Part shown: piece after piece, positions 1-45,587 of the stretch
Numbering within the stretch: the first letter of the stretch is position 1
Layout: every line of letters begins with the position of its first letter
Origin: a virus
Length of the DNA stretch: 45,587 bases
IMG/VR virus record: IMGVR_UViG_3300021197_001357
Span: 1 to 45,587 of that record
Reading direction: 5' to 3' (one strand)
Notes under the pieces: model-generated
Seen by the model: the letters and a program-made list of their open reading frames with translations, nothing else
Told to the model about the DNA's origin: nothing
Database searches by the model: none
Translations under genes and position numbers: made by a program

Positions 1-111
1 CTTCAGTTTACCAGATTTCACTAGCTCTGGGTAAAGTCTGCGACGGGCCTCTAAATCTCGCTCGTACTCTTGGACAATCTCGCTAAGAGTAACTGGATAT
101 GGGTTTCTCAA
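1..111 (-). CDS. Small conserved phage protein, partial (runs off left edge)
   Basis: A leftward reading frame from a TTG at 109-111 runs off the window without a stop and encodes about 37 residues, including ...SEIVQEYERDLEARRR and LYPELVKSGKL. The pattern of charged helix, then YPxLVxxGKL, is one I associate with short uncharacterised phage proteins; no function is known to me. A GGAG about 12 nt upstream lies inside the last array-1 repeat, so array 1 runs directly into this gene's translation start. The TTG start is an inference; no ATG or GTG was found in frame nearby. Joining the frame to the right end of the window gives a stop after about 20 poor-looking codons, so simple circular closure is not supported. 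Confidence 0.5.
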   Translation of the reverse strand, partial: MRNPYPVTLSEIVQEYERDLEARRRLYPELVKSGKLK

Positions 112-116
112 TATTT

Positions 117-559
117 TGACTCGCTCCGATTGGTTGCTTTTCTGACAACTTGGCTCGCTCTCTCGAAATGCTTTTCTACTGGTGTGACTTACTCTAACTC
201 AATGCTTTTCCCGTCTTCTGGCTCGCTCATAAATCCTGCTTTTCAAACGACTTGGCTCGCTCGTTCGCAGTGCTTTTCACGTCGTATGGCTCGTTCAGAA
301 TGCATGCTTTTCTTTTTCCTTGGCTCGCTCTCGCACCATGCTTTTCCTTCAAAGTGGCTCGCTCTCGTAATATGCGCTTCTCTTTACGTGGCTCGCTCAC
401 AAGGCTTGCTGATCCTCTTTTTAGGCTCGCTCCGACTGAGTGCTTTTCTTCATTTTTGGCTCGCTCCGCCTTGGGTGCTTTTCCCTCTACGTGGCTCGCT
501 CAGGCATATTGCTTTTCGCACACTCTGGCTCGCTCGGTATCAATGCTTTTCGCTCATCC
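117..559 (-). repeat. TIGR-like dual-repeat, dual-spacer array 1 (13 units)
   Basis: On the plus strand the pattern TGGCTCGCTC - 8 nt - TGCTTTTC - 8 nt recurs 13 times. The first repeats begin at 117, 151, 185, 219, 253, 287, 321, 355, 389, 423, 457, 492 and 526, so the period is 34 (one 35). Both repeats are conserved while both 8-nt stretches differ in every unit. First-spacer examples are cgattggt, tctcgaaa, taactcaa, ataaatcc, gttcgcag; second-spacer examples are tgacaact, tactggtg, ccgtcttc, aaacgact, acgtcgta. Degenerate repeats are tgacttactc (185), tggctcgttc (287), tgcgcttc (373), tgctgatc (407) and aggctcgctc (423). The array starts 4 nt after the stop of the leftward DnaA-like gene and ends at the start of the partial gene at 111, so it is probably transcribed leftward as GAAAAGCA-N8-GAGCGAGCCA-N8. 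This matches the layout of tandem interspaced guide RNA arrays, whose processed RNAs are about 36 nt with two short spacers. Open frames crossing it (repeating GSL and ARS) are artefacts. Confidence 0.85.
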
Positions 560-563
560 TGAA

Positions 564-1094
564 TTAAATAAACGCTGAGTTAGAGTTGTTGATCCCGTGT
601 TTACAGGATGCACACAGCCTGTTGTGTATGCCGTCAGACTCAAATAAACCAGAGCAGTTAAGGCATCTTCTAGTGGTCTTCGCCGCCCTCGGATGCAGCG
701 GCCCTACGGGCCTTCTCTTTCCTGTCTTCTTGCGGACCTTCTCCTTTTTAACACTTTCTTTCGGAAGAGGTACAAGTCTCAGCGATCCGTAAGAATGAAA
801 GCTGGTAAATTCGCCCAACAAGATTTGAGCATCCCTAAATGTTTCAGAATTAACGTCCTTCATGCGGTCGTCTACCGCTTTTTTGGCGTGAAGAGCGGTC
901 GTATGATCCCGATTAAAGTGCTCGGCAATTGAAGAAATTGAAGACTTGGTTAACTTTGACGACATCCAAATTGCCAATTGACGAGGCCACGCTACGTTGC
1001 GAGACCGTTGATCTCCCAACATTACAGGTAATGAGATGTCATAGTGGCGGCACACTGCCCGTTGAATTTTTTTCAGGGTGGCAAGTTCACTCAT
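564..1094 (-). CDS. DnaA domain IV-like DNA-binding protein with C-terminal zinc ribbon
   Basis: The protein has 176 residues from ATG 1094, which overlaps the upstream gene's stop; an ATG at 1130 would add 12. The N-terminal half contains SISSIAEHFNRDHTTALHA, which matches the DnaA C-terminal helix-turn-helix signature (G-R-D-H-T-T-V-x-H-A) that binds DnaA boxes. A basic linker (KKEKVRKKTGKRR) leads to a CxxC...CxxC zinc ribbon (CLNCSGLF...CASCK), like those ending GcrA-type regulators of alphaproteobacteria and their phages. No AAA+ ATPase domain is present, so it cannot replace DnaA. It may mark a phage origin, recruit or antagonise host DnaA, or regulate genes. It is the last protein gene before array 1 and is probably cotranscribed with it. 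Confidence 0.75.
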   Translation of the reverse strand: MSELATLKKIQRAVCRHYDISLPVMLGDQRSRNVAWPRQLAIWMSSKLTKSSISSIAEHFNRDHTTALHAKKAVDDRMKDVNSETFRDAQILLGEFTSFHSYGSLRLVPLPKESVKKEKVRKKTGKRRPVGPLHPRAAKTTRRCLNCSGLFESDGIHNRLCASCKHGINNSNSAFI

Positions 1095-1344
1095 CGGTTT
1101 CATCCATTGTGTAAAGGCCATCGTCCCCATCGTCTATGGTCTCTTGGTTTAAGAAATCCCCGCAAACTGGCACCTCCTTACGGTGCCCTCCGCTGTCTGG
1201 ATAAGCAGACCAACAAACTCGATCTTTTGCTAAATACTTGATTCTGCCCTCCTTCCCGCACTTCCCGCACTGCGCGATAATCTCATCGGAATCCTCATCG
1301 TAACCAATGCGATTGTTAAAATAACAGACATGATTATTTTTCAC
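1087..1344 (-). CDS. Small zinc-ribbon protein, unknown function
   Basis: This 85-aa protein starts at GTG 1344. The start is supported by GGAGG seven bases upstream and by an overlap with the stop of the preceding zinc-knuckle gene. It contains CGKCGKEG and, further on, two single cysteines (RVCWSAYP, VPVCGDF), with a very acidic tail (DDGDDGLYTMDETDE). A CxxC knuckle followed by spaced cysteines suggests one structural zinc. It belongs to a run of short, overlapping leftward genes (2549 down to 564) that look translationally coupled. I do not recognise the family. Confidence 0.6.
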   Translation of the reverse strand: MKNNHVCYFNNRIGYDEDSDEIIAQCGKCGKEGRIKYLAKDRVCWSAYPDSGGHRKEVPVCGDFLNQETIDDGDDGLYTMDETDE

Positions 1345-1510
1345 TTGAAGACCTCCACCAATCAACCTTGCCCAACACGATCCCATCTCCATCGCAAACG
1401 TCGCAATCAATCGGGACTGAACGTGTATCGGACTTTTTAAGCCACAGTTTACCCGTCCCATCGCATTCAGAGCAGTCTGATGTGACGTACTTAGCTTTAC
1501 CGCTATCCAT
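1334..1510 (-). CDS. DnaJ-type zinc-knuckle mini-protein
   Basis: The protein has 58 residues from ATG 1510, overlapping the preceding stop by 8 nt (ATGGATAG). It has two CxxCxGxG motifs, CSECDGTG and CDVCDGDG, about 26 residues apart. That is the half-module of the DnaJ cysteine-rich domain that binds one zinc. No J-domain or substrate-binding domain is present. Such stand-alone knuckles are common among phage small proteins and are thought to mediate protein-protein contacts; the partner here is unknown. A longer in-frame extension upstream would lie entirely inside the preceding gene and was not chosen. Confidence 0.6.
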   Translation of the reverse strand: MDSGKAKYVTSDCSECDGTGKLWLKKSDTRSVPIDCDVCDGDGIVLGKVDWWRSSSEK

Positions 1511-1901
1511 CCTGCCGCACCTTAATGTGCTGGAGCATCCCACCAAGACTAACCCTCCATGGGCTCCCCTGCGGGAGCTTTTCAATTTGCGCCTCAGCTT
1601 TCTGAAAATCTGCATCAGACCATTCTATCGGGGGCGCTATCTTTACAGCTTCAGGGACTGGCTCCCTATGAACAAATCGCTTCTCAAAAGCCTTCCACTC
1701 ACCTACCGTGGGAAACCATTTTCTTCCCGGCTCAACTAAAATTCTCTCAGCCACCTTGTTGAACTCATCGACAGTCAAGTTCTCAGTAAAACTCAAAAAG
1801 TCTTCAAAAAAGATTTTGGTCTCAGCGTCACTCATCTGGCGCATTTGAAGGTGGATACGCAGCTTGGCGAGTATCTGCTTCTTAGCCTCACGATTAGACA
1901 T
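1503..1901 (-). CDS. Helical protein, possible helicase-loader-like partner
   Basis: The protein has 132 residues. The start ATG overlaps the stop of the preceding replication-like gene (ATGTCTAA), with AAGG about nine bases upstream. The N-terminal 60 residues are predicted helical and charged, followed by KWFPTVGEWKAFEKRF and IEWSDADFQKAEAQIEKL. The arrangement, directly downstream of a DnaT/O-like C-terminal domain, recalls short phage helicase-loader or replisome-organiser genes, and the FPTVGEW element resembles the sampling-loop region of such proteins. This is inference from size and context; no catalytic motif is visible. Confidence 0.5.
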   Translation of the reverse strand: MSNREAKKQILAKLRIHLQMRQMSDAETKIFFEDFLSFTENLTVDEFNKVAERILVEPGRKWFPTVGEWKAFEKRFVHREPVPEAVKIAPPIEWSDADFQKAEAQIEKLPQGSPWRVSLGGMLQHIKVRQDG

Positions 1902-2388
1902 CTTTAAGCACCTTCAGAGCTTTAAGCGTGGCACTGGTCGGACACGGCTTCTTCTCGTCGGTTACGCGCTTAATCCAATTCCGAAAAGCAGCGAAATGAT
2001 CTCGCTTGGCCCCGTTCTTACTCGACATCGACCAGTTGCAATAAGCGTCAAACTCTGGGTGAGGGTTAAAGCCCGGATATTCCTTGGCTACCCAGTCAAC
2101 CCACTCCCTTGGCATAACCGACCACTCAGTCATCCTAGTGGCGCGAGACGATCCTTTGCCCTTAACCTTCATTTCCTTGGAGGCAGACAGTGGCTTGACC
2201 TTGAGGTCGGGGGAAGACGACAGCCGAGATGCGGCCAGAACGAAACTGTCAGCGCCCTCTCTGTTAGGCCCAAACCAAATTACGACGTTGTCCTCTAAGA
2301 CGACGTACCCCTCCAGACATCCCTCGCCAACATCCTGACAAAGCGTTGATTGGTCTCCAGCGGATTGGGGTTCGCTACGGTTACCCAT
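1894..2388 (-). CDS. Putative phage replication initiation / primosomal protein
   Basis: The protein has 164 residues from ATG 2388, preceded by AAAGGAAAG. The C-terminal half reads WVDWVAKEYPGFN...FDAYCNWSMSSKNGAKRDHFAAFRNWIKR. That is the pattern (W...F..Y......G.K.DW.A.FRNW) found at the C-terminus of phage O/DnaT-type primosomal proteins, which bind ssDNA and help load the helicase. The N-terminal 65 residues are not recognised and share 94 nt with the 3' end of the gene upstream in another frame, an unusually long overlap. An internal start would remove it, but no ATG, GTG or TTG with a good ribosome site was found. It probably acts with the DnaA-like protein and SSB in phage replication. 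Confidence 0.6.
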   Translation of the reverse strand: MGNRSEPQSAGDQSTLCQDVGEGCLEGYVVLEDNVVIWFGPNREGADSFVLAASRLSSSPDLKVKPLSASKEMKVKGKGSSRATRMTEWSVMPREWVDWVAKEYPGFNPHPEFDAYCNWSMSSKNGAKRDHFAAFRNWIKRVTDEKKPCPTSATLKALKVLKDV

Positions 2389-2549
2389 ACTTTCTTTCCT
2401 TTCTTGTGTGCGCTCATCTTTTGAATGAGCCCCTCCAAATGAGTCCGGTCACGCTTCACTGCCTTCACCAGACCCCGAGATACACTAGCACTAATGCTAC
2501 CCGTTGGGACAGCTTTTTTATTGGGTTGAGGCCGCTTACCTTTTGGCAT
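2295..2549 (-). CDS. Small basic conserved phage protein
   Basis: The protein has 84 residues from ATG 2549 with GGAG eight bases upstream. The basic, proline-rich N-terminus (MPKGKRPQPNKKAVP) is followed by a helix rich in K and R. The end, KVWVTVANPNPLETNQRFVR, has the look of a short conserved segment seen in marine phage proteins (VWVTVxNPNxxETNxxF). Function is unknown. Its 3' end overlaps the next gene by 94 nt in a different frame; both frames look protein-like, so both are kept. Confidence 0.5.
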   Translation of the reverse strand: MPKGKRPQPNKKAVPTGSISASVSRGLVKAVKRDRTHLEGLIQKMSAHKKGKKVWVTVANPNPLETNQRFVRMLARDVWRGTSS

Positions 2550-2742
2550 TTGACCGACTCCGGTATAGATACTCGCATTGCTGACCATCCCTCCGGATAG
2601 CAAGGCTAGCCAATCCGTTTTTGTAATCTTCCCACTTTTCCTCAGCAACTTTTGAGGCGGTTTTGGCTTTAACAGTTGGAACAGAATTGACCGTTTCTTG
2701 TCGGTCTTCCATTAAGTTCCCGCACCAATATGTCTTCCACAT
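2536..2742 (-). CDS. Small unknown protein
   Basis: The protein has 68 residues from ATG 2742, chosen because GGAG lies six bases upstream; an ATG four codons earlier overlaps the hydrolase stop but has poor spacing. It begins MWKTYWCGNLMEDRQE and has a helical middle (KTASKVAEEKWEDYKNGLASLA). No domain is recognised. It is tightly packed between the SleB-like hydrolase and the basic small protein, in the same leftward operon. Confidence 0.45.
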   Translation of the reverse strand: MWKTYWCGNLMEDRQETVNSVPTVKAKTASKVAEEKWEDYKNGLASLAIRRDGQQCEYLYRSRSNAKR

Positions 2743-2743
2743 T

Positions 2744-3274
2744 TTAGTCTCCATAAAAAAGGTGAACTCCAATTCGAGACATGAGCGTGTAGTCAGACGC
2801 CCATCTCGGCATAACGTAAGAGGCGTGGTAGTGCGTTGCCCCATCGGTGTTTGCCACACGCACCCCGTCAAGAACCAACTGAGCAACGTACACAGCTTCG
2901 TACCAAGCACCCTCGTCGTTCACTCGCTCAGGCAACCCATCACACCAATACGAAAAGGCACACCTATTCCTTATAGGCATTCCATTTAGATAATGACCGT
3001 AATGGACAACTTCACAGACGGTGTTTGGAAACTCAGGTCGCTCAACGCGCTCAAGGACAACGCCAGCAACAGCAAGTTGCCCAAGAAAGGTTTCTGACCT
3101 TGCCTCAAAGTACACAGCCTCAGCAAGGCAACTTGCTTGAGGCGAAAGATCTTGAGAATTTGCGTGGGATAAGGTGGAGAGCAGGGTGGAAAGAAAGGAT
3201 ATAAAAAACCACCCCGCTCTCGGTCCAACCTTGGAGGGTACTTGGACACTTGCCTTATATACACGAGATTGCAT
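2744..3274 (-). CDS. SleB-type cell wall hydrolase (Hydrolase_2)
   Basis: The protein has 176 residues from ATG 3274. A hydrophobic segment, WFFISFLSTLLSTLSHA, at about residues 20-36 looks like a signal-arrest-release or Sec signal. The catalytic domain follows: CLAEAVYFEARSE, VAGVVLERV, CEVVHYG, CAFSYWCDG, matching SleB/CwlJ-type cell wall hydrolases (spore-cortex lytic transglycosylase family). The E of AVYFEARSE is the expected catalytic glutamate. Phages use this family as endolysins or virion-associated muralytic enzymes. It sits in the tas operon, far from the M15 peptidase at 9505, so the phage has two peptidoglycan enzymes. A longer frame starting at 3499 runs back through the solitary repeat unit and is rejected. 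Confidence 0.85.
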   Translation of the reverse strand: MQSRVYKASVQVPSKVGPRAGWFFISFLSTLLSTLSHANSQDLSPQASCLAEAVYFEARSETFLGQLAVAGVVLERVERPEFPNTVCEVVHYGHYLNGMPIRNRCAFSYWCDGLPERVNDEGAWYEAVYVAQLVLDGVRVANTDGATHYHASYVMPRWASDYTLMSRIGVHLFYGD

Positions 3275-3305
3275 TACGTCAACGACCCAGTATTGGCCAA
3301 TTGCG

Positions 3306-3512
3306 TTAAAGAAAAGCATGCATTTTGAACGAGCCATTTTTTTCGAGTTCCTCGAACTCGTCTTGAACAATCGCAAGAAGGTCTTTGTACTCAAGCTCCA
3401 ACATCTTCGGATCGCTGTGCAGCAAGCTCGGAAAGACGCGCAGGAACCTATCAGCAGCTTCATTAGATTTATCGCCCCACAGATGCGAGGGAATAGCAAT
3501 CGGGTAAGCCAT
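3306..3512 (-). CDS. Small protein translationally coupled to the Tas-like gene
   Basis: The protein has 68 residues. Its ATG overlaps the stop of the Tas-like gene (TAATG), which indicates translational coupling. The sequence begins MAYPIAIPSHLWGDKSNE and has a helical acidic core (LELEYKDLLAIVQDEFEELEKN). The last residues, NGSFKMHAFL, are encoded by the solitary array unit at 3311-3336, so a guide-like sequence overlaps the coding end. Its position immediately after the Nop-domain gene makes it a candidate accessory factor, although nothing in the sequence shows this. No known domain. Confidence 0.55.
   Translation of the reverse strand: MAYPIAIPSHLWGDKSNEAADRFLRVFPSLLHSDPKMLELEYKDLLAIVQDEFEELEKNGSFKMHAFL
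3311..3336 (-). repeat. Solitary TIGR-like unit downstream of the Tas-like gene
   Basis: The plus strand reads GAAAAGCA - tgcatttt - GAACGAGCCA, then a run of seven T. This has the same two repeats, spacing and relative order as array 2. Read on the plus strand, the U-run directly after the unit resembles the end of a short transcript. Read leftward, the unit lies in the 3' end of the small gene after tas. Its spacer (tgcatttt) matches the corresponding spacer of array-1 unit 6 (tgcattct) at 7 of 8 positions, and both use the variant repeat with GAACGAGCCA. It may be a relic, a founder unit or a separate single-guide locus. Confidence 0.7.
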
Positions 3513-4369
3513 TACGATATCTCCGGGCCGGGGGCTTCGATGATGTGTGCATGCTTGAGGATTGCAACGGGGTAGGGATCTGCCGGTGCTTTGCCGTACT
3601 CCCATTCGTACCAACGATAATGCAAGTGACTAAGAAATATTTTAGCCGCATAACGACGAGCACGAGCGTGAAGATGAGCCGGAGGCAATTTGCCAATTGA
3701 GTAGTGAGAGTAAGCTACAGTCGTTTTGCCAACAGTCTTAGCCCTATCCAAAGCGACATCCTTAAACTCCATACTTTCGTTGGCTGCTTCAAGCCGATCT
3801 CGCTCTTCTCTGAATATCTTGCCGTAGAAAGACTTCTTGTGAGCCTGAGTCTTCACGAAAGATTCGCCAGCCTTGAACGCGACCAGCGTTTTTAGCTTCG
3901 CGTTCCAAGGCCGCTTCTTGCCCTTCTCCCATTTCTTCTCGGGGTTCATCCCAGCAAACGACCAGAAGTGTCCGTACGTTGGAGCCTTTCTAATGTCGAG
4001 ATGTGAAAGAAGCCCCGCAGCAATGACTGGGCCAATACCGTGCTGAGCCAGCAACCACCGTCCGACAGGATGATTGTCAGCGTAAACCTGAAGGCCAACC
4101 TTGGCGTTTTTTTCAAGCTGCTCGTAATTGTCACGAGTCAAAGAGAGAACGTGAACAGGCTCTCCCTCTTTTGTCATTGATCGGATTTGAGCACTGGTCG
4201 CAATCCGGTTGTCTTGAACAGTGTAATACTGATCTACAAGAAATCTTGCCTCTTGCTCGCCAAGTGACTGGAACGCAACGCGCTGATCTTTGGTAAGGCG
4301 CTTGACGCTCTCAATGATGAAGTCCTTTTCGAGAGCAAGATCGTCAGATTCGATAGATTGGGTTTCCAT
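3512..4369 (-). CDS. tasA-like: Tas-like Nop/IS110-C-terminal-domain protein (TasA type)
   Basis: The protein has 285 residues from ATG 4369, chosen for the perfect AAGGAGGT five bases upstream (a start at 4393 would add 8 residues). Residues 1-100 are mostly charged helix. A helix-hairpin-helix, AQHGIGPVIAAGLLSHLDI, lies at about 108-126, followed by FWSFAGMNP (135-143), a basic RPWNAKLKTLVAFKAGESF (153-171) and a C-terminal helix rich in R, Y and H (HLHARARRYAAKIFLSHLHYRW). This order matches the Transposase_20 half of IS110/IS116 transposases, the region related to Nop domains that grip box C/D-like guide RNA. The DEDD RuvC half of IS110 enzymes is missing, as is any HNH motif. With the dual-spacer arrays at 117-559 and 43526-43690, the best reading is a TIGR-associated protein without nuclease. 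It would bind tigRNA and then DNA, acting as a blocker or regulator. Assignment is from motif order, not a search. Confidence 0.8.
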   Translation of the reverse strand: METQSIESDDLALEKDFIIESVKRLTKDQRVAFQSLGEQEARFLVDQYYTVQDNRIATSAQIRSMTKEGEPVHVLSLTRDNYEQLEKNAKVGLQVYADNHPVGRWLLAQHGIGPVIAAGLLSHLDIRKAPTYGHFWSFAGMNPEKKWEKGKKRPWNAKLKTLVAFKAGESFVKTQAHKKSFYGKIFREERDRLEAANESMEFKDVALDRAKTVGKTTVAYSHYSIGKLPPAHLHARARRYAAKIFLSHLHYRWYEWEYGKAPADPYPVAILKHAHIIEAPGPEIS

Positions 4370-4508
4370 TTTACCTCCTTGGTTGATCTGCACACGAGAC
4401 TAAGTGCATAAGTAAGGTGCAGTCAACTTCTTTTTGGGCATCAAGGCAAAAAAACTTTTAGCGTTAACCTCTGTTTCTTGACCACAAGACAACTCATGTG
4501 TAATTATC
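4370..4508. other. Divergent intergenic region between tas and terS operons
   Basis: This is an AT-rich control region. Leftward towards tas, TTGACT (complement of 4421-4426) is the only good -35 box; a 17-nt spacer puts a poor TTAGTC at -10, so the tas promoter is uncertain. The same area has direct repeats TAAGTGCA (4401-4408) and TAAG...GGTGCA just after, which could be regulator half-sites. There are no other genes. Confidence 0.3.
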
Positions 4509-4517
4509 TGCTATTAT
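4509..4517 (+). promoter_or_regulatory. Extended -10 promoter for the terS operon
   Basis: TGC-TATTAT is an extended -10 element (TGn plus 5 of 6 matches to TATAAT). It would place the transcript start near 4524, just upstream of the gene at 4546. TTGACC at 4478-4483 is too far away to pair with it, so the promoter would rely on the TGn motif. Prediction only. Confidence 0.45.
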
Positions 4518-4545
4518 GACTGCGAGATCACAACGAGGTTTCAGC

Positions 4546-4725
4546 ATGGAAAGCACTAGGGATTTGCTTAAAGTAATTGAGCCTTTGCAGCTTCAAGTTG
4601 ACATGCTTCAGGCTAACATTGTTGCAATCAAAAATGATTTGATGCGCCAATCTGAACAAAACTCCAACGAGAAAAATTACTTTGACGAGATTGACGGCTA
4701 TTTTAACCCTGGCCTAACTAGGTGA
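4546..4725 (+). CDS. Small coiled-coil protein upstream of terS
   Basis: The protein has 59 residues from ATG 4546 with GAGG seven bases upstream; a start at 4516 lies on the predicted -10 and is less likely. Heptad-like spacing in DLLKVIEPLQLQVDMLQANI indicates a coiled coil, followed by a polar tail. Its stop overlaps the GTG of the small terminase gene (GTGA), so the two are coupled. Function unknown; a packaging or regulatory role is inferred only from position. Confidence 0.55.
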   Translation: MESTRDLLKVIEPLQLQVDMLQANIVAIKNDLMRQSEQNSNEKNYFDEIDGYFNPGLTR

Positions 4726-5186
4726 GCGAAGACGATCAGCTAAACGAACGCCAAAGAAAGTTTGTTCAGGAATTGGTGTACGGCAACTGCTCTCAGACAG
4801 AAGCTGCCCGTAGAGCCGGATTTGCTCAACCCGCACAAGCTGCAAGCCGGTTGCTTAAAGAGCCAAAGATCGTTGCTGCCCGGATAGAGATGCAAGATGA
4901 TGTTGCCGCTCAGTTCGGCATCTCTGCTGAAAGAAGCATGAGAGACTTGCTTAACATTCGCAACGGGGCCATCGAAAACGGGCAGTACGCTGCGGCAGTA
5001 CAAGCGGAGAAGTTAAGGGCGCAGATGGGCGGTCTCCTAAACTCTCAAAGAGAAGATCCTGTGAAGATGCTTACCAAAGAGCAACTCGCCAAACGCATTC
5101 AAGAAATCGAAAACATTGCTAGCGCAAAAACCGTTGCCCTTGAAGAAACGGGCGATGGGGTTTTCAAGCCGAAGAACCTGAACTAA
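4722..5186 (+). CDS. terS: Terminase small subunit (Terminase_2 family)
   Basis: The protein has 154 residues from GTG 4722. The N-terminus, LNERQRKFVQELVYGN, then SQTEAARRAGF and ASRLLKEPKI, is the hallmark DNA-binding helix-turn-helix of Terminase_2 small subunits, which recognise packaging sites and stimulate TerL. A helical oligomerisation region follows (MRDLLNIRN...AAVQAEKLRAQMGG), with a C-terminal tail after KMLTKEQLAKRIQEIE. It is on the plus strand and about 33 kb from terL on the minus strand, an unusual separation implying independent control. Confidence 0.85.
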   Translation: MSEDDQLNERQRKFVQELVYGNCSQTEAARRAGFAQPAQAASRLLKEPKIVAARIEMQDDVAAQFGISAERSMRDLLNIRNGAIENGQYAAAVQAEKLRAQMGGLLNSQREDPVKMLTKEQLAKRIQEIENIASAKTVALEETGDGVFKPKNLN

Positions 5187-5380
5187 TTAAGGTCAGTGTC
5201 TCCCAAGAAATAAACAATGGTGTTCTCGTCGTCTTTTTCACATCTCACACACTGTAGTTTTCCGTTACCCGTTACCAAGAAAGCCATACACCCACACTCT
5301 TCACAAGAGCGAAGGATGTCTTCTGGGGAATATTGAGCACCTGTTTCTTTCTCAAATTGCTCAAGGGCGTCTTCAATCAT
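5183..5380 (-). CDS. Small zinc-ribbon protein
   Basis: The protein has 65 residues from ATG 5380, with GAGG six bases upstream and an overlap with the preceding stop; an ATG at 5398 is possible. CEECGCMAF...LQCVRCEK is a four-cysteine zinc ribbon in the middle, followed by an acidic DDENTIVYFLGD end. It is the last gene of the recombination operon and meets the convergent terS gene end to end with a 4-nt overlap. Function unknown. Confidence 0.6.
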   Translation of the reverse strand: MIEDALEQFEKETGAQYSPEDILRSCEECGCMAFLVTGNGKLQCVRCEKDDENTIVYFLGDTDLN

Positions 5381-5981
5381 TGGTGTCCTCTTTTTCATTG
5401 TACTTCTCGCTAATGAAACGCGCTTCCCATCTTGGGTCTACTAGAGAATTATACTCTTTTACACTCCAGTTGTCGTAGTAACCTTTAGACATGAGGGACT
5501 CGCTTGCAGCATTAAGCAACGACAGCCGCTGAACAAATATCATTGCGTAGTAATCAAGATCCGGCTGTTCATTGTAGCTCTTATACAAAAACTGAAAGTT
5601 CTCTGAGGTAGGTTGATCTTCCGGATGAAAGGACATCAGGTAAATGTCTGATGGAGCCAGAACCTTATTAGCCTCCATACAGGCAGTATCAACGCTGTCA
5701 GCAGAACCTAATTCTTGCCAGTTAGGAATTGCAATTATGTGAACGTCCTTGTTGTCCTCAAGGATGCTCTTTATCCCCGTATCAAATATTTCCGGGCATC
5801 CTATCAACCCCTCCTTACATTCATCCGGAAAGCTAAAGACCTCTATAGAAACTTTCTTTTGCTTCCAAGCGGACTTTGCAAAGGGACAAGGAGGAAACCC
5901 GTTGAGGAACTCTACTGGCTCCTCAAGAACCTCTTTACTCCACGACCGAATATCTTTTTGAATCTTGGTTTTAATACTCAC
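5373..5981 (-). CDS. Unknown protein with CPFA motif (weakly DUF1415-like)
   Basis: The protein has 202 residues from a GTG overlapping the upstream stop (GTGA). The N-terminal WSKEVLEEPVEFLNGFPPCPF then AKSAWKQKKV recalls the LCPFA element of DUF1415 proteins, but the rest is not clearly alignable by eye. Predicted beta strands (VHIIAIPNW, DIYLMSFHP) alternate with helices, and Y/F-rich segments sit near the end. No catalytic set can be named. Similar proteins seem frequent in marine phage replication regions. Confidence 0.5.
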   Translation of the reverse strand: MSIKTKIQKDIRSWSKEVLEEPVEFLNGFPPCPFAKSAWKQKKVSIEVFSFPDECKEGLIGCPEIFDTGIKSILEDNKDVHIIAIPNWQELGSADSVDTACMEANKVLAPSDIYLMSFHPEDQPTSENFQFLYKSYNEQPDLDYYAMIFVQRLSLLNAASESLMSKGYYDNWSVKEYNSLVDPRWEARFISEKYNEKEDTND

Positions 5982-6280
5982 CGGATATTCATTTCTGCCC
6001 GACGAGTAACCTCTCTCGTACGGTTATCCTCGAACTTCATTCTCATATACTCAGCGCGAATACGATGAATGTTAGCCGTTGTCCTGGCCTCAACCATTTT
6101 CTCTATAAGCTCGGTGTATCTAGGGTCTCTACGAGCTTTATGCTCAGCTTTATTTACCGGGATGTCGGGCCACTCTGACATGATCTGAGAAAAAATAATC
6201 TTCTTGTTTTCCTCTAACAAGCGGGCAGCACCATCCAACTCTATCCACTCTTCACTCGCTATGCGCCACTGCTCCGGCAA
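5978..6280 (-). CDS. Small helical basic protein of the recombination operon
   Basis: The protein has 100 residues if it starts at TTG 6280, which has GGAGG nine bases upstream; an ATG far upstream (6424) would lie inside the HNH gene. The body is almost all helix: EEWIELDGAARLLEENK, MSEWPDIPVNKAEHKARRD and ARTTANIHRIRAEYMRMKFED. The WPDIPVNKAEHKARRDPRYTE block resembles a conserved family seen next to SSB and recombination genes in marine phages. The role is unknown. The start is uncertain. Confidence 0.5.
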   Translation of the reverse strand: MPEQWRIASEEWIELDGAARLLEENKKIIFSQIMSEWPDIPVNKAEHKARRDPRYTELIEKMVEARTTANIHRIRAEYMRMKFEDNRTREVTRRAEMNIR

Positions 6281-6596
6281 GTCGCTTTGCCTCCCGGACG
6301 ACGAACCAGCCGGATTCATAGTCGCCGTTAGTCTCTCGGATAAGCTGGGCGAGCTTGAGGGGGTCAATCCCTTGTCGCTTCCACCAGTCTCGTTCGTTGC
6401 TTTTGTGTTGTGCATCAGGACCATCCGTGTGGTGATAAGGGCACAAAGGAACTACGCGGTCGTCGCTAGGCTTTAAGCCCATTGCATAGTGTCCAATTCT
6501 AACGTGAGCGGCTTGAGCGTCTGCGCCACAAATGACGCAACCCAAACTCGCTACATATTGCCTGTAACGCCTTGATCTAAAACGGGATTTCATCAT
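6252..6596 (-). CDS. HNH-type / DUF968-like nuclease
   Basis: The protein has 114 residues from the tandem ATG at 6596/6593, overlapping the 3' end of ssb. It has a CVICG knuckle, then AHVRIGHYAMGLKPSDD, VPLCPYHH and a distal H-N-E-R-DWWKRQGID. This fits the DUF968 and Ref-like HNH families (paired cysteines, H in AHVR, CxxHH). Ref is a RecA-dependent nuclease of phage P1, and related proteins sit in phage recombination operons. The likely role is DNA nicking or cleavage during recombination. The much longer frame starting at 6965 overlaps ssb and is rejected. Confidence 0.7.
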   Translation of the reverse strand: MMKSRFRSRRYRQYVASLGCVICGADAQAAHVRIGHYAMGLKPSDDRVVPLCPYHHTDGPDAQHKSNERDWWKRQGIDPLKLAQLIRETNGDYESGWFVVREAKRLAGAVAHSE

Positions 6597-7002
6597 CAAG
6601 GTCTGGAGTAATTTCCTGAGTTTTCTTTTCAGGAGGAGAAAAAGACTCACCGCTCTTTTTGTCAACCAGTTGAAGGTCTCCGTTATAAGCAGGAATAACA
6701 ATTTCAGTTGTGTACTTTTCAACGCCTGACTTATCAGTCCATTTGCGCGTTTGTAACTTTCCTTCAACATAAACCTTTGACCCCTTTTTAACGTAGCTTT
6801 CAACGAAGGCATTGATTCCTTTGCTGAAACTAACAACTCGGTGCCACTCTGTCTTTTCCTTTCTTTCTCCAGTTGCCTTGTCCTTCCATGTCTCAGAAGT
6901 AGCAACAGAGAAACTAACAACAGACCCACCGCTTTGCGTCTGCCTGACATCCGGGTCTTTACCAAGATTACCCAGAAGAGTTACTTTGTTTACACCAGAC
7001 AT
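6577..7002 (-). CDS. ssb: Single-stranded DNA-binding protein
   Basis: The protein has 141 residues from ATG 7002 with AGGAAG upstream. It is a full OB-fold SSB: MSGVNKVTLLGNLGKDPDVR at the start, FSVATSETW, EWHRVVSFSK, VYVEGKLQTRKWTD, and then a flexible linker ending in the acidic tip DLDDEIPF, which binds host partners. It coats ssDNA during phage replication and annealing. Its neighbours, the Rad52-like annealase and RecB-like exonuclease, form a recombination module with it. Confidence 0.95.
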   Translation of the reverse strand: MSGVNKVTLLGNLGKDPDVRQTQSGGSVVSFSVATSETWKDKATGERKEKTEWHRVVSFSKGINAFVESYVKKGSKVYVEGKLQTRKWTDKSGVEKYTTEIVIPAYNGDLQLVDKKSGESFSPPEKKTQEITPDLDDEIPF

Positions 7003-7003
7003 T

Positions 7004-7663
7004 CTAAACTTCCTTTTTTGTAAGCGCGTTTTTCATTTGGTCTTTCGTTTTAACGAGAGCCTCATGCAGCCCTTTGTCATAATCCATTACTTTCTTTAAT
7101 TCAGCGGATGAACAAAGCCAAACGTCCTTTAGCTCTTCAATAGACACGCAGGACTTTAGGTTTTTCTCCACATCACCCACAATGGTCTCAACAAGAACTG
7201 CAAGATCTTTTTTATTTACTTCTACTCGACCCCCAAGCATCCCCTTCAGGCGTGGCAGTTCATCTTTGGCTATAACGTAAGATCTTCCCCTCGCCTCAAG
7301 TCTGACCCATGGGCTGTCTAAAGAATAGAGATAACGACCCACTCCCCAAACAACAGCAGCCCGCTTGAAGGCATCTGACAACGCCCCCTTTGGGCCTTCA
7401 ACGTCAGTGTCGCCAGCCCCATTGGACTTTACTACCCATTCCTCGCCGCACTTTATAAGGATTTCGCAGACAGTCTTTTCCCCAGCATGGCTGTACTTGC
7501 ACTGCCAATTCTCTGGGCCGCAAACGCTATCAAGACGCTCCATTACAGCGCGGGCGTCAATGTACGCTAATGCAATTCCCTTAGACTTATCTTTGGTGGT
7601 TGCCCCAACTCTCCAGTCGATTTCGTCAGGGTCAAAAGGCGCACTCAAATCAAGCAAATTCAT
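7004..7663 (-). CDS. Rad52/Rad22-like single-strand annealing protein
   Basis: The protein has 219 residues from ATG 7663, which overlaps the exonuclease stop by 14 nt and has AAGG eight bases upstream; the longer frame to 7741 is unlikely. Rad52-family signatures are present: EIDWRVGATT, AYIDARAVMERLDSVCGPENW, an internal GAGDTDVEGPKGALSDAFKR and AAVVWGVGRYLY. The G-ALSDAFKRA-GVGRYLY block is the conserved Rad52 core that binds ssDNA. The C-terminal 80 residues are helical and probably contact SSB or the nuclease. Paired with an exonuclease, it would perform Red-like recombination and concatemer formation. Confidence 0.85.
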   Translation of the reverse strand: MNLLDLSAPFDPDEIDWRVGATTKDKSKGIALAYIDARAVMERLDSVCGPENWQCKYSHAGEKTVCEILIKCGEEWVVKSNGAGDTDVEGPKGALSDAFKRAAVVWGVGRYLYSLDSPWVRLEARGRSYVIAKDELPRLKGMLGGRVEVNKKDLAVLVETIVGDVEKNLKSCVSIEELKDVWLCSSAELKKVMDYDKGLHEALVKTKDQMKNALTKKEV

Positions 7664-8513
7664 TTCCAGTACCTTCCTGATACTGCTTGCAAAATGCGCT
7701 TGCATTGCAGTATCGCTCACATCGCTTAAACTTTTCGCCAACTCGAACCTCTATTTTACCCTTACCAACCTTTGTGTAAAGGTATTCTTTAGCTTCTTCT
7801 TCTGTGTCGAGCACACGGGTAGCTCTCTTAGCTCCTGGCTTCATTACTGCGTAACGGTCTGGTGTTGCCCATCGGTCTTCATCGCTGCAAAGAACTGTTC
7901 CCCGATCAAGAGCAACCTCAAGTGTTGCCAACCGATCCTTTATATAATCCTTTGCCTTGCTTTCAGACCAAAGATCAATGTCGTACACGCCCCACATATG
8001 TTCAGGGTAATCGCCCCCATCAAGCGCACGACGTTCGCTCCAGTCTCTAAAGTAAGAAAAGATCTTTAGGCCCTTAATCTCATACCCATTGTCGCGGGCA
8101 AGTTGGGCGTAAAGATTCAACTGAGGCTCCCAACCATCATTGCCAAACACTGCGCTCCACACAGAGGTTGTCTTCCAGTCGGTAATCACCCCGGACTTCG
8201 ACAGGTGATCCATCGTTCCAGTGAGGTTCCAGCCAAAGTAATCCGCTGCCAGACTAAGCTCTTTAGCCTCCATGTCCGGATCGCCATCAGAATTATCTTC
8301 AAGCACCCCGTGAAATGCTGTTCCTAACATGGCATGCATCATTTCCGATACATCAACTTCCATGTTGTCCCAGTTCTGCCTTTCGAGGGCAGTCATGCGC
8401 GGAGGCTTTATGAGGGATGTCACCCTGACCCGTTTTTCCACTAAGGGTCGGTGGTTGCTCGACAGTGCTTTGACGAACGGATAGGGCAAATTGTGCTTAT
8501 TGTGTACTTCCAT
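7650..8513 (-). CDS. RecB/Cas4-like PD-(D/E)XK exonuclease
   Basis: The protein has 287 residues from ATG 8513 with AAAGGAAAG upstream. Motifs in order: ML-GTAFHGVLE (the H of the motif near the N-terminus), LTGTMDHL (motif D), ITDWKTTS (D-x-K) and PQLNLYAQLA (the QxxxYA motif of RecB-like nucleases). Near the end are spaced cysteines (CERYC...FCKQ), suggesting a Cas4/AddB-like iron-sulphur or zinc site. It is the probable exonuclease partner of the Rad52-like protein encoded directly downstream. Confidence 0.85.
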   Translation of the reverse strand: MEVHNKHNLPYPFVKALSSNHRPLVEKRVRVTSLIKPPRMTALERQNWDNMEVDVSEMMHAMLGTAFHGVLEDNSDGDPDMEAKELSLAADYFGWNLTGTMDHLSKSGVITDWKTTSVWSAVFGNDGWEPQLNLYAQLARDNGYEIKGLKIFSYFRDWSERRALDGGDYPEHMWGVYDIDLWSESKAKDYIKDRLATLEVALDRGTVLCSDEDRWATPDRYAVMKPGAKRATRVLDTEEEAKEYLYTKVGKGKIEVRVGEKFKRCERYCNASAFCKQYQEGTGNEFA

Positions 8514-8564
8514 ATTCTTTCCTTTCTTCTTCCTAAATACTGCACCATGGGTGGTTCCTGAGTT

Positions 8565-8756
8565 CTAGGCATAGGGAGACTCCCCCGGCATATAGCAAGG
8601 AAGTCCCCACACCATGCACCATCGGAGCCATCCGTCGTACAAGGCCCTGACATACCGTAACGCTGTCAGGTCAACCGCTGCTTGTTCAGGAGCTACGCCC
8701 TGCTCTGCTGCCGCCTCGGTCTCTCGGGCTGCGGCTGGGGTGTAGCAGAATCCCAC
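8565..8756 (-). CDS. Small unknown protein, first gene of the recombination operon
   Basis: The protein has 63 residues from GTG 8756 with GGAGG six bases upstream, which is the main support. The sequence has an Ala/Glu-rich helix (AAARETEAAAEQGVAPEQAA) and then LTALRYVRALYDGWLRW and MVWGLPCYMPGESPY. It has no known domain. It follows the promoter/operator at 8810-8840 at the expected distance for a leader gene. The competing frame at 8441-8653 has no ribosome site. Confidence 0.5.
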   Translation of the reverse strand: MGFCYTPAAARETEAAAEQGVAPEQAAVDLTALRYVRALYDGWLRWCMVWGLPCYMPGESPYA

Positions 8757-8770
8757 AGTACCCCTCCAAA

Positions 8771-8807
8771 GTCTTCTGACGCTGCCGTTATCCGACCACC
8801 AGAAGAC
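8771..8807. repeat. Inverted repeat GTCTTCTG...CAGAAGAC
   Basis: Perfect 8-bp arms (8771-8778 and 8800-8807) flank a 21-nt centre. Read leftward, the first arm begins close to the predicted transcript start and the second ends just before the GGAGG of the gene at 8756. It could be a 5' leader hairpin affecting translation or a regulator site. Function is inferred from position. Confidence 0.5.
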
Positions 8808-8809
8808 AC

Positions 8810-8840
8810 ACTAATAAACGCTATTAGTTGGGCTTGTCAA
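8810..8840 (-). promoter_or_regulatory. Promoter and palindromic operator of the recombination operon
   Basis: On the minus strand TTGACA (complement of 8835-8840) is followed after 18 nt by TATTAG (complement of 8811-8816). The -10 is covered by the palindrome ACTAATAAACGCTATTAGT (8810-8828), which has 7-bp arms around a 5-nt centre. An overlapping perfect -35 and a symmetric site over the -10 is the usual layout of a repressible phage early promoter. The same half-site ACTAAT recurs at 43462. Confidence 0.6.
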
Positions 8841-8910
8841 ACCCGCCCCAAAAACACCATAATGCACCCTCCCATGCCTCTCCCTTCCTCCCAGGTCGAA
8901 GAGGTCACTT

Positions 8911-8946
8911 ACCCCCGGAGTTTTTCATAAATTCCGGGGGTATTTT
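8911..8946 (+). terminator. Rho-independent terminator, plus-strand orientation
   Basis: The arms ACCCCCGGA (8911-8919) and TCCGGGGGT (8933-8941) are perfect complements around a 13-nt loop, followed by ATTTTT on the plus strand. There is no T-run on the minus strand. No plus-strand gene lies upstream in this area, so it either stops antisense readthrough or ends an unrecognised rightward RNA. Confidence 0.7.
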
Positions 8947-8965
8947 TCTCCACACTTGCCTTGCG

Positions 8966-9008
8966 TTGACACTCAGTAAAAGTGCTGTACGATTAGTAGC
9001 GTACTACT
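8966..9008 (+). promoter_or_regulatory. Candidate plus-strand promoter with inverted repeat
   Basis: TTGACA (8966-8971), a 16-nt spacer and TACGAT (8988-8993) form a reasonable sigma70-type promoter. An inverted repeat AGTAG-CGTA-CTACT (8995-9008) covers the predicted start, and the stop codon of the leftward DUF1064 gene lies inside it. A transcript would run antisense through that gene into the RHH gene at 9325. Prediction only. Confidence 0.4.
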
Positions 9009-9324
9009 TGACGATAACAACCTCGATGCCGTGGAGGGCCTCAACCAACTTCTTCTTGAGCCGAAAATCTCTTGTAACAAAACCTTTTACGTCTTCAACG
9101 ACCCGTTTCCCGTCTTGAATGTAAGCAAAGTCAGCTTTGTAAGAGCAAATTTTCTTGTCGTTAACAATGCAAGGGAAGGGGATTTGAAGCTCAAGGTCAG
9201 ATATATGGCCCGCGTGAAGGAGCGTTTTTAACTCAAGATACCGACGAGACTCACGCTTGCTGTCAAAGGTGATCCCGTCAACATTGGTTTTTTTTGCGTT
9301 GTATTTATTCTTTCGGAGAGACAT
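9004..9324 (-). CDS. DUF1064 nuclease-like protein (Holliday-junction resolvase type)
   Basis: The protein has 106 residues from ATG 9324. KYNAKKTNVDGITFDSKRES then RRYLELKTLLHAGHI, Y-KADFAYIQDGKRVVEDVKG and TRDFRLKKKL match DUF1064 phage proteins. These have a PD-(D/E)XK-like core (E in the first helix, D in ADF, E-x-K in VEDVKG) and are thought to act on branched or packaged DNA. Its start codon abuts that of the plus-strand RHH gene (shared CATATG), so no independent ribosome site is visible beyond a weak TTAGG. It is followed leftward by the 8757-9003 control region. Confidence 0.75.
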   Translation of the reverse strand: MSLRKNKYNAKKTNVDGITFDSKRESRRYLELKTLLHAGHISDLELQIPFPCIVNDKKICSYKADFAYIQDGKRVVEDVKGFVTRDFRLKKKLVEALHGIEVVIVK

Positions 9325-9513
9325 ATGCCTAATCGCCGCACTTCATGGAAAACCCTAAGTATAGAGGACGAGAGCTATTCGAACTTGGTTTACTTAGCCA
9401 AACTAGAAAACAGAAAACTTTCTGGTCAGATCAAACAACTTATCGATCAAGAGTACGCCCGCTTGGGCATTTCGAGAGATATGCCGAAGCCAGGGATAAA
9501 CTCTTTATCCTAA
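9325..9513 (+). CDS. Ribbon-helix-helix (Arc/CopG-like) regulator
   Basis: The protein has 62 residues from ATG 9325 with GGAG six bases upstream. KTLSIEDESYSNLVYLAKLE then NRKLSGQIKQLIDQEYARLG fits a beta strand plus two helices as in Arc/CopG repressors, which bind palindromic operators as dimers. It is the only plus-strand gene among leftward neighbours and ends convergently with an 8-nt overlap of the M15 gene. It is a candidate for binding the ACTAAT palindromes at 8810 and 43462, though this is inference. Confidence 0.65.
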   Translation: MPNRRTSWKTLSIEDESYSNLVYLAKLENRKLSGQIKQLIDQEYARLGISRDMPKPGINSLS

Positions 9514-9945
9514 AGAATAATTGTTGCCGTCAAAGATAAGAAATTCTTTGCGGTTTACATTAGTAAAACTGACATGAACCCAACCGGAATACGGGTCTTC
9601 AGTATTGTAGCACTCTAAAATCAATTGATCGTAGGGCAAGTTCTTCTTTATCCAAAGAGCAACCTCTCTGTTGTCAAACCCCGGAACCTCTAGGTCAGCA
9701 GCTTGGCCCAAAGAATGCTGGCTTGTTATAGAGCCTCCAATGGCCTTATTTAGCTCTGGGCAGCGATACCCGGACGATGGGCTAAAGGGTTGGTTAAAAT
9801 GCTCCCTGATGGGCTCTAAGACGTTCACACATAGGGCGCTCAAAGAGTCTTTAGCCGCATCATAAGGCGTATTGTCTATGTTGAGCCTAGACGCAACCTG
9901 ACTGCGGACCATCTCTCTAAGAGAAAAGTGGGGGCTGAGTTGCAT
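9505..9945 (-). CDS. Peptidase M15-type endolysin (L-alanyl-D-glutamate / D,D-peptidase)
   Basis: The protein has 146 residues. It begins MQLSPHFSLREMVRSQVASR, then SSGYRCPELNKAIGGS, SQHSLGQAADLEV and GWVHVSF. The H in SQHSLGQAADLE, the D of AADLE and the final H of WVH are the zinc ligands of M15 peptidases (H-x6-D...H). It cleaves peptidoglycan stem peptides. It follows a small membrane protein in what looks like a lysis pair at the end of the late operon. Confidence 0.9.
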   Translation of the reverse strand: MQLSPHFSLREMVRSQVASRLNIDNTPYDAAKDSLSALCVNVLEPIREHFNQPFSPSSGYRCPELNKAIGGSITSQHSLGQAADLEVPGFDNREVALWIKKNLPYDQLILECYNTEDPYSGWVHVSFTNVNRKEFLIFDGNNYSLG

Positions 9946-10178
9946 TAAGAAAACATGCTAAAGACGTAAAGCGCCGCGTTGCTAAGAATTAAAGCAACCC
10001 CAAACCAAACAGCCTTGTAGATGCTGTCAACCTTCAACTGAACGTGATGAATGTCATTGGTTTTGATGGTGTTAAGGCGCTCTTCAAAAGCAGTGGACAT
10101 AGTGCCCACCTTTTCATTGATAAGCCTTATGTCGCCCTGGATTTCAGCGACTAACACGCGAAGCTCTTCACTGCTCAT
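9945..10178 (-). CDS. Small membrane protein, holin or holin-accessory (XhlA-like)
   Basis: The protein has 77 residues. The N-terminal 50 residues are a helical coiled-coil-like segment (ELRVLVAEIQGDIRLINEKV), and one transmembrane helix, AVWFGVALILSNAALYVFSMF, ends the protein. This topology, a cytoplasmic coil plus C-terminal TM, resembles XhlA-type haemolysin/holin-accessory proteins. Its stop overlaps the start of the M15 endolysin gene, which supports a lysis role. Confidence 0.6.
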   Translation of the reverse strand: MSSEELRVLVAEIQGDIRLINEKVGTMSTAFEERLNTIKTNDIHHVQLKVDSIYKAVWFGVALILSNAALYVFSMFS

Positions 10179-10179
10179 C

Positions 10180-13100
10180 TTACACCCTTACAGCACTCAC
10201 GCCTCTATATGGTTGGGCCAAGCCAATTTGCTGTTGCCGCCTGAGAGAAGCTAACCCAGCAGACTGTTGTGCGCCAGTAGGTATTGATGAGATGCCCGCA
10301 GCCGGTTGCGGCGGGACAACAGGTGCTTGAGGGCGCTGCACCGGCTGAGGAACGGGCTGAGGGGAAGCGGGCTGTTGCGGAGAAACAACCCTAGCGGGTG
10401 CGGGAGGAACCTTACGAACAGTAGGAGTTTTGCTGGCAACCGGTTGCTGATCGATTTTCAGGAGTTTGTCTAATTTTTCTTGTTGAGCCTGAACCTCTTC
10501 TCGTGTCATCGGAATGCTTCCGTCTTCACCACCGTCAACAATTGTCCGCGTAAGGTTTGTCCACGCCTGAAGAAATGCTTTTTCCGGAATGCCGCCCTTC
10601 TCATCTTGCCTAAGCAAACGAAGGCTTTCTTTTTTCGGGCGCGACAAGAGTTTCACAAAAGCAGGATTAGAGAAGAACTTAGACAAGACACCAAGCCCTG
10701 CGATGGTGCTTACAGTTGTAAGCGGATCAATCAAGAGGCCAGCACCCAAAGCAAGGCCAAGGTTGGCACCAGCGATTGTTCCCTTGCCGGATGTAGCGCG
10801 GCCAGCTTGGAACTCAGCAAATCTAGCCAAGTTTTCCAGGCTTTTTATTGCTTCGTTCCCGGTGACGCCACCTCTTTCAAAAACATACTCTAAAGTTTCG
10901 CGGGTCATAGTCGGACTTTTTTGACCCGTTCCAATCATGTTTTTTAGTTGGCGAAAATTTAAGATCGCGTCAACGGGGTTGATAGTTGATATGTCGCTCA
11001 CATCATCGCCATTCCCGGCAATGTTGCTGAAAAACTTCTTCACACCAGCATCTTTTAGAGATTGCTCGATAGCATCGAACCCCTCATCACCCACCTGATC
11101 TCTCAGGCGATCCAAAGTGGCGCGGACAGTCTGTAAGGGAACCTTGCCCCCAACCATCAAACTAGCGGCCTTCTCAAGGTCGAGCGAGTCAGGGTCCAGA
11201 AGAGATCTCTCAAAAGTAGTCCCAGTTACCTTCTTTAGCTCTTCTTTAAGGCTACGCAATGACCTCTTTAGGTCGTTCGGGTTCATGCCTCTGTTTACTA
11301 CGTCGTCCATTAACGAGTTAAAACTGGGCGGAAGATCCTTACCAAACTCTTTGTATGTTGCGCGAATTTGATCCGCTATATCAAGAAACTCGCTAGAGCT
11401 ATTGTCACCCATGATGGTACGCATAGCCTTGCGGTTTTTGTCGGCAAGTTGAGCAAACCTAACTAAATTTACAGATCCAACGCCATCGACAACGTCAACA
11501 GAGTCAGTATAAAGACGCCGCATCATTACGTTGCCTAAAAGATTGCGGGCTTTTTCCTCGCTGGTCTTGCCACCAAATCTAATAGTCTCAGGGGCAACGG
11601 TCGCATCGTCAGTCAACCGAGATAAACCTTCCGCAACATCTTGGGTGCGACCCCTTACGGTCAATCGGCCTTGAAGCGCCTCAAGAACTTTTGCGGTTTC
11701 CTCTCTTGAGCGAAGTGGAGCCGATAAGAATTTAGCTAACTTATCAAAGTCATTGGGGTTTTTCAGAGCAATATCAGCCAAGTGATCTATGTCCGTTGCA
11801 AGAATATTCCCGTCTACGGTTCTTGCTTGTTTCAGACGTTGCCTTATTGCAGAGAGACCAGCGTCTTCGAAGATCTCTCTTTGAGCGCCGAATACCCCGT
11901 TCATCTGACGCAACGCCCTCATAGTCGAGCGAATGTCAGACAATTTATTTCGCAGGATTTTTACATTTCGTGTTTTTGCGGGCCCCTCAACAACAGCTTC
12001 TCTTCCAAGGGCGGTCGCAGCTAGGTTGACCAACTCCTCAGACGGGGTCATGGACGTAAGGTTGTCATCAAGCTGATTGATAACGCGACCAAAGTCATCC
12101 ATAGACTTAGTGAAATCTTCCGTGAGGCTTCTGTACAACACAGGTGCTCTGCCCACGGGAGCAGCCTCCAAACGTCTGGACGCTAAATTGTTTTCACTGT
12201 TCATTACGCTGTTTAAGCGAAAACGCGCTTGTCCGTAATCGTCAAGGCTTATGTAATTTTGATTTTGTTTGGCTGCTTCGTACAGGTCTCTACCAAAAGC
12301 GTTTATATATGCTTCTTTTACAGATGACTTGTCTGGAAATGTTTGATCTCCTAAGTCATCAATAATTCTGAGTGTGCTGGAAACGTCTACGACCAGAGGC
12401 TCGTAAACCTCGCCAACTCCGTCCTCAGCTTGAGAAACTCGAAACTTAATCGGAGAAACAAATTCTCCGTCGTCAAGCGGTATTCTCTTGCCTTCCATTA
12501 GCGTTCGATACGCAGGGCTGTTAAGGAAATCAACTTCCTTGTTAAAGACATTTTTAATAACCGAATAGCCAGACATAAGGTCCAGCATCGACTGGTTGTC
12601 GAGCGCAGCAATAGATTTGGTTACAGCTTCAAGCTCTTCGCGGTTTCCACCAGCAATTGCCCTAGCAGCCCTTTCGCCAAGCGCCTCAACGGACTCGCCA
12701 TAAACCCCAGCGATATCCTTGGCAACGGTTTCGGCAGCGCCTTGAGCAAGCTCGTTTGATCTTTCAAGAATCCCAAGCACAGTCCTCTGGGCTTCTTCAA
12801 TCGGGATTCCGTCAGTACGACTAATTGTCTGGACTAAAGTTTCTAGGCTTTCCCTGATAACAGGGCCGCGCTTATTTCCAAGGACTTGCTCCGTTAAGGC
12901 TTGGACGCGAGCAAGAAGTGGCTTACCTGAGACAGTCGCAAGATCCGGAACGTATGTAACATCGTTTTCTTTAGCCCACTTCAGAAGTCTACGGTGTTCA
13001 GCCCGTTGAGCATTTGTCGTGCTTCCCTTGATGAAGCGACCTACGAAAGAAGTAAGAAGTCGTCCACCAAACTCCCCCGTACCAGCAATAGCTGCCTCCG

Positions 13101-13683
13101 TCAAAGCATCTTTAGCAACCTCTGATGCTGACTGACGTTGCAGTCCCTTTGAATGCTCGATGCCCTCATCAATAAGTTTGCCAACTCCACCCGCTACAGC
13201 CGTCGCTGCCAAAGCAGGAAGCAGCCCCGCTCCTCCGGTGAGAATGCCAACGCCAGCCGCAGCGCCTAAAGCAATCCCACCCTCTCCTGCAAAATCAACA
13301 AGGTCGTATCGGCTAAAGCCCTTATCTTCTATCGAAAGGGGCACATCTCCGGGCTGACCTACAACTTCTCTTCCCTCTGGAGTTAGGGCATATGTTCCGT
13401 TAAGTCTTTTGAAATAATTACCAGAGCCAACGAGTCCGTCGAGAAAAAGTTGTTTTTCCTCATCTTTCTCAACATTTGCAAAACCGTACCGAATGCCAGC
13501 GTCCTTGACACCAGTGGTGTCGATAATCTGCTCTGCATCTATTTGTTTTTCTAAGACACCCGATTCTTTGAGATAAAAGTCAATAAACTTTTTCTCTTCA
13601 GCGGTGGCCTCTTCGCCCTGTATATCAAACTCGTATACACCGCCGGTCCCGTATTTGTCGTTTATGAGACTTATTTTAGGCAT
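10180..13683 (-). CDS. Large internal virion / DNA-ejection protein (1167 aa)
   Basis: The protein begins MPKISLINDKYGTGGVYEFD. A small globular N-terminal part is followed by a glycine/alanine zipper (GGIALGAAAGVGILTGGAG then LLPALAATAVAGG, about residues 135-170) able to insert in membranes. About 800 residues of charged helix follow, then a second short hydrophobic Gly/Ala patch (ANLGLALGAGLLIDPL) and a Pro/Gln-rich tail ending in repeated P-Q motifs. No enzyme motif is visible. Size, helix content and location between virion genes and the lysis genes fit the largest ejection protein of podoviruses (gp16-like role). Confidence 0.65.
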   Translation of the reverse strand: MPKISLINDKYGTGGVYEFDIQGEEATAEEKKFIDFYLKESGVLEKQIDAEQIIDTTGVKDAGIRYGFANVEKDEEKQLFLDGLVGSGNYFKRLNGTYALTPEGREVVGQPGDVPLSIEDKGFSRYDLVDFAGEGGIALGAAAGVGILTGGAGLLPALAATAVAGGVGKLIDEGIEHSKGLQRQSASEVAKDALTEAAIAGTGEFGGRLLTSFVGRFIKGSTTNAQRAEHRRLLKWAKENDVTYVPDLATVSGKPLLARVQALTEQVLGNKRGPVIRESLETLVQTISRTDGIPIEEAQRTVLGILERSNELAQGAAETVAKDIAGVYGESVEALGERAARAIAGGNREELEAVTKSIAALDNQSMLDLMSGYSVIKNVFNKEVDFLNSPAYRTLMEGKRIPLDDGEFVSPIKFRVSQAEDGVGEVYEPLVVDVSSTLRIIDDLGDQTFPDKSSVKEAYINAFGRDLYEAAKQNQNYISLDDYGQARFRLNSVMNSENNLASRRLEAAPVGRAPVLYRSLTEDFTKSMDDFGRVINQLDDNLTSMTPSEELVNLAATALGREAVVEGPAKTRNVKILRNKLSDIRSTMRALRQMNGVFGAQREIFEDAGLSAIRQRLKQARTVDGNILATDIDHLADIALKNPNDFDKLAKFLSAPLRSREETAKVLEALQGRLTVRGRTQDVAEGLSRLTDDATVAPETIRFGGKTSEEKARNLLGNVMMRRLYTDSVDVVDGVGSVNLVRFAQLADKNRKAMRTIMGDNSSSEFLDIADQIRATYKEFGKDLPPSFNSLMDDVVNRGMNPNDLKRSLRSLKEELKKVTGTTFERSLLDPDSLDLEKAASLMVGGKVPLQTVRATLDRLRDQVGDEGFDAIEQSLKDAGVKKFFSNIAGNGDDVSDISTINPVDAILNFRQLKNMIGTGQKSPTMTRETLEYVFERGGVTGNEAIKSLENLARFAEFQAGRATSGKGTIAGANLGLALGAGLLIDPLTTVSTIAGLGVLSKFFSNPAFVKLLSRPKKESLRLLRQDEKGGIPEKAFLQAWTNLTRTIVDGGEDGSIPMTREEVQAQQEKLDKLLKIDQQPVASKTPTVRKVPPAPARVVSPQQPASPQPVPQPVQRPQAPVVPPQPAAGISSIPTGAQQSAGLASLRRQQQIGLAQPYRGVSAVRV

Positions 13684-13685
13684 TG

Positions 13686-15998
13686 CTAACTATCCAAAAA
13701 TCCGGTGGCGCTTTGTGGATTAGTTGAACTTTGAACTGGAGTCGGGTTGTTAGGATCTTCAAATGTTTTGTAATACCCTCTAAGTCGTTCGACTGTCTTC
13801 ATAATATCCTCCCCTGGTTTAAGTGCTGGAACAAAAGTGTTTGTTAGAGCACTACCCTCAACATCCCTCAGTGCCCGCGCAGCATCGTAAGAACCCAGAA
13901 AATTACCTGTGTCGCTCAGAGCCTTAGTTTGATAACCGCGCAAGATATCTTTTAACTCTTTCGTTGATTGCTGGACTTGCTCAACAGTGGAGAATATTCC
14001 AGCCTTACTAAAGTCAGCAAATCCACCAAGAAGAGCAATAACCCTTACGCGGTCAGCATCAGAAATTGTTCTACCAGACTCACCAAGGAGAACCGGGGCC
14101 AACTGAGCGGCCAAAGTGTTTTGAACAGTTCTGAACCTTACTCTCTTTTCGTAGGCGTTCCTTTCGTCAACGGTTGCATTATCTTTAAGCTCTTCAAGAG
14201 GTTTATACCCGCTGACACTGTTGGTTCTTTGACGAAGAAGTTCTCTGAGTTGGTCATCTGACTTGTCGTTTATGCCTGACACTGAACTAAACATTTCTCT
14301 AATTTTTTCAGCGCCTAATGTATTAAACGCCTTGTCAGCATCAACCCCTTTACCAACACTATTTAAATCCTTGAACGCAATGGCACCCCTCTTTCGAGCC
14401 TCTGCCATAACCTGCCCTGTAGTTACACTGTCACCGCTTAGACCAAGAAAACTTTTTATTTGACCGAAACCCGCCCCAATAACATTTGTGGCTCCGGGAA
14501 CGTCTGTCGCTAAATTTTCCAGTTCTGTCGCTAAACCAATGGATCGGGCTGAATCTCTTAGTAGGCCATCCAGCATACTTGCTTGGCCCCTCAGTTCTGC
14601 AACGACACTAACCTCTTCGATTTTACCGGTACTTGGATTGATGCCCCTGTACTTGATGCCCTTTGTTGGATTGTTAGGGTCAACAGCAGAAGGAATATCG
14701 ATATCAGCGGACCCGAAGTAATCGGTAACTCGCTTATCAAATAATTCTTGAGCCTTAGTTCCTGCCTTCGATCTATACGCAGCCTTTGCAGCCTGAGTCG
14801 TCATTGAAGACTTTAGAAAGTCCATCGGAACTACTGGTAGGCCAGCCTCAGCAGCTTCGTCTAGTTGCCTTGCGTTCATTCTGTAAAAAGATGCTCCGGC
14901 GTTACCGTTTTTATCAAAACCACCATCCCAAACAACAGCCCACGTTTTATTTTTGGCATAGGCGTCCGCTACTTTTTTCTCACCTAGAACAGTTGACACT
15001 AGCGAAGAGTCAATAGCCCGTTCTTTAGCGTCAAGAGCAAGTTTTGCTTTCAAAGCGCCTTCGCCCGCAGAACCAGCAGAACGAGCAAGCGCATTAAAGA
15101 CGCTTTCTCCGGGGGCCCTCTGAGCGCCCATCAAGGAAAGGCTAAACGCAATTCCGGGGGCAGCTTTTTCCATGTCACTTAGGTTGAGGCCAAAAGTAGT
15201 CTTTAACTCGTTAAGCCTTTCTGTCTCGTTAAACTGAGCATCTGCACTACCCATAATATCTGCAATTGTCTTCCCATCTTTGCCTTTAACAAGAGAGGCT
15301 TCCTGTGAAAGATCACTTGATTTGGCCGCAGCAGCAGCTTCTTCTGCACTCGACGGAGCGCCAGTTGCTTGACGAAGAGCCTCTTCTTCCGGGGAACTTA
15401 CGGATGCAACAGCTTGAGAAGCCTCAGCGGTTTCAGCAGCTTGCTCAGCCTGAGCAGCCTTGGCTTTCTCAACGGGCGTTGTTGGTGGCCTACGAACTCC
15501 ACCACTAAGAGCGTCGGCAGCGCGTTGCGCTTGAGTTCTGGCTAGGTCAGCTTGAGCGTTAGCTTGAGCTTCGGCTTCGGCTTGGGCCGATTGTTGAGCG
15601 GCCTTTTCTATCCCTGCCGGAGTTGGAACCTCTGTCCTTGCACGCTTCGCAAATGGTTCACCAATATATTTGTTGTATCCACGGACCAATCCCATGATCC
15701 CCCTCGGGATTACGGTGGCGGGGTCAATTATTTTACCAACTGTGCGTATATCACGAGCTAATTGGGTTTCTGTGTCTGGTTGATCCTGTGGGCCAAACCT
15801 AAAGTTGCGCTGAAGGAGGTTGTCACGGTCTTCCAATGCTTGAGTCAGACCACTTGCCAAGCCTCTCCGCTCTTCTTGACTTTCGGACAGCAACCTTCTC
15901 CCGAGCGGTCGCCCCAGTCTGGGCCCCAGCATCACTTTAGGACTTCCCCCTGTCTGCAACATCAGGGTCGGGATGCCTTTTCTGCGGTGAGCTTTCAT
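13686..15998 (-). CDS. Internal virion protein (770 aa)
   Basis: ATG 15998 has AGGG eight bases upstream. The N-terminus is basic (MKAHRRKGIPTLML), followed by an Ala/Gln/Glu-rich stretch (about 125-230, e.g. QSAQAEAEAQANAQADLART) and then a long helical region with no recognisable domain. The composition is like podovirus ejection proteins and unlike enzymes. It lies between two similar genes, so 10180-18429 reads as one ejection-protein cassette of four genes. Confidence 0.6.
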   Translation of the reverse strand: MKAHRRKGIPTLMLQTGGSPKVMLGPRLGRPLGRRLLSESQEERRGLASGLTQALEDRDNLLQRNFRFGPQDQPDTETQLARDIRTVGKIIDPATVIPRGIMGLVRGYNKYIGEPFAKRARTEVPTPAGIEKAAQQSAQAEAEAQANAQADLARTQAQRAADALSGGVRRPPTTPVEKAKAAQAEQAAETAEASQAVASVSSPEEEALRQATGAPSSAEEAAAAAKSSDLSQEASLVKGKDGKTIADIMGSADAQFNETERLNELKTTFGLNLSDMEKAAPGIAFSLSLMGAQRAPGESVFNALARSAGSAGEGALKAKLALDAKERAIDSSLVSTVLGEKKVADAYAKNKTWAVVWDGGFDKNGNAGASFYRMNARQLDEAAEAGLPVVPMDFLKSSMTTQAAKAAYRSKAGTKAQELFDKRVTDYFGSADIDIPSAVDPNNPTKGIKYRGINPSTGKIEEVSVVAELRGQASMLDGLLRDSARSIGLATELENLATDVPGATNVIGAGFGQIKSFLGLSGDSVTTGQVMAEARKRGAIAFKDLNSVGKGVDADKAFNTLGAEKIREMFSSVSGINDKSDDQLRELLRQRTNSVSGYKPLEELKDNATVDERNAYEKRVRFRTVQNTLAAQLAPVLLGESGRTISDADRVRVIALLGGFADFSKAGIFSTVEQVQQSTKELKDILRGYQTKALSDTGNFLGSYDAARALRDVEGSALTNTFVPALKPGEDIMKTVERLRGYYKTFEDPNNPTPVQSSTNPQSATGFLDS

Positions 15999-16000
15999 CG

Positions 16001-17041
16001 CTATGACCCTGCCTTAGTGCCAAAGCCCATGGAGGTGCCTAATGCCCCTGCTTTTCCAGTGAACGGGTTGTAAATCTGAAGACCCAAGGTTCCAAGGCCA
16101 GCCAATTGCGCCAAGCCAAATGGTTGCGCTTGAGGTGTAGTGGTCCTGCTCACGCTTGTCCCTCCCGCTTGAGGAACTCCAGTCAGAACATCCCTCACGA
16201 ATCCAATCCGAGAGAATGGATCTTGCAACTGGGCAACACGCTGCGCCCTCTGAGCATCTTGCTGGGCCTGTAGCTGGCTCTGCTGTTGACCACCAAGGCT
16301 AGAGAGAAGCTGGATGTCTGTCATGTCTGCATCCCTTTGAATGCCGCCAAGACGAAGAACGTCCCCGCCAATATCTCTAATAGCACTGCCAAGCTGCGGA
16401 TATCGCATAGCAATATCCCCAAGAAGGGACTGAAGGCCCTGCTGGCGAGTAAACTGCTGACCAAACTCCTGTTGAGCCTGACCCATGGCTTGTTGATAGC
16501 CCTGATATCGCAAGTTGGACAGTTGTTGATTTAGTAGATCATCATACCGTCGCTCAACACGCTCACGCGCCCTGTCTGCCCCAGAGCCGCCGAAGGCACC
16601 AGCCTGACCCGCAAGCTGAGAAGAAACATTTCCAAGAGCCTCTTCGCGTTGCCGACCAATATCTTGTTGAATTTGCTGAACAACTTGTTGCTCAAAGGGA
16701 TTAAAGAAATCTTGAGCAGAAGCTGGGTCGAACTTGTACTGCTCCGGAGCAAGTAACCCTTGAATACCCGCTTGAGTTGACCCAAGCCCGGTTAATGCTT
16801 TTTGAATAGCAGCCTGTTGCTGCGGAACAAAGTCAGCGGCTTGTTGAATGTAGGGGTCAAGACCGCCCACAGCCTGTTCTCCGCGCTGCATCGCTTGCAG
16901 TTGGAGCGGGGAGAACCCTGCGACAGGAATGTCCGGAACAGGAATTGGGCTTTTAGCAGCCTGACGGGCCTCTTCCAAAAGGAGGCGTGTTTCTTCCTCA
17001 ACAAAAGGAGCAAGGCTTGAGCCTGATACAGCAATAGACAT
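16001..17041 (-). CDS. Gln/Ala-rich internal virion protein (346 aa)
   Basis: The start ATG overlaps the upstream stop (TAATG), with GGAG six bases before it. The sequence is extremely glutamine-rich (QQDIGRQREEALGNVSSQLA, QQQSQLQAQQDAQRAQRVAQ) with a conserved-looking GQAGAFGGSGADRARERVE segment in the middle. Proteins with that GAFGGSR-like motif are common ejection proteins of marine podoviruses, from memory. No catalytic motif. Confidence 0.6.
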   Translation of the reverse strand: MSIAVSGSSLAPFVEEETRLLLEEARQAAKSPIPVPDIPVAGFSPLQLQAMQRGEQAVGGLDPYIQQAADFVPQQQAAIQKALTGLGSTQAGIQGLLAPEQYKFDPASAQDFFNPFEQQVVQQIQQDIGRQREEALGNVSSQLAGQAGAFGGSGADRARERVERRYDDLLNQQLSNLRYQGYQQAMGQAQQEFGQQFTRQQGLQSLLGDIAMRYPQLGSAIRDIGGDVLRLGGIQRDADMTDIQLLSSLGGQQQSQLQAQQDAQRAQRVAQLQDPFSRIGFVRDVLTGVPQAGGTSVSRTTTPQAQPFGLAQLAGLGTLGLQIYNPFTGKAGALGTSMGFGTKAGS

Positions 17042-18429
17042 TACGCTCTCCGCTCAAGTTGGTCCATCATGGCGTACATTCGGTCGGTGCCAAGATCGAC
17101 ACTACCTCCTCCAGCACCCTTGACAGCGTCCGCCGTGAAAACAAATTCGTTATTGGAAAGCATGGCCGGTACAAGATCGTCCGTTTCCCCACCCAAACCA
17201 GAAACCCGTCCAGAGCGACGGGGGAAGCCCTGCTGAGCAATCATCTGATCTCTCAAGTCAGACAACCCACCGCCTCTTGCGGCACTAACAGTTCCCGGCA
17301 TGGAGGGAGGATCAGCTTGTCGCGGGGCCATGGGTAATGAAGGACGGCTGGGAGAGTTCAACATCTTATCGATCTCAGCCTCTAACAGATCTTTTCTTTC
17401 TTTTAGCTCAGGAATGTTGGCCCCCTCACGAGCCATTTGACCTACGATGCCTGATATTTGTTTATTGATCTGGTTAATTCGACCAGCCCGCTGACCAACG
17501 GTCATTGTGGGGGTTGCTGCCGGAGACTTGTTTAGAGCAGCAGCGGCTACCGCAGGGCTCCCTCCCTCTGCCATGGGAACTCCACGGCGGAGACCCTCCA
17601 TCCGCACAGGGGGGGTCGCTGGAAGTCTGAAGCTAAGACGCAATTTTCTAATGTCGTCAGCCGTCGCCTCACTACCTAGCGTTTCTCGCGCTAACAAATA
17701 GTCTGAATATGTTTTTTCATCCTCAAACTCCTGCTTTTCAGCGCCAGAGCCGGAGAACAATGAAAATGCTGCTATACCAAGCCCTGCTGCTGGAAGGGGG
17801 TATTTTTTTACTAACCCGAGTGCTTTGCCGAATAAACCTTCAGACACCCCAGGGGCCGTATAGCCCCCTTGAGTGGCCGCGTCCATTGCCCCCTGAACTC
17901 CCGCTCCTGCCGGTGTAGCTGAACCGGGAAGAAGCCCACCTATACCGGGGATTCCGCTAACATAGTTTTGCATTCCGGTTTTCAGACCAGGGAAAGCCAT
18001 GTTGGCTCCGTAACCCGCAACACCTCCAAGCGCCGCCGCAGTTAACGCTTGTTTGGGGCTGGCCCCTCCAGCCAAAGAACCAATGCCAGACCCAATAGCC
18101 GCGCCCGTTGGGCCTCCGACCATAAAGCCAATAGCGCCGCCCACAGGGGCTGCTATCTTCTTAACTAAACGAGAAATCTTTTTGAAGAAAAACTCAGGTT
18201 GACCAGTAATCGGGTTGATGCTGTTTAAGTTGTTGCCGACCACGTATCTGCTTGGCTCGTCAATACCCATAGCCTTCATCTGGGCAAACAGGGCACCCTT
18301 GAGAACAGGATTGGCGTTCAAGACATCCCCCGGAACCACAGTCTCGCCTTCTGCGGCGTGAATCATGTAGGTGTCTTCGTATCTACCAAGAGCCGCCAAA
18401 TTATCGGCTAAATTTTGAATTGGAGTCAT
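17041..18429 (-). CDS. Virion protein with glycine-zipper segment (462 aa)
   Basis: ATG 18429 has GAGG about ten bases upstream. The N-terminal part contains MIHAAEGETVVPGDVLNANP and YVVGNNLNSINPITGQPEFF, a pairing I associate with marine phage virion proteins. A glycine-zipper membrane-active stretch (GGAIGFMVGGPTGAAIGSGI) follows at about residues 97-120, then a disordered Met/Pro/Gly region. The C-terminal LVPAMLSNNEFVFTADAVKG block repeats the style of the N-terminal segment. Probably an ejection or portal-vertex protein. Confidence 0.6.
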   Translation of the reverse strand: MTPIQNLADNLAALGRYEDTYMIHAAEGETVVPGDVLNANPVLKGALFAQMKAMGIDEPSRYVVGNNLNSINPITGQPEFFFKKISRLVKKIAAPVGGAIGFMVGGPTGAAIGSGIGSLAGGASPKQALTAAALGGVAGYGANMAFPGLKTGMQNYVSGIPGIGGLLPGSATPAGAGVQGAMDAATQGGYTAPGVSEGLFGKALGLVKKYPLPAAGLGIAAFSLFSGSGAEKQEFEDEKTYSDYLLARETLGSEATADDIRKLRLSFRLPATPPVRMEGLRRGVPMAEGGSPAVAAAALNKSPAATPTMTVGQRAGRINQINKQISGIVGQMAREGANIPELKERKDLLEAEIDKMLNSPSRPSLPMAPRQADPPSMPGTVSAARGGGLSDLRDQMIAQQGFPRRSGRVSGLGGETDDLVPAMLSNNEFVFTADAVKGAGGGSVDLGTDRMYAMMDQLERRA

Positions 18430-18431
18430 GG

Positions 18432-18791
18432 TCAGGTAACCTCAAGTGCAGCCATAGTAACATGAAAAATGTTTGCAGCAGAAGGAGTAACTTTTAGAGC
18501 ATCTGCCTCTTCAAGCACAATAATTGACTGCCCGTCCGCTGTACTTGCAGTGTTCTGACCCAGCATTTCCTGGGAGATGCCAGCCCCAATACTTACATTA
18601 TTTAAGAAATTGTATGTTGCTGAAGCACTACTATCTGTAATCTGCATGGTAATAGTTGCAGCAGTTCCTGTGGTTACGTTAGTGACGCGCACGGACTTGA
18701 CCACTGCGCTTGTCACAGCGGGGGCCGTGTAGACCGTAGCGGAGCCCGTAGCGGTAAGGCTAGCAAAGCTATTTCTGTAAGTATTTGCCAT
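18432..18791 (-). CDS. Small virion beta-protein (119 aa)
   Basis: Alternating hydrophobic strands rich in Thr, Ala and Val (TGSATVYTAPAVTSAVVKSV, TAATITMQITDS) suggest a beta-sandwich such as a fibre-head or decoration protein. No signal peptide. Packed between ejection and adaptor genes. No specific family is recognised. Confidence 0.6.
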   Translation of the reverse strand: MANTYRNSFASLTATGSATVYTAPAVTSAVVKSVRVTNVTTGTAATITMQITDSSASATYNFLNNVSIGAGISQEMLGQNTASTADGQSIIVLEEADALKVTPSAANIFHVTMAALEVT

Positions 18792-18797
18792 CGAGCC

Positions 18798-19046
18798 TTA
18801 CCATTTTTTACAGGACCAGTACCGGGGCGTCAGAATGTCTTTCGCGGTGTCGCACTTGTGCCTTGCTCTAAAAGACTTGCGTCTAGCTGGAATGCTCTTC
18901 TTTATTTTCATATTAGGGTCGCCAAACCTAACAAGTTTCTCTTTCCCAGCCTTGTTTCGCGCTGCAACAGCAAATTTTTTTGGCTTGCCAGGAGTTCTTT
19001 TAGGCTTGTTGTAGCCAGAAAACCGCTCACCTCTAAATGTAATCAT
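18798..19046 (-). CDS. Conserved basic phage protein with FRARHxCD / RYWSCKxW motif
   Basis: The protein has 82 residues. KKFAVAARN...VRFGDPNMKIKKSIPARRKS and FRARHKCDTAKDILTPRYWS then CKKW is a strongly conserved motif of short phage proteins, found alone or joined to head-maturation proteins, from memory. The paired Cys/His suggest a zinc site, and the high positive charge suggests nucleic-acid contact. Its biochemical role is not established. Confidence 0.7.
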   Translation of the reverse strand: MITFRGERFSGYNKPKRTPGKPKKFAVAARNKAGKEKLVRFGDPNMKIKKSIPARRKSFRARHKCDTAKDILTPRYWSCKKW

Positions 19047-19050
19047 AGCT

Positions 19051-19224
19051 CTACCCTAAAAACCAAGACTGAGCTTCAGACTGGTTCCTTATTTCCTGGG
19101 GTGTCTTAATACTTCCAAGAATTAACTCTAGGGAATTTATTAGAGCCGAAAACGTATTAACGTCGTAAATATCCGGAGCAGCCGGGAGCCGCGACTTAGT
19201 CAGCACTTGTTCTAATTTACTCAT
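19051..19224 (-). CDS. Small unknown virion-region protein
   Basis: The protein has 57 residues from ATG 19224, which overlaps the upstream stop (ATGA). MSKLEQVLTKSRLPAAPDIY then DVNTFSALINSLELILGSIK is mostly helix and ends QSWFLG. Coupled translation with the gp10-like gene suggests a structural partner. No family recognised. Confidence 0.5.
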   Translation of the reverse strand: MSKLEQVLTKSRLPAAPDIYDVNTFSALINSLELILGSIKTPQEIRNQSEAQSWFLG

Positions 19225-21095
19225 CGCTGACCATCCTGCTGGATGTCCAACCTGTTGGTTCCTAGTCGCCAAGCAACATCAATCGTGTTTGACTCGACCC
19301 TCAAAGCAACTTGTCTTGCCCTGCCGCGAATGTTTTGTTGACCACTGGTTGCCCCAACGCTTGCAGTTGCCTTCGTTGACAGAGTGTCGCCGGGAGCATT
19401 CCTTCCCTTGATTGTGTAAGTTGCTGTTGGACCGCTAGCTGTACCTATAAACGTAATGTCGGGAATAAGCCTCTTAAAGAAGACAAACTGCTGACCATCA
19501 GTCGTATCAATATCGCTGCTTTCAACGTGAGCCGCAATTGCAGAGCCGTCATCTGAAAAACCAAGCTCGTGATAGTAAAGACGGTTATCTGTTCCTGCCG
19601 CTATTGGGTAAGCGTAAAGACCACTTTCAATCCAAGCAGTTCTATTAAACGTGCCGATTGTCCAAATTTTTTGACTAAAATCGTAAGTCACATACTTGTC
19701 AATGTCGTCACTGGCAGCACTCGGGTAAAACCAAGTGATCTCGTTGTGGTTCTTATTAAACCCAGCAACAATTTTTTCAGACTGATTTAAGTTTATGTCT
19801 TGAAAAACGTAATCTCTAACAGTACACGGGATGGCCTGAACTCTACCGGTGTATGCGTAGAACTCCTCGGTATCCATCCAAAACACAGCGTTGTCAGCAG
19901 ACACAGCAGCGTTGGGGCCAATTATGCTAGGCCCGATACTCGCAACCTCAAACCTGTAAACGAGGTCACCTCCAACAAATTGCATTGAGTAAACGCAACT
20001 GTCTGTCCAAAGTAATATTTCTTTTTGAGTTTCAAATGCAGTAATTATCGAGGAGCCATTTGAAAGAAGCTGTCTGCCAGCATTGTTTTCGAGCGTTGGC
20101 GTCCAATTTGTTTCTGACTCAAAGTCGGTGTACCGCACAAGCATAGGATCTTGTTCGCTTGAGCCAATCTCGTTACAGCCGAAGCTAATAATCTGCCGCT
20201 GTTGATTGCTTACAATTATCTTTCGACTAACAGTCGGAACATTGCTTGCCCCTCCTAGAGAGCTTAACAATACTCCGCGAGTAGCCACTCCAGCACTTGT
20301 GTCCCAGTAGTAAATTGGACCGTCCCTAACATTAAAGACAAGGTCTTCGCCCCAAGTGTCTTCCGACCAAAGACGAAGAATGTCACCAATTGCCAAACTG
20401 GAGGCTGCGGAACCCCAGGTTCCCCTACTCCAAGCCCCAGCGCCCCAACCAGTGCCCGAAACAGTAGTGTCAAGGCCGACGTTAATTTGGTAAGTGCCAA
20501 CCGTTGATCCACCTCCGTTTCCGGTGTCAGATGCGTTTGCAGCGACAAGCGTTGGGTCTAGGGCACCGTTAACCGTAATGGATGCTATCGTTGATACTTC
20601 GCGGGCGGAGATAGTGTATGAGTTGACGTTAACAACTGAAATTATGTTGTATTCTTGATTTAGCCGCGCAGCCGTTATAGTGCCGCCAAGAGTTGCCGCA
20701 CCGCTGAATGTAACGAAGTCCCCTACATCCGCTCCGTGGTCTGTGTCAGTAACTGTTATTGTTGATTGTCCGTTTGTCGCAGAAAAGGTTACGTCCCCGG
20801 CAGACGTTGTACTCCTTATTGGAGTAATGTCGTAATACCCATCACCTTCATCAATGTAGTATTTGATGTTAGTACCGACAGAAATGTATTTATCGCCGTC
20901 TAGGGCAACCCACGGATGGAGAGATCTGCACGAGCCCAAAAACGTATTAGGGCCTTTTTTCTCCCAACCCCCAATAACTTCGGGAAGTCCGTTGTTAAAA
21001 CGAATCTTATTTGAATCAGACCAACCTCCCTCATTAGTGTAGTCGGTCTGGTCTTTATTAATTCCGGGGCGAAATTTTAATGAAAAAAGAGGCAT
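19221..21095 (-). CDS. P22 gp10-like DNA-stabilisation / tail hub protein
   Basis: The protein has 624 residues. It starts MPLFSLKFRPGINKDQTDYT with NEGGWSDSNKIRFNNGLPEV, the canonical opening of phage stabilisation proteins (gp10 of P22 and relatives), where a GW...RF/Y...G pattern marks a beta-propeller. Repeated blades appear as W-x-D/N motifs (NVRDGPIYYWDTS, YDFSQKIWTIG, DNRLYYHELG). A Thr/Ser-rich insertion at about 95-220 (TVTDTDHGADVGDFVTFSGA) is an added beta domain. It would close the portal channel and attach the tail spike or fibre. Confidence 0.75.
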   Translation of the reverse strand: MPLFSLKFRPGINKDQTDYTNEGGWSDSNKIRFNNGLPEVIGGWEKKGPNTFLGSCRSLHPWVALDGDKYISVGTNIKYYIDEGDGYYDITPIRSTTSAGDVTFSATNGQSTITVTDTDHGADVGDFVTFSGAATLGGTITAARLNQEYNIISVVNVNSYTISAREVSTIASITVNGALDPTLVAANASDTGNGGGSTVGTYQINVGLDTTVSGTGWGAGAWSRGTWGSAASSLAIGDILRLWSEDTWGEDLVFNVRDGPIYYWDTSAGVATRGVLLSSLGGASNVPTVSRKIIVSNQQRQIISFGCNEIGSSEQDPMLVRYTDFESETNWTPTLENNAGRQLLSNGSSIITAFETQKEILLWTDSCVYSMQFVGGDLVYRFEVASIGPSIIGPNAAVSADNAVFWMDTEEFYAYTGRVQAIPCTVRDYVFQDINLNQSEKIVAGFNKNHNEITWFYPSAASDDIDKYVTYDFSQKIWTIGTFNRTAWIESGLYAYPIAAGTDNRLYYHELGFSDDGSAIAAHVESSDIDTTDGQQFVFFKRLIPDITFIGTASGPTATYTIKGRNAPGDTLSTKATASVGATSGQQNIRGRARQVALRVESNTIDVAWRLGTNRLDIQQDGQR

Positions 21096-21097
21096 AG

Positions 21098-21532
21098 CTA
21101 TGCGCCCACCAAACTACCGGGAGCAATTAACACCTCCCAAGAATTTCCGCTTGACAGTGACTTCCAGTTCATTGTTTTTAGATCTAAATATTTAAGCGAC
21201 CATTCGCCATCGGCTCTGTAAGTAAGATTAAACATTGAGCCGTCCTCTAAAAAACCAACTATACCACCGGGATTGTGCTGAAACTTGTTTCCGGTGCCAA
21301 CAACGCAGATTATTTTTGGTTGACCTTTTATGGTCATTAAAAATGTCCAAGAACCTGAACTTGAAGCGTAAATAGTCACATAGCTTTGAGACTTGTAGTC
21401 AACACCGTATCCAACCTGTTGTTCACCGTAATTCTGGATAGCCCTTTCAAGTGCAACTTTAGGCGCACATGATTGTGCTTGAGCGGTGCCCGCTAAAAGC
21501 GCGAACAGCACTATGAGCGTTACCCCAAACAT
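21098..21532 (-). CDS. Exported small protein with signal peptide
   Basis: The protein has 144 residues. MFGVTLIVLFALLAGTAQAQ is a clear Sec signal with an AQA cleavage site. The mature part has two cysteines (SCAPKVALER, IICVVGTG) and beta strands (SGSWTFLMTIKGQP, WSLKYLDLKTMNW). A secreted protein within a virion operon is unusual: it may act in the periplasm at superinfection or lysis. Overlaps the chaperone gene by one base. Confidence 0.65.
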   Translation of the reverse strand: MFGVTLIVLFALLAGTAQAQSCAPKVALERAIQNYGEQQVGYGVDYKSQSYVTIYASSSGSWTFLMTIKGQPKIICVVGTGNKFQHNPGGIVGFLEDGSMFNLTYRADGEWSLKYLDLKTMNWKSLSSGNSWEVLIAPGSLVGA

Positions 21533-21951
21533 TACTCAGGCATTGAAGGCCAAGAGGGAGCGGATGGATCAGAAGTGTTTGCGGGTAGGTTTCTCAAAGC
21601 AGTCCGGTACGTCACCCACGCTGATGGGACATCTCCACCAGCCTCCTGCGCTTTCACGACAACCCAGTCGCAATCAGCGAGGAGAGCGTCACGCTTTTCT
21701 CTCAGCGCAGCCCACTCCTCTGTATCGTAGCGCGACTTTAGCCACTTGTGAGTGCGGAGATCGACCTCGTCAGTGTCAATTTCTTCGTAGACTGTGGCTG
21801 CGGCTGGATAAGATTTCGCCTTTGTCTCCTGACCAGTATCTTTGTCGTACTCGGCTGGGGTCGCAGCTGCCTCCATCAATTTGGTGATGGTGATTGCTGG
21901 ATTGAGCGATGTAATGACCGCTCCATCAGCGGTGACGATGCGATTATTCAT
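21532..21951 (-). CDS. Tail fibre assembly chaperone-like protein
   Basis: The protein has 139 residues. LREKRDALLADCDWVVVKAQ then WVTYRTALRNLPAN and a WPSMPE end match the C-terminal pattern of phage tail assembly chaperones (R-D-LL-SDW...W..YRQ.LRD.P....WP..P). It would fold or load the tail fibre encoded directly upstream, whose stop overlaps its ATG by 8 nt. Confidence 0.75.
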   Translation of the reverse strand: MNNRIVTADGAVITSLNPAITITKLMEAAATPAEYDKDTGQETKAKSYPAAATVYEEIDTDEVDLRTHKWLKSRYDTEEWAALREKRDALLADCDWVVVKAQEAGGDVPSAWVTYRTALRNLPANTSDPSAPSWPSMPE

Positions 21952-24652
21952 TATCTAATTCTCCAAACCAGACGCATCCAATTCGGCCCGCGTCCTGCAA
22001 TGCTCCAGTGCTTGAGACAATAGTATAAAACTCTTGGTAACCCTTTTGCGTGTTAGTGTTGTTCGTAGAAGTCGTTTGAGTTGCATCAGCAGTACCAACC
22101 CCGACGTATTTCGTATTTTTGAATGGCACTGCGAAATAAGCCCATATTCGACCCGTTGCCACGTCGGTGACCGACTCGATGTTAAAGCTAGAAAGAATTG
22201 AGTTGGTGCTTTGATTATAAACCAACCAAGCCTTCGCCTCGGACAGATCAGCACCATCGGGAAGGCCCGCCGACAAGGACCGCACCATCTCGTTGACTTG
22301 GCGTTGATCCGTTGCAGGAGTAGACGCAAATAAATTCGCATTATTAATTTCACTTACCGCATCCCCCCAGAGAAGACCGTGTTCAAACGTACTACCGCCC
22401 GTTGCGATAGTGCGCTCAGTCTCAATGGCAAGACCGTTGAAGATGTCTTGCGTGTCGGTTTGAGTGACGATGACCTTGCCCGTTAGCGGATCGACTGCTG
22501 CGTCCAGCACGGCATCGGTGCTGCCGCTCTGGAGCAAGCATTTGGCGTTAGCCGCGAACATCGGGGTCTCGGCTTCGTACGCTTTTTTTATTTGATTCGC
22601 AGATAAGCCACTTGCGGACAATCTAACCAAGGAAATAGCAGATGTAGCTGCCGGATTACCAGAACCGGATGGGTTTGCGCCAATTGCTAAAGGTAGGTTT
22701 CCACTATCAGAAATCGAGCCGGTATCTGTGGCACTTGAGCCAACCGAAAGGGCGTCAACATAGACCTCGTGGTCAGTATTTGAGCGCCGCACAACGTCAA
22801 CACGGTGCCACACTCCGTCGTCATAGGCTGCGGTGCTGGCAATACTAACGGCAGCCGACGCACCATCGAAGGTGCCCTCGACTGTCCCGCTGGCTTTCAG
22901 GATTATCAAGACTTTGACGGTGTTCCCAGCGTTGGAGATTCCAAAGAGATACTCGTCGGCTGAATTACCGCTGGATTTGAACCACAATGTTACTGATGCG
23001 GCACCATTTCCGATGACATCCCAATTAGAGTCACTTGCTCTGGTCAGGTTGTTGTCCGCAGTAAACCCGCTGTATCCCTTCAACTCTGCGCCAGACGCCA
23101 CAACCGCCTCAGTTACCGTGCCGTTTTCCGTCAGCGTGTTGCTGTTGCCAGATCGGTCAGCAGTGTCGCTGTTGGCAAGCCATGCGCCTCTTGGCGATGC
23201 TCTTTGGTAACCTGAGTTGTACGCACGAGTAACAATGGCCGTCGCTGCTGCGCCGTTCACCGCGCTTGCTAGCGCGAGAGCCAGACCAGCACTTGAGGCT
23301 CCTGCCACAAGATGCGAAGTGGCACTGACAGCCGCGTAGGCACCACCGGGGCCGACCAAAGTTGCACCAGCGTCAGGGTCAAAAATGGTATGGTGACCAA
23401 AATTATTTGCAGTGATATTCGCGACAGGTTCCGAGTTTAAACGTATCCATTCTTGACTTCCGCCGTTTTCAGACCAGTAGCCAACGCCGTGAGAATCACA
23501 ACCAACGTGGTCGTTGCTGCCAGTCGTTGCAGTTTTTCTCCAGATTTCGCCGTCAGCTTTGAGCAAGTTGACTGTGTGCGTGTCGGTGTTAACCCAAAAA
23601 GTTGGAACGACACCCCAAGTCCAGGGATCGTATGGCATCCCGGCTGCTTTTTGACCGCCACCGGCAACGTCAACGACGTTGTTTGAAGACAGGTTAGTAC
23701 CTGTGGTCGTCAAGCTCCTGGGCCAGCCTTGGGTTTTTTCAGCCCATGCGCCAGTTTCATGTGGCGACACCACATGCACCCCTTGGTCAGAAGTGGAAAC
23801 CATGACGTATCCCATCGACGCGGATATTCCGGTCGGTGTCGCACCGCTCAGTGTGAGCGTCGCAAGTGGCGTTGCGCTCGCAAGCGTTGAGGATGTCAAA
23901 TCCCAGATGTTCACTTGAGCGTCGGAACCAGATGTCTCGACAGTCGCGAGCATCAGGGAAGTCCAAACTGCCCCGTTACTGAACGCTCCCTTCCAAGCCA
24001 TGCCATCCACGCTTGGGCCTACTAGGCACATGTCAATGAAGTTAGCGTTGGCCTCGATGATGCCGCTTATCGCAGACGTATCAAGACCTTGAAATGTCCC
24101 GTCGCCAGTTACGATCAAAGCATCTGCGGATTCATCCCAAAGCAACTTTTTCCCAGCAGTCGCCCCGTGAAATGTTACGTCATGTCCCGTATCATCGACC
24201 CCTACGGTAACTGTTCCGTTTGACTGGACTCCGCCTACAGCAAGTGTGCCAAGCTCATAAACGACAGCCCCAGAACCAAGACCATCAGCAAAAATCATTT
24301 TTGTTTGACCAGCCGGAATTGATACATTCGCCCCTGAACCCTGTGTGAAGGTCATAATGTGGCTTGTCGCGTTCTCCATCACCCACATTTTAGAGCTAGT
24401 GTTGGGGAGTAGAGTGATTGTGCAGTTTTGATTTCCCCCAGTTAACTTGAGGTACATGCTACGGTCTGCGTCAGAAGCGCCGTCCGCAATAGTTATGTTA
24501 TCAGTTGCCGCGCTGGCAATAGCTCTCGTCCCATAGCCCAGCGCCTGACCAATTAGCTCAAGGTTTGTGTTAGTTGTGTTCCCCCAGGTTCCTGACTGCT
24601 CCCCAGTGGCTATTTCTTCAAGGCGAAGATTGTTTACATATGTGCTAGGCAT
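21944..24652 (-). CDS. Tail fibre with LamG-like receptor-binding domain (902 aa)
   Basis: ATG 24652 is chosen over the frame start at 24784 because GAGAG precedes it and the frame upstream lies inside the previous gene. The N-terminal MPSTYVNNLRLEEIATGEQS and TWGNTTNTNLELIGQALGYG are typical of phage fibre or virion-attachment domains. The middle is a beta-rich shaft. A LamG/concanavalin jellyroll lies at about residues 520-690 (SNWDVIGNGAASVTLWFKSS, YDDGVWHRVDVVRRSNTDHE), a carbohydrate-binding fold. The C-terminal 130 residues resemble trimerisation or host-binding ends. The region looks richer in G and C than its neighbours. Confidence 0.8.
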   Translation of the reverse strand: MPSTYVNNLRLEEIATGEQSGTWGNTTNTNLELIGQALGYGTRAIASAATDNITIADGASDADRSMYLKLTGGNQNCTITLLPNTSSKMWVMENATSHIMTFTQGSGANVSIPAGQTKMIFADGLGSGAVVYELGTLAVGGVQSNGTVTVGVDDTGHDVTFHGATAGKKLLWDESADALIVTGDGTFQGLDTSAISGIIEANANFIDMCLVGPSVDGMAWKGAFSNGAVWTSLMLATVETSGSDAQVNIWDLTSSTLASATPLATLTLSGATPTGISASMGYVMVSTSDQGVHVVSPHETGAWAEKTQGWPRSLTTTGTNLSSNNVVDVAGGGQKAAGMPYDPWTWGVVPTFWVNTDTHTVNLLKADGEIWRKTATTGSNDHVGCDSHGVGYWSENGGSQEWIRLNSEPVANITANNFGHHTIFDPDAGATLVGPGGAYAAVSATSHLVAGASSAGLALALASAVNGAAATAIVTRAYNSGYQRASPRGAWLANSDTADRSGNSNTLTENGTVTEAVVASGAELKGYSGFTADNNLTRASDSNWDVIGNGAASVTLWFKSSGNSADEYLFGISNAGNTVKVLIILKASGTVEGTFDGASAAVSIASTAAYDDGVWHRVDVVRRSNTDHEVYVDALSVGSSATDTGSISDSGNLPLAIGANPSGSGNPAATSAISLVRLSASGLSANQIKKAYEAETPMFAANAKCLLQSGSTDAVLDAAVDPLTGKVIVTQTDTQDIFNGLAIETERTIATGGSTFEHGLLWGDAVSEINNANLFASTPATDQRQVNEMVRSLSAGLPDGADLSEAKAWLVYNQSTNSILSSFNIESVTDVATGRIWAYFAVPFKNTKYVGVGTADATQTTSTNNTNTQKGYQEFYTIVSSTGALQDAGRIGCVWFGELDNE

Positions 24653-24663
24653 TGTTTCTCTCT

Positions 24664-25431
24664 CTATGCAGCAATAGCTGTCCAACCCGGACTTTGGGAA
24701 TCTGCCACAGACTGCCACCCAGGCGTCTGAGAATCGGTAATAGACTGCCACCCAGGCGTTTGGGCGTCGTCTACAAGCCCCCATATATTAACACTACCTA
24801 CGGATGCAATTCCAGCGACAGATTCTAGTGTTATTAAAGAACTAAACTTTACGGTTACCGCTCCCAAGCCTGACGTTGCTGCCACGCCAGAAACTGAAAC
24901 TTGCTTAAATACTGCTGACTGGGCCGCGCCAACTCCCGAAGTACCTTGGACCCCGGACGTTGAGGCACTAGCCCCTCCAGAGACAAGCTGTAGTTGAGAA
25001 ACGGTTGCTGTAGCCGATACAGAAGAGGCTGTTGCGTCAGCGAAAGCTCCCGTAGCTACAGAGCCAACACCCGATGTCGCGCCAACCCCGGTCGCCGCTG
25101 CGTCAATGTCCACGGCCACAGAAACAGAGGAAACAGAGCCAGAAGCTCCAACACCAGACAGGCTTACTGTTTTTGCTACTGAAGTGGAAACAGACGCGAC
25201 AGACCCAGTCGCAGACACCCCTGTTGCAGCAGCGGACTTGTCAATACTTGCAACAACAGAACCAATAGAGCCTGTAGCGGAAACGCCAGAAACAGCTTGA
25301 ACAGCACTTCCGGCTGTAGAGACCGCACCTATTCCGCCGGTCGCTGAAACCCCAGTGAGTTCAACGGGTAAAGACTCGCCCCAAGCGCCCGAACCCCAGG
25401 TAGACCTACCCCAACCTGTTACGCTCGCCAT
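24664..25431 (-). CDS. Repeat-rich virion protein (255 aa)
   Basis: It begins MASVTGWGRSTWGSGAWGES, then at least ten imperfect repeats of about 22-26 residues built on GVSATGSIGSV, and ends with three copies of a 13-residue unit (AQTPGWQSITDSQ, then TPGWQSVADSQSPGW). GWGRxxWGSGAW openings are seen in structural proteins of marine phages, from memory. Low-complexity beta repeats suggest an extended fibre or whisker. Its end lies 11 bases before the tail fibre start, so the two are probably coexpressed. Confidence 0.65.
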   Translation of the reverse strand: MASVTGWGRSTWGSGAWGESLPVELTGVSATGGIGAVSTAGSAVQAVSGVSATGSIGSVVASIDKSAAATGVSATGSVASVSTSVAKTVSLSGVGASGSVSSVSVAVDIDAAATGVGATSGVGSVATGAFADATASSVSATATVSQLQLVSGGASASTSGVQGTSGVGAAQSAVFKQVSVSGVAATSGLGAVTVKFSSLITLESVAGIASVGSVNIWGLVDDAQTPGWQSITDSQTPGWQSVADSQSPGWTAIAA

Positions 25432-25442
25432 GGATTAACCCA

Positions 25443-25880
25443 TTAAGCGATTCTAATAATCGCGCCGGTAGCATTCGCAGTTGGAAACTGAACGGTAAAG
25501 TCGCCAGATGTTGAGGATTTCACGCCGCCAAAGTCAATGGTAGCAACGGCTTTGTCGGAGTTTGTGTCGTTGTAAATTAAGCAGCCACGCGCTGCGATAG
25601 TGACATTACTGAACGTAAGGTTAATAAAGTCAGTAATTGCGGTTGTACCCGTGGACTTTGGAAAGCCCGTTGTTTTAACTAAGGCCGCTCCTCCAGCAGT
25701 GTAGTTTGTGCTGGTAACCTGTCCCGCAAGACCAGTCGCATAAGCGGTAGTAGTCGCGCCCAGGGTAGCCGCTGTGGTGTAAAGAGCCAGCTTAAAAGCG
25801 TTGCCCCCGGTCGTAAAATTATGAACGCCCTCAAGAAGTTCCTTCTTAAAAGAGGTACACATCGCGGTTGCAATAGCCAT
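25443..25880 (-). CDS. Small virion beta-protein (145 aa)
   Basis: ATG 25880 overlaps the upstream stop (TAATG) and has GGAG six bases before it. KKELLEGVHNFTTGGNAFKL then ALYTTAATLGATTTAY and CLIYNDTNSDKAVATIDFG is a pattern I recall from marine phage virion proteins of unknown role (head fibre or decoration). Mostly beta strand. Confidence 0.6.
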   Translation of the reverse strand: MAIATAMCTSFKKELLEGVHNFTTGGNAFKLALYTTAATLGATTTAYATGLAGQVTSTNYTAGGAALVKTTGFPKSTGTTAITDFINLTFSNVTIAARGCLIYNDTNSDKAVATIDFGGVKSSTSGDFTVQFPTANATGAIIRIA

Positions 25881-26158
25881 TATAAGCTCCTAATCAGCAT
25901 TACGGCCTCAGACATACCAGCCCTTTCAAGGGCTCTAATGATGTCTTCCCTTTCAGACCTTCTCGATAGAGTAATATAACCCAGAATAACTTGGAATAGC
26001 TTATTTTTATAGATTTCTGCCTGAGAACTGATTTCAGTCGGCAAGTCATCTCCAACATAAATAATCTTACGAACAGCCATTCTAGCCAACTCCTCAGAAG
26101 AGTGAGCCCTATGGTTGGTCGTAGCAACAGTCACATTGCCGACTTCAGCGACGAACAT
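25880..26158 (-). CDS. Small conserved helical protein of the tail region (92 aa)
   Basis: It contains VRKIIYVGDDLPTEISSQAE then YKNKLFQVILGYITLSRRSE and IIRALERAGMSEAVMLIRSL. The order IIxVGDxxPxxI-x-QA, helix, R-x-D/E, L-x-x-AG is a recurrent family in marine podoviruses from memory. Probably a small adaptor or virion assembly protein. Its single-base overlap with the adaptor gene's stop supports co-translation. Confidence 0.55.
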   Translation of the reverse strand: MFVAEVGNVTVATTNHRAHSSEELARMAVRKIIYVGDDLPTEISSQAEIYKNKLFQVILGYITLSRRSEREDIIRALERAGMSEAVMLIRSL

Positions 26159-26832
26159 TAACTAACAGCCTGTCTTAACGAGCCGTACCTATACTGATCT
26201 TGCCTATCAAGCCCTTCTGCCATGTTTTTAAGCCTACCCAGAGCCTCAATGTAGCGTTCGTTGTAAAGCTGAATAATCTGAGGCTCTCCCTTCATAAAGG
26301 TGTAAGCCTCAACAAGAGTGCTGTAAAGTAGTGCAAGTGGGGCGTTTATGCTCAACCATGTCGTCCCGCTATCGCCGCCAACCGTTAGACTGTTTGGCCG
26401 ATAAAAATAGTGCATCTCCGAGGCATAATTGTCGTTTGGCGTAGGCCCAAGAACAAATGTTCCATCATCGAAAGATGCGTAGTATTTCGGCACCCCTGTA
26501 TCGCTATCAGTCGGGTTGTAGTCAGCAATATAGGTTGGGTGCTTTTGCAAGAGAGGAACGTAACCAGTGATGTCTGTCCCTGCTATCGTATCTGACCCAT
26601 TTTTCAAGGCTAAAGAAAAAACCGCCATGAAGTCTGTAGGTTTCGTCAAAAACTTGTTGTTGATGCTTACCTTGCCGGACACGTTCTTGCGAAAAACGTC
26701 AAACTGGACCTCTTTGAGAAGCCTCTCCTCAGCCATAAGAATAAAGGTGTTTAGGCTGCTAACGAAGGTTGTTTCGTCGTTTTCAGTATAATTCTGAACC
26801 GCCGTTTTTAGCGTTGCTAGCGTCCAAGACAT
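26158..26832 (-). CDS. Tail adaptor / tubular protein A-like (224 aa)
   Basis: Opening MSWTLATLKTAVQNYTENDE, then MAEERLLKEVQFDVFRKNV, TKPTDFMAVFSLAL and FVLGPTPNDNYASEMHYFYR. PTD-x-M-AVFSL and the final helical part (LVEAYTFMKGEPQIIQLYNE) match the adaptor families joining portal to tail (gp11/gp4-like fold). With the gene at 28023 it would build the head-tail connector. Confidence 0.7.
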   Translation of the reverse strand: MSWTLATLKTAVQNYTENDETTFVSSLNTFILMAEERLLKEVQFDVFRKNVSGKVSINNKFLTKPTDFMAVFSLALKNGSDTIAGTDITGYVPLLQKHPTYIADYNPTDSDTGVPKYYASFDDGTFVLGPTPNDNYASEMHYFYRPNSLTVGGDSGTTWLSINAPLALLYSTLVEAYTFMKGEPQIIQLYNERYIEALGRLKNMAEGLDRQDQYRYGSLRQAVS

Positions 26833-27333
26833 TTACGCCTCCACAGTAACCGGGCCAGCAGAGGCTATCGACCCGCCGCCATTTTTAGATCCAACAGTCG
26901 CCGTTCCACCCGAAGCGGTAAAGGTATAGGTGTCATCGGTCACAACTGTAATAGAATATCCTGAGCTATTCTGCAAAACAGCAGATGAAAAGCCATCAAA
27001 AGGCTCACAATTCCTGAAAACGACAGTGTCTCCGGTGCTACGCCCGTGAGCTATCTCTGTCGCTGTAATTGAGCCGGAACCTGATGTTAGGCTAAGAAAG
27101 GGGTCATCATTAAGTAAGACCTCAACGGCTGGTTCAGTCCTGTCGTTTCTTGGGTTCCTAATGGCCTCCGGATCAGAAAAAAATCTAGGAGGACTAAGTT
27201 GCGGCTGCTTAGGCTCGTACTCGTCCCTACCCACTATAAGGCCGTTCCATTCCTTACGAACGTCCCTCTTGTGGTAGCGGAACCCGCTACGGTCACTCGT
27301 TACATACGAGTATTTACCCTTCGCATACGCCAT
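26833..27333 (-). CDS. Virion structural protein (166 aa)
   Basis: ATG 27333, in a frame overlapping the upstream gene's end by 20 nt. MAYAKGKYSYVTSDRSGFRY then HKRDVRKEWNGLIVGRDEYE and KQPQLSPP is a compact conserved opening I recall in marine podoviral virion proteins (AKGKYA..SDRSGF.YP..E...EWNG..V...E.E.K.PQL). The rest is a beta-rich Thr/Ser/Gly domain (TSGSGSITATEIAHGRSTGD). Function not established. Confidence 0.6.
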   Translation of the reverse strand: MAYAKGKYSYVTSDRSGFRYHKRDVRKEWNGLIVGRDEYEPKQPQLSPPRFFSDPEAIRNPRNDRTEPAVEVLLNDDPFLSLTSGSGSITATEIAHGRSTGDTVVFRNCEPFDGFSSAVLQNSSGYSITVVTDDTYTFTASGGTATVGSKNGGGSIASAGPVTVEA

Positions 27334-28015
27334 CTTTTGGCGACTCCACTTCAACTACAGACCAGACTTTTGTCTCGCCATTATAGTCCATCTTGATCTT
27401 GTTTCCGTAATTATATAGGGGCAGATCTCTGTACCCGTAAAGTTTGTCCTCTTCAGACGAGCTAACGTCCAAAAAAGTGCTGGATGGGGACACTTGAACT
27501 TCAATGCCAAACGATCTTACTGCCATCCCACAGAGGAACTCACAGCAAGCCCTTCCGGCCTCAGCCCCATGCCGGTCGTCTGGGTACGAGAAGTCAATGC
27601 CATAAAGCTCAATTTTCTTAACTTCGCTAGCAATTGCGTAGCCAATGGCATAAGCGGCAGTATTGTTGAAGTATGGGACACCTATCTTCGCAACAACTTC
27701 AACAATGGGATAAGGAACAAGGCCCGGAGCCCGCTCATCCAAGGCCACCGTATAGATAGGGCCAGGGTGCCGAGGAAGCCAATCCCTCATGCCAGGGGTC
27801 ATCGGCCCAGCAAGATCCGTGTCAAAAAACCTTGCTACAGGGTCCATCATAAAGACACGGTCGTGCTGAATAACACCGGCCATGCTGTTGATAGCCCAGA
27901 CTTCGTCTGCTACCTGTGTTTGTGAGCCCTTAAAAGCACACTGTTTAATAAAGTCAGAATTGCTCGCTCCCATCGCAACAATAGCGACGGTCTTCCCCTT
28001 TAGAGAATCATCCAT
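27314..28015 (-). CDS. MptE/DUF115-like Rossmann protein (possible glycosyl-transfer fold)
   Basis: The protein has 233 residues. GKTVAIVAMGASNSDFIKQC, then DEVWAINSMAGVIQHDRVFM, YFNNTAAYAIGYAIASEVKK and IELYGIDFSYPDDRHGAEAG resemble the DUF115 (6-hydroxymethylpterin pyrophosphokinase MptE-like) and sialyltransferase-like families. Members share a G-x-G-P/A-S nucleotide loop, a W/AIN strand and an F-GIDF end. It sits inside the connector genes, where an enzyme is unexpected; it may modify virion proteins or surface glycans. Enzyme activity is inference. Confidence 0.6.
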   Translation of the reverse strand: MDDSLKGKTVAIVAMGASNSDFIKQCAFKGSQTQVADEVWAINSMAGVIQHDRVFMMDPVARFFDTDLAGPMTPGMRDWLPRHPGPIYTVALDERAPGLVPYPIVEVVAKIGVPYFNNTAAYAIGYAIASEVKKIELYGIDFSYPDDRHGAEAGRACCEFLCGMAVRSFGIEVQVSPSSTFLDVSSSEEDKLYGYRDLPLYNYGNKIKMDYNGETKVWSVVEVESPKDGVCEG

Positions 28016-28022
28016 TTTTTTA

Positions 28023-28895
28023 TTAACTACGCCCAGCGTTGATGAACATTGACGGACGACCGCTATCCATTGCCATCGCCCTTACAAGCTCCTCCTCGTA
28101 CAGCGCCTTCAGAACCGTCATACGCTCAGGAGCCCGCTTGATTGACGTATAGTACGCTAATCCTGCTGCAAATGCAGGAAAAAATCTAAACGGCACTCCC
28201 ATATCGTTTTGAGCCGCATCGGCGTCGTCCATCCGAACAAGCCTGTCGTAGATTAAGATATCGGTGCTGTTCTCAGGCGTCTGCCAGAGCTTAATAACAG
28301 GGGTAATCTGCTTGTCGAGGAAGAACTGAGTTGGGCGACCAGCGGTAGTCTTGCTTGGTATCTGAAGGTACTCAGAGCGACCAATTCTTTCAATCGTGAT
28401 GTCGTTGCTACTTCTACGAATAACAGCAGAAATAATATCAATCGTATTTTGGGTATCAACTAGACTGGGGGCTGCTGAAACAGTCGTTGTAGCCCCGCTT
28501 GTGCCCCCTGTGATCGTTTCCGACACAGCAAAGGTGCCCGTGGGTACGGTTAGCTCCATAGTCGTTGAGGAGGGCTTTGTGAGGACGCTAGCGGTAGCGC
28601 CGCTTGTCCCACCCGTAATGGTTTCAGCAACGGCAAAGGAGCCACTAGCAACAACGGTGATCGTAATGGTCCCAGCAGGAATTTCTGAGATGCCAATAGC
28701 CATTGTTTGGCTCACCTGATCCACAGTCCAGTTGTTAATGCCTCGATTTGCCCAATCGGCCAACATATAGTTGATAGAGTTCCGGGCGGACTGAGCGTCC
28801 CAACCAGCCCGGATTTCTAATCCACACCGCTCATAAGCCTCCTCGACAAAATCAGAGACTGATGGCGTGTAGTCCTTTGAGCCTGAAAGAGCCAT
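28023..28895 (-). CDS. Head-tail connector (P22 gp4-like) with duplicated insert
   Basis: The protein has 290 residues. The N-terminus, DFVEEAYERCGLEIRAGWDA then ARNSINYMLADWANRGINNW, is the conserved opening of gp4-like connector proteins (A..R.S.N.LL.EW..RG.NLW). At about residues 74-148 there is an internal duplication: GSFAVAETITGGTSGATASV, then again GTFAVSETITGGTSGATTTV. Such GASG-rich beta insertions project from the connector surface. The C-terminal LAYYTSIKRAPERMTVLKAL continues the core. The repeated DNA is visible at 28470-28650. Confidence 0.75.
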   Translation of the reverse strand: MALSGSKDYTPSVSDFVEEAYERCGLEIRAGWDAQSARNSINYMLADWANRGINNWTVDQVSQTMAIGISEIPAGTITITVVASGSFAVAETITGGTSGATASVLTKPSSTTMELTVPTGTFAVSETITGGTSGATTTVSAAPSLVDTQNTIDIISAVIRRSSNDITIERIGRSEYLQIPSKTTAGRPTQFFLDKQITPVIKLWQTPENSTDILIYDRLVRMDDADAAQNDMGVPFRFFPAFAAGLAYYTSIKRAPERMTVLKALYEEELVRAMAMDSGRPSMFINAGRS

Positions 28896-29080
28896 TAGCT
28901 ACGCTTTTTGACTTTACCGCCGCGTTTCATCATTTTTGGAGCGTTCTTACGAGCGGAACCGCCACCCTTCATCATTTTCGGGGCGTTCTTACGGGCAGAG
29001 CCGCCTCTCTTCATCATTTTGGCACCACTTTTACGAGCGGAACCGCCACCCATCATTCTTTTAGGCTTTTTCATTTTCAT
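28895..29080 (-). CDS. Tandem-repeat basic peptide (protamine-like, 61 aa)
   Basis: ATG 29080 has GGAGG six bases upstream. After MKMKKPKRM the protein is about three copies of GGGSARKNAPKMMKR, giving a strongly basic, unstructured chain. No acidic residue is seen. It could bind packaged DNA or the capsid interior. Similar lysine/methionine repeats occur as short proteins in phage structural clusters, from memory. The coding DNA shows matching tandem repeats at 28920-29060. Confidence 0.65.
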   Translation of the reverse strand: MKMKKPKRMMGGGSARKSGAKMMKRGGSARKNAPKMMKGGGSARKNAPKMMKRGGKVKKRS

Positions 29081-29092
29081 TGCTATCCTCCG

Positions 29093-29755
29093 TTAAGCTA
29101 GGAATACAGTCATGTTCGTCCACGGAACCGCTGCCGCAGCCGTGTAAAACACATAGATGTTGTGAATAAAGACCAGACCATCACCGGGAATGGTTACATC
29201 ACGTTCAGCCGTAGCACTAGCTACAGTCCCAAGTTTAAGCCGCGTAGCCGCAGTTATTAAATCAGCAGTGGCCGAAGTGGCATCCGGGGTTGCTGTGTCG
29301 GCAAAGGAAACAGTGCCAGCAGTCGCTGAGTTAACGATGAAGGCACCTTTTATTCGGGCGCGGCCCGTAGTGATAACCTCAATAGCGTTACCGTTCATAC
29401 CAGCGGTGACCGCAGCAGCGGCAGCACCACTAATTGCGATTTGCGTTACGGTCCTGAAATGTTCTGAGGTTGTTACCGTCGCAGCATTTGGGCCGGTAAT
29501 CGCAACAACTTGAGCGACCCCAGAAACGTCAGTTCCCGTGATTGTGAATGTGCGGTTGGATATGTTGCCAGCACTCGTAATAGTAATTTGACGAGATGAA
29601 ACAAAAGTACCAACACCACCACTAGTGAGAGCCCCGTTTAGCGTTAAATTGCCAGCACCACTGGGCGTCTGGCTTTGCGCTAGGCCATCTGGGTCAGCAG
29701 CTACGGCATCAGCGGTAGCGAATACCGCCCTTACATCGGATGACTGGTAAGCCAT
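29093..29755 (-). CDS. Virion beta-protein (220 aa), decoration or fibre-base
   Basis: ATG 29755 has GAGGAG upstream. The sequence is almost all beta strand with many Ala, Thr and Gly, e.g. ITITSAGNISNRTFTITGTD. No enzyme motif. It lies between the basic peptide and the capsid cluster, consistent with a decoration or head-fibre protein. Confidence 0.6.
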   Translation of the reverse strand: MAYQSSDVRAVFATADAVAADPDGLAQSQTPSGAGNLTLNGALTSGGVGTFVSSRQITITSAGNISNRTFTITGTDVSGVAQVVAITGPNAATVTTSEHFRTVTQIAISGAAAAAVTAGMNGNAIEVITTGRARIKGAFIVNSATAGTVSFADTATPDATSATADLITAATRLKLGTVASATAERDVTIPGDGLVFIHNIYVFYTAAAAVPWTNMTVFLA

Positions 29756-29758
29756 GAT

Positions 29759-29917
29759 CTACTCCTCAATTTCACCGCGAAGGACAAGAGCCTTGTATTC
29801 CGCACTGTGAGTGGGAGGAAGGTCTTTTTTTGCCGCAGCATTTTTTTTAGCCGATGACTTAGGAGGGGCTTTCTCAGCCCCCCCTTTGTCAGACTTTTTC
29901 TTGAGAGAAAGAGCCAT
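29759..29917 (-). CDS. Small basic protein (52 aa)
   Basis: ATG 29917 with AGGGG seven bases upstream and stop TAG at 29759-29761. The sequence is MALSLKKKSDKGGAEKAPPK then SSAKKNAAAKKDLPPTHSAE and YKALVLRGEIEE. The Lys/Ala-rich disordered start and a short acidic helix at the end (YKALVLRGEIEE) suggest a small nucleic-acid or capsid-interior binder. It lies exactly in the gap between two virion genes, and its tail end reads like a conserved mini-motif. Confidence 0.6.
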   Translation of the reverse strand: MALSLKKKSDKGGAEKAPPKSSAKKNAAAKKDLPPTHSAEYKALVLRGEIEE

Positions 29918-29927
29918 TGGTCATCCC

Positions 29928-30656
29928 CTACCGGTCTTGAACGGCAAGCAGATAGTCAAACGTAGATGACTTCTGACCAGTTGCGCTCCCACTAAGTGAC
30001 ATTGCGCCAACCGTGAGATTCTCATCGTCAGGAATGTTGGTGGTGTGGGTTGCAACCAAGTTGCGGTTAACAAAGAACTCCACCTTACCCGTAGACCCAG
30101 CATCGCTGGACGGGCCCTGAACACGGAAGCCAAGGGTCACATAAGTGCCGCTGACAATGTCAATGGCTGAGTCCGTTCTGGTTTCCGTTCCATCTTTTTC
30201 AGTGATGCAGTCAATGTTTTGATCGCCGTCGTCCACTTGGAAAACAATGCGGTCTGCTGCGGCAAGCATAGCTTCAGGATTGGATGCAAAATTGACCGTA
30301 AGGCCAACGCAAAGCTCAATTGCGCTTCCTTCAGCATCCGTGACAAAGCACTTGGTTTCAAACCAAATATCACGACCTGTAGAGACAGCGAAGACCTCGT
30401 TGCCCTGAACAGAAGCGCCATCGTTGTCTGTAGTGTTGGCTGAAGTAAGGACAAGGGTTCCGTTCTCAGCGTCTGCGCCAAGAGCAGCCGTAGCCCCAGA
30501 GTCTTTTACAACCGTCCAATTAAGATCTGAAATACCCGCAAAATCATCCATCGTGATTAGATAGTCGGGGTTTACCGAAGCCGGTAGGTTCTTGAACCAT
30601 TTTCGGCTGGTGTTTACGCCCGCGTGTAGAATCGGGCCTGTGAAATGAACTGCCAT
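29928..30656 (-). CDS. Jellyroll virion protein (242 aa)
   Basis: ATG 30656 has a perfect GGAGG. Predicted beta sandwich of the LamG/concanavalin type: DIWFETKCFVTDAEGSAIEL, GTYVTLGFRVQGPSSDAGST, KVEFFVNRNLVATHTTNIPD. Such jellyrolls decorate heads or act as fibre tips in marine phages. It is first after the capsid terminator, so its expression depends on readthrough or its own leader. Confidence 0.6.
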   Translation of the reverse strand: MAVHFTGPILHAGVNTSRKWFKNLPASVNPDYLITMDDFAGISDLNWTVVKDSGATAALGADAENGTLVLTSANTTDNDGASVQGNEVFAVSTGRDIWFETKCFVTDAEGSAIELCVGLTVNFASNPEAMLAAADRIVFQVDDGDQNIDCITEKDGTETRTDSAIDIVSGTYVTLGFRVQGPSSDAGSTGKVEFFVNRNLVATHTTNIPDDENLTVGAMSLSGSATGQKSSTFDYLLAVQDR

Positions 30657-30665
30657 TATTACCTC

Positions 30666-30697
30666 CTCACAAAGGGTTCCCCTGAAAGTCTTGTGAG
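30666..30697. repeat. Inverted repeat CTCACAA...TTGTGAG
   Basis: Perfect 7-bp arms (30666-30672, 30691-30697) sit just upstream of the GGAGG of the gene starting at 30656 in the leftward direction. It may be a leader hairpin shielding the ribosome site or an RNase stop that separates capsid and jellyroll mRNAs. Confidence 0.4.
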
Positions 30698-30736
30698 CGT
30701 CTGCCGGGACAGTCTCTCAGGGTGGGGTTAACCCGG

Positions 30737-30763
30737 AAAGTTAAAGGGGGGCCGGAGCCCCCC
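30737..30763 (-). terminator. Rho-independent terminator after the capsid gene
   Basis: Read leftward, GGGGGGC-TCCG-GCCCCCC (complement of 30746-30763) is followed by TTTAACTTT. A very stable 7-bp GC stem with a tetraloop directly after the major capsid stop fits partial termination that raises capsid transcript level over downstream genes. Confidence 0.75.
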
Positions 30764-30770
30764 AGTAACA

Positions 30771-31673
30771 TTAAGCACCAGTTGTGCCAAAGACACAACG
30801 AGGATCGCTGTAACCGAAGCTATAACGCTCGCGGGCTTTGAAGCGAACATTACCAGTCGTGAAGTCACCTTCCATCGAAGTGCGGAGAGGCGAACGCTGG
30901 TAGTTCTTAAAGCCGTTGGGCGCATCGGTCTTAACGAACCAAGCGTCACTGTCGGTCAGGAAGTGGTTGACCGTGTAACCTTCCGGAATCATACCTGTGC
31001 TCCGGACGGCGTTGATATCGTTATCAGCCGTGCCTGGGCGTAGCTGCGATTCCAACAGACGTTCTGCCACAAAGACCAACTGCGGAGGCACGATTAGCTT
31101 CATGCCGCGCAGAGCCACCTTGAGGTTCCGCTCGTCAACAAATGTTGAGATGCTGATGAGGGCGTCCTCAAGAGAGGTCTCATTCAGATCCGCATCAGTT
31201 GTCGGACGGTTAGCAAAGGTGCCACCGAAAGCGAGAGGGTGAGCAGTGTTCAAAAGAGAAACACCATCCCCACCAGCAACACTGAAGCCATTGTTAAGCA
31301 CGTTCGCTGCTTTCACCTGTTTGGTGTTAGACATCGAGCGAGCCAAAGCTCTCGTATAACGAGCGCCAAGACGATCATAAAGATTGTCTTCCATGGCCTC
31401 TTCGGTCAGAGCGAAAGCGAGTGCAATGGTCTCGTGTGAGTACCGTGCAGTGTATGCTTCCGTGGCAGTGTCGAACGTAAGCGAACTACCCTCTGCCTTA
31501 GTTGGTGCAGTGGCAAAGCCAGTGAGCATAACCTCTTCTTCAAAGGCACGATCCGAACTTTCAACTTCGAAAATTTCGGCATGCTCTTGATCGTAGCGGT
31601 CGTACTCCATTCCAAAAAGAGCCGCGAGTCCCGGCTCCAGTTCTTTAGCAAGTTGAGCGCGTGAAATAGCCAT
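30771..31673 (-). CDS. Major capsid protein (Mu gpT-like, HK97 fold)
   Basis: The protein has 300 residues from ATG 31673 with GGGGG upstream. Signatures: an acidic N-terminal arm (LFGMEYDRYDQEHAEIFEVE), AEGSSLTFDTATEAYTARYS, LAFALTEEAMEDNLYDRLGA, NTKQVKAANVLNNGF, LLNTAHPLAFGGTFANRPTT, LKVALRGMKLIVPPQLVFVA and the final VRFKARERYSFGYSDPR. This order, with N-t-K-x-x-A-A-x-V-L and R-x-S-x-G-Y/F-x-D, matches the Mu gpT / HK97-fold head subunit. It assembles the icosahedral head with the scaffold upstream and decoration protein adjacent. Confidence 0.85.
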   Translation of the reverse strand: MAISRAQLAKELEPGLAALFGMEYDRYDQEHAEIFEVESSDRAFEEEVMLTGFATAPTKAEGSSLTFDTATEAYTARYSHETIALAFALTEEAMEDNLYDRLGARYTRALARSMSNTKQVKAANVLNNGFSVAGGDGVSLLNTAHPLAFGGTFANRPTTDADLNETSLEDALISISTFVDERNLKVALRGMKLIVPPQLVFVAERLLESQLRPGTADNDINAVRSTGMIPEGYTVNHFLTDSDAWFVKTDAPNGFKNYQRSPLRTSMEGDFTTGNVRFKARERYSFGYSDPRCVFGTTGA

Positions 31674-31685
31674 CTGTCATTCCCC

Positions 31686-32249
31686 CTACACGCCAGTTTC
31701 GGTGCCGTAGAAGTGCTCGTCTATACGAACAATCACGTTGGCATTTGCCGAACCTGTGGTGCTGTTTTCGGGATCATTAGACACTCGGATAATCCGGAAT
31801 TGTGCGCCCGTCGCTGCCATGGTGCCGCTAAGCTCTGCCTTGGAAACCCCAGACTTACTATTGCCGGTTACATACGAAAGATCCGCGTTGTTACCGATGT
31901 TCGTAGTAGCGACAGTTCCTGCCGACTGAACCTTGAACAATTGATCCGGGTCGTCATAAACCTGAATCTTAATGTCCGCAGCGGCTACACCGCCCGGATA
32001 TTGGTTAGAGAAGGTTGGTTCTCCGGATGTTGGGTCTGTGTACGATACACCCCCAGCCACTCCGAGAAGACGATTGCCAGCAGCAGCAACAGCAACAACA
32101 CCAGACGCAGTCATAATGACGGGGTCGCCTTGGAAAATTGCAGTCGCATAACCGCTAGAAATGCCATACTCAGAATAACCGGAGGAATCGGGGCTAGAGC
32201 CCGTCTTCGCAACAGGCATGAACCCGAAGGATGCGTCCTGATTAGCCAT
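31686..32249 (-). CDS. Capsid decoration-like protein (187 aa)
   Basis: ATG 32249 has AGGAGG five bases upstream, a strong site. The opening MANQDASFGFMPVAKTGSSP, then GYATAIFQGDPVIMTASGVV and DIKIQVYDDPDQLFKVQSAG are typical of small head decoration proteins paired with gpT-like capsid genes. Mostly beta strand. Encoded 12 bases from the capsid start, so coexpressed in high amounts. Confidence 0.7.
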   Translation of the reverse strand: MANQDASFGFMPVAKTGSSPDSSGYSEYGISSGYATAIFQGDPVIMTASGVVAVAAAGNRLLGVAGGVSYTDPTSGEPTFSNQYPGGVAAADIKIQVYDDPDQLFKVQSAGTVATTNIGNNADLSYVTGNSKSGVSKAELSGTMAATGAQFRIIRVSNDPENSTTGSANANVIVRIDEHFYGTETGV

Positions 32250-32270
32250 TATGGCCTCCTACTTGATGAG

Positions 32271-32732
32271 TTAATCTTCGTTATTTGACCTAGCTCGGCC
32301 AAAAGAGACTGAGCTTTTTCGCTCAGGAGATAGCTTGGGCATCCGCGAATCATTATCGCGCATCCAGTCGTTATCGACCGCTTCCATCTGTCCGTCCGTC
32401 TGCTGACGGAAGTATTCGTCCCGCTCTTCAGCGATTTCCACAGGCACTTTGTGAGCAATTAGCCCACCATTCCCAACAAGCCCTGCGTACTTGCCTTCGT
32501 CAACAATAGGTACATCGAAACCGGCGACTTCTTCAGCCCTTAAAGGCTCATAACCTTCCCGTTTTCTCTTGTACATATTGTTCTTATCATCATATCCCAT
32601 AACAGACTCACGAATCCACCTGTATTTGTAGCCTTCTGGTGGCTCTGGCAAGTCAAGAGAAGACGCTGGAGCCCATGATTTTCTACGGGGTTTCTTATTT
32701 CTGGCTTTGTCTTCTCTAGGTGTACGATCCAT
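32271..32732 (-). CDS. Basic head-assembly protein (153 aa)
   Basis: ATG 32732, overlapping the scaffold stop. A strongly basic start (MDRTPREDKARNKKPRRKSW) leads to a middle with KYRWIRESVMGYDDKNNMYK and an acidic/basic tail. The YRW-R--G-DD-NN-- pattern and position between scaffold and decoration genes recur in marine podoviral head clusters, from memory. Role unknown. Confidence 0.55.
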   Translation of the reverse strand: MDRTPREDKARNKKPRRKSWAPASSLDLPEPPEGYKYRWIRESVMGYDDKNNMYKRKREGYEPLRAEEVAGFDVPIVDEGKYAGLVGNGGLIAHKVPVEIAEERDEYFRQQTDGQMEAVDNDWMRDNDSRMPKLSPERKSSVSFGRARSNNED

Positions 32733-33586
32733 TATGCGTTCCTTTGCAAGGCTGACTTACTTTTCATGTATTGCTCGTCGCTAACTCCAAGGCGTCGAGC
32801 CACGCCTCTCTCGCTATCAGTTAGCGTGATTTTTTTATTCTTTGAGTTAGTTGGACTTCGGTTTACCCCAGCGACACTTTGCGTCATGGGCTTGGACTTA
32901 TCGAATTTATGCGGAAACTCTTCTCGCATAATCCGATCAATCTCTTGGTAGTAATACTCAGAGGACGGGTCTACCCCCCGCGAAACAAGCTCGTGATCGA
33001 CTGCTTGAGCAGCCCCAGTCATAACAGAATCACGGCCAAACCAAGGATTTCGCCCAGCCCAATCAAGGGCCTGGGGGTCAGGACGAGACTGCTGGACTTG
33101 CTGAGGAACCTCTTGAGTCGGGGGTGGCGCTCTATTAACAGGAGCAAGAGACTTTGCCCTAGCCTTTTGAGCACTAACGTCTGCAATTAACGACGTAACT
33201 TCAGCAACCTTATCGTAATCTCCACCTTCGTAAGCAGATTTTAACTGATCCTTTAACGATACTTCTTCCGCCCCAAGACGTTGATTAAGCTCAGCCACAT
33301 AGCCCTGCTCCAGCGTTTTATTGCGAGTTTGCGATTGCTGCTGTTCCGCCATAAGGCCGCGAGCATAATTGTATGCATCGTCTTTCTCCTGAGACAGCCG
33401 TTGGTTTCTTTCCTCTGCGGTTTTGGCTCGCCCAACAAGCTCGTTTATTCGTTTTTGAACGCGGGCGCTGTACTGCTCATGCTCGTCATCGCCCTCCTCT
33501 TGAACTTCTTGCTCTTCAGCCTCACTGGCTTCTTCTTGGTCCTCGACTTGATCTTCTGAATCATCGTTGGGGTTGGCTAAACTCAT
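32732..33586 (-). CDS. Head scaffolding protein (284 aa)
   Basis: ATG 33586 is preferred over the longer start at 33634 because GAGG precedes it by five bases. The first 40 residues are very acidic (NDDSEDQVEDQEEASEAEEQ). A long coiled-coil helix (VQKRINELVGRAKTAEERNQ then RLSQEKDDAYNYARGLMAEQ) and a Pro/Gln linker follow, ending with a basic C-terminus (SKNKKITLTDSERGVARRLG). Acidic start, coil and basic capsid-binding tail is the scaffold layout of podoviruses. Confidence 0.75.
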   Translation of the reverse strand: MSLANPNDDSEDQVEDQEEASEAEEQEVQEEGDDEHEQYSARVQKRINELVGRAKTAEERNQRLSQEKDDAYNYARGLMAEQQQSQTRNKTLEQGYVAELNQRLGAEEVSLKDQLKSAYEGGDYDKVAEVTSLIADVSAQKARAKSLAPVNRAPPPTQEVPQQVQQSRPDPQALDWAGRNPWFGRDSVMTGAAQAVDHELVSRGVDPSSEYYYQEIDRIMREEFPHKFDKSKPMTQSVAGVNRSPTNSKNKKITLTDSERGVARRLGVSDEQYMKSKSALQRNA

Positions 33587-33593
33587 GGGTTCC

Positions 33594-34016
33594 TCAAGCG
33601 TGTTTGATATCATTGGGGTCTTGCACAACAGCAAGGATTTCGTCGTCGTTGATAATCCTTAGCTCTGCACCATCAATTTTGAAGCGAGAGCCGGAATAAC
33701 GAGCGGTAATGACGTAGTCTCCGGTTTCGCACCAAGCTCCAGCGTCACCAAACTTATCCGGGTCTTTGAAGCAGAGCGGCCCCATCTTTAGAACTTTAGA
33801 GCAAACGGAAGAGTAAGCCTCTTTGTCCCTGGTAGAATCTGGCAGCAATATGCCTCCATCGGTTTTCTTTTTAGGGACAATGGGCCAGACAACCATTCGC
33901 CAACCAGTGGGGGTGGGCAAGCGGTCTAGGGCGCTGCCTGTGGGAGGTGAAACTTCTGGGTCGTTAACATGAACGTCCAAATCAGGTTGCTTAATACTAA
34001 CGGCAGCTTCCGCCAT
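33594..34016 (-). CDS. GroES-like co-chaperonin (Cpn10 fold)
   Basis: The protein has 140 residues; GAGGATG precedes ATG 34016. GWRMVVWPIVPKKKTDGGIL then LPDSTRDKEAYSSVCSKVLK, GDYVITARYSGSRFKIDGAE and LRIINDDEILAVVQD follow the Cpn10 order: R-V-V-x-P, a mobile loop with GG-I-x-L-P, GD-V and an I-x-DD-I-L-A end. A 38-residue N-terminal extension is unusual. Phage Cpn10s (gp31 type) replace GroES on host GroEL to fold the capsid protein; no GroEL gene is present here. Confidence 0.8.
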   Translation of the reverse strand: MAEAAVSIKQPDLDVHVNDPEVSPPTGSALDRLPTPTGWRMVVWPIVPKKKTDGGILLPDSTRDKEAYSSVCSKVLKMGPLCFKDPDKFGDAGAWCETGDYVITARYSGSRFKIDGAELRIINDDEILAVVQDPNDIKHA

Positions 34017-34213
34017 TACTCATCCTCTTCATTAAGTTGATTGAACTCTTTTTTAATAAAGCCCTCAATAAGCTCGTAAGCCCTTATTTTGCCAACTGCA
34101 CACTGATAGGCGTCGTAAGACTTAGCGTTACCCGCAGATAGATACTCAACCTGTGAATCGCGCTCTTTGCGTAAGAACCGGTAAAGACCCTCCGCGAGTA
34201 GAATCGCATCCAT
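34016..34213 (-). CDS. Small helical protein (65 aa), first gene after the strong promoter
   Basis: GAGG precedes ATG 34213 by five bases. MDAILLAEGLYRFLRKERDS then YDAYQCAVGKIRAYELIEGF and an acidic end (NQLNEEDE) form two helices. No known domain. Coupled to the GroES-like gene by a one-base overlap. Such mini-genes often precede capsid operons in marine podoviruses. Confidence 0.55.
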   Translation of the reverse strand: MDAILLAEGLYRFLRKERDSQVEYLSAGNAKSYDAYQCAVGKIRAYELIEGFIKKEFNQLNEEDE

Positions 34214-34241
34214 TACAGCCTCTGTACTAGGACTGTATTTG

Positions 34242-34270
34242 TATATATTTTTTTTCTAAAGTTGTGTCAA
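34242..34270 (-). promoter_or_regulatory. Strong sigma70-type promoter of the capsid operon
   Basis: On the minus strand TTGACA (complement of 34265-34270), exactly 17 nt, then TATATA (complement of 34242-34247). This is the most consensus-like promoter in the window. It drives leftward transcription of the small gene at 34213, GroES-like, scaffold and capsid genes, ending at least partly at the 30737 terminator. The A-rich spacer (eight A) may add curvature or upstream activation. Confidence 0.8.
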
Positions 34271-34290
34271 GACGCTAGAAGTAGTCTGAA

Positions 34291-34458
34291 CTAGTGGATA
34301 CTTGTGCGCCTTAACAGTTCGACTACTTTTTCCTCAAGCTCTACAATCTTTATCTTGAGTTCTGCCTCTCTGATAAGGCACTCATAGTAGTCTTTTCTCA
34401 GAGACCCAATTTCATCATCGATGGTCTTCTGGAGTTCTTCTTTATCTCTAGTAATCAA
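34291..34458 (-). CDS. Small coiled-coil protein (55 aa)
   Basis: A TTG start at 34458 and a stop at 34291-34293. The reading frame encodes ITRDKEELQKTIDDEIGSLR, then DYYECLIREAELKIKIVELE and EKVVELLRRTSIH, a regular heptad coiled coil. No ribosome site is clear, though the frame follows the holin stop by five bases. Position after the holin suggests a lysis-accessory or regulatory role; this is inference. Confidence 0.5.
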   Translation of the reverse strand: MITRDKEELQKTIDDEIGSLRKDYYECLIREAELKIKIVELEEKVVELLRRTSIH

Positions 34459-34463
34459 TTTAT

Positions 34464-34856
34464 TTACTTTTTCCCGCCGAGTTTGGTCTTAATCAAGTCC
34501 CTGACGCCAAAACTAGCCGCAAAAACAGTGAAAATTAAAATGGTAAACCACTCAGGGGCCTCTTCTAGCCCTCTCAGACCATTGAGAGCCCACTCTTGAG
34601 TCCAAGGAAGAAACACTAAGGACATTACGACTACGGCCCAAATCGTCAGCAACTCATCTTTCCAACTTTTAGAAGAGTTCTGGGCCATAATTTGATCCCA
34701 GTCTATGTCAGCGGTTGCCTTTTTGGCCTCCACTTGCATCCGTGCGTTATGCTTGGCCTCAGAGATTTCCTGGCGCTTTTCAAAGTATCGAACGCCAGTC
34801 TCAAATACCTTGGAGACTATCGGGCCTCCAACTATTTTACCAAGAAGAGCAATCAT
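34464..34856 (-). CDS. Holin of the 3TM (GTA-type) family
   Basis: The protein has 130 residues. A short hydrophobic N-terminus (IALLGKIVGGPIVSKV) and an amphipathic middle (YFEKRQEISEAKHNARMQVE) lead to WKDELLTIWAVVVMSLVFLP, a transmembrane helix, then WTQEWALNGLRGL and WFTILIFTVFAASFGVRDLI, a second. W-KDE-x-TI-W, then P, matches the Holin_3TMs family known from gene transfer agents and related phages. It would permeabilise the inner membrane for the endolysins. Confidence 0.75.
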   Translation of the reverse strand: MIALLGKIVGGPIVSKVFETGVRYFEKRQEISEAKHNARMQVEAKKATADIDWDQIMAQNSSKSWKDELLTIWAVVVMSLVFLPWTQEWALNGLRGLEEAPEWFTILIFTVFAASFGVRDLIKTKLGGKK

Positions 34857-34861
34857 CGGTC

Positions 34862-35053
34862 TTACGCAATCTTGGTCGGAAGAATGCGCTCCATAGCACC
34901 CCGGCCACGAGCCATAACGGTTTTAGGAGCAGGGCCAGCCTTTGTGTTCAAAGGAGGGCTATACGGGACTTCCCCTTGACGCTCAACCTTCATGGTGTTG
35001 TCAACACCCTTCGGACTTTTGGGCATTGTGCCCTTCAAACCAGTGTCTACCAT
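34862..35053 (-). CDS. Small conserved proline/basic phage protein (63 aa)
   Basis: ATG 35053 with GGAG six bases upstream. MVDTGLKGTMPKSPKGVDNT then MKVERQGEVPYSPPLNTKAG and a basic end (PKTVMARGRGAMERILPTKI). A short, Pro/Gly-rich, positively charged, probably disordered protein next to portal; similar small proteins are common at this position in marine podoviruses. Function unknown. Confidence 0.55.
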   Translation of the reverse strand: MVDTGLKGTMPKSPKGVDNTMKVERQGEVPYSPPLNTKAGPAPKTVMARGRGAMERILPTKIA

Positions 35054-35067
35054 CTTCAACTCCTGTA

Positions 35068-37470
35068 CTAACGCCGACCAATTTTGCCGACTAGATTTGC
35101 AGCAATCCGCTCTCTTGCGATTGAGCTTCGCTCAGTTATAGCCCTGTTTTGAGCCTCAACACGGGCAATGTCCACTATATTTTGAGCGGCAGCTTTAGAA
35201 CTTTCAAGGGCGGATTTTTGCTTAAATTTCTCTCCTTCAAGCTGCAACTTGCGAGCGGCCAAAGCGACCTCCTGCTCTCGAATTGCAACTAAGGGGTCTT
35301 TCTGATTTTCCGGCTCTTGAGACTGAGCAAAGCCCTCTGTCATTGTTGCTACGACCTCAGCGATACGATCCTCAATTTCGCTAGCAAGAGCAGCCTGTTG
35401 CTCAGGAGCGATAACACCTCCCTGGGACTGCATAAGCTGAACCACTTGCTCCATCATTGTGCTTGTCACAACTTCACGAGCCTTTAACCCAAGGTGCTGC
35501 ATAATGTGTGCATTGACGTTGGCAACAATAGTCGGATTAGTCTGCACTACCGGGAGGGCCATAAGGGCCATGTGAGCCTTGATGTGAGCATCGTGATTTT
35601 GACCCTCGAACGCCTGACCAATTAGACCTCTTGTGAAGTCGTTGTTCTCAATCGCAGGATCTTTTGGCTGCGGTAGCGGAGGCGGCGGAAGAAGTTGCTC
35701 AATGTTTCTTACATTCAAAGCCTCGTACATTCTACGATAAGCCTCGTAGATGCCCTTCTCGCCGTGAACTTGCGGGTTAGCTTGAACCAGTTGCAGTTGG
35801 TTTTGAGCTAGCGCAACCCGCTGAGACATACTGAAAATATTAGGATCAGAAACCGGAATGATATCAACACGGCCATCAAAGTCCGCAGATTTAATCAAGC
35901 GATTTACGTTGCCTAAGCTGTAAGGGTACTCCGGAGGGAGGTATCGACCTAGAATGTCTGCAAGAAGAATAAACTCTTGCTTTTGAGCATAATGGCAACG
36001 CTTGTGAATAGAAGACATCACGCGAGAGCCGCGCTCAATCAAAGCCACCGTGGTTCCCACCGGGGTCTCGTTGTTCATGTCGCTAAGGTTTTGGTCCGCG
36101 AGGGACACAAACCTACGTCCGTCTTGAACCAGCAAGGAAAGAAGTTGCAACAAGGTCGGGCTTGGCTCCTTAAACGGGAGCGGCATAATTGCATCCCGAA
36201 GACCAGACGGCGCGTCAATATCCCTAAACTCTCCCGGCCTGATTGGGTTCTCTTCTTCCGCGAGTTGCACTCCGCGTTGCTTAAACCCTCCGGGCAAATT
36301 AGCTAGCGTCCCGGCATCTATTAGCTGGCGAAGAATGCTAGTTGAGGCGCGGGCTAACCCACCGATCATGTGGGGCAAACCAAACCCGTAAAAGCCAAGT
36401 CCGGGCAAGAACTTGTAGTGAACAAAGTATTCTATCTTGGTGAACGGATCTTCTGGGTAGTAATTCCGGCGAATACTAAGAATTTTCCCCGATCCGTCAT
36501 CTATCGTAACGATATACGGCAGGGCAATTCCAGTCTCACCACCCTCGTTGTCGCGGTGAGGAAAATCAGGAAGATCAATAAATGCGTGAAGCTCATAAAC
36601 CGTAAGGTTTTCGTCGCTATAGCTTGGGTGAACGCCCTCAAGCTCATCTTCTTGTTCGCGGATCGAGCTTCCATAAACGACGTTGTCAGAAGCAAGAACC
36701 TCAACGTCACGATAAAACCCTATGAATTGCAGCTTCTTTAATTCGTTCAGCGGCATACTGATGCGCTGAGCAATCCTCTGTGCCGTCTGAATGTCCGTAG
36801 TTCCATAGGGAACAATGATGTCTTCAGCAGGGCAGAACTTGCTGACCGGACGGTCCAGGGCGCGGTCATAGTAGACCTTCTTAAATGCAGAGCCGCTCAA
36901 CGGGAGATAGAAAAGCATCATATCCGTTTCTGGATCGTACTCTTTCATCTCTACCGTAACCTGATAGTTCATAAACTCAGCGACACGGTCTGCTTGAGCC
37001 TCTACTTCCGGAGTAGTCGTCCCAAGAATCTGAGTACGGACAGGGCCACCCGAAGGCAGAAGCTCCTTGTAGGCTTGAGCCTGAAACTGAGTGACGCTCT
37101 CAGCCAACAAGGGGTGCGTTACGCTGCTCGCGCCTTCAAAGGGAAAGTCTCGAAAGTCTTCGTATTTAATACCAAGAGACTCCAAGCCTCTTTTGTAAGT
37201 CTCTTCCCAATCTGATCTGCTGTCCAAGTCTCCGCGCACATCACCAATGAGTTTGTTGGAAAGAGCGCCTAGAGAAGTTTCATCTATAAACTCAGCAAGA
37301 TTGGCATCGAAGGGTATGTCCTCTTCTTGAGGGGTCTCCTCAACGAAAAAAGAAATACTTCCGTCCTCGTTCTCCTCCGAAGTCATGTTTTCCGGAAGGT
37401 CGCCCTCCTGCACTTCAACAGCAATGCCGACAGGGTTCTCTGGAGTATCTTCGTTTTCAATAATAGCCAT
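35068..37470 (-). CDS. Portal protein (P22-like, 800 aa)
   Basis: Acidic N-terminus, then the characteristic portal core: LGALSNKLIGDVRGDLDSRS, DWEETYKRGLESLGIKYEDF, FEGASSVTHPLLAESVTQFQ and SGSAFKKVYYDRALDRPVSK, and later VGTTVALIERGSRVMSSIHK (GT-A-L-E). The helical barrel end lies at about residues 650-790 (VATMTEGFAQSQEPENQKDP, AARKLQLEGEKFKQKSALES). The length and G-P-V/T motifs fit the P22/HMO-2011-type large portals. It forms the dodecameric DNA channel and contacts TerL, encoded immediately upstream. Confidence 0.9.
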   Translation of the reverse strand: MAIIENEDTPENPVGIAVEVQEGDLPENMTSEENEDGSISFFVEETPQEEDIPFDANLAEFIDETSLGALSNKLIGDVRGDLDSRSDWEETYKRGLESLGIKYEDFRDFPFEGASSVTHPLLAESVTQFQAQAYKELLPSGGPVRTQILGTTTPEVEAQADRVAEFMNYQVTVEMKEYDPETDMMLFYLPLSGSAFKKVYYDRALDRPVSKFCPAEDIIVPYGTTDIQTAQRIAQRISMPLNELKKLQFIGFYRDVEVLASDNVVYGSSIREQEDELEGVHPSYSDENLTVYELHAFIDLPDFPHRDNEGGETGIALPYIVTIDDGSGKILSIRRNYYPEDPFTKIEYFVHYKFLPGLGFYGFGLPHMIGGLARASTSILRQLIDAGTLANLPGGFKQRGVQLAEEENPIRPGEFRDIDAPSGLRDAIMPLPFKEPSPTLLQLLSLLVQDGRRFVSLADQNLSDMNNETPVGTTVALIERGSRVMSSIHKRCHYAQKQEFILLADILGRYLPPEYPYSLGNVNRLIKSADFDGRVDIIPVSDPNIFSMSQRVALAQNQLQLVQANPQVHGEKGIYEAYRRMYEALNVRNIEQLLPPPPLPQPKDPAIENNDFTRGLIGQAFEGQNHDAHIKAHMALMALPVVQTNPTIVANVNAHIMQHLGLKAREVVTSTMMEQVVQLMQSQGGVIAPEQQAALASEIEDRIAEVVATMTEGFAQSQEPENQKDPLVAIREQEVALAARKLQLEGEKFKQKSALESSKAAAQNIVDIARVEAQNRAITERSSIARERIAANLVGKIGRR

Positions 37471-38942
37471 CAGTAATAACTTCTCGCTTCACGCCAAGGC
37501 GCATCTCCAATTTCATAGTCGCTTTCAGGCCGTATGAATCCACCTTGGCGAAACCTCAAGATAGCCTGAGTTGTACTGTCAACCAAGTCATCACTTTCGC
37601 CGCCCGGAAAAGCAGCACATTCTTCTATTAACTCCTCTGCAAACCGGGCTTCCGGGGCCCAAACAAGTCCGCTCTCGAACACGGCTGCGGCAGCGTGGGC
37701 GCGAGTCATCTTATCATTTCCTCTGCTAGGAGTGAAATTAGCGACAGGAAGGCCAATCCTACGAAGCTCGTGCGTCAGGGGAGTGCCCGAAGCCTTGGCC
37801 TCTATAAGGATCATGTCTGGTTCCCAGTGCTTAAAATCGTCATAAGCGCGTTTCTTTAGTTCTGGAAAATCCAGCCGATCCTTCCAAGAATCAAGGAGTA
37901 TGATTCCCTGCCCTTCGTCAGGATGAGTAAAGACTCCCCATGTCGTACATGCGCTGTAGTCAGCTTTGGATTTTTTAGAGAATGCAGTGTCGTAACTTTG
38001 GAGGATATAATCACATTCTGGCGGATCGTCCTTTTCCCAAATGCGCCAGTAGTCCCTCTTCAGGACCGCACTTTCCTCTGCTGAGGGATTTTGCATCCAC
38101 TGTGCCGACCAAGCAGCCGCAGTAAGCGAAGCCTTTACCTTTTCAAGCTCGTCTATCTCCCAGTATTCAGGCCAAAGAGGATTGTTAGTCTCGGGAAAAA
38201 TTGCAGGGAACTCAACGACATCCCACTGATCTGCCTTGTCGTTTCGCTGATCTTTCAAAAGCCTTGAAGTAAGATCCCTACTACCCCACCGTGTCATAAC
38301 GACAACAATTGAACCCCCAGGTTGCAAACGCTGACGCGGGCCGCTGATGTACCATTCATAGGCCGCATCCAAAGCGGTGCTGCTCATTGCGTGTTGCTCA
38401 GAGTGGGGGTCGTCAATAATCAAAAGGTCAGCGCCACGCCCGGAGATTGCACCACCGATACCCGCAGCGTAATACTCACCGCCCTTGTCGGTATCCCAGC
38501 GGCCCGAAGCCTTACTATCGCTCCGCATCAAGACTTCTGGGAAAATAGAATTATACTCCCTGGTGTCCACAAGGTTACGGACCTTGCGACCAAACCTCAC
38601 GGAGAGGTCCGCCGTATGCGTTGTCTGGATAATCTTTAACTTTGGATTCCGGCCAATCATAAATGACGGGAATAAGTAGCTAGCAAACTCTGACTTAGTG
38701 TGCCGGGGAGGCATATTGACAATAAGACGCTTTAGGGTGCCGTCAGCAATTTGCTGTAGTTTCTCTGCATATATCTGATGATGCTTGCCCATTATAAAAT
38801 CCGGCCAAACATTCTTCACGAACGAGAGAAAGTTTTCTCGGCACTCGTCCTTACGCTCGATGCCCATAAGGGCTTCTTTAAGTCGGACGTATTCCGTCAG
38901 CTTGTCTGTCGATAAGCCAGACAGAGCGTGAGTGTCTGCCAT
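37470..38942 (-). CDS. terL: Terminase large subunit
   Basis: The protein has 490 residues. Walker A-like MPPRHTKS lies at about 77-84, Walker B LLIIDDPHSE at about 173-182, and a coupling/arginine region (MTRWGSRDLTSRLL) follows. The nuclease has D318 in SYDTAFSKKSKADYS and a later acidic pair (E in LIEAKASGT and the D of DDLVDST). This is the full ATPase-nuclease of headful or cos packaging motors. Start TAATG is coupled to the upstream gene. The small subunit is remote (4722). Confidence 0.95.
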   Translation of the reverse strand: MADTHALSGLSTDKLTEYVRLKEALMGIERKDECRENFLSFVKNVWPDFIMGKHHQIYAEKLQQIADGTLKRLIVNMPPRHTKSEFASYLFPSFMIGRNPKLKIIQTTHTADLSVRFGRKVRNLVDTREYNSIFPEVLMRSDSKASGRWDTDKGGEYYAAGIGGAISGRGADLLIIDDPHSEQHAMSSTALDAAYEWYISGPRQRLQPGGSIVVVMTRWGSRDLTSRLLKDQRNDKADQWDVVEFPAIFPETNNPLWPEYWEIDELEKVKASLTAAAWSAQWMQNPSAEESAVLKRDYWRIWEKDDPPECDYILQSYDTAFSKKSKADYSACTTWGVFTHPDEGQGIILLDSWKDRLDFPELKKRAYDDFKHWEPDMILIEAKASGTPLTHELRRIGLPVANFTPSRGNDKMTRAHAAAAVFESGLVWAPEARFAEELIEECAAFPGGESDDLVDSTTQAILRFRQGGFIRPESDYEIGDAPWREARSYY

Positions 38943-40318
38943 TACACGATAAATCGACTTGTCGGGATATTTACTCGTCTAAACGCCGGAACATTGCCGG
39001 GAACGGGAAGCCCAAGGTTTGCGTAGGCTTGATAAACCAAGGGTGCTAGGGCTTGGGCGGTAGGAGTGGCGCTAGCATCGGGAACATCCGGAACATTATT
39101 AGGGTCGTTTGGGTCGCCAGCATCAGGCTCATCAACGGCAAGCACTCTTTCTGGCAAGGAAACATTTGCCATGTCCATGCCTGTATTGCCTTGGTTGAGA
39201 TCGCCTTGGTTGAGACTGCCAAGCCCAGTGTTGTAATTGAGACTCACTTGGCTAGGCTGACCCGCTTTGTAACCTGCGTAACCCAGACCAAGGGCAGGAT
39301 TAAGAAAGCCTAAACCAAGCCCAATAGCATCCTGAAGACCAAAGCCGTACCCCCGGCTCACCTCACCGGTATATGGGTTTTGCGTTACAGTCTTTGCCCC
39401 TGGGAGAAATCTTCCAAACCCCTCTTCCTCAAACGTTTGAGCGTCCTTAATAGCACCTCTGGCCTCTGCCGTTGGCTTGTCGTAAATAGTTCCAAACGGC
39501 GTTAATGACATTCCCCTGATGGTTCCGTCCGGCATCGTAGAGGGGATTCCAGCCCCTTGATAAGTAGACCCAGTCACACCCCCTGAAAGAATGTCAAGGT
39601 CATCTTGCAGAGCGTTAATCGCCAGATTTGAAAAATCAACATCAGGACGACTGGGCGTAAGGCCCCCTTGAGTGGCCTCGTCATCGTACTCTACCGTCTG
39701 AGGTGTGGACCTGTTCGCCAAAGACATCGCCGCCTGAATCGCGGCGAGAGGCACTTCTGGAGCAGCCGTGGGGGTTTGTAGAGCCTCTAATGCAAGGTTT
39801 GTAAAATCAACGTCAGGAGGGCCCCCTTGAGTGGCCGCGCCTCTGGACGCATCATTAAGTGAGTCCACGGCAGCTTGGGCTTCGGCTTCAGCTTGGGCTA
39901 TGGAGTTAGCATCGGCAATATCCTGATTGAACCCAACATCATAATCTGCTGCGACAGAAGCATCGGCATCAGCCTGACTAAACCCAACATCATAATCTGC
40001 TGCGGCGGCAGCATCCGCTTCAGCAGCGGCATCAAAATCTGCTTGAGCAGCATCAATGGACGCCTGAACACTTTCGTCACCGCTGTACCCGTATCCCACG
40101 CCTCCACCAAATTGATAAGCGGGGACTAGAGAGCTAATACCTTGCGGCATCATTCCCGGTGGGGGCTGCATGGCGTTCGTAAAGGTTGCCATTGAGTGAT
40201 TGAAGTATTCTCGACCTGGGGCATTGCCGGGAGGCAAATTGGGGGCCGATTGCATCTGAGCCCCGCCCGATTGAGAACCGAACATTTCGGGTGACTGGCT
40301 AAATGGTTGATTATACAT
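38942..40318 (-). CDS. Ala/Asp-rich putative virion protein (458 aa)
   Basis: ATG 40318 has AGGCGAAG upstream. The N-terminus is Gln/Pro/Met-rich (MYNQPFSQSPEMFGSQSGGA). Residues 85-155 contain two copies of an AADYDVGF-containing unit (DYDVGFSQADADAS and DYDVGFNQDIADAN) in an Ala/Asp helix. ATQGG-P-DVDF-NLA appears twice further on (about 165 and 215). The C-terminal third resembles other internal virion proteins (YGFGLQDAIGLGLGFLNPAL). It is probably structural, encoded first in the late leftward block. Confidence 0.55.
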   Translation of the reverse strand: MYNQPFSQSPEMFGSQSGGAQMQSAPNLPPGNAPGREYFNHSMATFTNAMQPPPGMMPQGISSLVPAYQFGGGVGYGYSGDESVQASIDAAQADFDAAAEADAAAAADYDVGFSQADADASVAADYDVGFNQDIADANSIAQAEAEAQAAVDSLNDASRGAATQGGPPDVDFTNLALEALQTPTAAPEVPLAAIQAAMSLANRSTPQTVEYDDEATQGGLTPSRPDVDFSNLAINALQDDLDILSGGVTGSTYQGAGIPSTMPDGTIRGMSLTPFGTIYDKPTAEARGAIKDAQTFEEEGFGRFLPGAKTVTQNPYTGEVSRGYGFGLQDAIGLGLGFLNPALGLGYAGYKAGQPSQVSLNYNTGLGSLNQGDLNQGNTGMDMANVSLPERVLAVDEPDAGDPNDPNNVPDVPDASATPTAQALAPLVYQAYANLGLPVPGNVPAFRRVNIPTSRFIV

Positions 40319-40334
40319 ATACTTCGCCTAATAT
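40307..40334 (+). promoter_or_regulatory. Candidate promoter of the metallophosphoesterase operon
   Basis: TTGATT (40307-40312), 16-nt spacer, TAATAT (40329-40334), about 40 bp before the TTG start at 40376. It matches sigma70 consensus moderately. The upstream leftward gene begins inside it, so the 57-bp gap is a compact divergent control region. Confidence 0.4.
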
Positions 40335-40375
40335 GTTCATAGATGCGTTAAAAGCAACCGTACAGGAGAGGCAAG

Positions 40376-41437
40376 TTGGGACAACTTTTGCCTAGTAACC
40401 TTCAAGAGGCTATTGAAGCACTAAGACGCAATGACTTCAACCAATCAAATACTGCAAAAGAACTTGGCATTCCCAGGACGACCCTGAGAGACAGGCTGGC
40501 CGCAGCGCAAAGGAGCGGTGTTTCAATCCGCGCTGTTTCATTTGATAGTTATGGTGAAGTAGATGAGTCCGAAGATCTTGAGGGCCTCAAGGAAAGACGA
40601 AGAAAAGAGTGGCAGAGAAAGAAGTCGTCCACTCCTGAAATACTTAATGTCTCTGTTAGGATTGACGGCCCTATTGGGTTGTTATTTATGGGTGATCCCC
40701 ATGTGGATGATCCTGGGACTAACTTTCCTCTTCTTGAAAGACACGTTGATATCATCAATAAGACTCCCGGTTTATTTGCGGCGAACTTGGGCGACATCAG
40801 CAACAACTGGATTGGCCGTCTTGCTGCGCTCTACGAGCATCAGGCAACGACTTCTGAGGAGGCATGGCGACTAACTGAGTGGCTAGTGACTGCTGTGGAC
40901 TGGCTTTACATTGTCGGCGGAAACCATGACCTCTGGAGTGGCTCAGGTGACCCAATTCGCTGGATGATTAAAAATAGCGAGATTGTTTACCGAGCACATC
41001 AGGTCCGGATCGCACTAAAGTTCCCCAACAAGAAGACAGTCCGCATCAATACGCGCCACGATTTCCCTGGACACTCTATGTGGAACACGGTTCACGGCCT
41101 CGTGAAGGCTGCGAGCATGGGCCACAGGGACCATGTCCTTGCTGCGGGACACAAGCACACTTCTGGGTATGGAATGGTAAAAGACCCACTCACGGGCCTA
41201 ATCAGCCATGTTGTGAGGTGCGCGGGGTACAAGGAACTTGACGAATATGCGGCCAAACTTGGCCTAGCGGATGTTAATATGTTCGCCAGTGCAATTGCTG
41301 TTATCAACCCTATTTATGAGGACAGCGACCCACGGTTGGTTACAATGTTCTTTGAGCCTGAAGCTGCTGCGGATTACCTGACATGGTTAAGAAAAAGGGA
41401 AAAATCAGCAAGTACCTCATCGAAGTCGAGGACATAA
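40376..41437 (+). CDS. HTH-metallophosphoesterase fusion (353 aa)
   Basis: TTG start preceded by AGGAGAGG. Residues about 7-45 (LQEAIEALRRNDFNQSNTAK then ELGIPRTTLRDRLAAAQ) are a Fis/HTH_8-type helix-turn-helix. The rest is a calcineurin-like phosphoesterase: GDPHVD (D107, H109), LGDISN (D140), GGNHDLW (N183, H184), TRHDFPGHS and AGHKHTSG as metal ligands. It may be a nuclease, nucleotidase or phosphatase. The DNA-binding domain suggests a DNA substrate or a regulatory tether. It leads a plus-strand operon of small genes. Confidence 0.8.
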   Translation: MGQLLPSNLQEAIEALRRNDFNQSNTAKELGIPRTTLRDRLAAAQRSGVSIRAVSFDSYGEVDESEDLEGLKERRRKEWQRKKSSTPEILNVSVRIDGPIGLLFMGDPHVDDPGTNFPLLERHVDIINKTPGLFAANLGDISNNWIGRLAALYEHQATTSEEAWRLTEWLVTAVDWLYIVGGNHDLWSGSGDPIRWMIKNSEIVYRAHQVRIALKFPNKKTVRINTRHDFPGHSMWNTVHGLVKAASMGHRDHVLAAGHKHTSGYGMVKDPLTGLISHVVRCAGYKELDEYAAKLGLADVNMFASAIAVINPIYEDSDPRLVTMFFEPEAAADYLTWLRKREKSASTSSKSRT

Positions 41438-41727
41438 ACGGGATATCGTCTTTTCATGCGGACGATTACGGTCTTTCCGATGAAGGGGACTTCCTCACGA
41501 TTAAAGTGGGCCGAAAGTCCATAAACTTTCCTACCGTAGGAATTGTTTTCTGGTCCGTTCAGGACAACTTGGAGAAAGCTGACCCAGTCCGCCTCCCTGC
41601 TAAGGGCCGCTCAGCCCCCACCGTTCGCCGGAAAAAACCCAAAAGTTCTTCGAGCGATCAAAAACCACCCAAAGCAGACCCTAGTGGTGTTATAATAAAG
41701 CTAAACAAGAGTGACCGAGATGGCTAA
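41383..41727 (+). CDS. Small protein with basic disordered tail (114 aa)
   Basis: ATG 41383 lies inside the phosphoesterase 3' end (55-nt overlap, different frame). The N-terminal half is a compact beta domain (YLIEVEDINGISSFHADDYG, DFLTIKVGRKSINFPTVGIV, FWSVQDNLE). The C-terminal half is basic and Ser/Pro-rich (RRKKPKSSSSDQKPPKADPS). No family recognised. Translational coupling to the phosphoesterase is likely. Confidence 0.55.
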   Translation: MVKKKGKISKYLIEVEDINGISSFHADDYGLSDEGDFLTIKVGRKSINFPTVGIVFWSVQDNLEKADPVRLPAKGRSAPTVRRKKPKSSSSDQKPPKADPSGVIIKLNKSDRDG

Positions 41728-41932
41728 GTCTACTTCAAAAGATGCTTGCTATAAGAAAGTAAAAGCCCGATATAGGGTTTTTCCCAGTGCTTATGCGTCT
41801 GGAGCCATTGCTAAGTGCCGCAAGGTCGGTGCGAAAAACTGGGGCGAGAAGGCAAAGAAGATGAATGAGGGTGGCAGTGTCACTAAGGGGTGTGGTGCTG
41901 TAATGCGCCGCAAACGGTATAGGGTGTACTGA
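41720..41932 (+). CDS. Conserved small basic phage protein (KDACYxKVKxRY family)
   Basis: The protein has 70 residues from ATG 41720. KDACYKKVKARYRVFPSAYA then SGAIAKCRKVGAKNWGEKAK is a highly conserved short motif in marine phages, with two cysteines and many lysines. It may bind nucleic acid. The C-terminus is Gly/Arg-rich with a CGAVMRRKRY end. Function not established. Confidence 0.7.
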   Translation: MAKSTSKDACYKKVKARYRVFPSAYASGAIAKCRKVGAKNWGEKAKKMNEGGSVTKGCGAVMRRKRYRVY

Positions 41933-42090
41933 TGAATAACGTAGTTGAGTTCTGGCCCATAATTTCTGCAATCGTCATGGTTGCTGCAATTGGTGTTGCG
42001 TTTCGCTCTGAAGTAAATGTGCGAATAAAAGTGCTTGAGGAAAAAATTACGACACTATTCACCCTGTTTAACGATAAGCGCGATAAGTAA
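41932..42090 (+). CDS. Small single-span membrane protein (52 aa)
   Basis: ATG overlaps the upstream TGA (TGATG), and the stop overlaps the next ATG (TAATG), so three genes are coupled. VVEFWPIISAIVMVAAIGVA is an N-terminal transmembrane helix, followed by a heptad coil (VNVRIKVLEEKITTLFTLFN). This topology matches small holin-accessory or spanin-like proteins. Role inferred only from topology. Confidence 0.65.
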   Translation: MNNVVEFWPIISAIVMVAAIGVAFRSEVNVRIKVLEEKITTLFTLFNDKRDK

Positions 42091-42416
42091 TGGCAATTAG
42101 TCGCGCTAATACCAGCAAGCAAGTGAGCACTGGAGGGCGCGTCCGCAAGTCGCCTAAAGGTGCCGCACTCAAAAGGTGGTTCAAGGAAGACTGGGTTGAC
42201 GTTAAAACCGGGAAGCCTTGTGGCCGCAAGAAAGGCGAGAAGCGGGGAACCCCTTACTGCCGCCCCAAGAAGCGTGTCTCCTCAAAAACACCTAAAACTG
42301 TTGGTGAAATGACCTCTTCAGAAAAGAAATCTCGGGTAAAACAGAAGAAAAGGTTAGGTCAACCGGCAGGAAAACCCCGTAGAGTTGCTTCGCTAAAGAG
42401 GAAAAGTCGTGGCTAG
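42090..42416 (+). CDS. DUF5872-like basic protein (108 aa)
   Basis: KRWFKEDWVDVKTGKPCGRK then KGEKRGTPYCRPKKRVSSKT is the core of DUF5872-type proteins found in phages and giant viruses (W-x-D/EDWV-D---G-PCGR...YP-CRP-KR-x-S-x-TP-T). The rest is a Lys/Arg-rich tail. The paired Cys and strong charge suggest binding to nucleic acid. Function unknown. Coupled at both ends. Confidence 0.7.
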   Translation: MAISRANTSKQVSTGGRVRKSPKGAALKRWFKEDWVDVKTGKPCGRKKGEKRGTPYCRPKKRVSSKTPKTVGEMTSSEKKSRVKQKKRLGQPAGKPRRVASLKRKSRG

Positions 42417-42549
42417 CAAGATGAGGCAAGCTGCGTGGCACCCAGTTCCCGTAAGAAAGAAGACAACTATAGGTTGTAGCGTCCGTTCTCGGCCAAAAAA
42501 CAAGCAAAAACGCTTGAATTGGAAGAAATACAGAGGTCAAGGGCGCTAA
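42409..42549 (+). CDS. Small basic protein (46 aa)
   Basis: GTG 42409 overlaps the previous stop, with GAGGAAAAGTC directly upstream. The sequence is ASKMRQAAWHPVPVRKKTTI then GCSVRSRPKNKQKRLNWKKY and RGQGR. It is very basic with one Cys. It completes the plus-strand operon and meets the convergent methyltransferase gene with no gap. No known domain. Confidence 0.5.
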   Translation: MASKMRQAAWHPVPVRKKTTIGCSVRSRPKNKQKRLNWKKYRGQGR

Positions 42550-43113
42550 TTAGACCATTCTTACAAAAACCATCCCCGTTTTTTCCATGAAATCGCGGGT
42601 CATGGTGGAAAACCTCCTAAGCATTGCTGTTAATTCGGGTGAAAACTGCATTGCCCTCATTTCGGCACGATGCATCCACCACCCTGGTGGCTTAATATTA
42701 ACGTGACCCGGAATTTTTTCTTGGCTGGCAGTCATCACGAGTATGCGTTTTGCGTTGTTGCAGACGGTGTCTAGGTAGTTTCCTGCATATTCCGGGGGTA
42801 TGTGTTCAGCAACCTCCACAGACCACACGACATCGAACTGTTCTGGGAACACCACAGGGGCCTTACAGAGGTCGATTAGGGCGATGTTTGAGGGTCCGAG
42901 CACAACTGGGTCCACATCGATGCCAAAAGCCTTGAAGCCCGCCCTCTCGGCTGCTTTGACTTGCCCACCCACACCACATCCGACATCCAGTAGCGTTTTG
43001 CAACCAAGCCTACTGAGCATGGATAGAGCGCCTACGTCCGTGTGAGTTACGTTGTGACTTCCTCCTGCGTAGGGCGGGGCTTTGTAGGTTCCGGCGTTCC
43101 CTTCGTTATTCAT
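42550..43113 (-). CDS. SAM-dependent class I methyltransferase
   Basis: The protein has 187 residues from ATG 43113, overlapping the upstream stop (ATGAATAA). LLDVGCGVGGQVKAAERAGF is motif I (SAM-binding G-x-G-x-G), FGIDVDP motif II, and FDVVWSVEVAEHIPPEYAGN the post-I region found in small-molecule and lipid/sugar methyltransferases (VEHxPP). The end, GHVNIKPPGWWMHRAEMRAM, is the type often found beside glycosyltransferases. The target is unknown. It is coupled with the DUF6378 protein. Confidence 0.8.
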   Translation of the reverse strand: MNNEGNAGTYKAPPYAGGSHNVTHTDVGALSMLSRLGCKTLLDVGCGVGGQVKAAERAGFKAFGIDVDPVVLGPSNIALIDLCKAPVVFPEQFDVVWSVEVAEHIPPEYAGNYLDTVCNNAKRILVMTASQEKIPGHVNIKPPGWWMHRAEMRAMQFSPELTAMLRRFSTMTRDFMEKTGMVFVRMV

Positions 43114-43390
43114 CGAGGGTGGCCTTGAGTTCATACGATAAGCTCGCATATCCAGCGATATCGACGTAGTCGTCTTTGTTCATCGAACCGCTTTGAGAAC
43201 GGGCTATCTTCTGAAGGACCACAAGCTGAGTGATGTCATGGGAATCCAGGGGTTCCCCTGCTTTCGCGTAAAGATAGACGTTCCAGTATTTGGCAGTTTG
43301 CGCGTATAGACTGTGAGGACTTCCGTGTGTTTTCTCTCGGTCCCCTGTTACGAGTTCCAGGGCTTTTTCAAGAATCTTCTTCCGGAGCAT
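43106..43390 (-). CDS. DUF6378-like phage protein (94 aa)
   Basis: ILEKALELVTGDREKTHGSP then AKYWNVYLYAKAGEPLDSHD, ITQLVVLQKIARSQSGSMNK and DDYVDIAGYASLSYE match DUF6378: A-x-x-L-x-x-G-D-R-x-x-x-Y/HG, W-x-x-YL, D-V-x-x-M-x-x-L-K-I-A-R and D-x-x-V-D-x-AGY. These are small phage proteins related by fold to all-alpha NTP pyrophosphohydrolase-like bundles. AAGGGA precedes the ATG. It faces array 2 across a shared control region. Confidence 0.7.
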   Translation of the reverse strand: MLRKKILEKALELVTGDREKTHGSPHSLYAQTAKYWNVYLYAKAGEPLDSHDITQLVVLQKIARSQSGSMNKDDYVDIAGYASLSYELKATLDE

Positions 43391-43461
43391 TTTATTCCCT
43401 TACTTTGGCTTAATAAGGGCGGGAGCCTACACAAGTCGGTTGGGACTGTCGAACACCCATG

Positions 43462-43498
43462 ACTAATGAGTTGACATTAGTGCTCAGTGACTTAATCT
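43462..43498 (+). promoter_or_regulatory. Promoter and palindromic operator upstream of array 2
   Basis: TTGACA (43471-43476), 16-nt spacer, TAATCT (43493-43498). The -35 is nested in the palindrome ACTAATGAGTTGACATTAGT (43462-43481), with 7-bp arms around a 6-nt centre. The predicted start near 43505 lies about 20 nt before the first GAAAAGCA. It shares the ACTAAT half-site with the operator at 8810. The same site could also control the leftward gene at 43390. Confidence 0.55.
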
Positions 43499-43525
43499 AA
43501 ATGCGATGTGCCAGTCATAGCTGAT

Positions 43526-43690
43526 GAAAAGCAAAAGCGACAGAGCGAGCCAAGACCAGCGAAAAGCAACAACCGATGAACGAGCCAAAGTTATCGAAAA
43601 GCATTTCTGTGGAGCGAGCCAAAGTGTGTGAAAAGCAACAGCGCGAAGCGAGTCAATTGGAGTAGAAGAGCAACATAACTGAGCGAAGGT
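43526..43690 (+). repeat. TIGR-like dual-repeat array 2 (5 units)
   Basis: The pattern GAAAAGCA - 8/9 nt - GAGCGAGCCA - 8/9 nt repeats with GAAAAGCA at 43526, 43561, 43596 and 43630, and a variant GAAGAGCA at 43665. The second repeats are at 43543, 43578 (GAACGAGCCA), 43612, 43646 (aagcgagtca) and a decayed gagcgaagg at 43681. Spacers between the first and second repeats are aaagcgaca, acaaccgat, tttctgtg, acagcgcg, acataact; between second and first they are agaccagc, aagttatc, aagtgtgt, attggagta. Decay increases towards the 3' end. This is the reverse complement of array 1, so both give the same RNA strand if this is read rightward from the promoter at 43471. The last repeat supplies the GAAGG before the GTG of the next gene. 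Confidence 0.85.
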
Positions 43691-43697
43691 ATGCCTT

Positions 43698-43922
43698 GTG
43701 GCAAAGACCTACATCCACGTTAATCAGCACATCATTAAGTCGAACAAAAAACACAGCGTCATGGACCCTGTTTTGACGGTTAAGACCAGCAAGCAGAACA
43801 TTAAGACGAACAGCGTTAGCATTGATGGCCCGTGCAGGGTTGTTTACCGGCCAGAGAAGCCTCTTCCGTGTGGCGCGACGGTATGGATCGAGACAGACAC
43901 CAAGTACATCCAGGGTGGCTAG
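43698..43922 (+). CDS. Conserved small phage protein (MAKTYIHVNQH family, 74 aa)
   Basis: GTG 43698, with GAAGG eight bases upstream lying in the final decayed array-2 repeat. AKTYIHVNQHIIKSNKKHSV then SIDGPCRVVYRPEKPLPCGA and TVWIETDTKYIQ is a short conserved family seen in many marine phages (VNQHxI-xN-K...P-VVYRP--PL-CGA-VWIET). Two cysteines. Function unknown; it is coexpressed with array 2 by position. Confidence 0.7.
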   Translation: MAKTYIHVNQHIIKSNKKHSVMDPVLTVKTSKQNIKTNSVSIDGPCRVVYRPEKPLPCGATVWIETDTKYIQGG

Positions 43923-44148
43923 TTTGCCCTTATCTGTTTGCGTTCTGATTTTTCTCTGCCCTGAGCTTCAGTACATCCGGATCTTGGAAGCGGAGCTATT
44001 CCGCAGGGCGGATATTCTGTCAACTCAAGAGCCTCCAAAGGAACCTGAAAAGGTTGAGGAACCACTGCCCCCAATACCCAGGGAAAAGCCTCCCCGGCCT
44101 GTCGAGCCCTTAATTAACTACGTTTTGCCAGGGTTTAAGGTGGATTGA
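43915..44148 (+). CDS. Small proline-rich membrane-anchored protein (77 aa)
   Basis: GTG 43915 overlaps the preceding stop. LPLSVCVLIFLCPELQYIRI is a short hydrophobic N-terminus, followed by a Pro/Glu/Lys-rich stretch (QEPPKEPEKVEEPLPPIPRE then KPPRPVEP). The look is that of an outer-membrane lipoprotein-like spanin (Rz1 type), but no proper lipobox is seen, so it may be simply membrane-anchored. A longer frame beginning at 43822 lies inside the previous gene. Confidence 0.5.
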   Translation: MASLPLSVCVLIFLCPELQYIRILEAELFRRADILSTQEPPKEPEKVEEPLPPIPREKPPRPVEPLINYVLPGFKVD

Positions 44149-44153
44149 ATCGA

Positions 44154-44498
44154 TTATTTTTTTCGAGACATGAAGGCAGCAGCCCCGAAGTAGGCTGAAA
44201 CGACACCAGCCATACCGATGTAAAATAGGCTGAATAGGTCGGATAGGGCCTTAATCCGTGAATCCGGAAAGATTGGCAGGAAGACCAGCGCGGTGAAGAC
44301 CAGCATGGATATCATGGCGACCCAGGCCATCCTTCTCTGAGCATCCTGCTTCTCATGCATATCAAGGGCGGCTGACGCAGCCAACTCGCTGTCGGAGACA
44401 ACCCCATCCCCATCAAGATCCAGTGGGTTGTACTTACTGCCGCTCTCTAATTTCTTTTGACCCATGGGGATACCCGATAAAACCAAACTCATGGGCAT
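44154..44498 (-). CDS. EF-hand protein with two transmembrane helices
   Basis: The protein has 114 residues from ATG 44498 (44465 is possible). NPLDLDGDGVVSDSELAASA is a canonical EF-hand loop (D-x-D-G-D-G-x-x-S-x-x-E) at about 25-38. AWVAMISMLVFTALVFLPIF and LFYIGMAGVVSAYFGAAAFM are two membrane helices. A calcium-binding small membrane protein of this type is known in marine phages as a holin-like or unknown gene. It ends five bases from the convergent proline-rich gene. Confidence 0.7.
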   Translation of the reverse strand: MPMSLVLSGIPMGQKKLESGSKYNPLDLDGDGVVSDSELAASAALDMHEKQDAQRRMAWVAMISMLVFTALVFLPIFPDSRIKALSDLFSLFYIGMAGVVSAYFGAAAFMSRKK

Positions 44499-44745
44499 TC
44501 TACGCTAATTGATGAAAATCGAAAAAAGCCTTTTCTTTGCATTTTTGAAAAAAATATTTTGTTTATGCTCAATGACTTATTTTTAGGACCGGCCCAAAAC
44601 ACGCGGAATCAGGCGGTTTCGGCCAATTTTGAAAAACCGGGTGTGCTAGACTTAGTGTGAGATCTGTTATTTGACATTGTGAATATGAAACCGCGTTCGA
44701 TGCGGGACTTAGGAAAGTCGTGGGCCTCCAACCTTGGAGAAGTCT
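44499..44745. other. Intergenic control region between EF-hand and C39-like genes
   Basis: An AT-rich divergent gap. TTGACA at 44671-44676 has no matching -10 at normal distance. TTGAAA (44629-44634) with a 17-nt spacer gives a poor TTAGTG. A run of A and T (44519-44575) could carry a leftward promoter but no box is convincing. No gene or RNA recognised. Confidence 0.3.
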
Positions 44746-45438
44746 ATGACAAAGCTGAAACTAAGAGCCATCAAAGATGGCAGCGACATGAACCGGTATT
44801 GCGGACCTTCCGTGATCTCGGCGCTTACTGACCTGACCACTGGAGAAGCCGCGAGGCTGATCCGCAAGCAACAAGGTCGGGCGACAATCAAGGGAACGTC
44901 AAGATACGAAGTGTTCGACGCACTCCGAGCTTGCAACATCGTTCCTAGCCAATTTCGGAAAATTGATGGCGTCAGGCTTAGCCGAACCAAAGGGCCAACG
45001 CTAGCCAAGTGGCTAAAACTGTCGAAGGAGGACCGGACCCCCGGTCGGGTTTTTCTAATCGTGGCTGGTTGGCACTGGCAATTGGTCTGTGGCCGAAAAT
45101 ACACTTGCGGTCGAATACGAGACATCGTGTCGATCAGAGACAAACGGGTGAAACGTCGCGCACGGGTCGCTGAAGTCTACGAACTGCAATCCGACAACGT
45201 GACCAAGCCGGATATCGATGTCTCTAAGCCGAAAGACAAATACGCCTCAGCCAGATCAAAGGCTAGGAGGATTGCCAAGAAAATCGGTGTCAAGATCGAG
45301 GTGTCTAGAATAGGTGGGAGCATCGACTATTGGGTTGAACCACCGGAAGGCATTGAAGACCCATACGACCGTCACGGTTGGTACTGTTGGGAGGAAGTTC
45401 TCGAAGCGGTCGAGGAATACGAGAAGATAATCAAGTAA
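44746..45438 (+). CDS. Cysteine-peptidase-like protein with basic linker (230 aa)
   Basis: ATG 44746 with GGAG six bases upstream. DMNRYCGPSVISALTDLTTG (Cys in CGPS), then GTSRYEVFDALRACNIV, TLAKWLKLSKEDRTPGRVFL and IVAGWHWQLVCGRKYTCG (His in GWHW) follow the order of papain/C39-like folds: catalytic Cys at the start of the first helix and His before a strand. Related small phage proteins have been seen but not characterised. A Lys/Arg-rich linker (RDKRVKRRARVAEVY) and a compact C-terminal domain (IGVKIEVSRIGGSIDYWVEP) follow. Protease activity is inference. Confidence 0.55.
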   Translation: MTKLKLRAIKDGSDMNRYCGPSVISALTDLTTGEAARLIRKQQGRATIKGTSRYEVFDALRACNIVPSQFRKIDGVRLSRTKGPTLAKWLKLSKEDRTPGRVFLIVAGWHWQLVCGRKYTCGRIRDIVSIRDKRVKRRARVAEVYELQSDNVTKPDIDVSKPKDKYASARSKARRIAKKIGVKIEVSRIGGSIDYWVEPPEGIEDPYDRHGWYCWEEVLEAVEEYEKIIK

Positions 45439-45587
45439 CAAGAACCACGGCCCACGGCTTTCCTAATTCCTGTGAAGCGGATTGAATTTTGTGGTGATTA
45501 TGGGTGGGGGATACGCTACGCGGCTCAGCCTATGTCAACCCCGTCTAGGGGGGTATGCCAATTATTATTTGCCCGACCCGACAGAAA
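45439..45587. other. Terminal stretch without a gene
   Basis: 149 bp with no plausible reading frame. A leftward TTGACA (about 45534-45539) has no good -10. The run of G (45549-45554) after ccccg may be a hairpin remnant. It may be the beginning of a control region that continues outside the window. Confidence 0.3.

What the first reader, a model, noticed from the sequence alone, without database searches (positions are those of the whole stretch)
117..4369. Candidate phage TIGR-Tas system: dual-spacer guide arrays plus a nuclease-free Nop/IS110-like protein
Array 1, a solitary unit and a gene for a 285-aa protein with the Transposase_20/Nop-like part of IS110 transposases lie in one leftward operon, with a second array elsewhere in the window. 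Seen in the sequence: 13 + 5 + 1 units with two alternating conserved repeats and two variable stretches of 8-9 nt, far too short for CRISPR. Established: TIGR-Tas systems in phages combine such arrays, processed to about 36-nt RNAs, with Tas proteins carrying a Nop domain, sometimes fused to RuvC (TasR) or HNH (TasH); IS110 transposases are structural relatives. Inference: this is a TasA-type member using RNA-guided binding without cleavage, for repression of host or rival-phage genes.
Basis: partly seen in the sequence, partly recalled or inferred. Interest (0 to 1): 0.97.

Follow-up and report, generated by a model that had tools for sequence, protein, structure and literature searches.

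The report
Phage TIGR-TasA guide-array system
This aquatic phage carries a TIGR-TasA system, a recently described RNA-guided DNA-binding system with two arrays of paired 8-letter guides; the identification holds up, comparison with relatives shows how its guides are inherited and reshuffled, and its targets remain unknown.

Summary
The 285-aa protein (3512-4369, -) is TasA-like. Its family profile hits solved TasR (E 8e-24) and TasH (8e-14) ahead of IS110 transposases (2e-4), its all-helical model matches TasH and TasR first, and no nuclease domain is present. Array 1 (13 units plus a degenerate one) and array 2 (5 units) are dual-repeat TIGR arrays; 72 of 80 TasA relatives have such an array on the same strand.

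Added here: (1) The edge repeat is GAGCGAGCCA and the loop repeat GAAAAGCA. Edge half-sites pair across the unit in 98% of units of relatives, against 90% after shuffling, and A-loop-B units are inherited together while breaks fall in edges. (2) The loop is 8 nt instead of the usual 10, so about 34-nt tigRNAs are predicted, not 36. (3) The "solitary unit" is a 29-nt inverted insertion of a loop-spacer-edge fragment, absent from two close relatives. (4) No target above chance was found in the phage, about 2 Mb of relatives, IMG/VR (three guides) or Microcystis (six guides of a related phage).

Binding without cleavage is expected; repression of host or rival genes is untested. A cultured phage, Microcystis phage Mvi-JY20, carries an unannotated relative.

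The parts
3512..4369 (-). tasA: 285-aa Nop-domain protein with no nuclease domain
   Evidence: Profile of 51 relatives vs PDB: TasR 9mty 7.6e-24, TasH 21kl 7.7e-14, IS621 2.1e-4; AF2 model pLDDT 84.6, 11 helices and no strands; Foldseek top 11 hits all TasH/TasR
100..563 (-). TIGR array 1: 13 guide units (5'-truncated edge at 560-563; edges GAGCGAGCCA, loops GAAAAGCA, 8-9 nt spacers), last full edge 117-126, then a degenerate 14th unit. Starts directly after the stop codon of the DnaA-C-like gene
43514..43686 (+). TIGR array 2: 5 guide units, ending in a 3'-truncated edge GAGCGA; convergent to array 1 across the missing genome junction
3308..3336 (+). Ectopic 29-nt insertion AAA-GAAAAGCA-TGCATTTT-GAACGAGCCA (loop-spacer-edge fragment), a one-mismatch copy of array 1 positions 312-287; inverted relative to array 1
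   Evidence: Alignment to L002 and L003, which lack it
564..1130 (-). Gene with DnaA C-terminal HTH domain, directly upstream of array 1
   Evidence: Pfam Bac_DnaA_C 1.1e-20
2744..3337 (-). Cell-wall hydrolase (Hydrolase_2) gene next to tasA; the ectopic fragment overlaps its possible start

Best explanation
This is a TIGR-TasA system of a podovirus distantly related to Pelagibacter phage HTVC023P. Array 1 would be transcribed leftward with tasA and the neighbouring genes, and array 2 from the opposite side. The transcripts would be cut inside the GAGCGAGCCA edge repeats into about 34-nt tigRNAs (half edge - 8 nt spacer A - GAAAAGCA loop - 8 nt spacer B - half edge). A TasA dimer would hold one tigRNA through its box-C/D-like ends and bind double-stranded DNA at a 16-nt site, spacer A pairing with one strand and spacer B with the other. 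With no nuclease, it would bend and occupy the DNA without cutting it. The guides turn over quickly and do not match the phage or its relatives, so the likely use is interference with something else (a rival mobile element or host genes). Shown here: protein family, array anatomy, edge/loop assignment by covariation in relatives, unit inheritance, absence of a nuclease domain, no self-targets. Inferred from the published family (PMC12045711): processing, RNP formation, two-strand targeting. Speculative: the purpose.
For: Protein: phmmer to TasR 9mty 2.5e-8 and TasH 21kl 9e-7; profile 7.6e-24 and 7.7e-14, with IS110 far behind; Foldseek top hits TasH/TasR, TM 0.50-0.63, then IS110; a clade member hits the experimentally studied Salicola phage CGphi29 TasH phage, 9e-8. 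Arrays: 72 of 80 TasA relatives have a dual-repeat array on the same strand, 58 of these 72 within 150 nt of tasA. Edge identity: position 8 of the upstream edge pairs with position 3 of the downstream edge in 780 of 794 units of relatives, with C-G, U-A and A-U versions, against 718 +/- 4 (max 730) after shuffling edges within loci and 692 within one repeat. Units: A-loop-B pairs kept 30/31, neighbours across an edge 22/41 (p 3e-5); 156/176 vs 126/249 in relatives (p 3e-17). No self- or relative-targeting: 1 exact match in 2.04 Mb, null 0-1.
Against: No RNA data. The edge 3/8 pair is weaker in the window's own 34-nt clade (76/90, same as shuffled), so edge/loop assignment there rests on homology and unit inheritance. 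In this clade the array is not beside tasA. No target was found, so the purpose is unproven.
Confidence: 0.85

Rival explanations
1. TasA regulates the phage's own genome (for example gene timing or packaging) by RNA-guided binding to its own sites.
For: tasA sits beside a DnaA-C-like gene, and in relatives beside ParB-like, ERF, YqaJ and PolA genes.
Against: No guide of array 1 or 2 matches the window, nor guides of relatives their relatives, above permuted pairs; guides change quickly between closely related phages.
Confidence: 0.12
2. The protein is a degenerate IS110 transposase and the repeats are unrelated short tandem repeats.
For: Weak Transposase_20 match; PHROG 4285 is labelled transposase.
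Against: TasR and TasH match far better than IS110 in sequence and fold; the DEDD catalytic domain is absent; dual-repeat arrays accompany 72 of 80 relatives; IS110 carries no such arrays.
Confidence: 0.02
3. TasA aids recombination or integration: RNA-guided DNA bending that helps phage recombinases, as speculated in PMC12045711.
For: Phage encodes an Erf/Rad52 annealing protein and an exonuclease; TasR bends target DNA sharply (paper).
Against: No integrase was identified among the genes scanned (not all genes were); many different guides per phage are unexpected for one integration site.
Confidence: 0.1
4. Guides target host genes such as defence genes, acting as a host-takeover or counter-defence repressor (one of the two purposes left open by the best explanation).
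For: Fits nuclease-free binding; a Mvi-JY20 guide has a 1-mismatch match in two Microcystis genomes, at a site that lies in an N6-methylase-like gene.
Against: Matches of six guides in 5-12 Microcystis genomes are about as frequent as chance predicts and as reversed-pattern controls; no enrichment on tRNA genes; window host unknown.
Confidence: 0.3

Closest known systems
TIGR-TasA with dual-repeat arrays (FpTIGR, Flavonifractor plautii; PMC12045711)
   Same: Solo Nop protein, alternating edge and loop repeats, dual 8-9 nt spacers
   Different: 8-nt loop (34-nt unit, not 36); two convergent arrays; array 1 about 2.9 kb from tasA; an ectopic fragment
SpTasH of Salicola phage CGphi29
   Same: Same Nop family by sequence and fold; 8-nt spacers
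   Different: SpTasH has an HNH nuclease; TasA has none
TaTasR (PDB 9mty)
   Same: Nop and C-terminal domains align in order; edge pair covariation as described for TasR
   Different: TaTasR has an N-terminal RuvC nuclease and 9-nt spacers
IS110 transposases (IS621, ISCro4)
   Same: Distant Nop-domain homology
   Different: IS110 has a DEDD catalytic domain and a bridge RNA, no arrays

Membership tests
TIGR-Tas | Nop-domain Tas protein | tested here: met
TIGR-Tas | Array of two alternating 8-12 nt repeats with paired spacers of 8-9 nt | tested here: met
TIGR-Tas | Array linked to the tas gene | tested here: met
   Same strand and apparent operon, about 2.9 kb apart; 72/80 relatives same strand
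TIGR-Tas | Truncated edge repeats at array ends | tested here: met
   TTCA before array 1; GAGCGA ends array 2 in window and in relative L028
TIGR-Tas | Rho-independent terminator after the array | tested here: inconclusive
   None convincing after array 1; the cut window end may matter; clear in Mvi-JY20
TIGR-Tas | Covarying edge pair across the tigRNA | tested here: inconclusive
   Strong in relatives (780/794), no signal in the 34-nt clade (76/90, as shuffled)
TIGR-Tas | Processing to 36-nt tigRNAs bound by Tas | not testable with these tools
   Unit length predicts 34 nt; needs RNA-seq
TIGR-Tas | Tandem-spacer DNA targeting on both strands | not testable with these tools
   Needs binding assay; no natural target found
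TasA subtype | No HNH or RuvC nuclease | tested here: met
   All-helical 285-aa model, no other domain
IS110 transposase | N-terminal DEDD catalytic domain | tested here: not met
   Not found in the protein; all-helical model
CRISPR array | Single 25-36 nt repeat and spacers of similar size | tested here: not met
   Repeats 8 and 10 nt, spacers 8-9 nt

The most novel reading that the evidence does not exclude
TIGR guide units are mobile within and between array sites: arrays change by gain, loss and reordering of whole A-loop-B units with breakpoints in the edge repeats, by duplication and divergence of guides, and by insertion of unit fragments at new sites, driven by phage-encoded annealing recombination and not by a Cas1-like integrase. 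This would answer how TIGR arrays are maintained and expand, which the discovery paper lists as unknown.
Probability: 0.35. Interest if true: 0.78.

Novelty: new member of a known kind. Interest (0 to 1): 0.62.

Why it matters
TasA is the commonest and least understood TIGR effector; its purpose, its natural targets and the way arrays grow are open questions in the discovery paper. This locus and its relatives give a natural series of arrays at the same site in closely related phages. They indicate, without experiments, where guide RNAs begin and end, that guides are inherited as units, and that units are reshuffled at edge repeats. The same search found an unannotated TIGR-TasA system in a cultured cyanophage (Mvi-JY20), where deletion and target-finding experiments are possible.

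Tried and rejected
Taking GAAAAGCA as the edge repeat (first assumption) was dropped when unit inheritance and covariation showed GAGCGAGCCA is the edge. Target searches in four geometries gave nothing above permuted pairs (gaps 0-2, gap 0). IMG/VR scans with three guides gave 23-28 hits each with no contig hit twice; this fits chance for a collection of that size, but no shuffled-guide scan was run. For one guide the excess of gap-0 hits came from common coding words (RKDRN, YYDLY). Host search with six Mvi-JY20 guides in Microcystis gave matches about as frequent as chance and reversed-pattern controls; a tRNA-Gly match prompted a tRNA test (only 17 tRNA genes available) that was negative. 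Substitutions between related guides look evenly spread over spacer positions, so no seed was inferred. An apparent array in L103 is a short tandem repeat, not a TIGR array. The one genome-contig scan for TasA found no relatives and plasmids none.

Full report
OBSERVATION. The repeats are in the sequence and far beyond chance: TGCTTTTC-N9-GGCTCGCTC with up to 3 mismatches occurs 16 times against 0.21 expected. Read on the guide strand, array 1 (window 563 to 100, minus) has 13 units of GAAAAGCA and GAGCGAGCCA separated by 8-9 nt, plus a degenerate 14th; array 2 (43514 to 43686, plus) has 5. The first unit of array 1 begins directly after the stop codon of the DnaA-C-like gene. The 34/35-nt period excludes a coding repeat.

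GENOME CONTEXT. The window is an IMG/VR viral contig of 45,587 bp. Its terminase and portal resemble Pelagibacter phages HTVC023P/027P, phage DSL-LC04 and phage 023Pt_psg01 at 44-60% identity. A relative, L019, joins the two window ends with about 4.4 kb of additional sequence, so arrays 1 and 2 converge on a common region and the window is incomplete.

PROTEIN. The 285-aa product hits solved TasR (9mty, 2.5e-8) and TasH (21kl, 9e-7) by single-sequence search. With a profile of 51 relatives the values are 7.6e-24 and 7.7e-14, with IS621 and ISCro4 (IS110) at 2.1e-4 and 1.9e-3. Both the Nop part and the C-terminal part align to TasR in order. The AlphaFold2 model (pLDDT 84.6, pTM 0.80) is all helical with no strands, so no RuvC or DEDD fold. 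Foldseek's first 11 hits are TasH and TasR chains, then IS110. A clade member also hits a gene of Salicola phage CGphi29, the phage whose TasH was tested in the discovery paper. This is a TasA.

RELATIVES. One scan of IMG/VR found 180 relatives, 80 kept. Of these 80, 72 have a dual-repeat array on the tasA strand, 58 of them within 150 nt. Loop repeats are 10 nt in 64 loci, 9 nt in one, and 8 nt only in the window's clade; one further 8-nt call (L103) and one 11-nt call (L099) are unreliable. The window's clade therefore predicts 34-nt tigRNAs where its relatives predict 36.

WHICH REPEAT IS THE EDGE. In the TasR structure the two ends of the tigRNA, which come from two successive edge repeats, pair with each other (PMC12045711). 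In 36-nt relatives position 8 of the upstream GAGCGAGCCA-type repeat pairs with position 3 of the downstream one in 780 of 794 units (C-G 431, U-A 212, A-U 100, U-G 37). Shuffling edges within loci gives 718 +/- 4 (maximum 730) and pairing within one repeat gives 692. So GAGCGAGCCA is the edge and the A-rich GAAAAGCA the loop. In the 34-nt clade this pair gives no signal (76/90, as shuffled). A limit of the test: related loci were not all removed, although identical guide pairs were counted once.

HOW GUIDES ARE INHERITED. Between arrays of related phages, two spacers either side of a loop stay together (30 of 31) while neighbours across an edge often do not (22 of 41; p 3e-5). In 36-nt relatives the numbers are 156/176 and 126/249 (p 3e-17) (an earlier count agrees). 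These counts are not all independent events, so the p-values are indicative. L005 and L013 array 2 differ by loss or gain of whole units. Within arrays, 10 guide pairs differ at 3 or fewer of 16 positions, where uniform random spacers would give about 0.04 (own calculation), so some guides arise by duplication and divergence. At 3308-3336 the window carries a 29-nt insertion AAA-GAAAAGCA-TGCATTTT-GAACGAGCCA, a near copy of the array 1 stretch 312-287, absent from L002 and L003 at the same place. It lacks a spacer A and the 5' edge and lies opposite to the operon, so it is probably not a working guide, but it shows that unit fragments can land at new sites. It is a single case. The phage has an Erf/Rad52-type annealing protein and a PD-(D/E)XK exonuclease that could drive this; that link is inference.

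TARGETS. The order [A][rc B] used here was worked out from the cleavage rules in the paper; other orders were searched too. With gaps 0-2 and controls, no guide of the clade matches the window or relatives above permuted pairs. Guides from 993 distinct A/B pairs against 2.04 Mb of TIGR-bearing phages and terminase relatives gave 1 exact hit, null 0-1. Three window guides in IMG/VR gave hits that fit chance. Mvi-JY20 has no convincing self-target in the 100 kb searched. Six of its guides were searched in Microcystis genomes (one guide in 5, five in 12); the number of matches is about that expected by chance and seen in reversed-pattern controls. One guide matches two genomes with 1 mismatch at a site that lies in an N6-methylase-like gene, recorded as a lead only. 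tRNA genes are not enriched.

MECHANISM. The family's published behaviour plus this anatomy predict about 34-nt tigRNAs held by a TasA dimer that opens and bends a 16-bp DNA site without cutting. Rapid turnover of guides and no self-match argue for a foreign target (rival element or host), but this is not shown.

VERDICT. A new member of a known kind, TIGR-TasA, with a short-loop variant and useful evolutionary information. Identity is near certain; biological purpose is open.

Noticed in passing
L312:21367-22455 (PP438412.1, Microcystis phage Mvi-JY20): A cultured cyanophage with known host carries an unannotated TasA-like gene (XAI95461.1) and a TIGR array (edge ATGCGAGCC, loop ACGAAACCC, 9-nt spacers, about 9 units) followed by a terminator.
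   Followed up: partly
L092:7024-7663: Array with a 9-nt loop (GAGCAGGCA, 35-nt period), intermediate between 36- and 34-nt types.
   Followed up: no
L054:7373-8230: ParB-like gene (weak Pfam match) beside tasA and array, as in the TasParB association reported in PMC12045711.
   Followed up: no
36-nt arrays, e.g. L100:2841-3794(-): Because 36 is a multiple of 3, these arrays contain long antisense open frames that automatic annotation may report as proteins.
   Followed up: no
window 1 and 45587: Window is missing about 4.4 kb between its ends; relative L019 supplies it (DUF932 protein and others).
   Followed up: partly
window 28926-29056 and 39908-40051: Short tandem repeats elsewhere in the window, apparently not related to the TIGR arrays.
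   Followed up: no

What the first reader, a model, noticed from the sequence alone, without database searches (positions are those of the whole stretch)
43526..43690. A second array in reverse orientation at the far end of the genome, with its own promoter
Five further units use the same two repeats but different spacers, over 39 kb from the tas gene. TTGACA-16-TAATCT and an operator lie immediately upstream on the same strand. One Tas protein would then serve two separately regulated guide sets.
Basis: partly seen in the sequence, partly recalled or inferred. Interest (0 to 1): 0.85.

Follow-up and report, generated by a model that had tools for sequence, protein, structure and literature searches.

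The report
Second TIGR guide array, phage leader
This phage carries a second small bank of guide RNAs for its RNA-guided DNA-binding protein, placed between a promoter and another gene about 10 kb from the protein's own gene; relatives keep the bank in the same place but swap nearly all of its guides, which bears on the open question of how such guide banks evolve.

Summary
The second array is real. At 43508-43690 (+) five edge/spacer/loop/spacer units use the same repeats as array 1 (GAGCGAGCCA and GAAAAGCA). It scores 75, against at most 14 in shuffled windows. The effector (3512-4393, -) is a nuclease-free Tas protein (TasA). Its sequence and predicted fold match only TasR/TasH, then IS110-type recombinases.

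One claim is wrong. The array is not '39 kb from tas at the far end of the genome'. The contig is an opened fragment. Three relatives join its two ends through 4.4-4.9 kb, so array 2 lies about 10 kb from tas and 5.5-7.3 kb from array 1. The 'operator' is unsupported.

Array 2 sits between a promoter whose TTGACA is conserved and the ribosome-binding site of a small ORF, as an mRNA leader without a terminator. All 12 relatives covering the site carry it, with 2-11 units. In the closest relative the flanks are 97-99% identical, but only the last guide is shared. One array 2 guide occurs in a relative's array 1.

Best reading: one TasA serves two guide sets in different transcription units, and guides turn over by recombination. 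Separate timing is inferred, and the targets remain unknown. This is a new variant of TIGR-Tas.

The parts
43508..43690 (+). TIGR array 2: five units. Guides (spacer A/spacer B): TAGCTGAT/AAAGCGACA, AGACCAGC/ACAACCGAT, AAGTTATC/TTTCTGTG, AAGTGTGT/ACAGCGCG, ATTGGAGTA/ACATAACT
43513..43517 (+). 5'-truncated first edge repeat (AGTCA)
   Evidence: sequence; equivalent AGTCA or TGTCA in relatives
43526..43533 (+). loop repeat 1 GAAAAGCA; the others are at 43561, 43596, 43630 and 43665 (the last one GAAGAGCA)
43543..43552 (+). first full edge repeat GAGCGAGCCA; the others are at 43578, 43612 and 43646 (variants), with a truncated one at 43681-43686
43471..43498 (+). putative sigma-70-type promoter TTGACA-16-TAATCT, which would start RNA at the edge of array 2
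   Evidence: sequence; TTGACA conserved in all relatives, also where the flanks have diverged
43698..43922 (+). small ORF (74 aa, phrog_8676, unknown function) whose ribosome-binding site AAGG (43686-43689) touches the last edge repeat; no terminator-like site between array and ORF
43106..43390 (-). divergent neighbour gene (DUF6378)
117..563 (-). TIGR array 1 (13 units), starting right after the TAA stop of the DnaA-like ORF and running into the start of the next gene
3512..4393 (-). tasA: solo Nop-domain Tas protein, the shared effector
   Evidence: phmmer hits TasR 9mty 2.7e-8 and TasH 21kl 9.6e-7; predicted fold hits TasH/TasR
3311..3336 (+). solo TIGR half-unit GAAAAGCA-TGCATTTT-GAACGAGCCA, absent from relatives L009 and L010

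Best explanation
It is a second, distal TIGR (tandem interspaced guide RNA) array of a TasA-type TIGR system. A promoter at 43471-43498 starts RNA at about 43505, next to the 5'-truncated edge repeat. The RNA runs through five guide units into a small gene, so the array forms the 5' leader of an mRNA. Cutting in the edge repeats would release 34-35-nt tigRNAs. These would load onto the TasA made from the other transcription unit, about 10 kb away, and direct it to DNA sites reading 5'-spacer A + reverse complement of spacer B. Because TasA lacks a nuclease domain, the likely effect is blocking or bending of target DNA, probably in rival mobile elements or the host rather than in this phage itself. 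The two arrays form one exchangeable pool of guides under two different transcription units, and guides turn over by recombination at the repeats. Shown: anatomy, conservation, turnover, identity of the effector family. Inferred: transcription, processing, loading, separate timing, effect on targets.
For: Array score far above shuffles. Same repeats in both arrays; both begin GA and end CA, matching the published rule that the ends covary between edge and loop (PMC12045711). Effector: sequence hits to TasR and TasH, fold hits to TasH/TasR only, then IS110. Array 2 at the same site in 12 of 12 relative contigs that span it: L013, L014, L017, L023, L027, L038-L043, L045. Flanks 96.7% and 98.8% identical to L027, yet only the last unit is shared. 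Cross-array guide AAGTTATC/TTYCTGTG type. Downstream genes differ between lineages (phrog_8676 ORF in window, L027 and L017; a 291-aa ORF in L013; neither intact in L023) while the array stays. TTGACA conserved in the sister clade.
Against: No transcript data. The -10 is poor (3 of 6) and the standard promoter scan does not list it. No exact or one-mismatch target (A + rcB) for 108 guides in 352 kb of this phage and mostly related contigs, and no convincing target elsewhere. No terminator after the array, unlike the typical published TIGR array. Spacers are mostly 8 nt, so units are 34-35 nt rather than 36.
Confidence: 0.72

Rival explanations
1. The leader array acts mainly in cis: TasA bound to the tigRNA units in the 5' leader controls translation or stability of the downstream mRNA (autoregulation), and the guides are secondary.
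For: The array lies exactly between promoter and ribosome-binding site; the last edge repeat touches the RBS in the window and lies just before a GGAGGAG in the sister clade.
Against: The downstream gene is not conserved: lost or replaced in L013 and L023 while 7-11 units are kept. Rapid replacement of whole guides is not needed for a cis element.
Confidence: 0.12
2. Array 2 is a decaying or passively copied relic of array 1, with no function of its own.
For: Only 2 units remain in most sister-clade contigs; the last unit has degenerate repeats.
Against: Repeats are kept while spacers differ; the site and TTGACA persist in 12 of 12 relatives across about 72% protein identity of the neighbouring gene, and one lineage has 11 units.
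Confidence: 0.1
3. The arrays belong to one transcription unit or are co-regulated, so there are not two separately controlled guide sets.
For: Sister-clade array 1 (L020, L032) has a similar upstream motif (TTGACT-16-TATCTA) to array 2 (TTGACA-16-TATCTT); the arrays are only 5.5-7.3 kb apart in relatives.
Against: They are on opposite strands. In the window array 1 directly follows a stop codon inside a leftward operon with no TTGACA found upstream, while array 2 is leader-proximal.
Confidence: 0.25

Closest known systems
TIGR-Tas dual-repeat systems, TasA type (Faure et al. 2025, PMC12045711)
   Same: Two alternating short repeats with short spacers, 5'-truncated first edge and 3'-truncated last edge, Nop-domain protein without nuclease, phage host.
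   Different: Published arrays lie next to tas (the survey read 5 kb on each side) and typically end in a rho-independent terminator. Here a second array lies about 10 kb away in another gene's leader without a terminator. Spacers are mostly 8 nt, not 9.
TIGR stem-loop array of Peromyscus gut contig (same paper)
   Same: Guides split into several sub-arrays.
   Different: Those sub-arrays are separated by a ~450-nt intergenic region and use hairpins rather than edge and loop repeats.
IS110/IS1111 bridge-RNA recombinases
   Same: Nop-like RNA-binding domain; weak Pfam match Transposase_20 and lower-ranked fold matches.
   Different: No DEDD catalytic domain, and tandem guide arrays instead of one bridge RNA.
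CRISPR-Cas with several arrays sharing one effector set
   Same: One effector could draw on more than one array (comparison from general knowledge).
   Different: Split 8+8-nt guides, no adaptation genes recognised, Nop-domain protein instead of Cas.

Membership tests
TIGR-Tas (dual-repeat, TasA type) | Two alternating 8-12-nt repeats (edge, loop) separated by ~9-nt spacers | tested here: met
   Edge 10 nt, loop 8 nt, spacers 8-9 nt; unit 34-35 nt
TIGR-Tas (dual-repeat, TasA type) | Edge and loop repeats share box D/box C-like ends that covary | tested here: met
   Both start GA and end CA; rule in PMC12045711
TIGR-Tas (dual-repeat, TasA type) | Nop-domain Tas protein encoded in the same genome | tested here: met
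   3512-4393: phmmer to TasR/TasH, Foldseek to TasH/TasR E about 1e-5; model confidence moderate (pLDDT 67)
TIGR-Tas (dual-repeat, TasA type) | No HNH or RuvC nuclease domain (TasA) | tested here: met
   No nuclease family in Pfam; model all-helical apart from two short strands
TIGR-Tas (dual-repeat, TasA type) | Array adjacent to the tas gene | tested here: not met
   Array 1 is about 3 kb from tas, array 2 about 10 kb. Typical placement, not a strict definition.
TIGR-Tas (dual-repeat, TasA type) | Rho-independent terminator after the array (typical) | tested here: not met
   None between 43686 and 43698; the first terminator-like site is at 43912, beyond most of the ORF. Typical, not a strict definition.
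TIGR-Tas (dual-repeat, TasA type) | Processing to ~36-nt tigRNAs bound by Tas | not testable with these tools
   needs RNA sequencing
TIGR-Tas (dual-repeat, TasA type) | Tandem-spacer DNA targeting | tested here: inconclusive
   No target identified

The most novel reading that the evidence does not exclude
A TIGR system with two guide sets in different transcription units, one carried as the 5' leader of an unrelated gene. The guides form a common pool that is reshuffled between arrays and replaced quickly between near-identical phages, without any adaptation genes recognised.
Probability: 0.45. Interest if true: 0.75.

Novelty: new variant of a known kind. Interest (0 to 1): 0.62.

Why it matters
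TIGR-Tas was described in 2025, and its authors call the origin, maintenance and expansion of the arrays an enigma; targets are unknown. The published search read only 5 kb on each side of tas, so distal arrays like this one would have been missed. The same site in near-identical phages with almost entirely different guides, plus a guide shared between the two array sites, gives natural data on array turnover and makes the recombination hypothesis directly testable. A second array also means guide targets cannot be inferred from the tas-adjacent array alone.

Tried and rejected
(1) Self-targets: 108 guides against 352 kb of this phage and mostly related contigs gave no exact or one-mismatch A+rcB site, and two-mismatch hits did not exceed control arrangements. 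(2) Synonymous-change idea: some homologous guides differ only at positions that would be silent in one reading frame, but 23 guide pairs did not differ from random placement (p 0.2-0.4); dropped. (3) Sister-clade guide TTTGACAC/GCCCTATA resembles a T7/SP6-type promoter core; its exact target is not enriched in viral contigs and there are no multi-copy contigs; unproven lead. (4) Targets of the conserved guides ATTGGAGTA/ACATAACT and CGTAAAGA/TRTTRCGA: hits scattered over unrelated genes; more hits at gap 0 for the second guide (49/8/23) but no converging gene. (5) Tas relatives or arrays in bacterial genomes: none found. (6) Operator palindrome: chance level and not conserved. (7) One call failed because of a wrong frame.

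Full report
What is there. Window 43508-43690 (+) holds five units of the form edge, spacer A, loop, spacer B. Loops at 43526, 43561, 43596 and 43630 are exactly GAAAAGCA, and the fifth (43665) is GAAGAGCA. Edges are GAGCGAGCCA or close variants. The first edge is truncated to AGTCA and the last to GAGCGA, as in published TIGR arrays. The same two repeats make up array 1 on the other strand at 117-563. A simple chain score gives 75.4 for array 2 and 216.0 for array 1. The largest value in 40 dinucleotide shuffles of the whole window is 14.4. No spacer of array 2 equals one of array 1 in this genome.

The effector. ORF 3512-4393 (-) matches the solved TasR (9mty, 2.7e-8) and TasH (21kl, 9.6e-7) by sequence. 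Its predicted structure (pLDDT 67, moderate) matches TasH/TasR chains at E about 1e-5, and only then IS110-type recombinases. It has no nuclease domain by Pfam, so it is a TasA. Relatives at 94-99% and about 76% identity lie in other viral contigs.

Where it lies. The stated 39-kb distance is an artefact of where the contig was cut. In L013, L024 and L027 the DNA equivalent to window positions 45587 and 3 is joined through 4.4-4.9 kb. The window's left-edge ORF is cut off and continues in relatives. In L010 the array 2 site lies about 10 kb from tas (the site itself is just past the end of that contig, so this is read from its neighbouring sequence). The two arrays are 5.5 kb apart in L027 and 7.3 kb apart in L013, pointing toward each other.

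Transcription context. Array 2 is preceded by TTGACA-16-TAATCT at 43471-43498. The TTGACA is kept in all relatives examined, including the diverged sister clade (L017, L038-L043, L045), where the surrounding sequence has changed and the form is TTGACA-16-TATCTT. The -10 is weak and the standard scan does not list the site. The array ends at the ribosome-binding site of ORF 43698-43922, without a terminator. In the sister clade the last edge is followed at once by TTTGGAGGAG and the start of the homologous ORF. Array 2 is therefore a leader. Array 1 begins directly after the stop codon of a DnaA-like ORF in the leftward operon and runs into the start of the next gene. The proposed operator is not better than chance and not conserved.

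Conservation and turnover. All 12 relative contigs that span the site have array 2: 2 units in seven sister-clade contigs, 4 in L017, 6 in L027, 7 in L023, 11 in L013 and L014. The genes downstream differ: the phrog_8676 ORF in the window, L027 and L017, a 291-aa ORF in L013, neither intact in L023. Between the window and L027 the flanks are 96.7% and 98.8% identical, but only the last of 5 and 6 guides is shared. One array 2 guide of the window (AAGTTATC/TTTCTGTG) is in array 1 of L010 with one change, and a weaker case links L027 array 2 to L010 array 1. Several units share one spacer but not the other (for example AGGAAAAA/TGCATTCT and AGAAGAGC/TGCATTCT), which fits recombination at the loop or edge repeat.

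Function. The published geometry (C-5 rule with 8-nt 3' overhangs) implies a target strand reading spacer A followed by the reverse complement of spacer B; this is my derivation. No such site with 0 or 1 mismatch occurs in 352 kb of this phage and mostly related contigs, so self-regulation through near-perfect targets is unlikely. Searches for targets in viral contigs gave only scattered hits. The most likely role is blocking or bending of DNA of competing elements or of the host. That last step is inference.

Novelty. The survey that defined TIGR-Tas read 5 kb on each side of tas, and its text describes arrays upstream and/or downstream of tas; I found no mention of a distal second array there and no other dedicated study in the library apart from a review. 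The supplementary figures and tables of that survey were not read. The parts are known; the distal leader array and the documented guide turnover are the new points.

Noticed in passing
window 3311-3336 (+): A solo TIGR half-unit GAAAAGCA-TGCATTTT-GAACGAGCCA sits at the end of an ORF near tas; L009 and L010 lack exactly this 29-nt stretch. It differs by one base from an array 1 half-unit, so single half-units may move or be copied elsewhere.
   Followed up: partly
L038-L043, L045, L017 (array 2): Sister-clade guides with spacer A TTTGACAC and B GCCCTATA, CCCCTGTA or GATCTATA give targets beginning TTTGACAC-TA, some resembling a T7/SP6-type phage promoter core; not enriched as exact targets.
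   Followed up: partly
L032:14150-14279, L020:4750-4830: In the sister clade the last array 1 unit contains the ATG of the next gene (MKSNTPPVTLEELV...), so array and coding sequence overlap.
   Followed up: no
L036:2330-3526: A more distant TasA (34% identity) lies next to an array with loop GAGAAAACCA-like and edge GAGCGAGCCA repeats.
   Followed up: no
L016:2958-4464: A very long array (about 42 units called) with different loop repeats (GAGAGCACCA-like) next to a fragment of a Tas-like protein.
   Followed up: no
window 564-1130 (-): Phage ORF with a DnaA C-terminal DNA-binding domain directly upstream of array 1.
   Followed up: no
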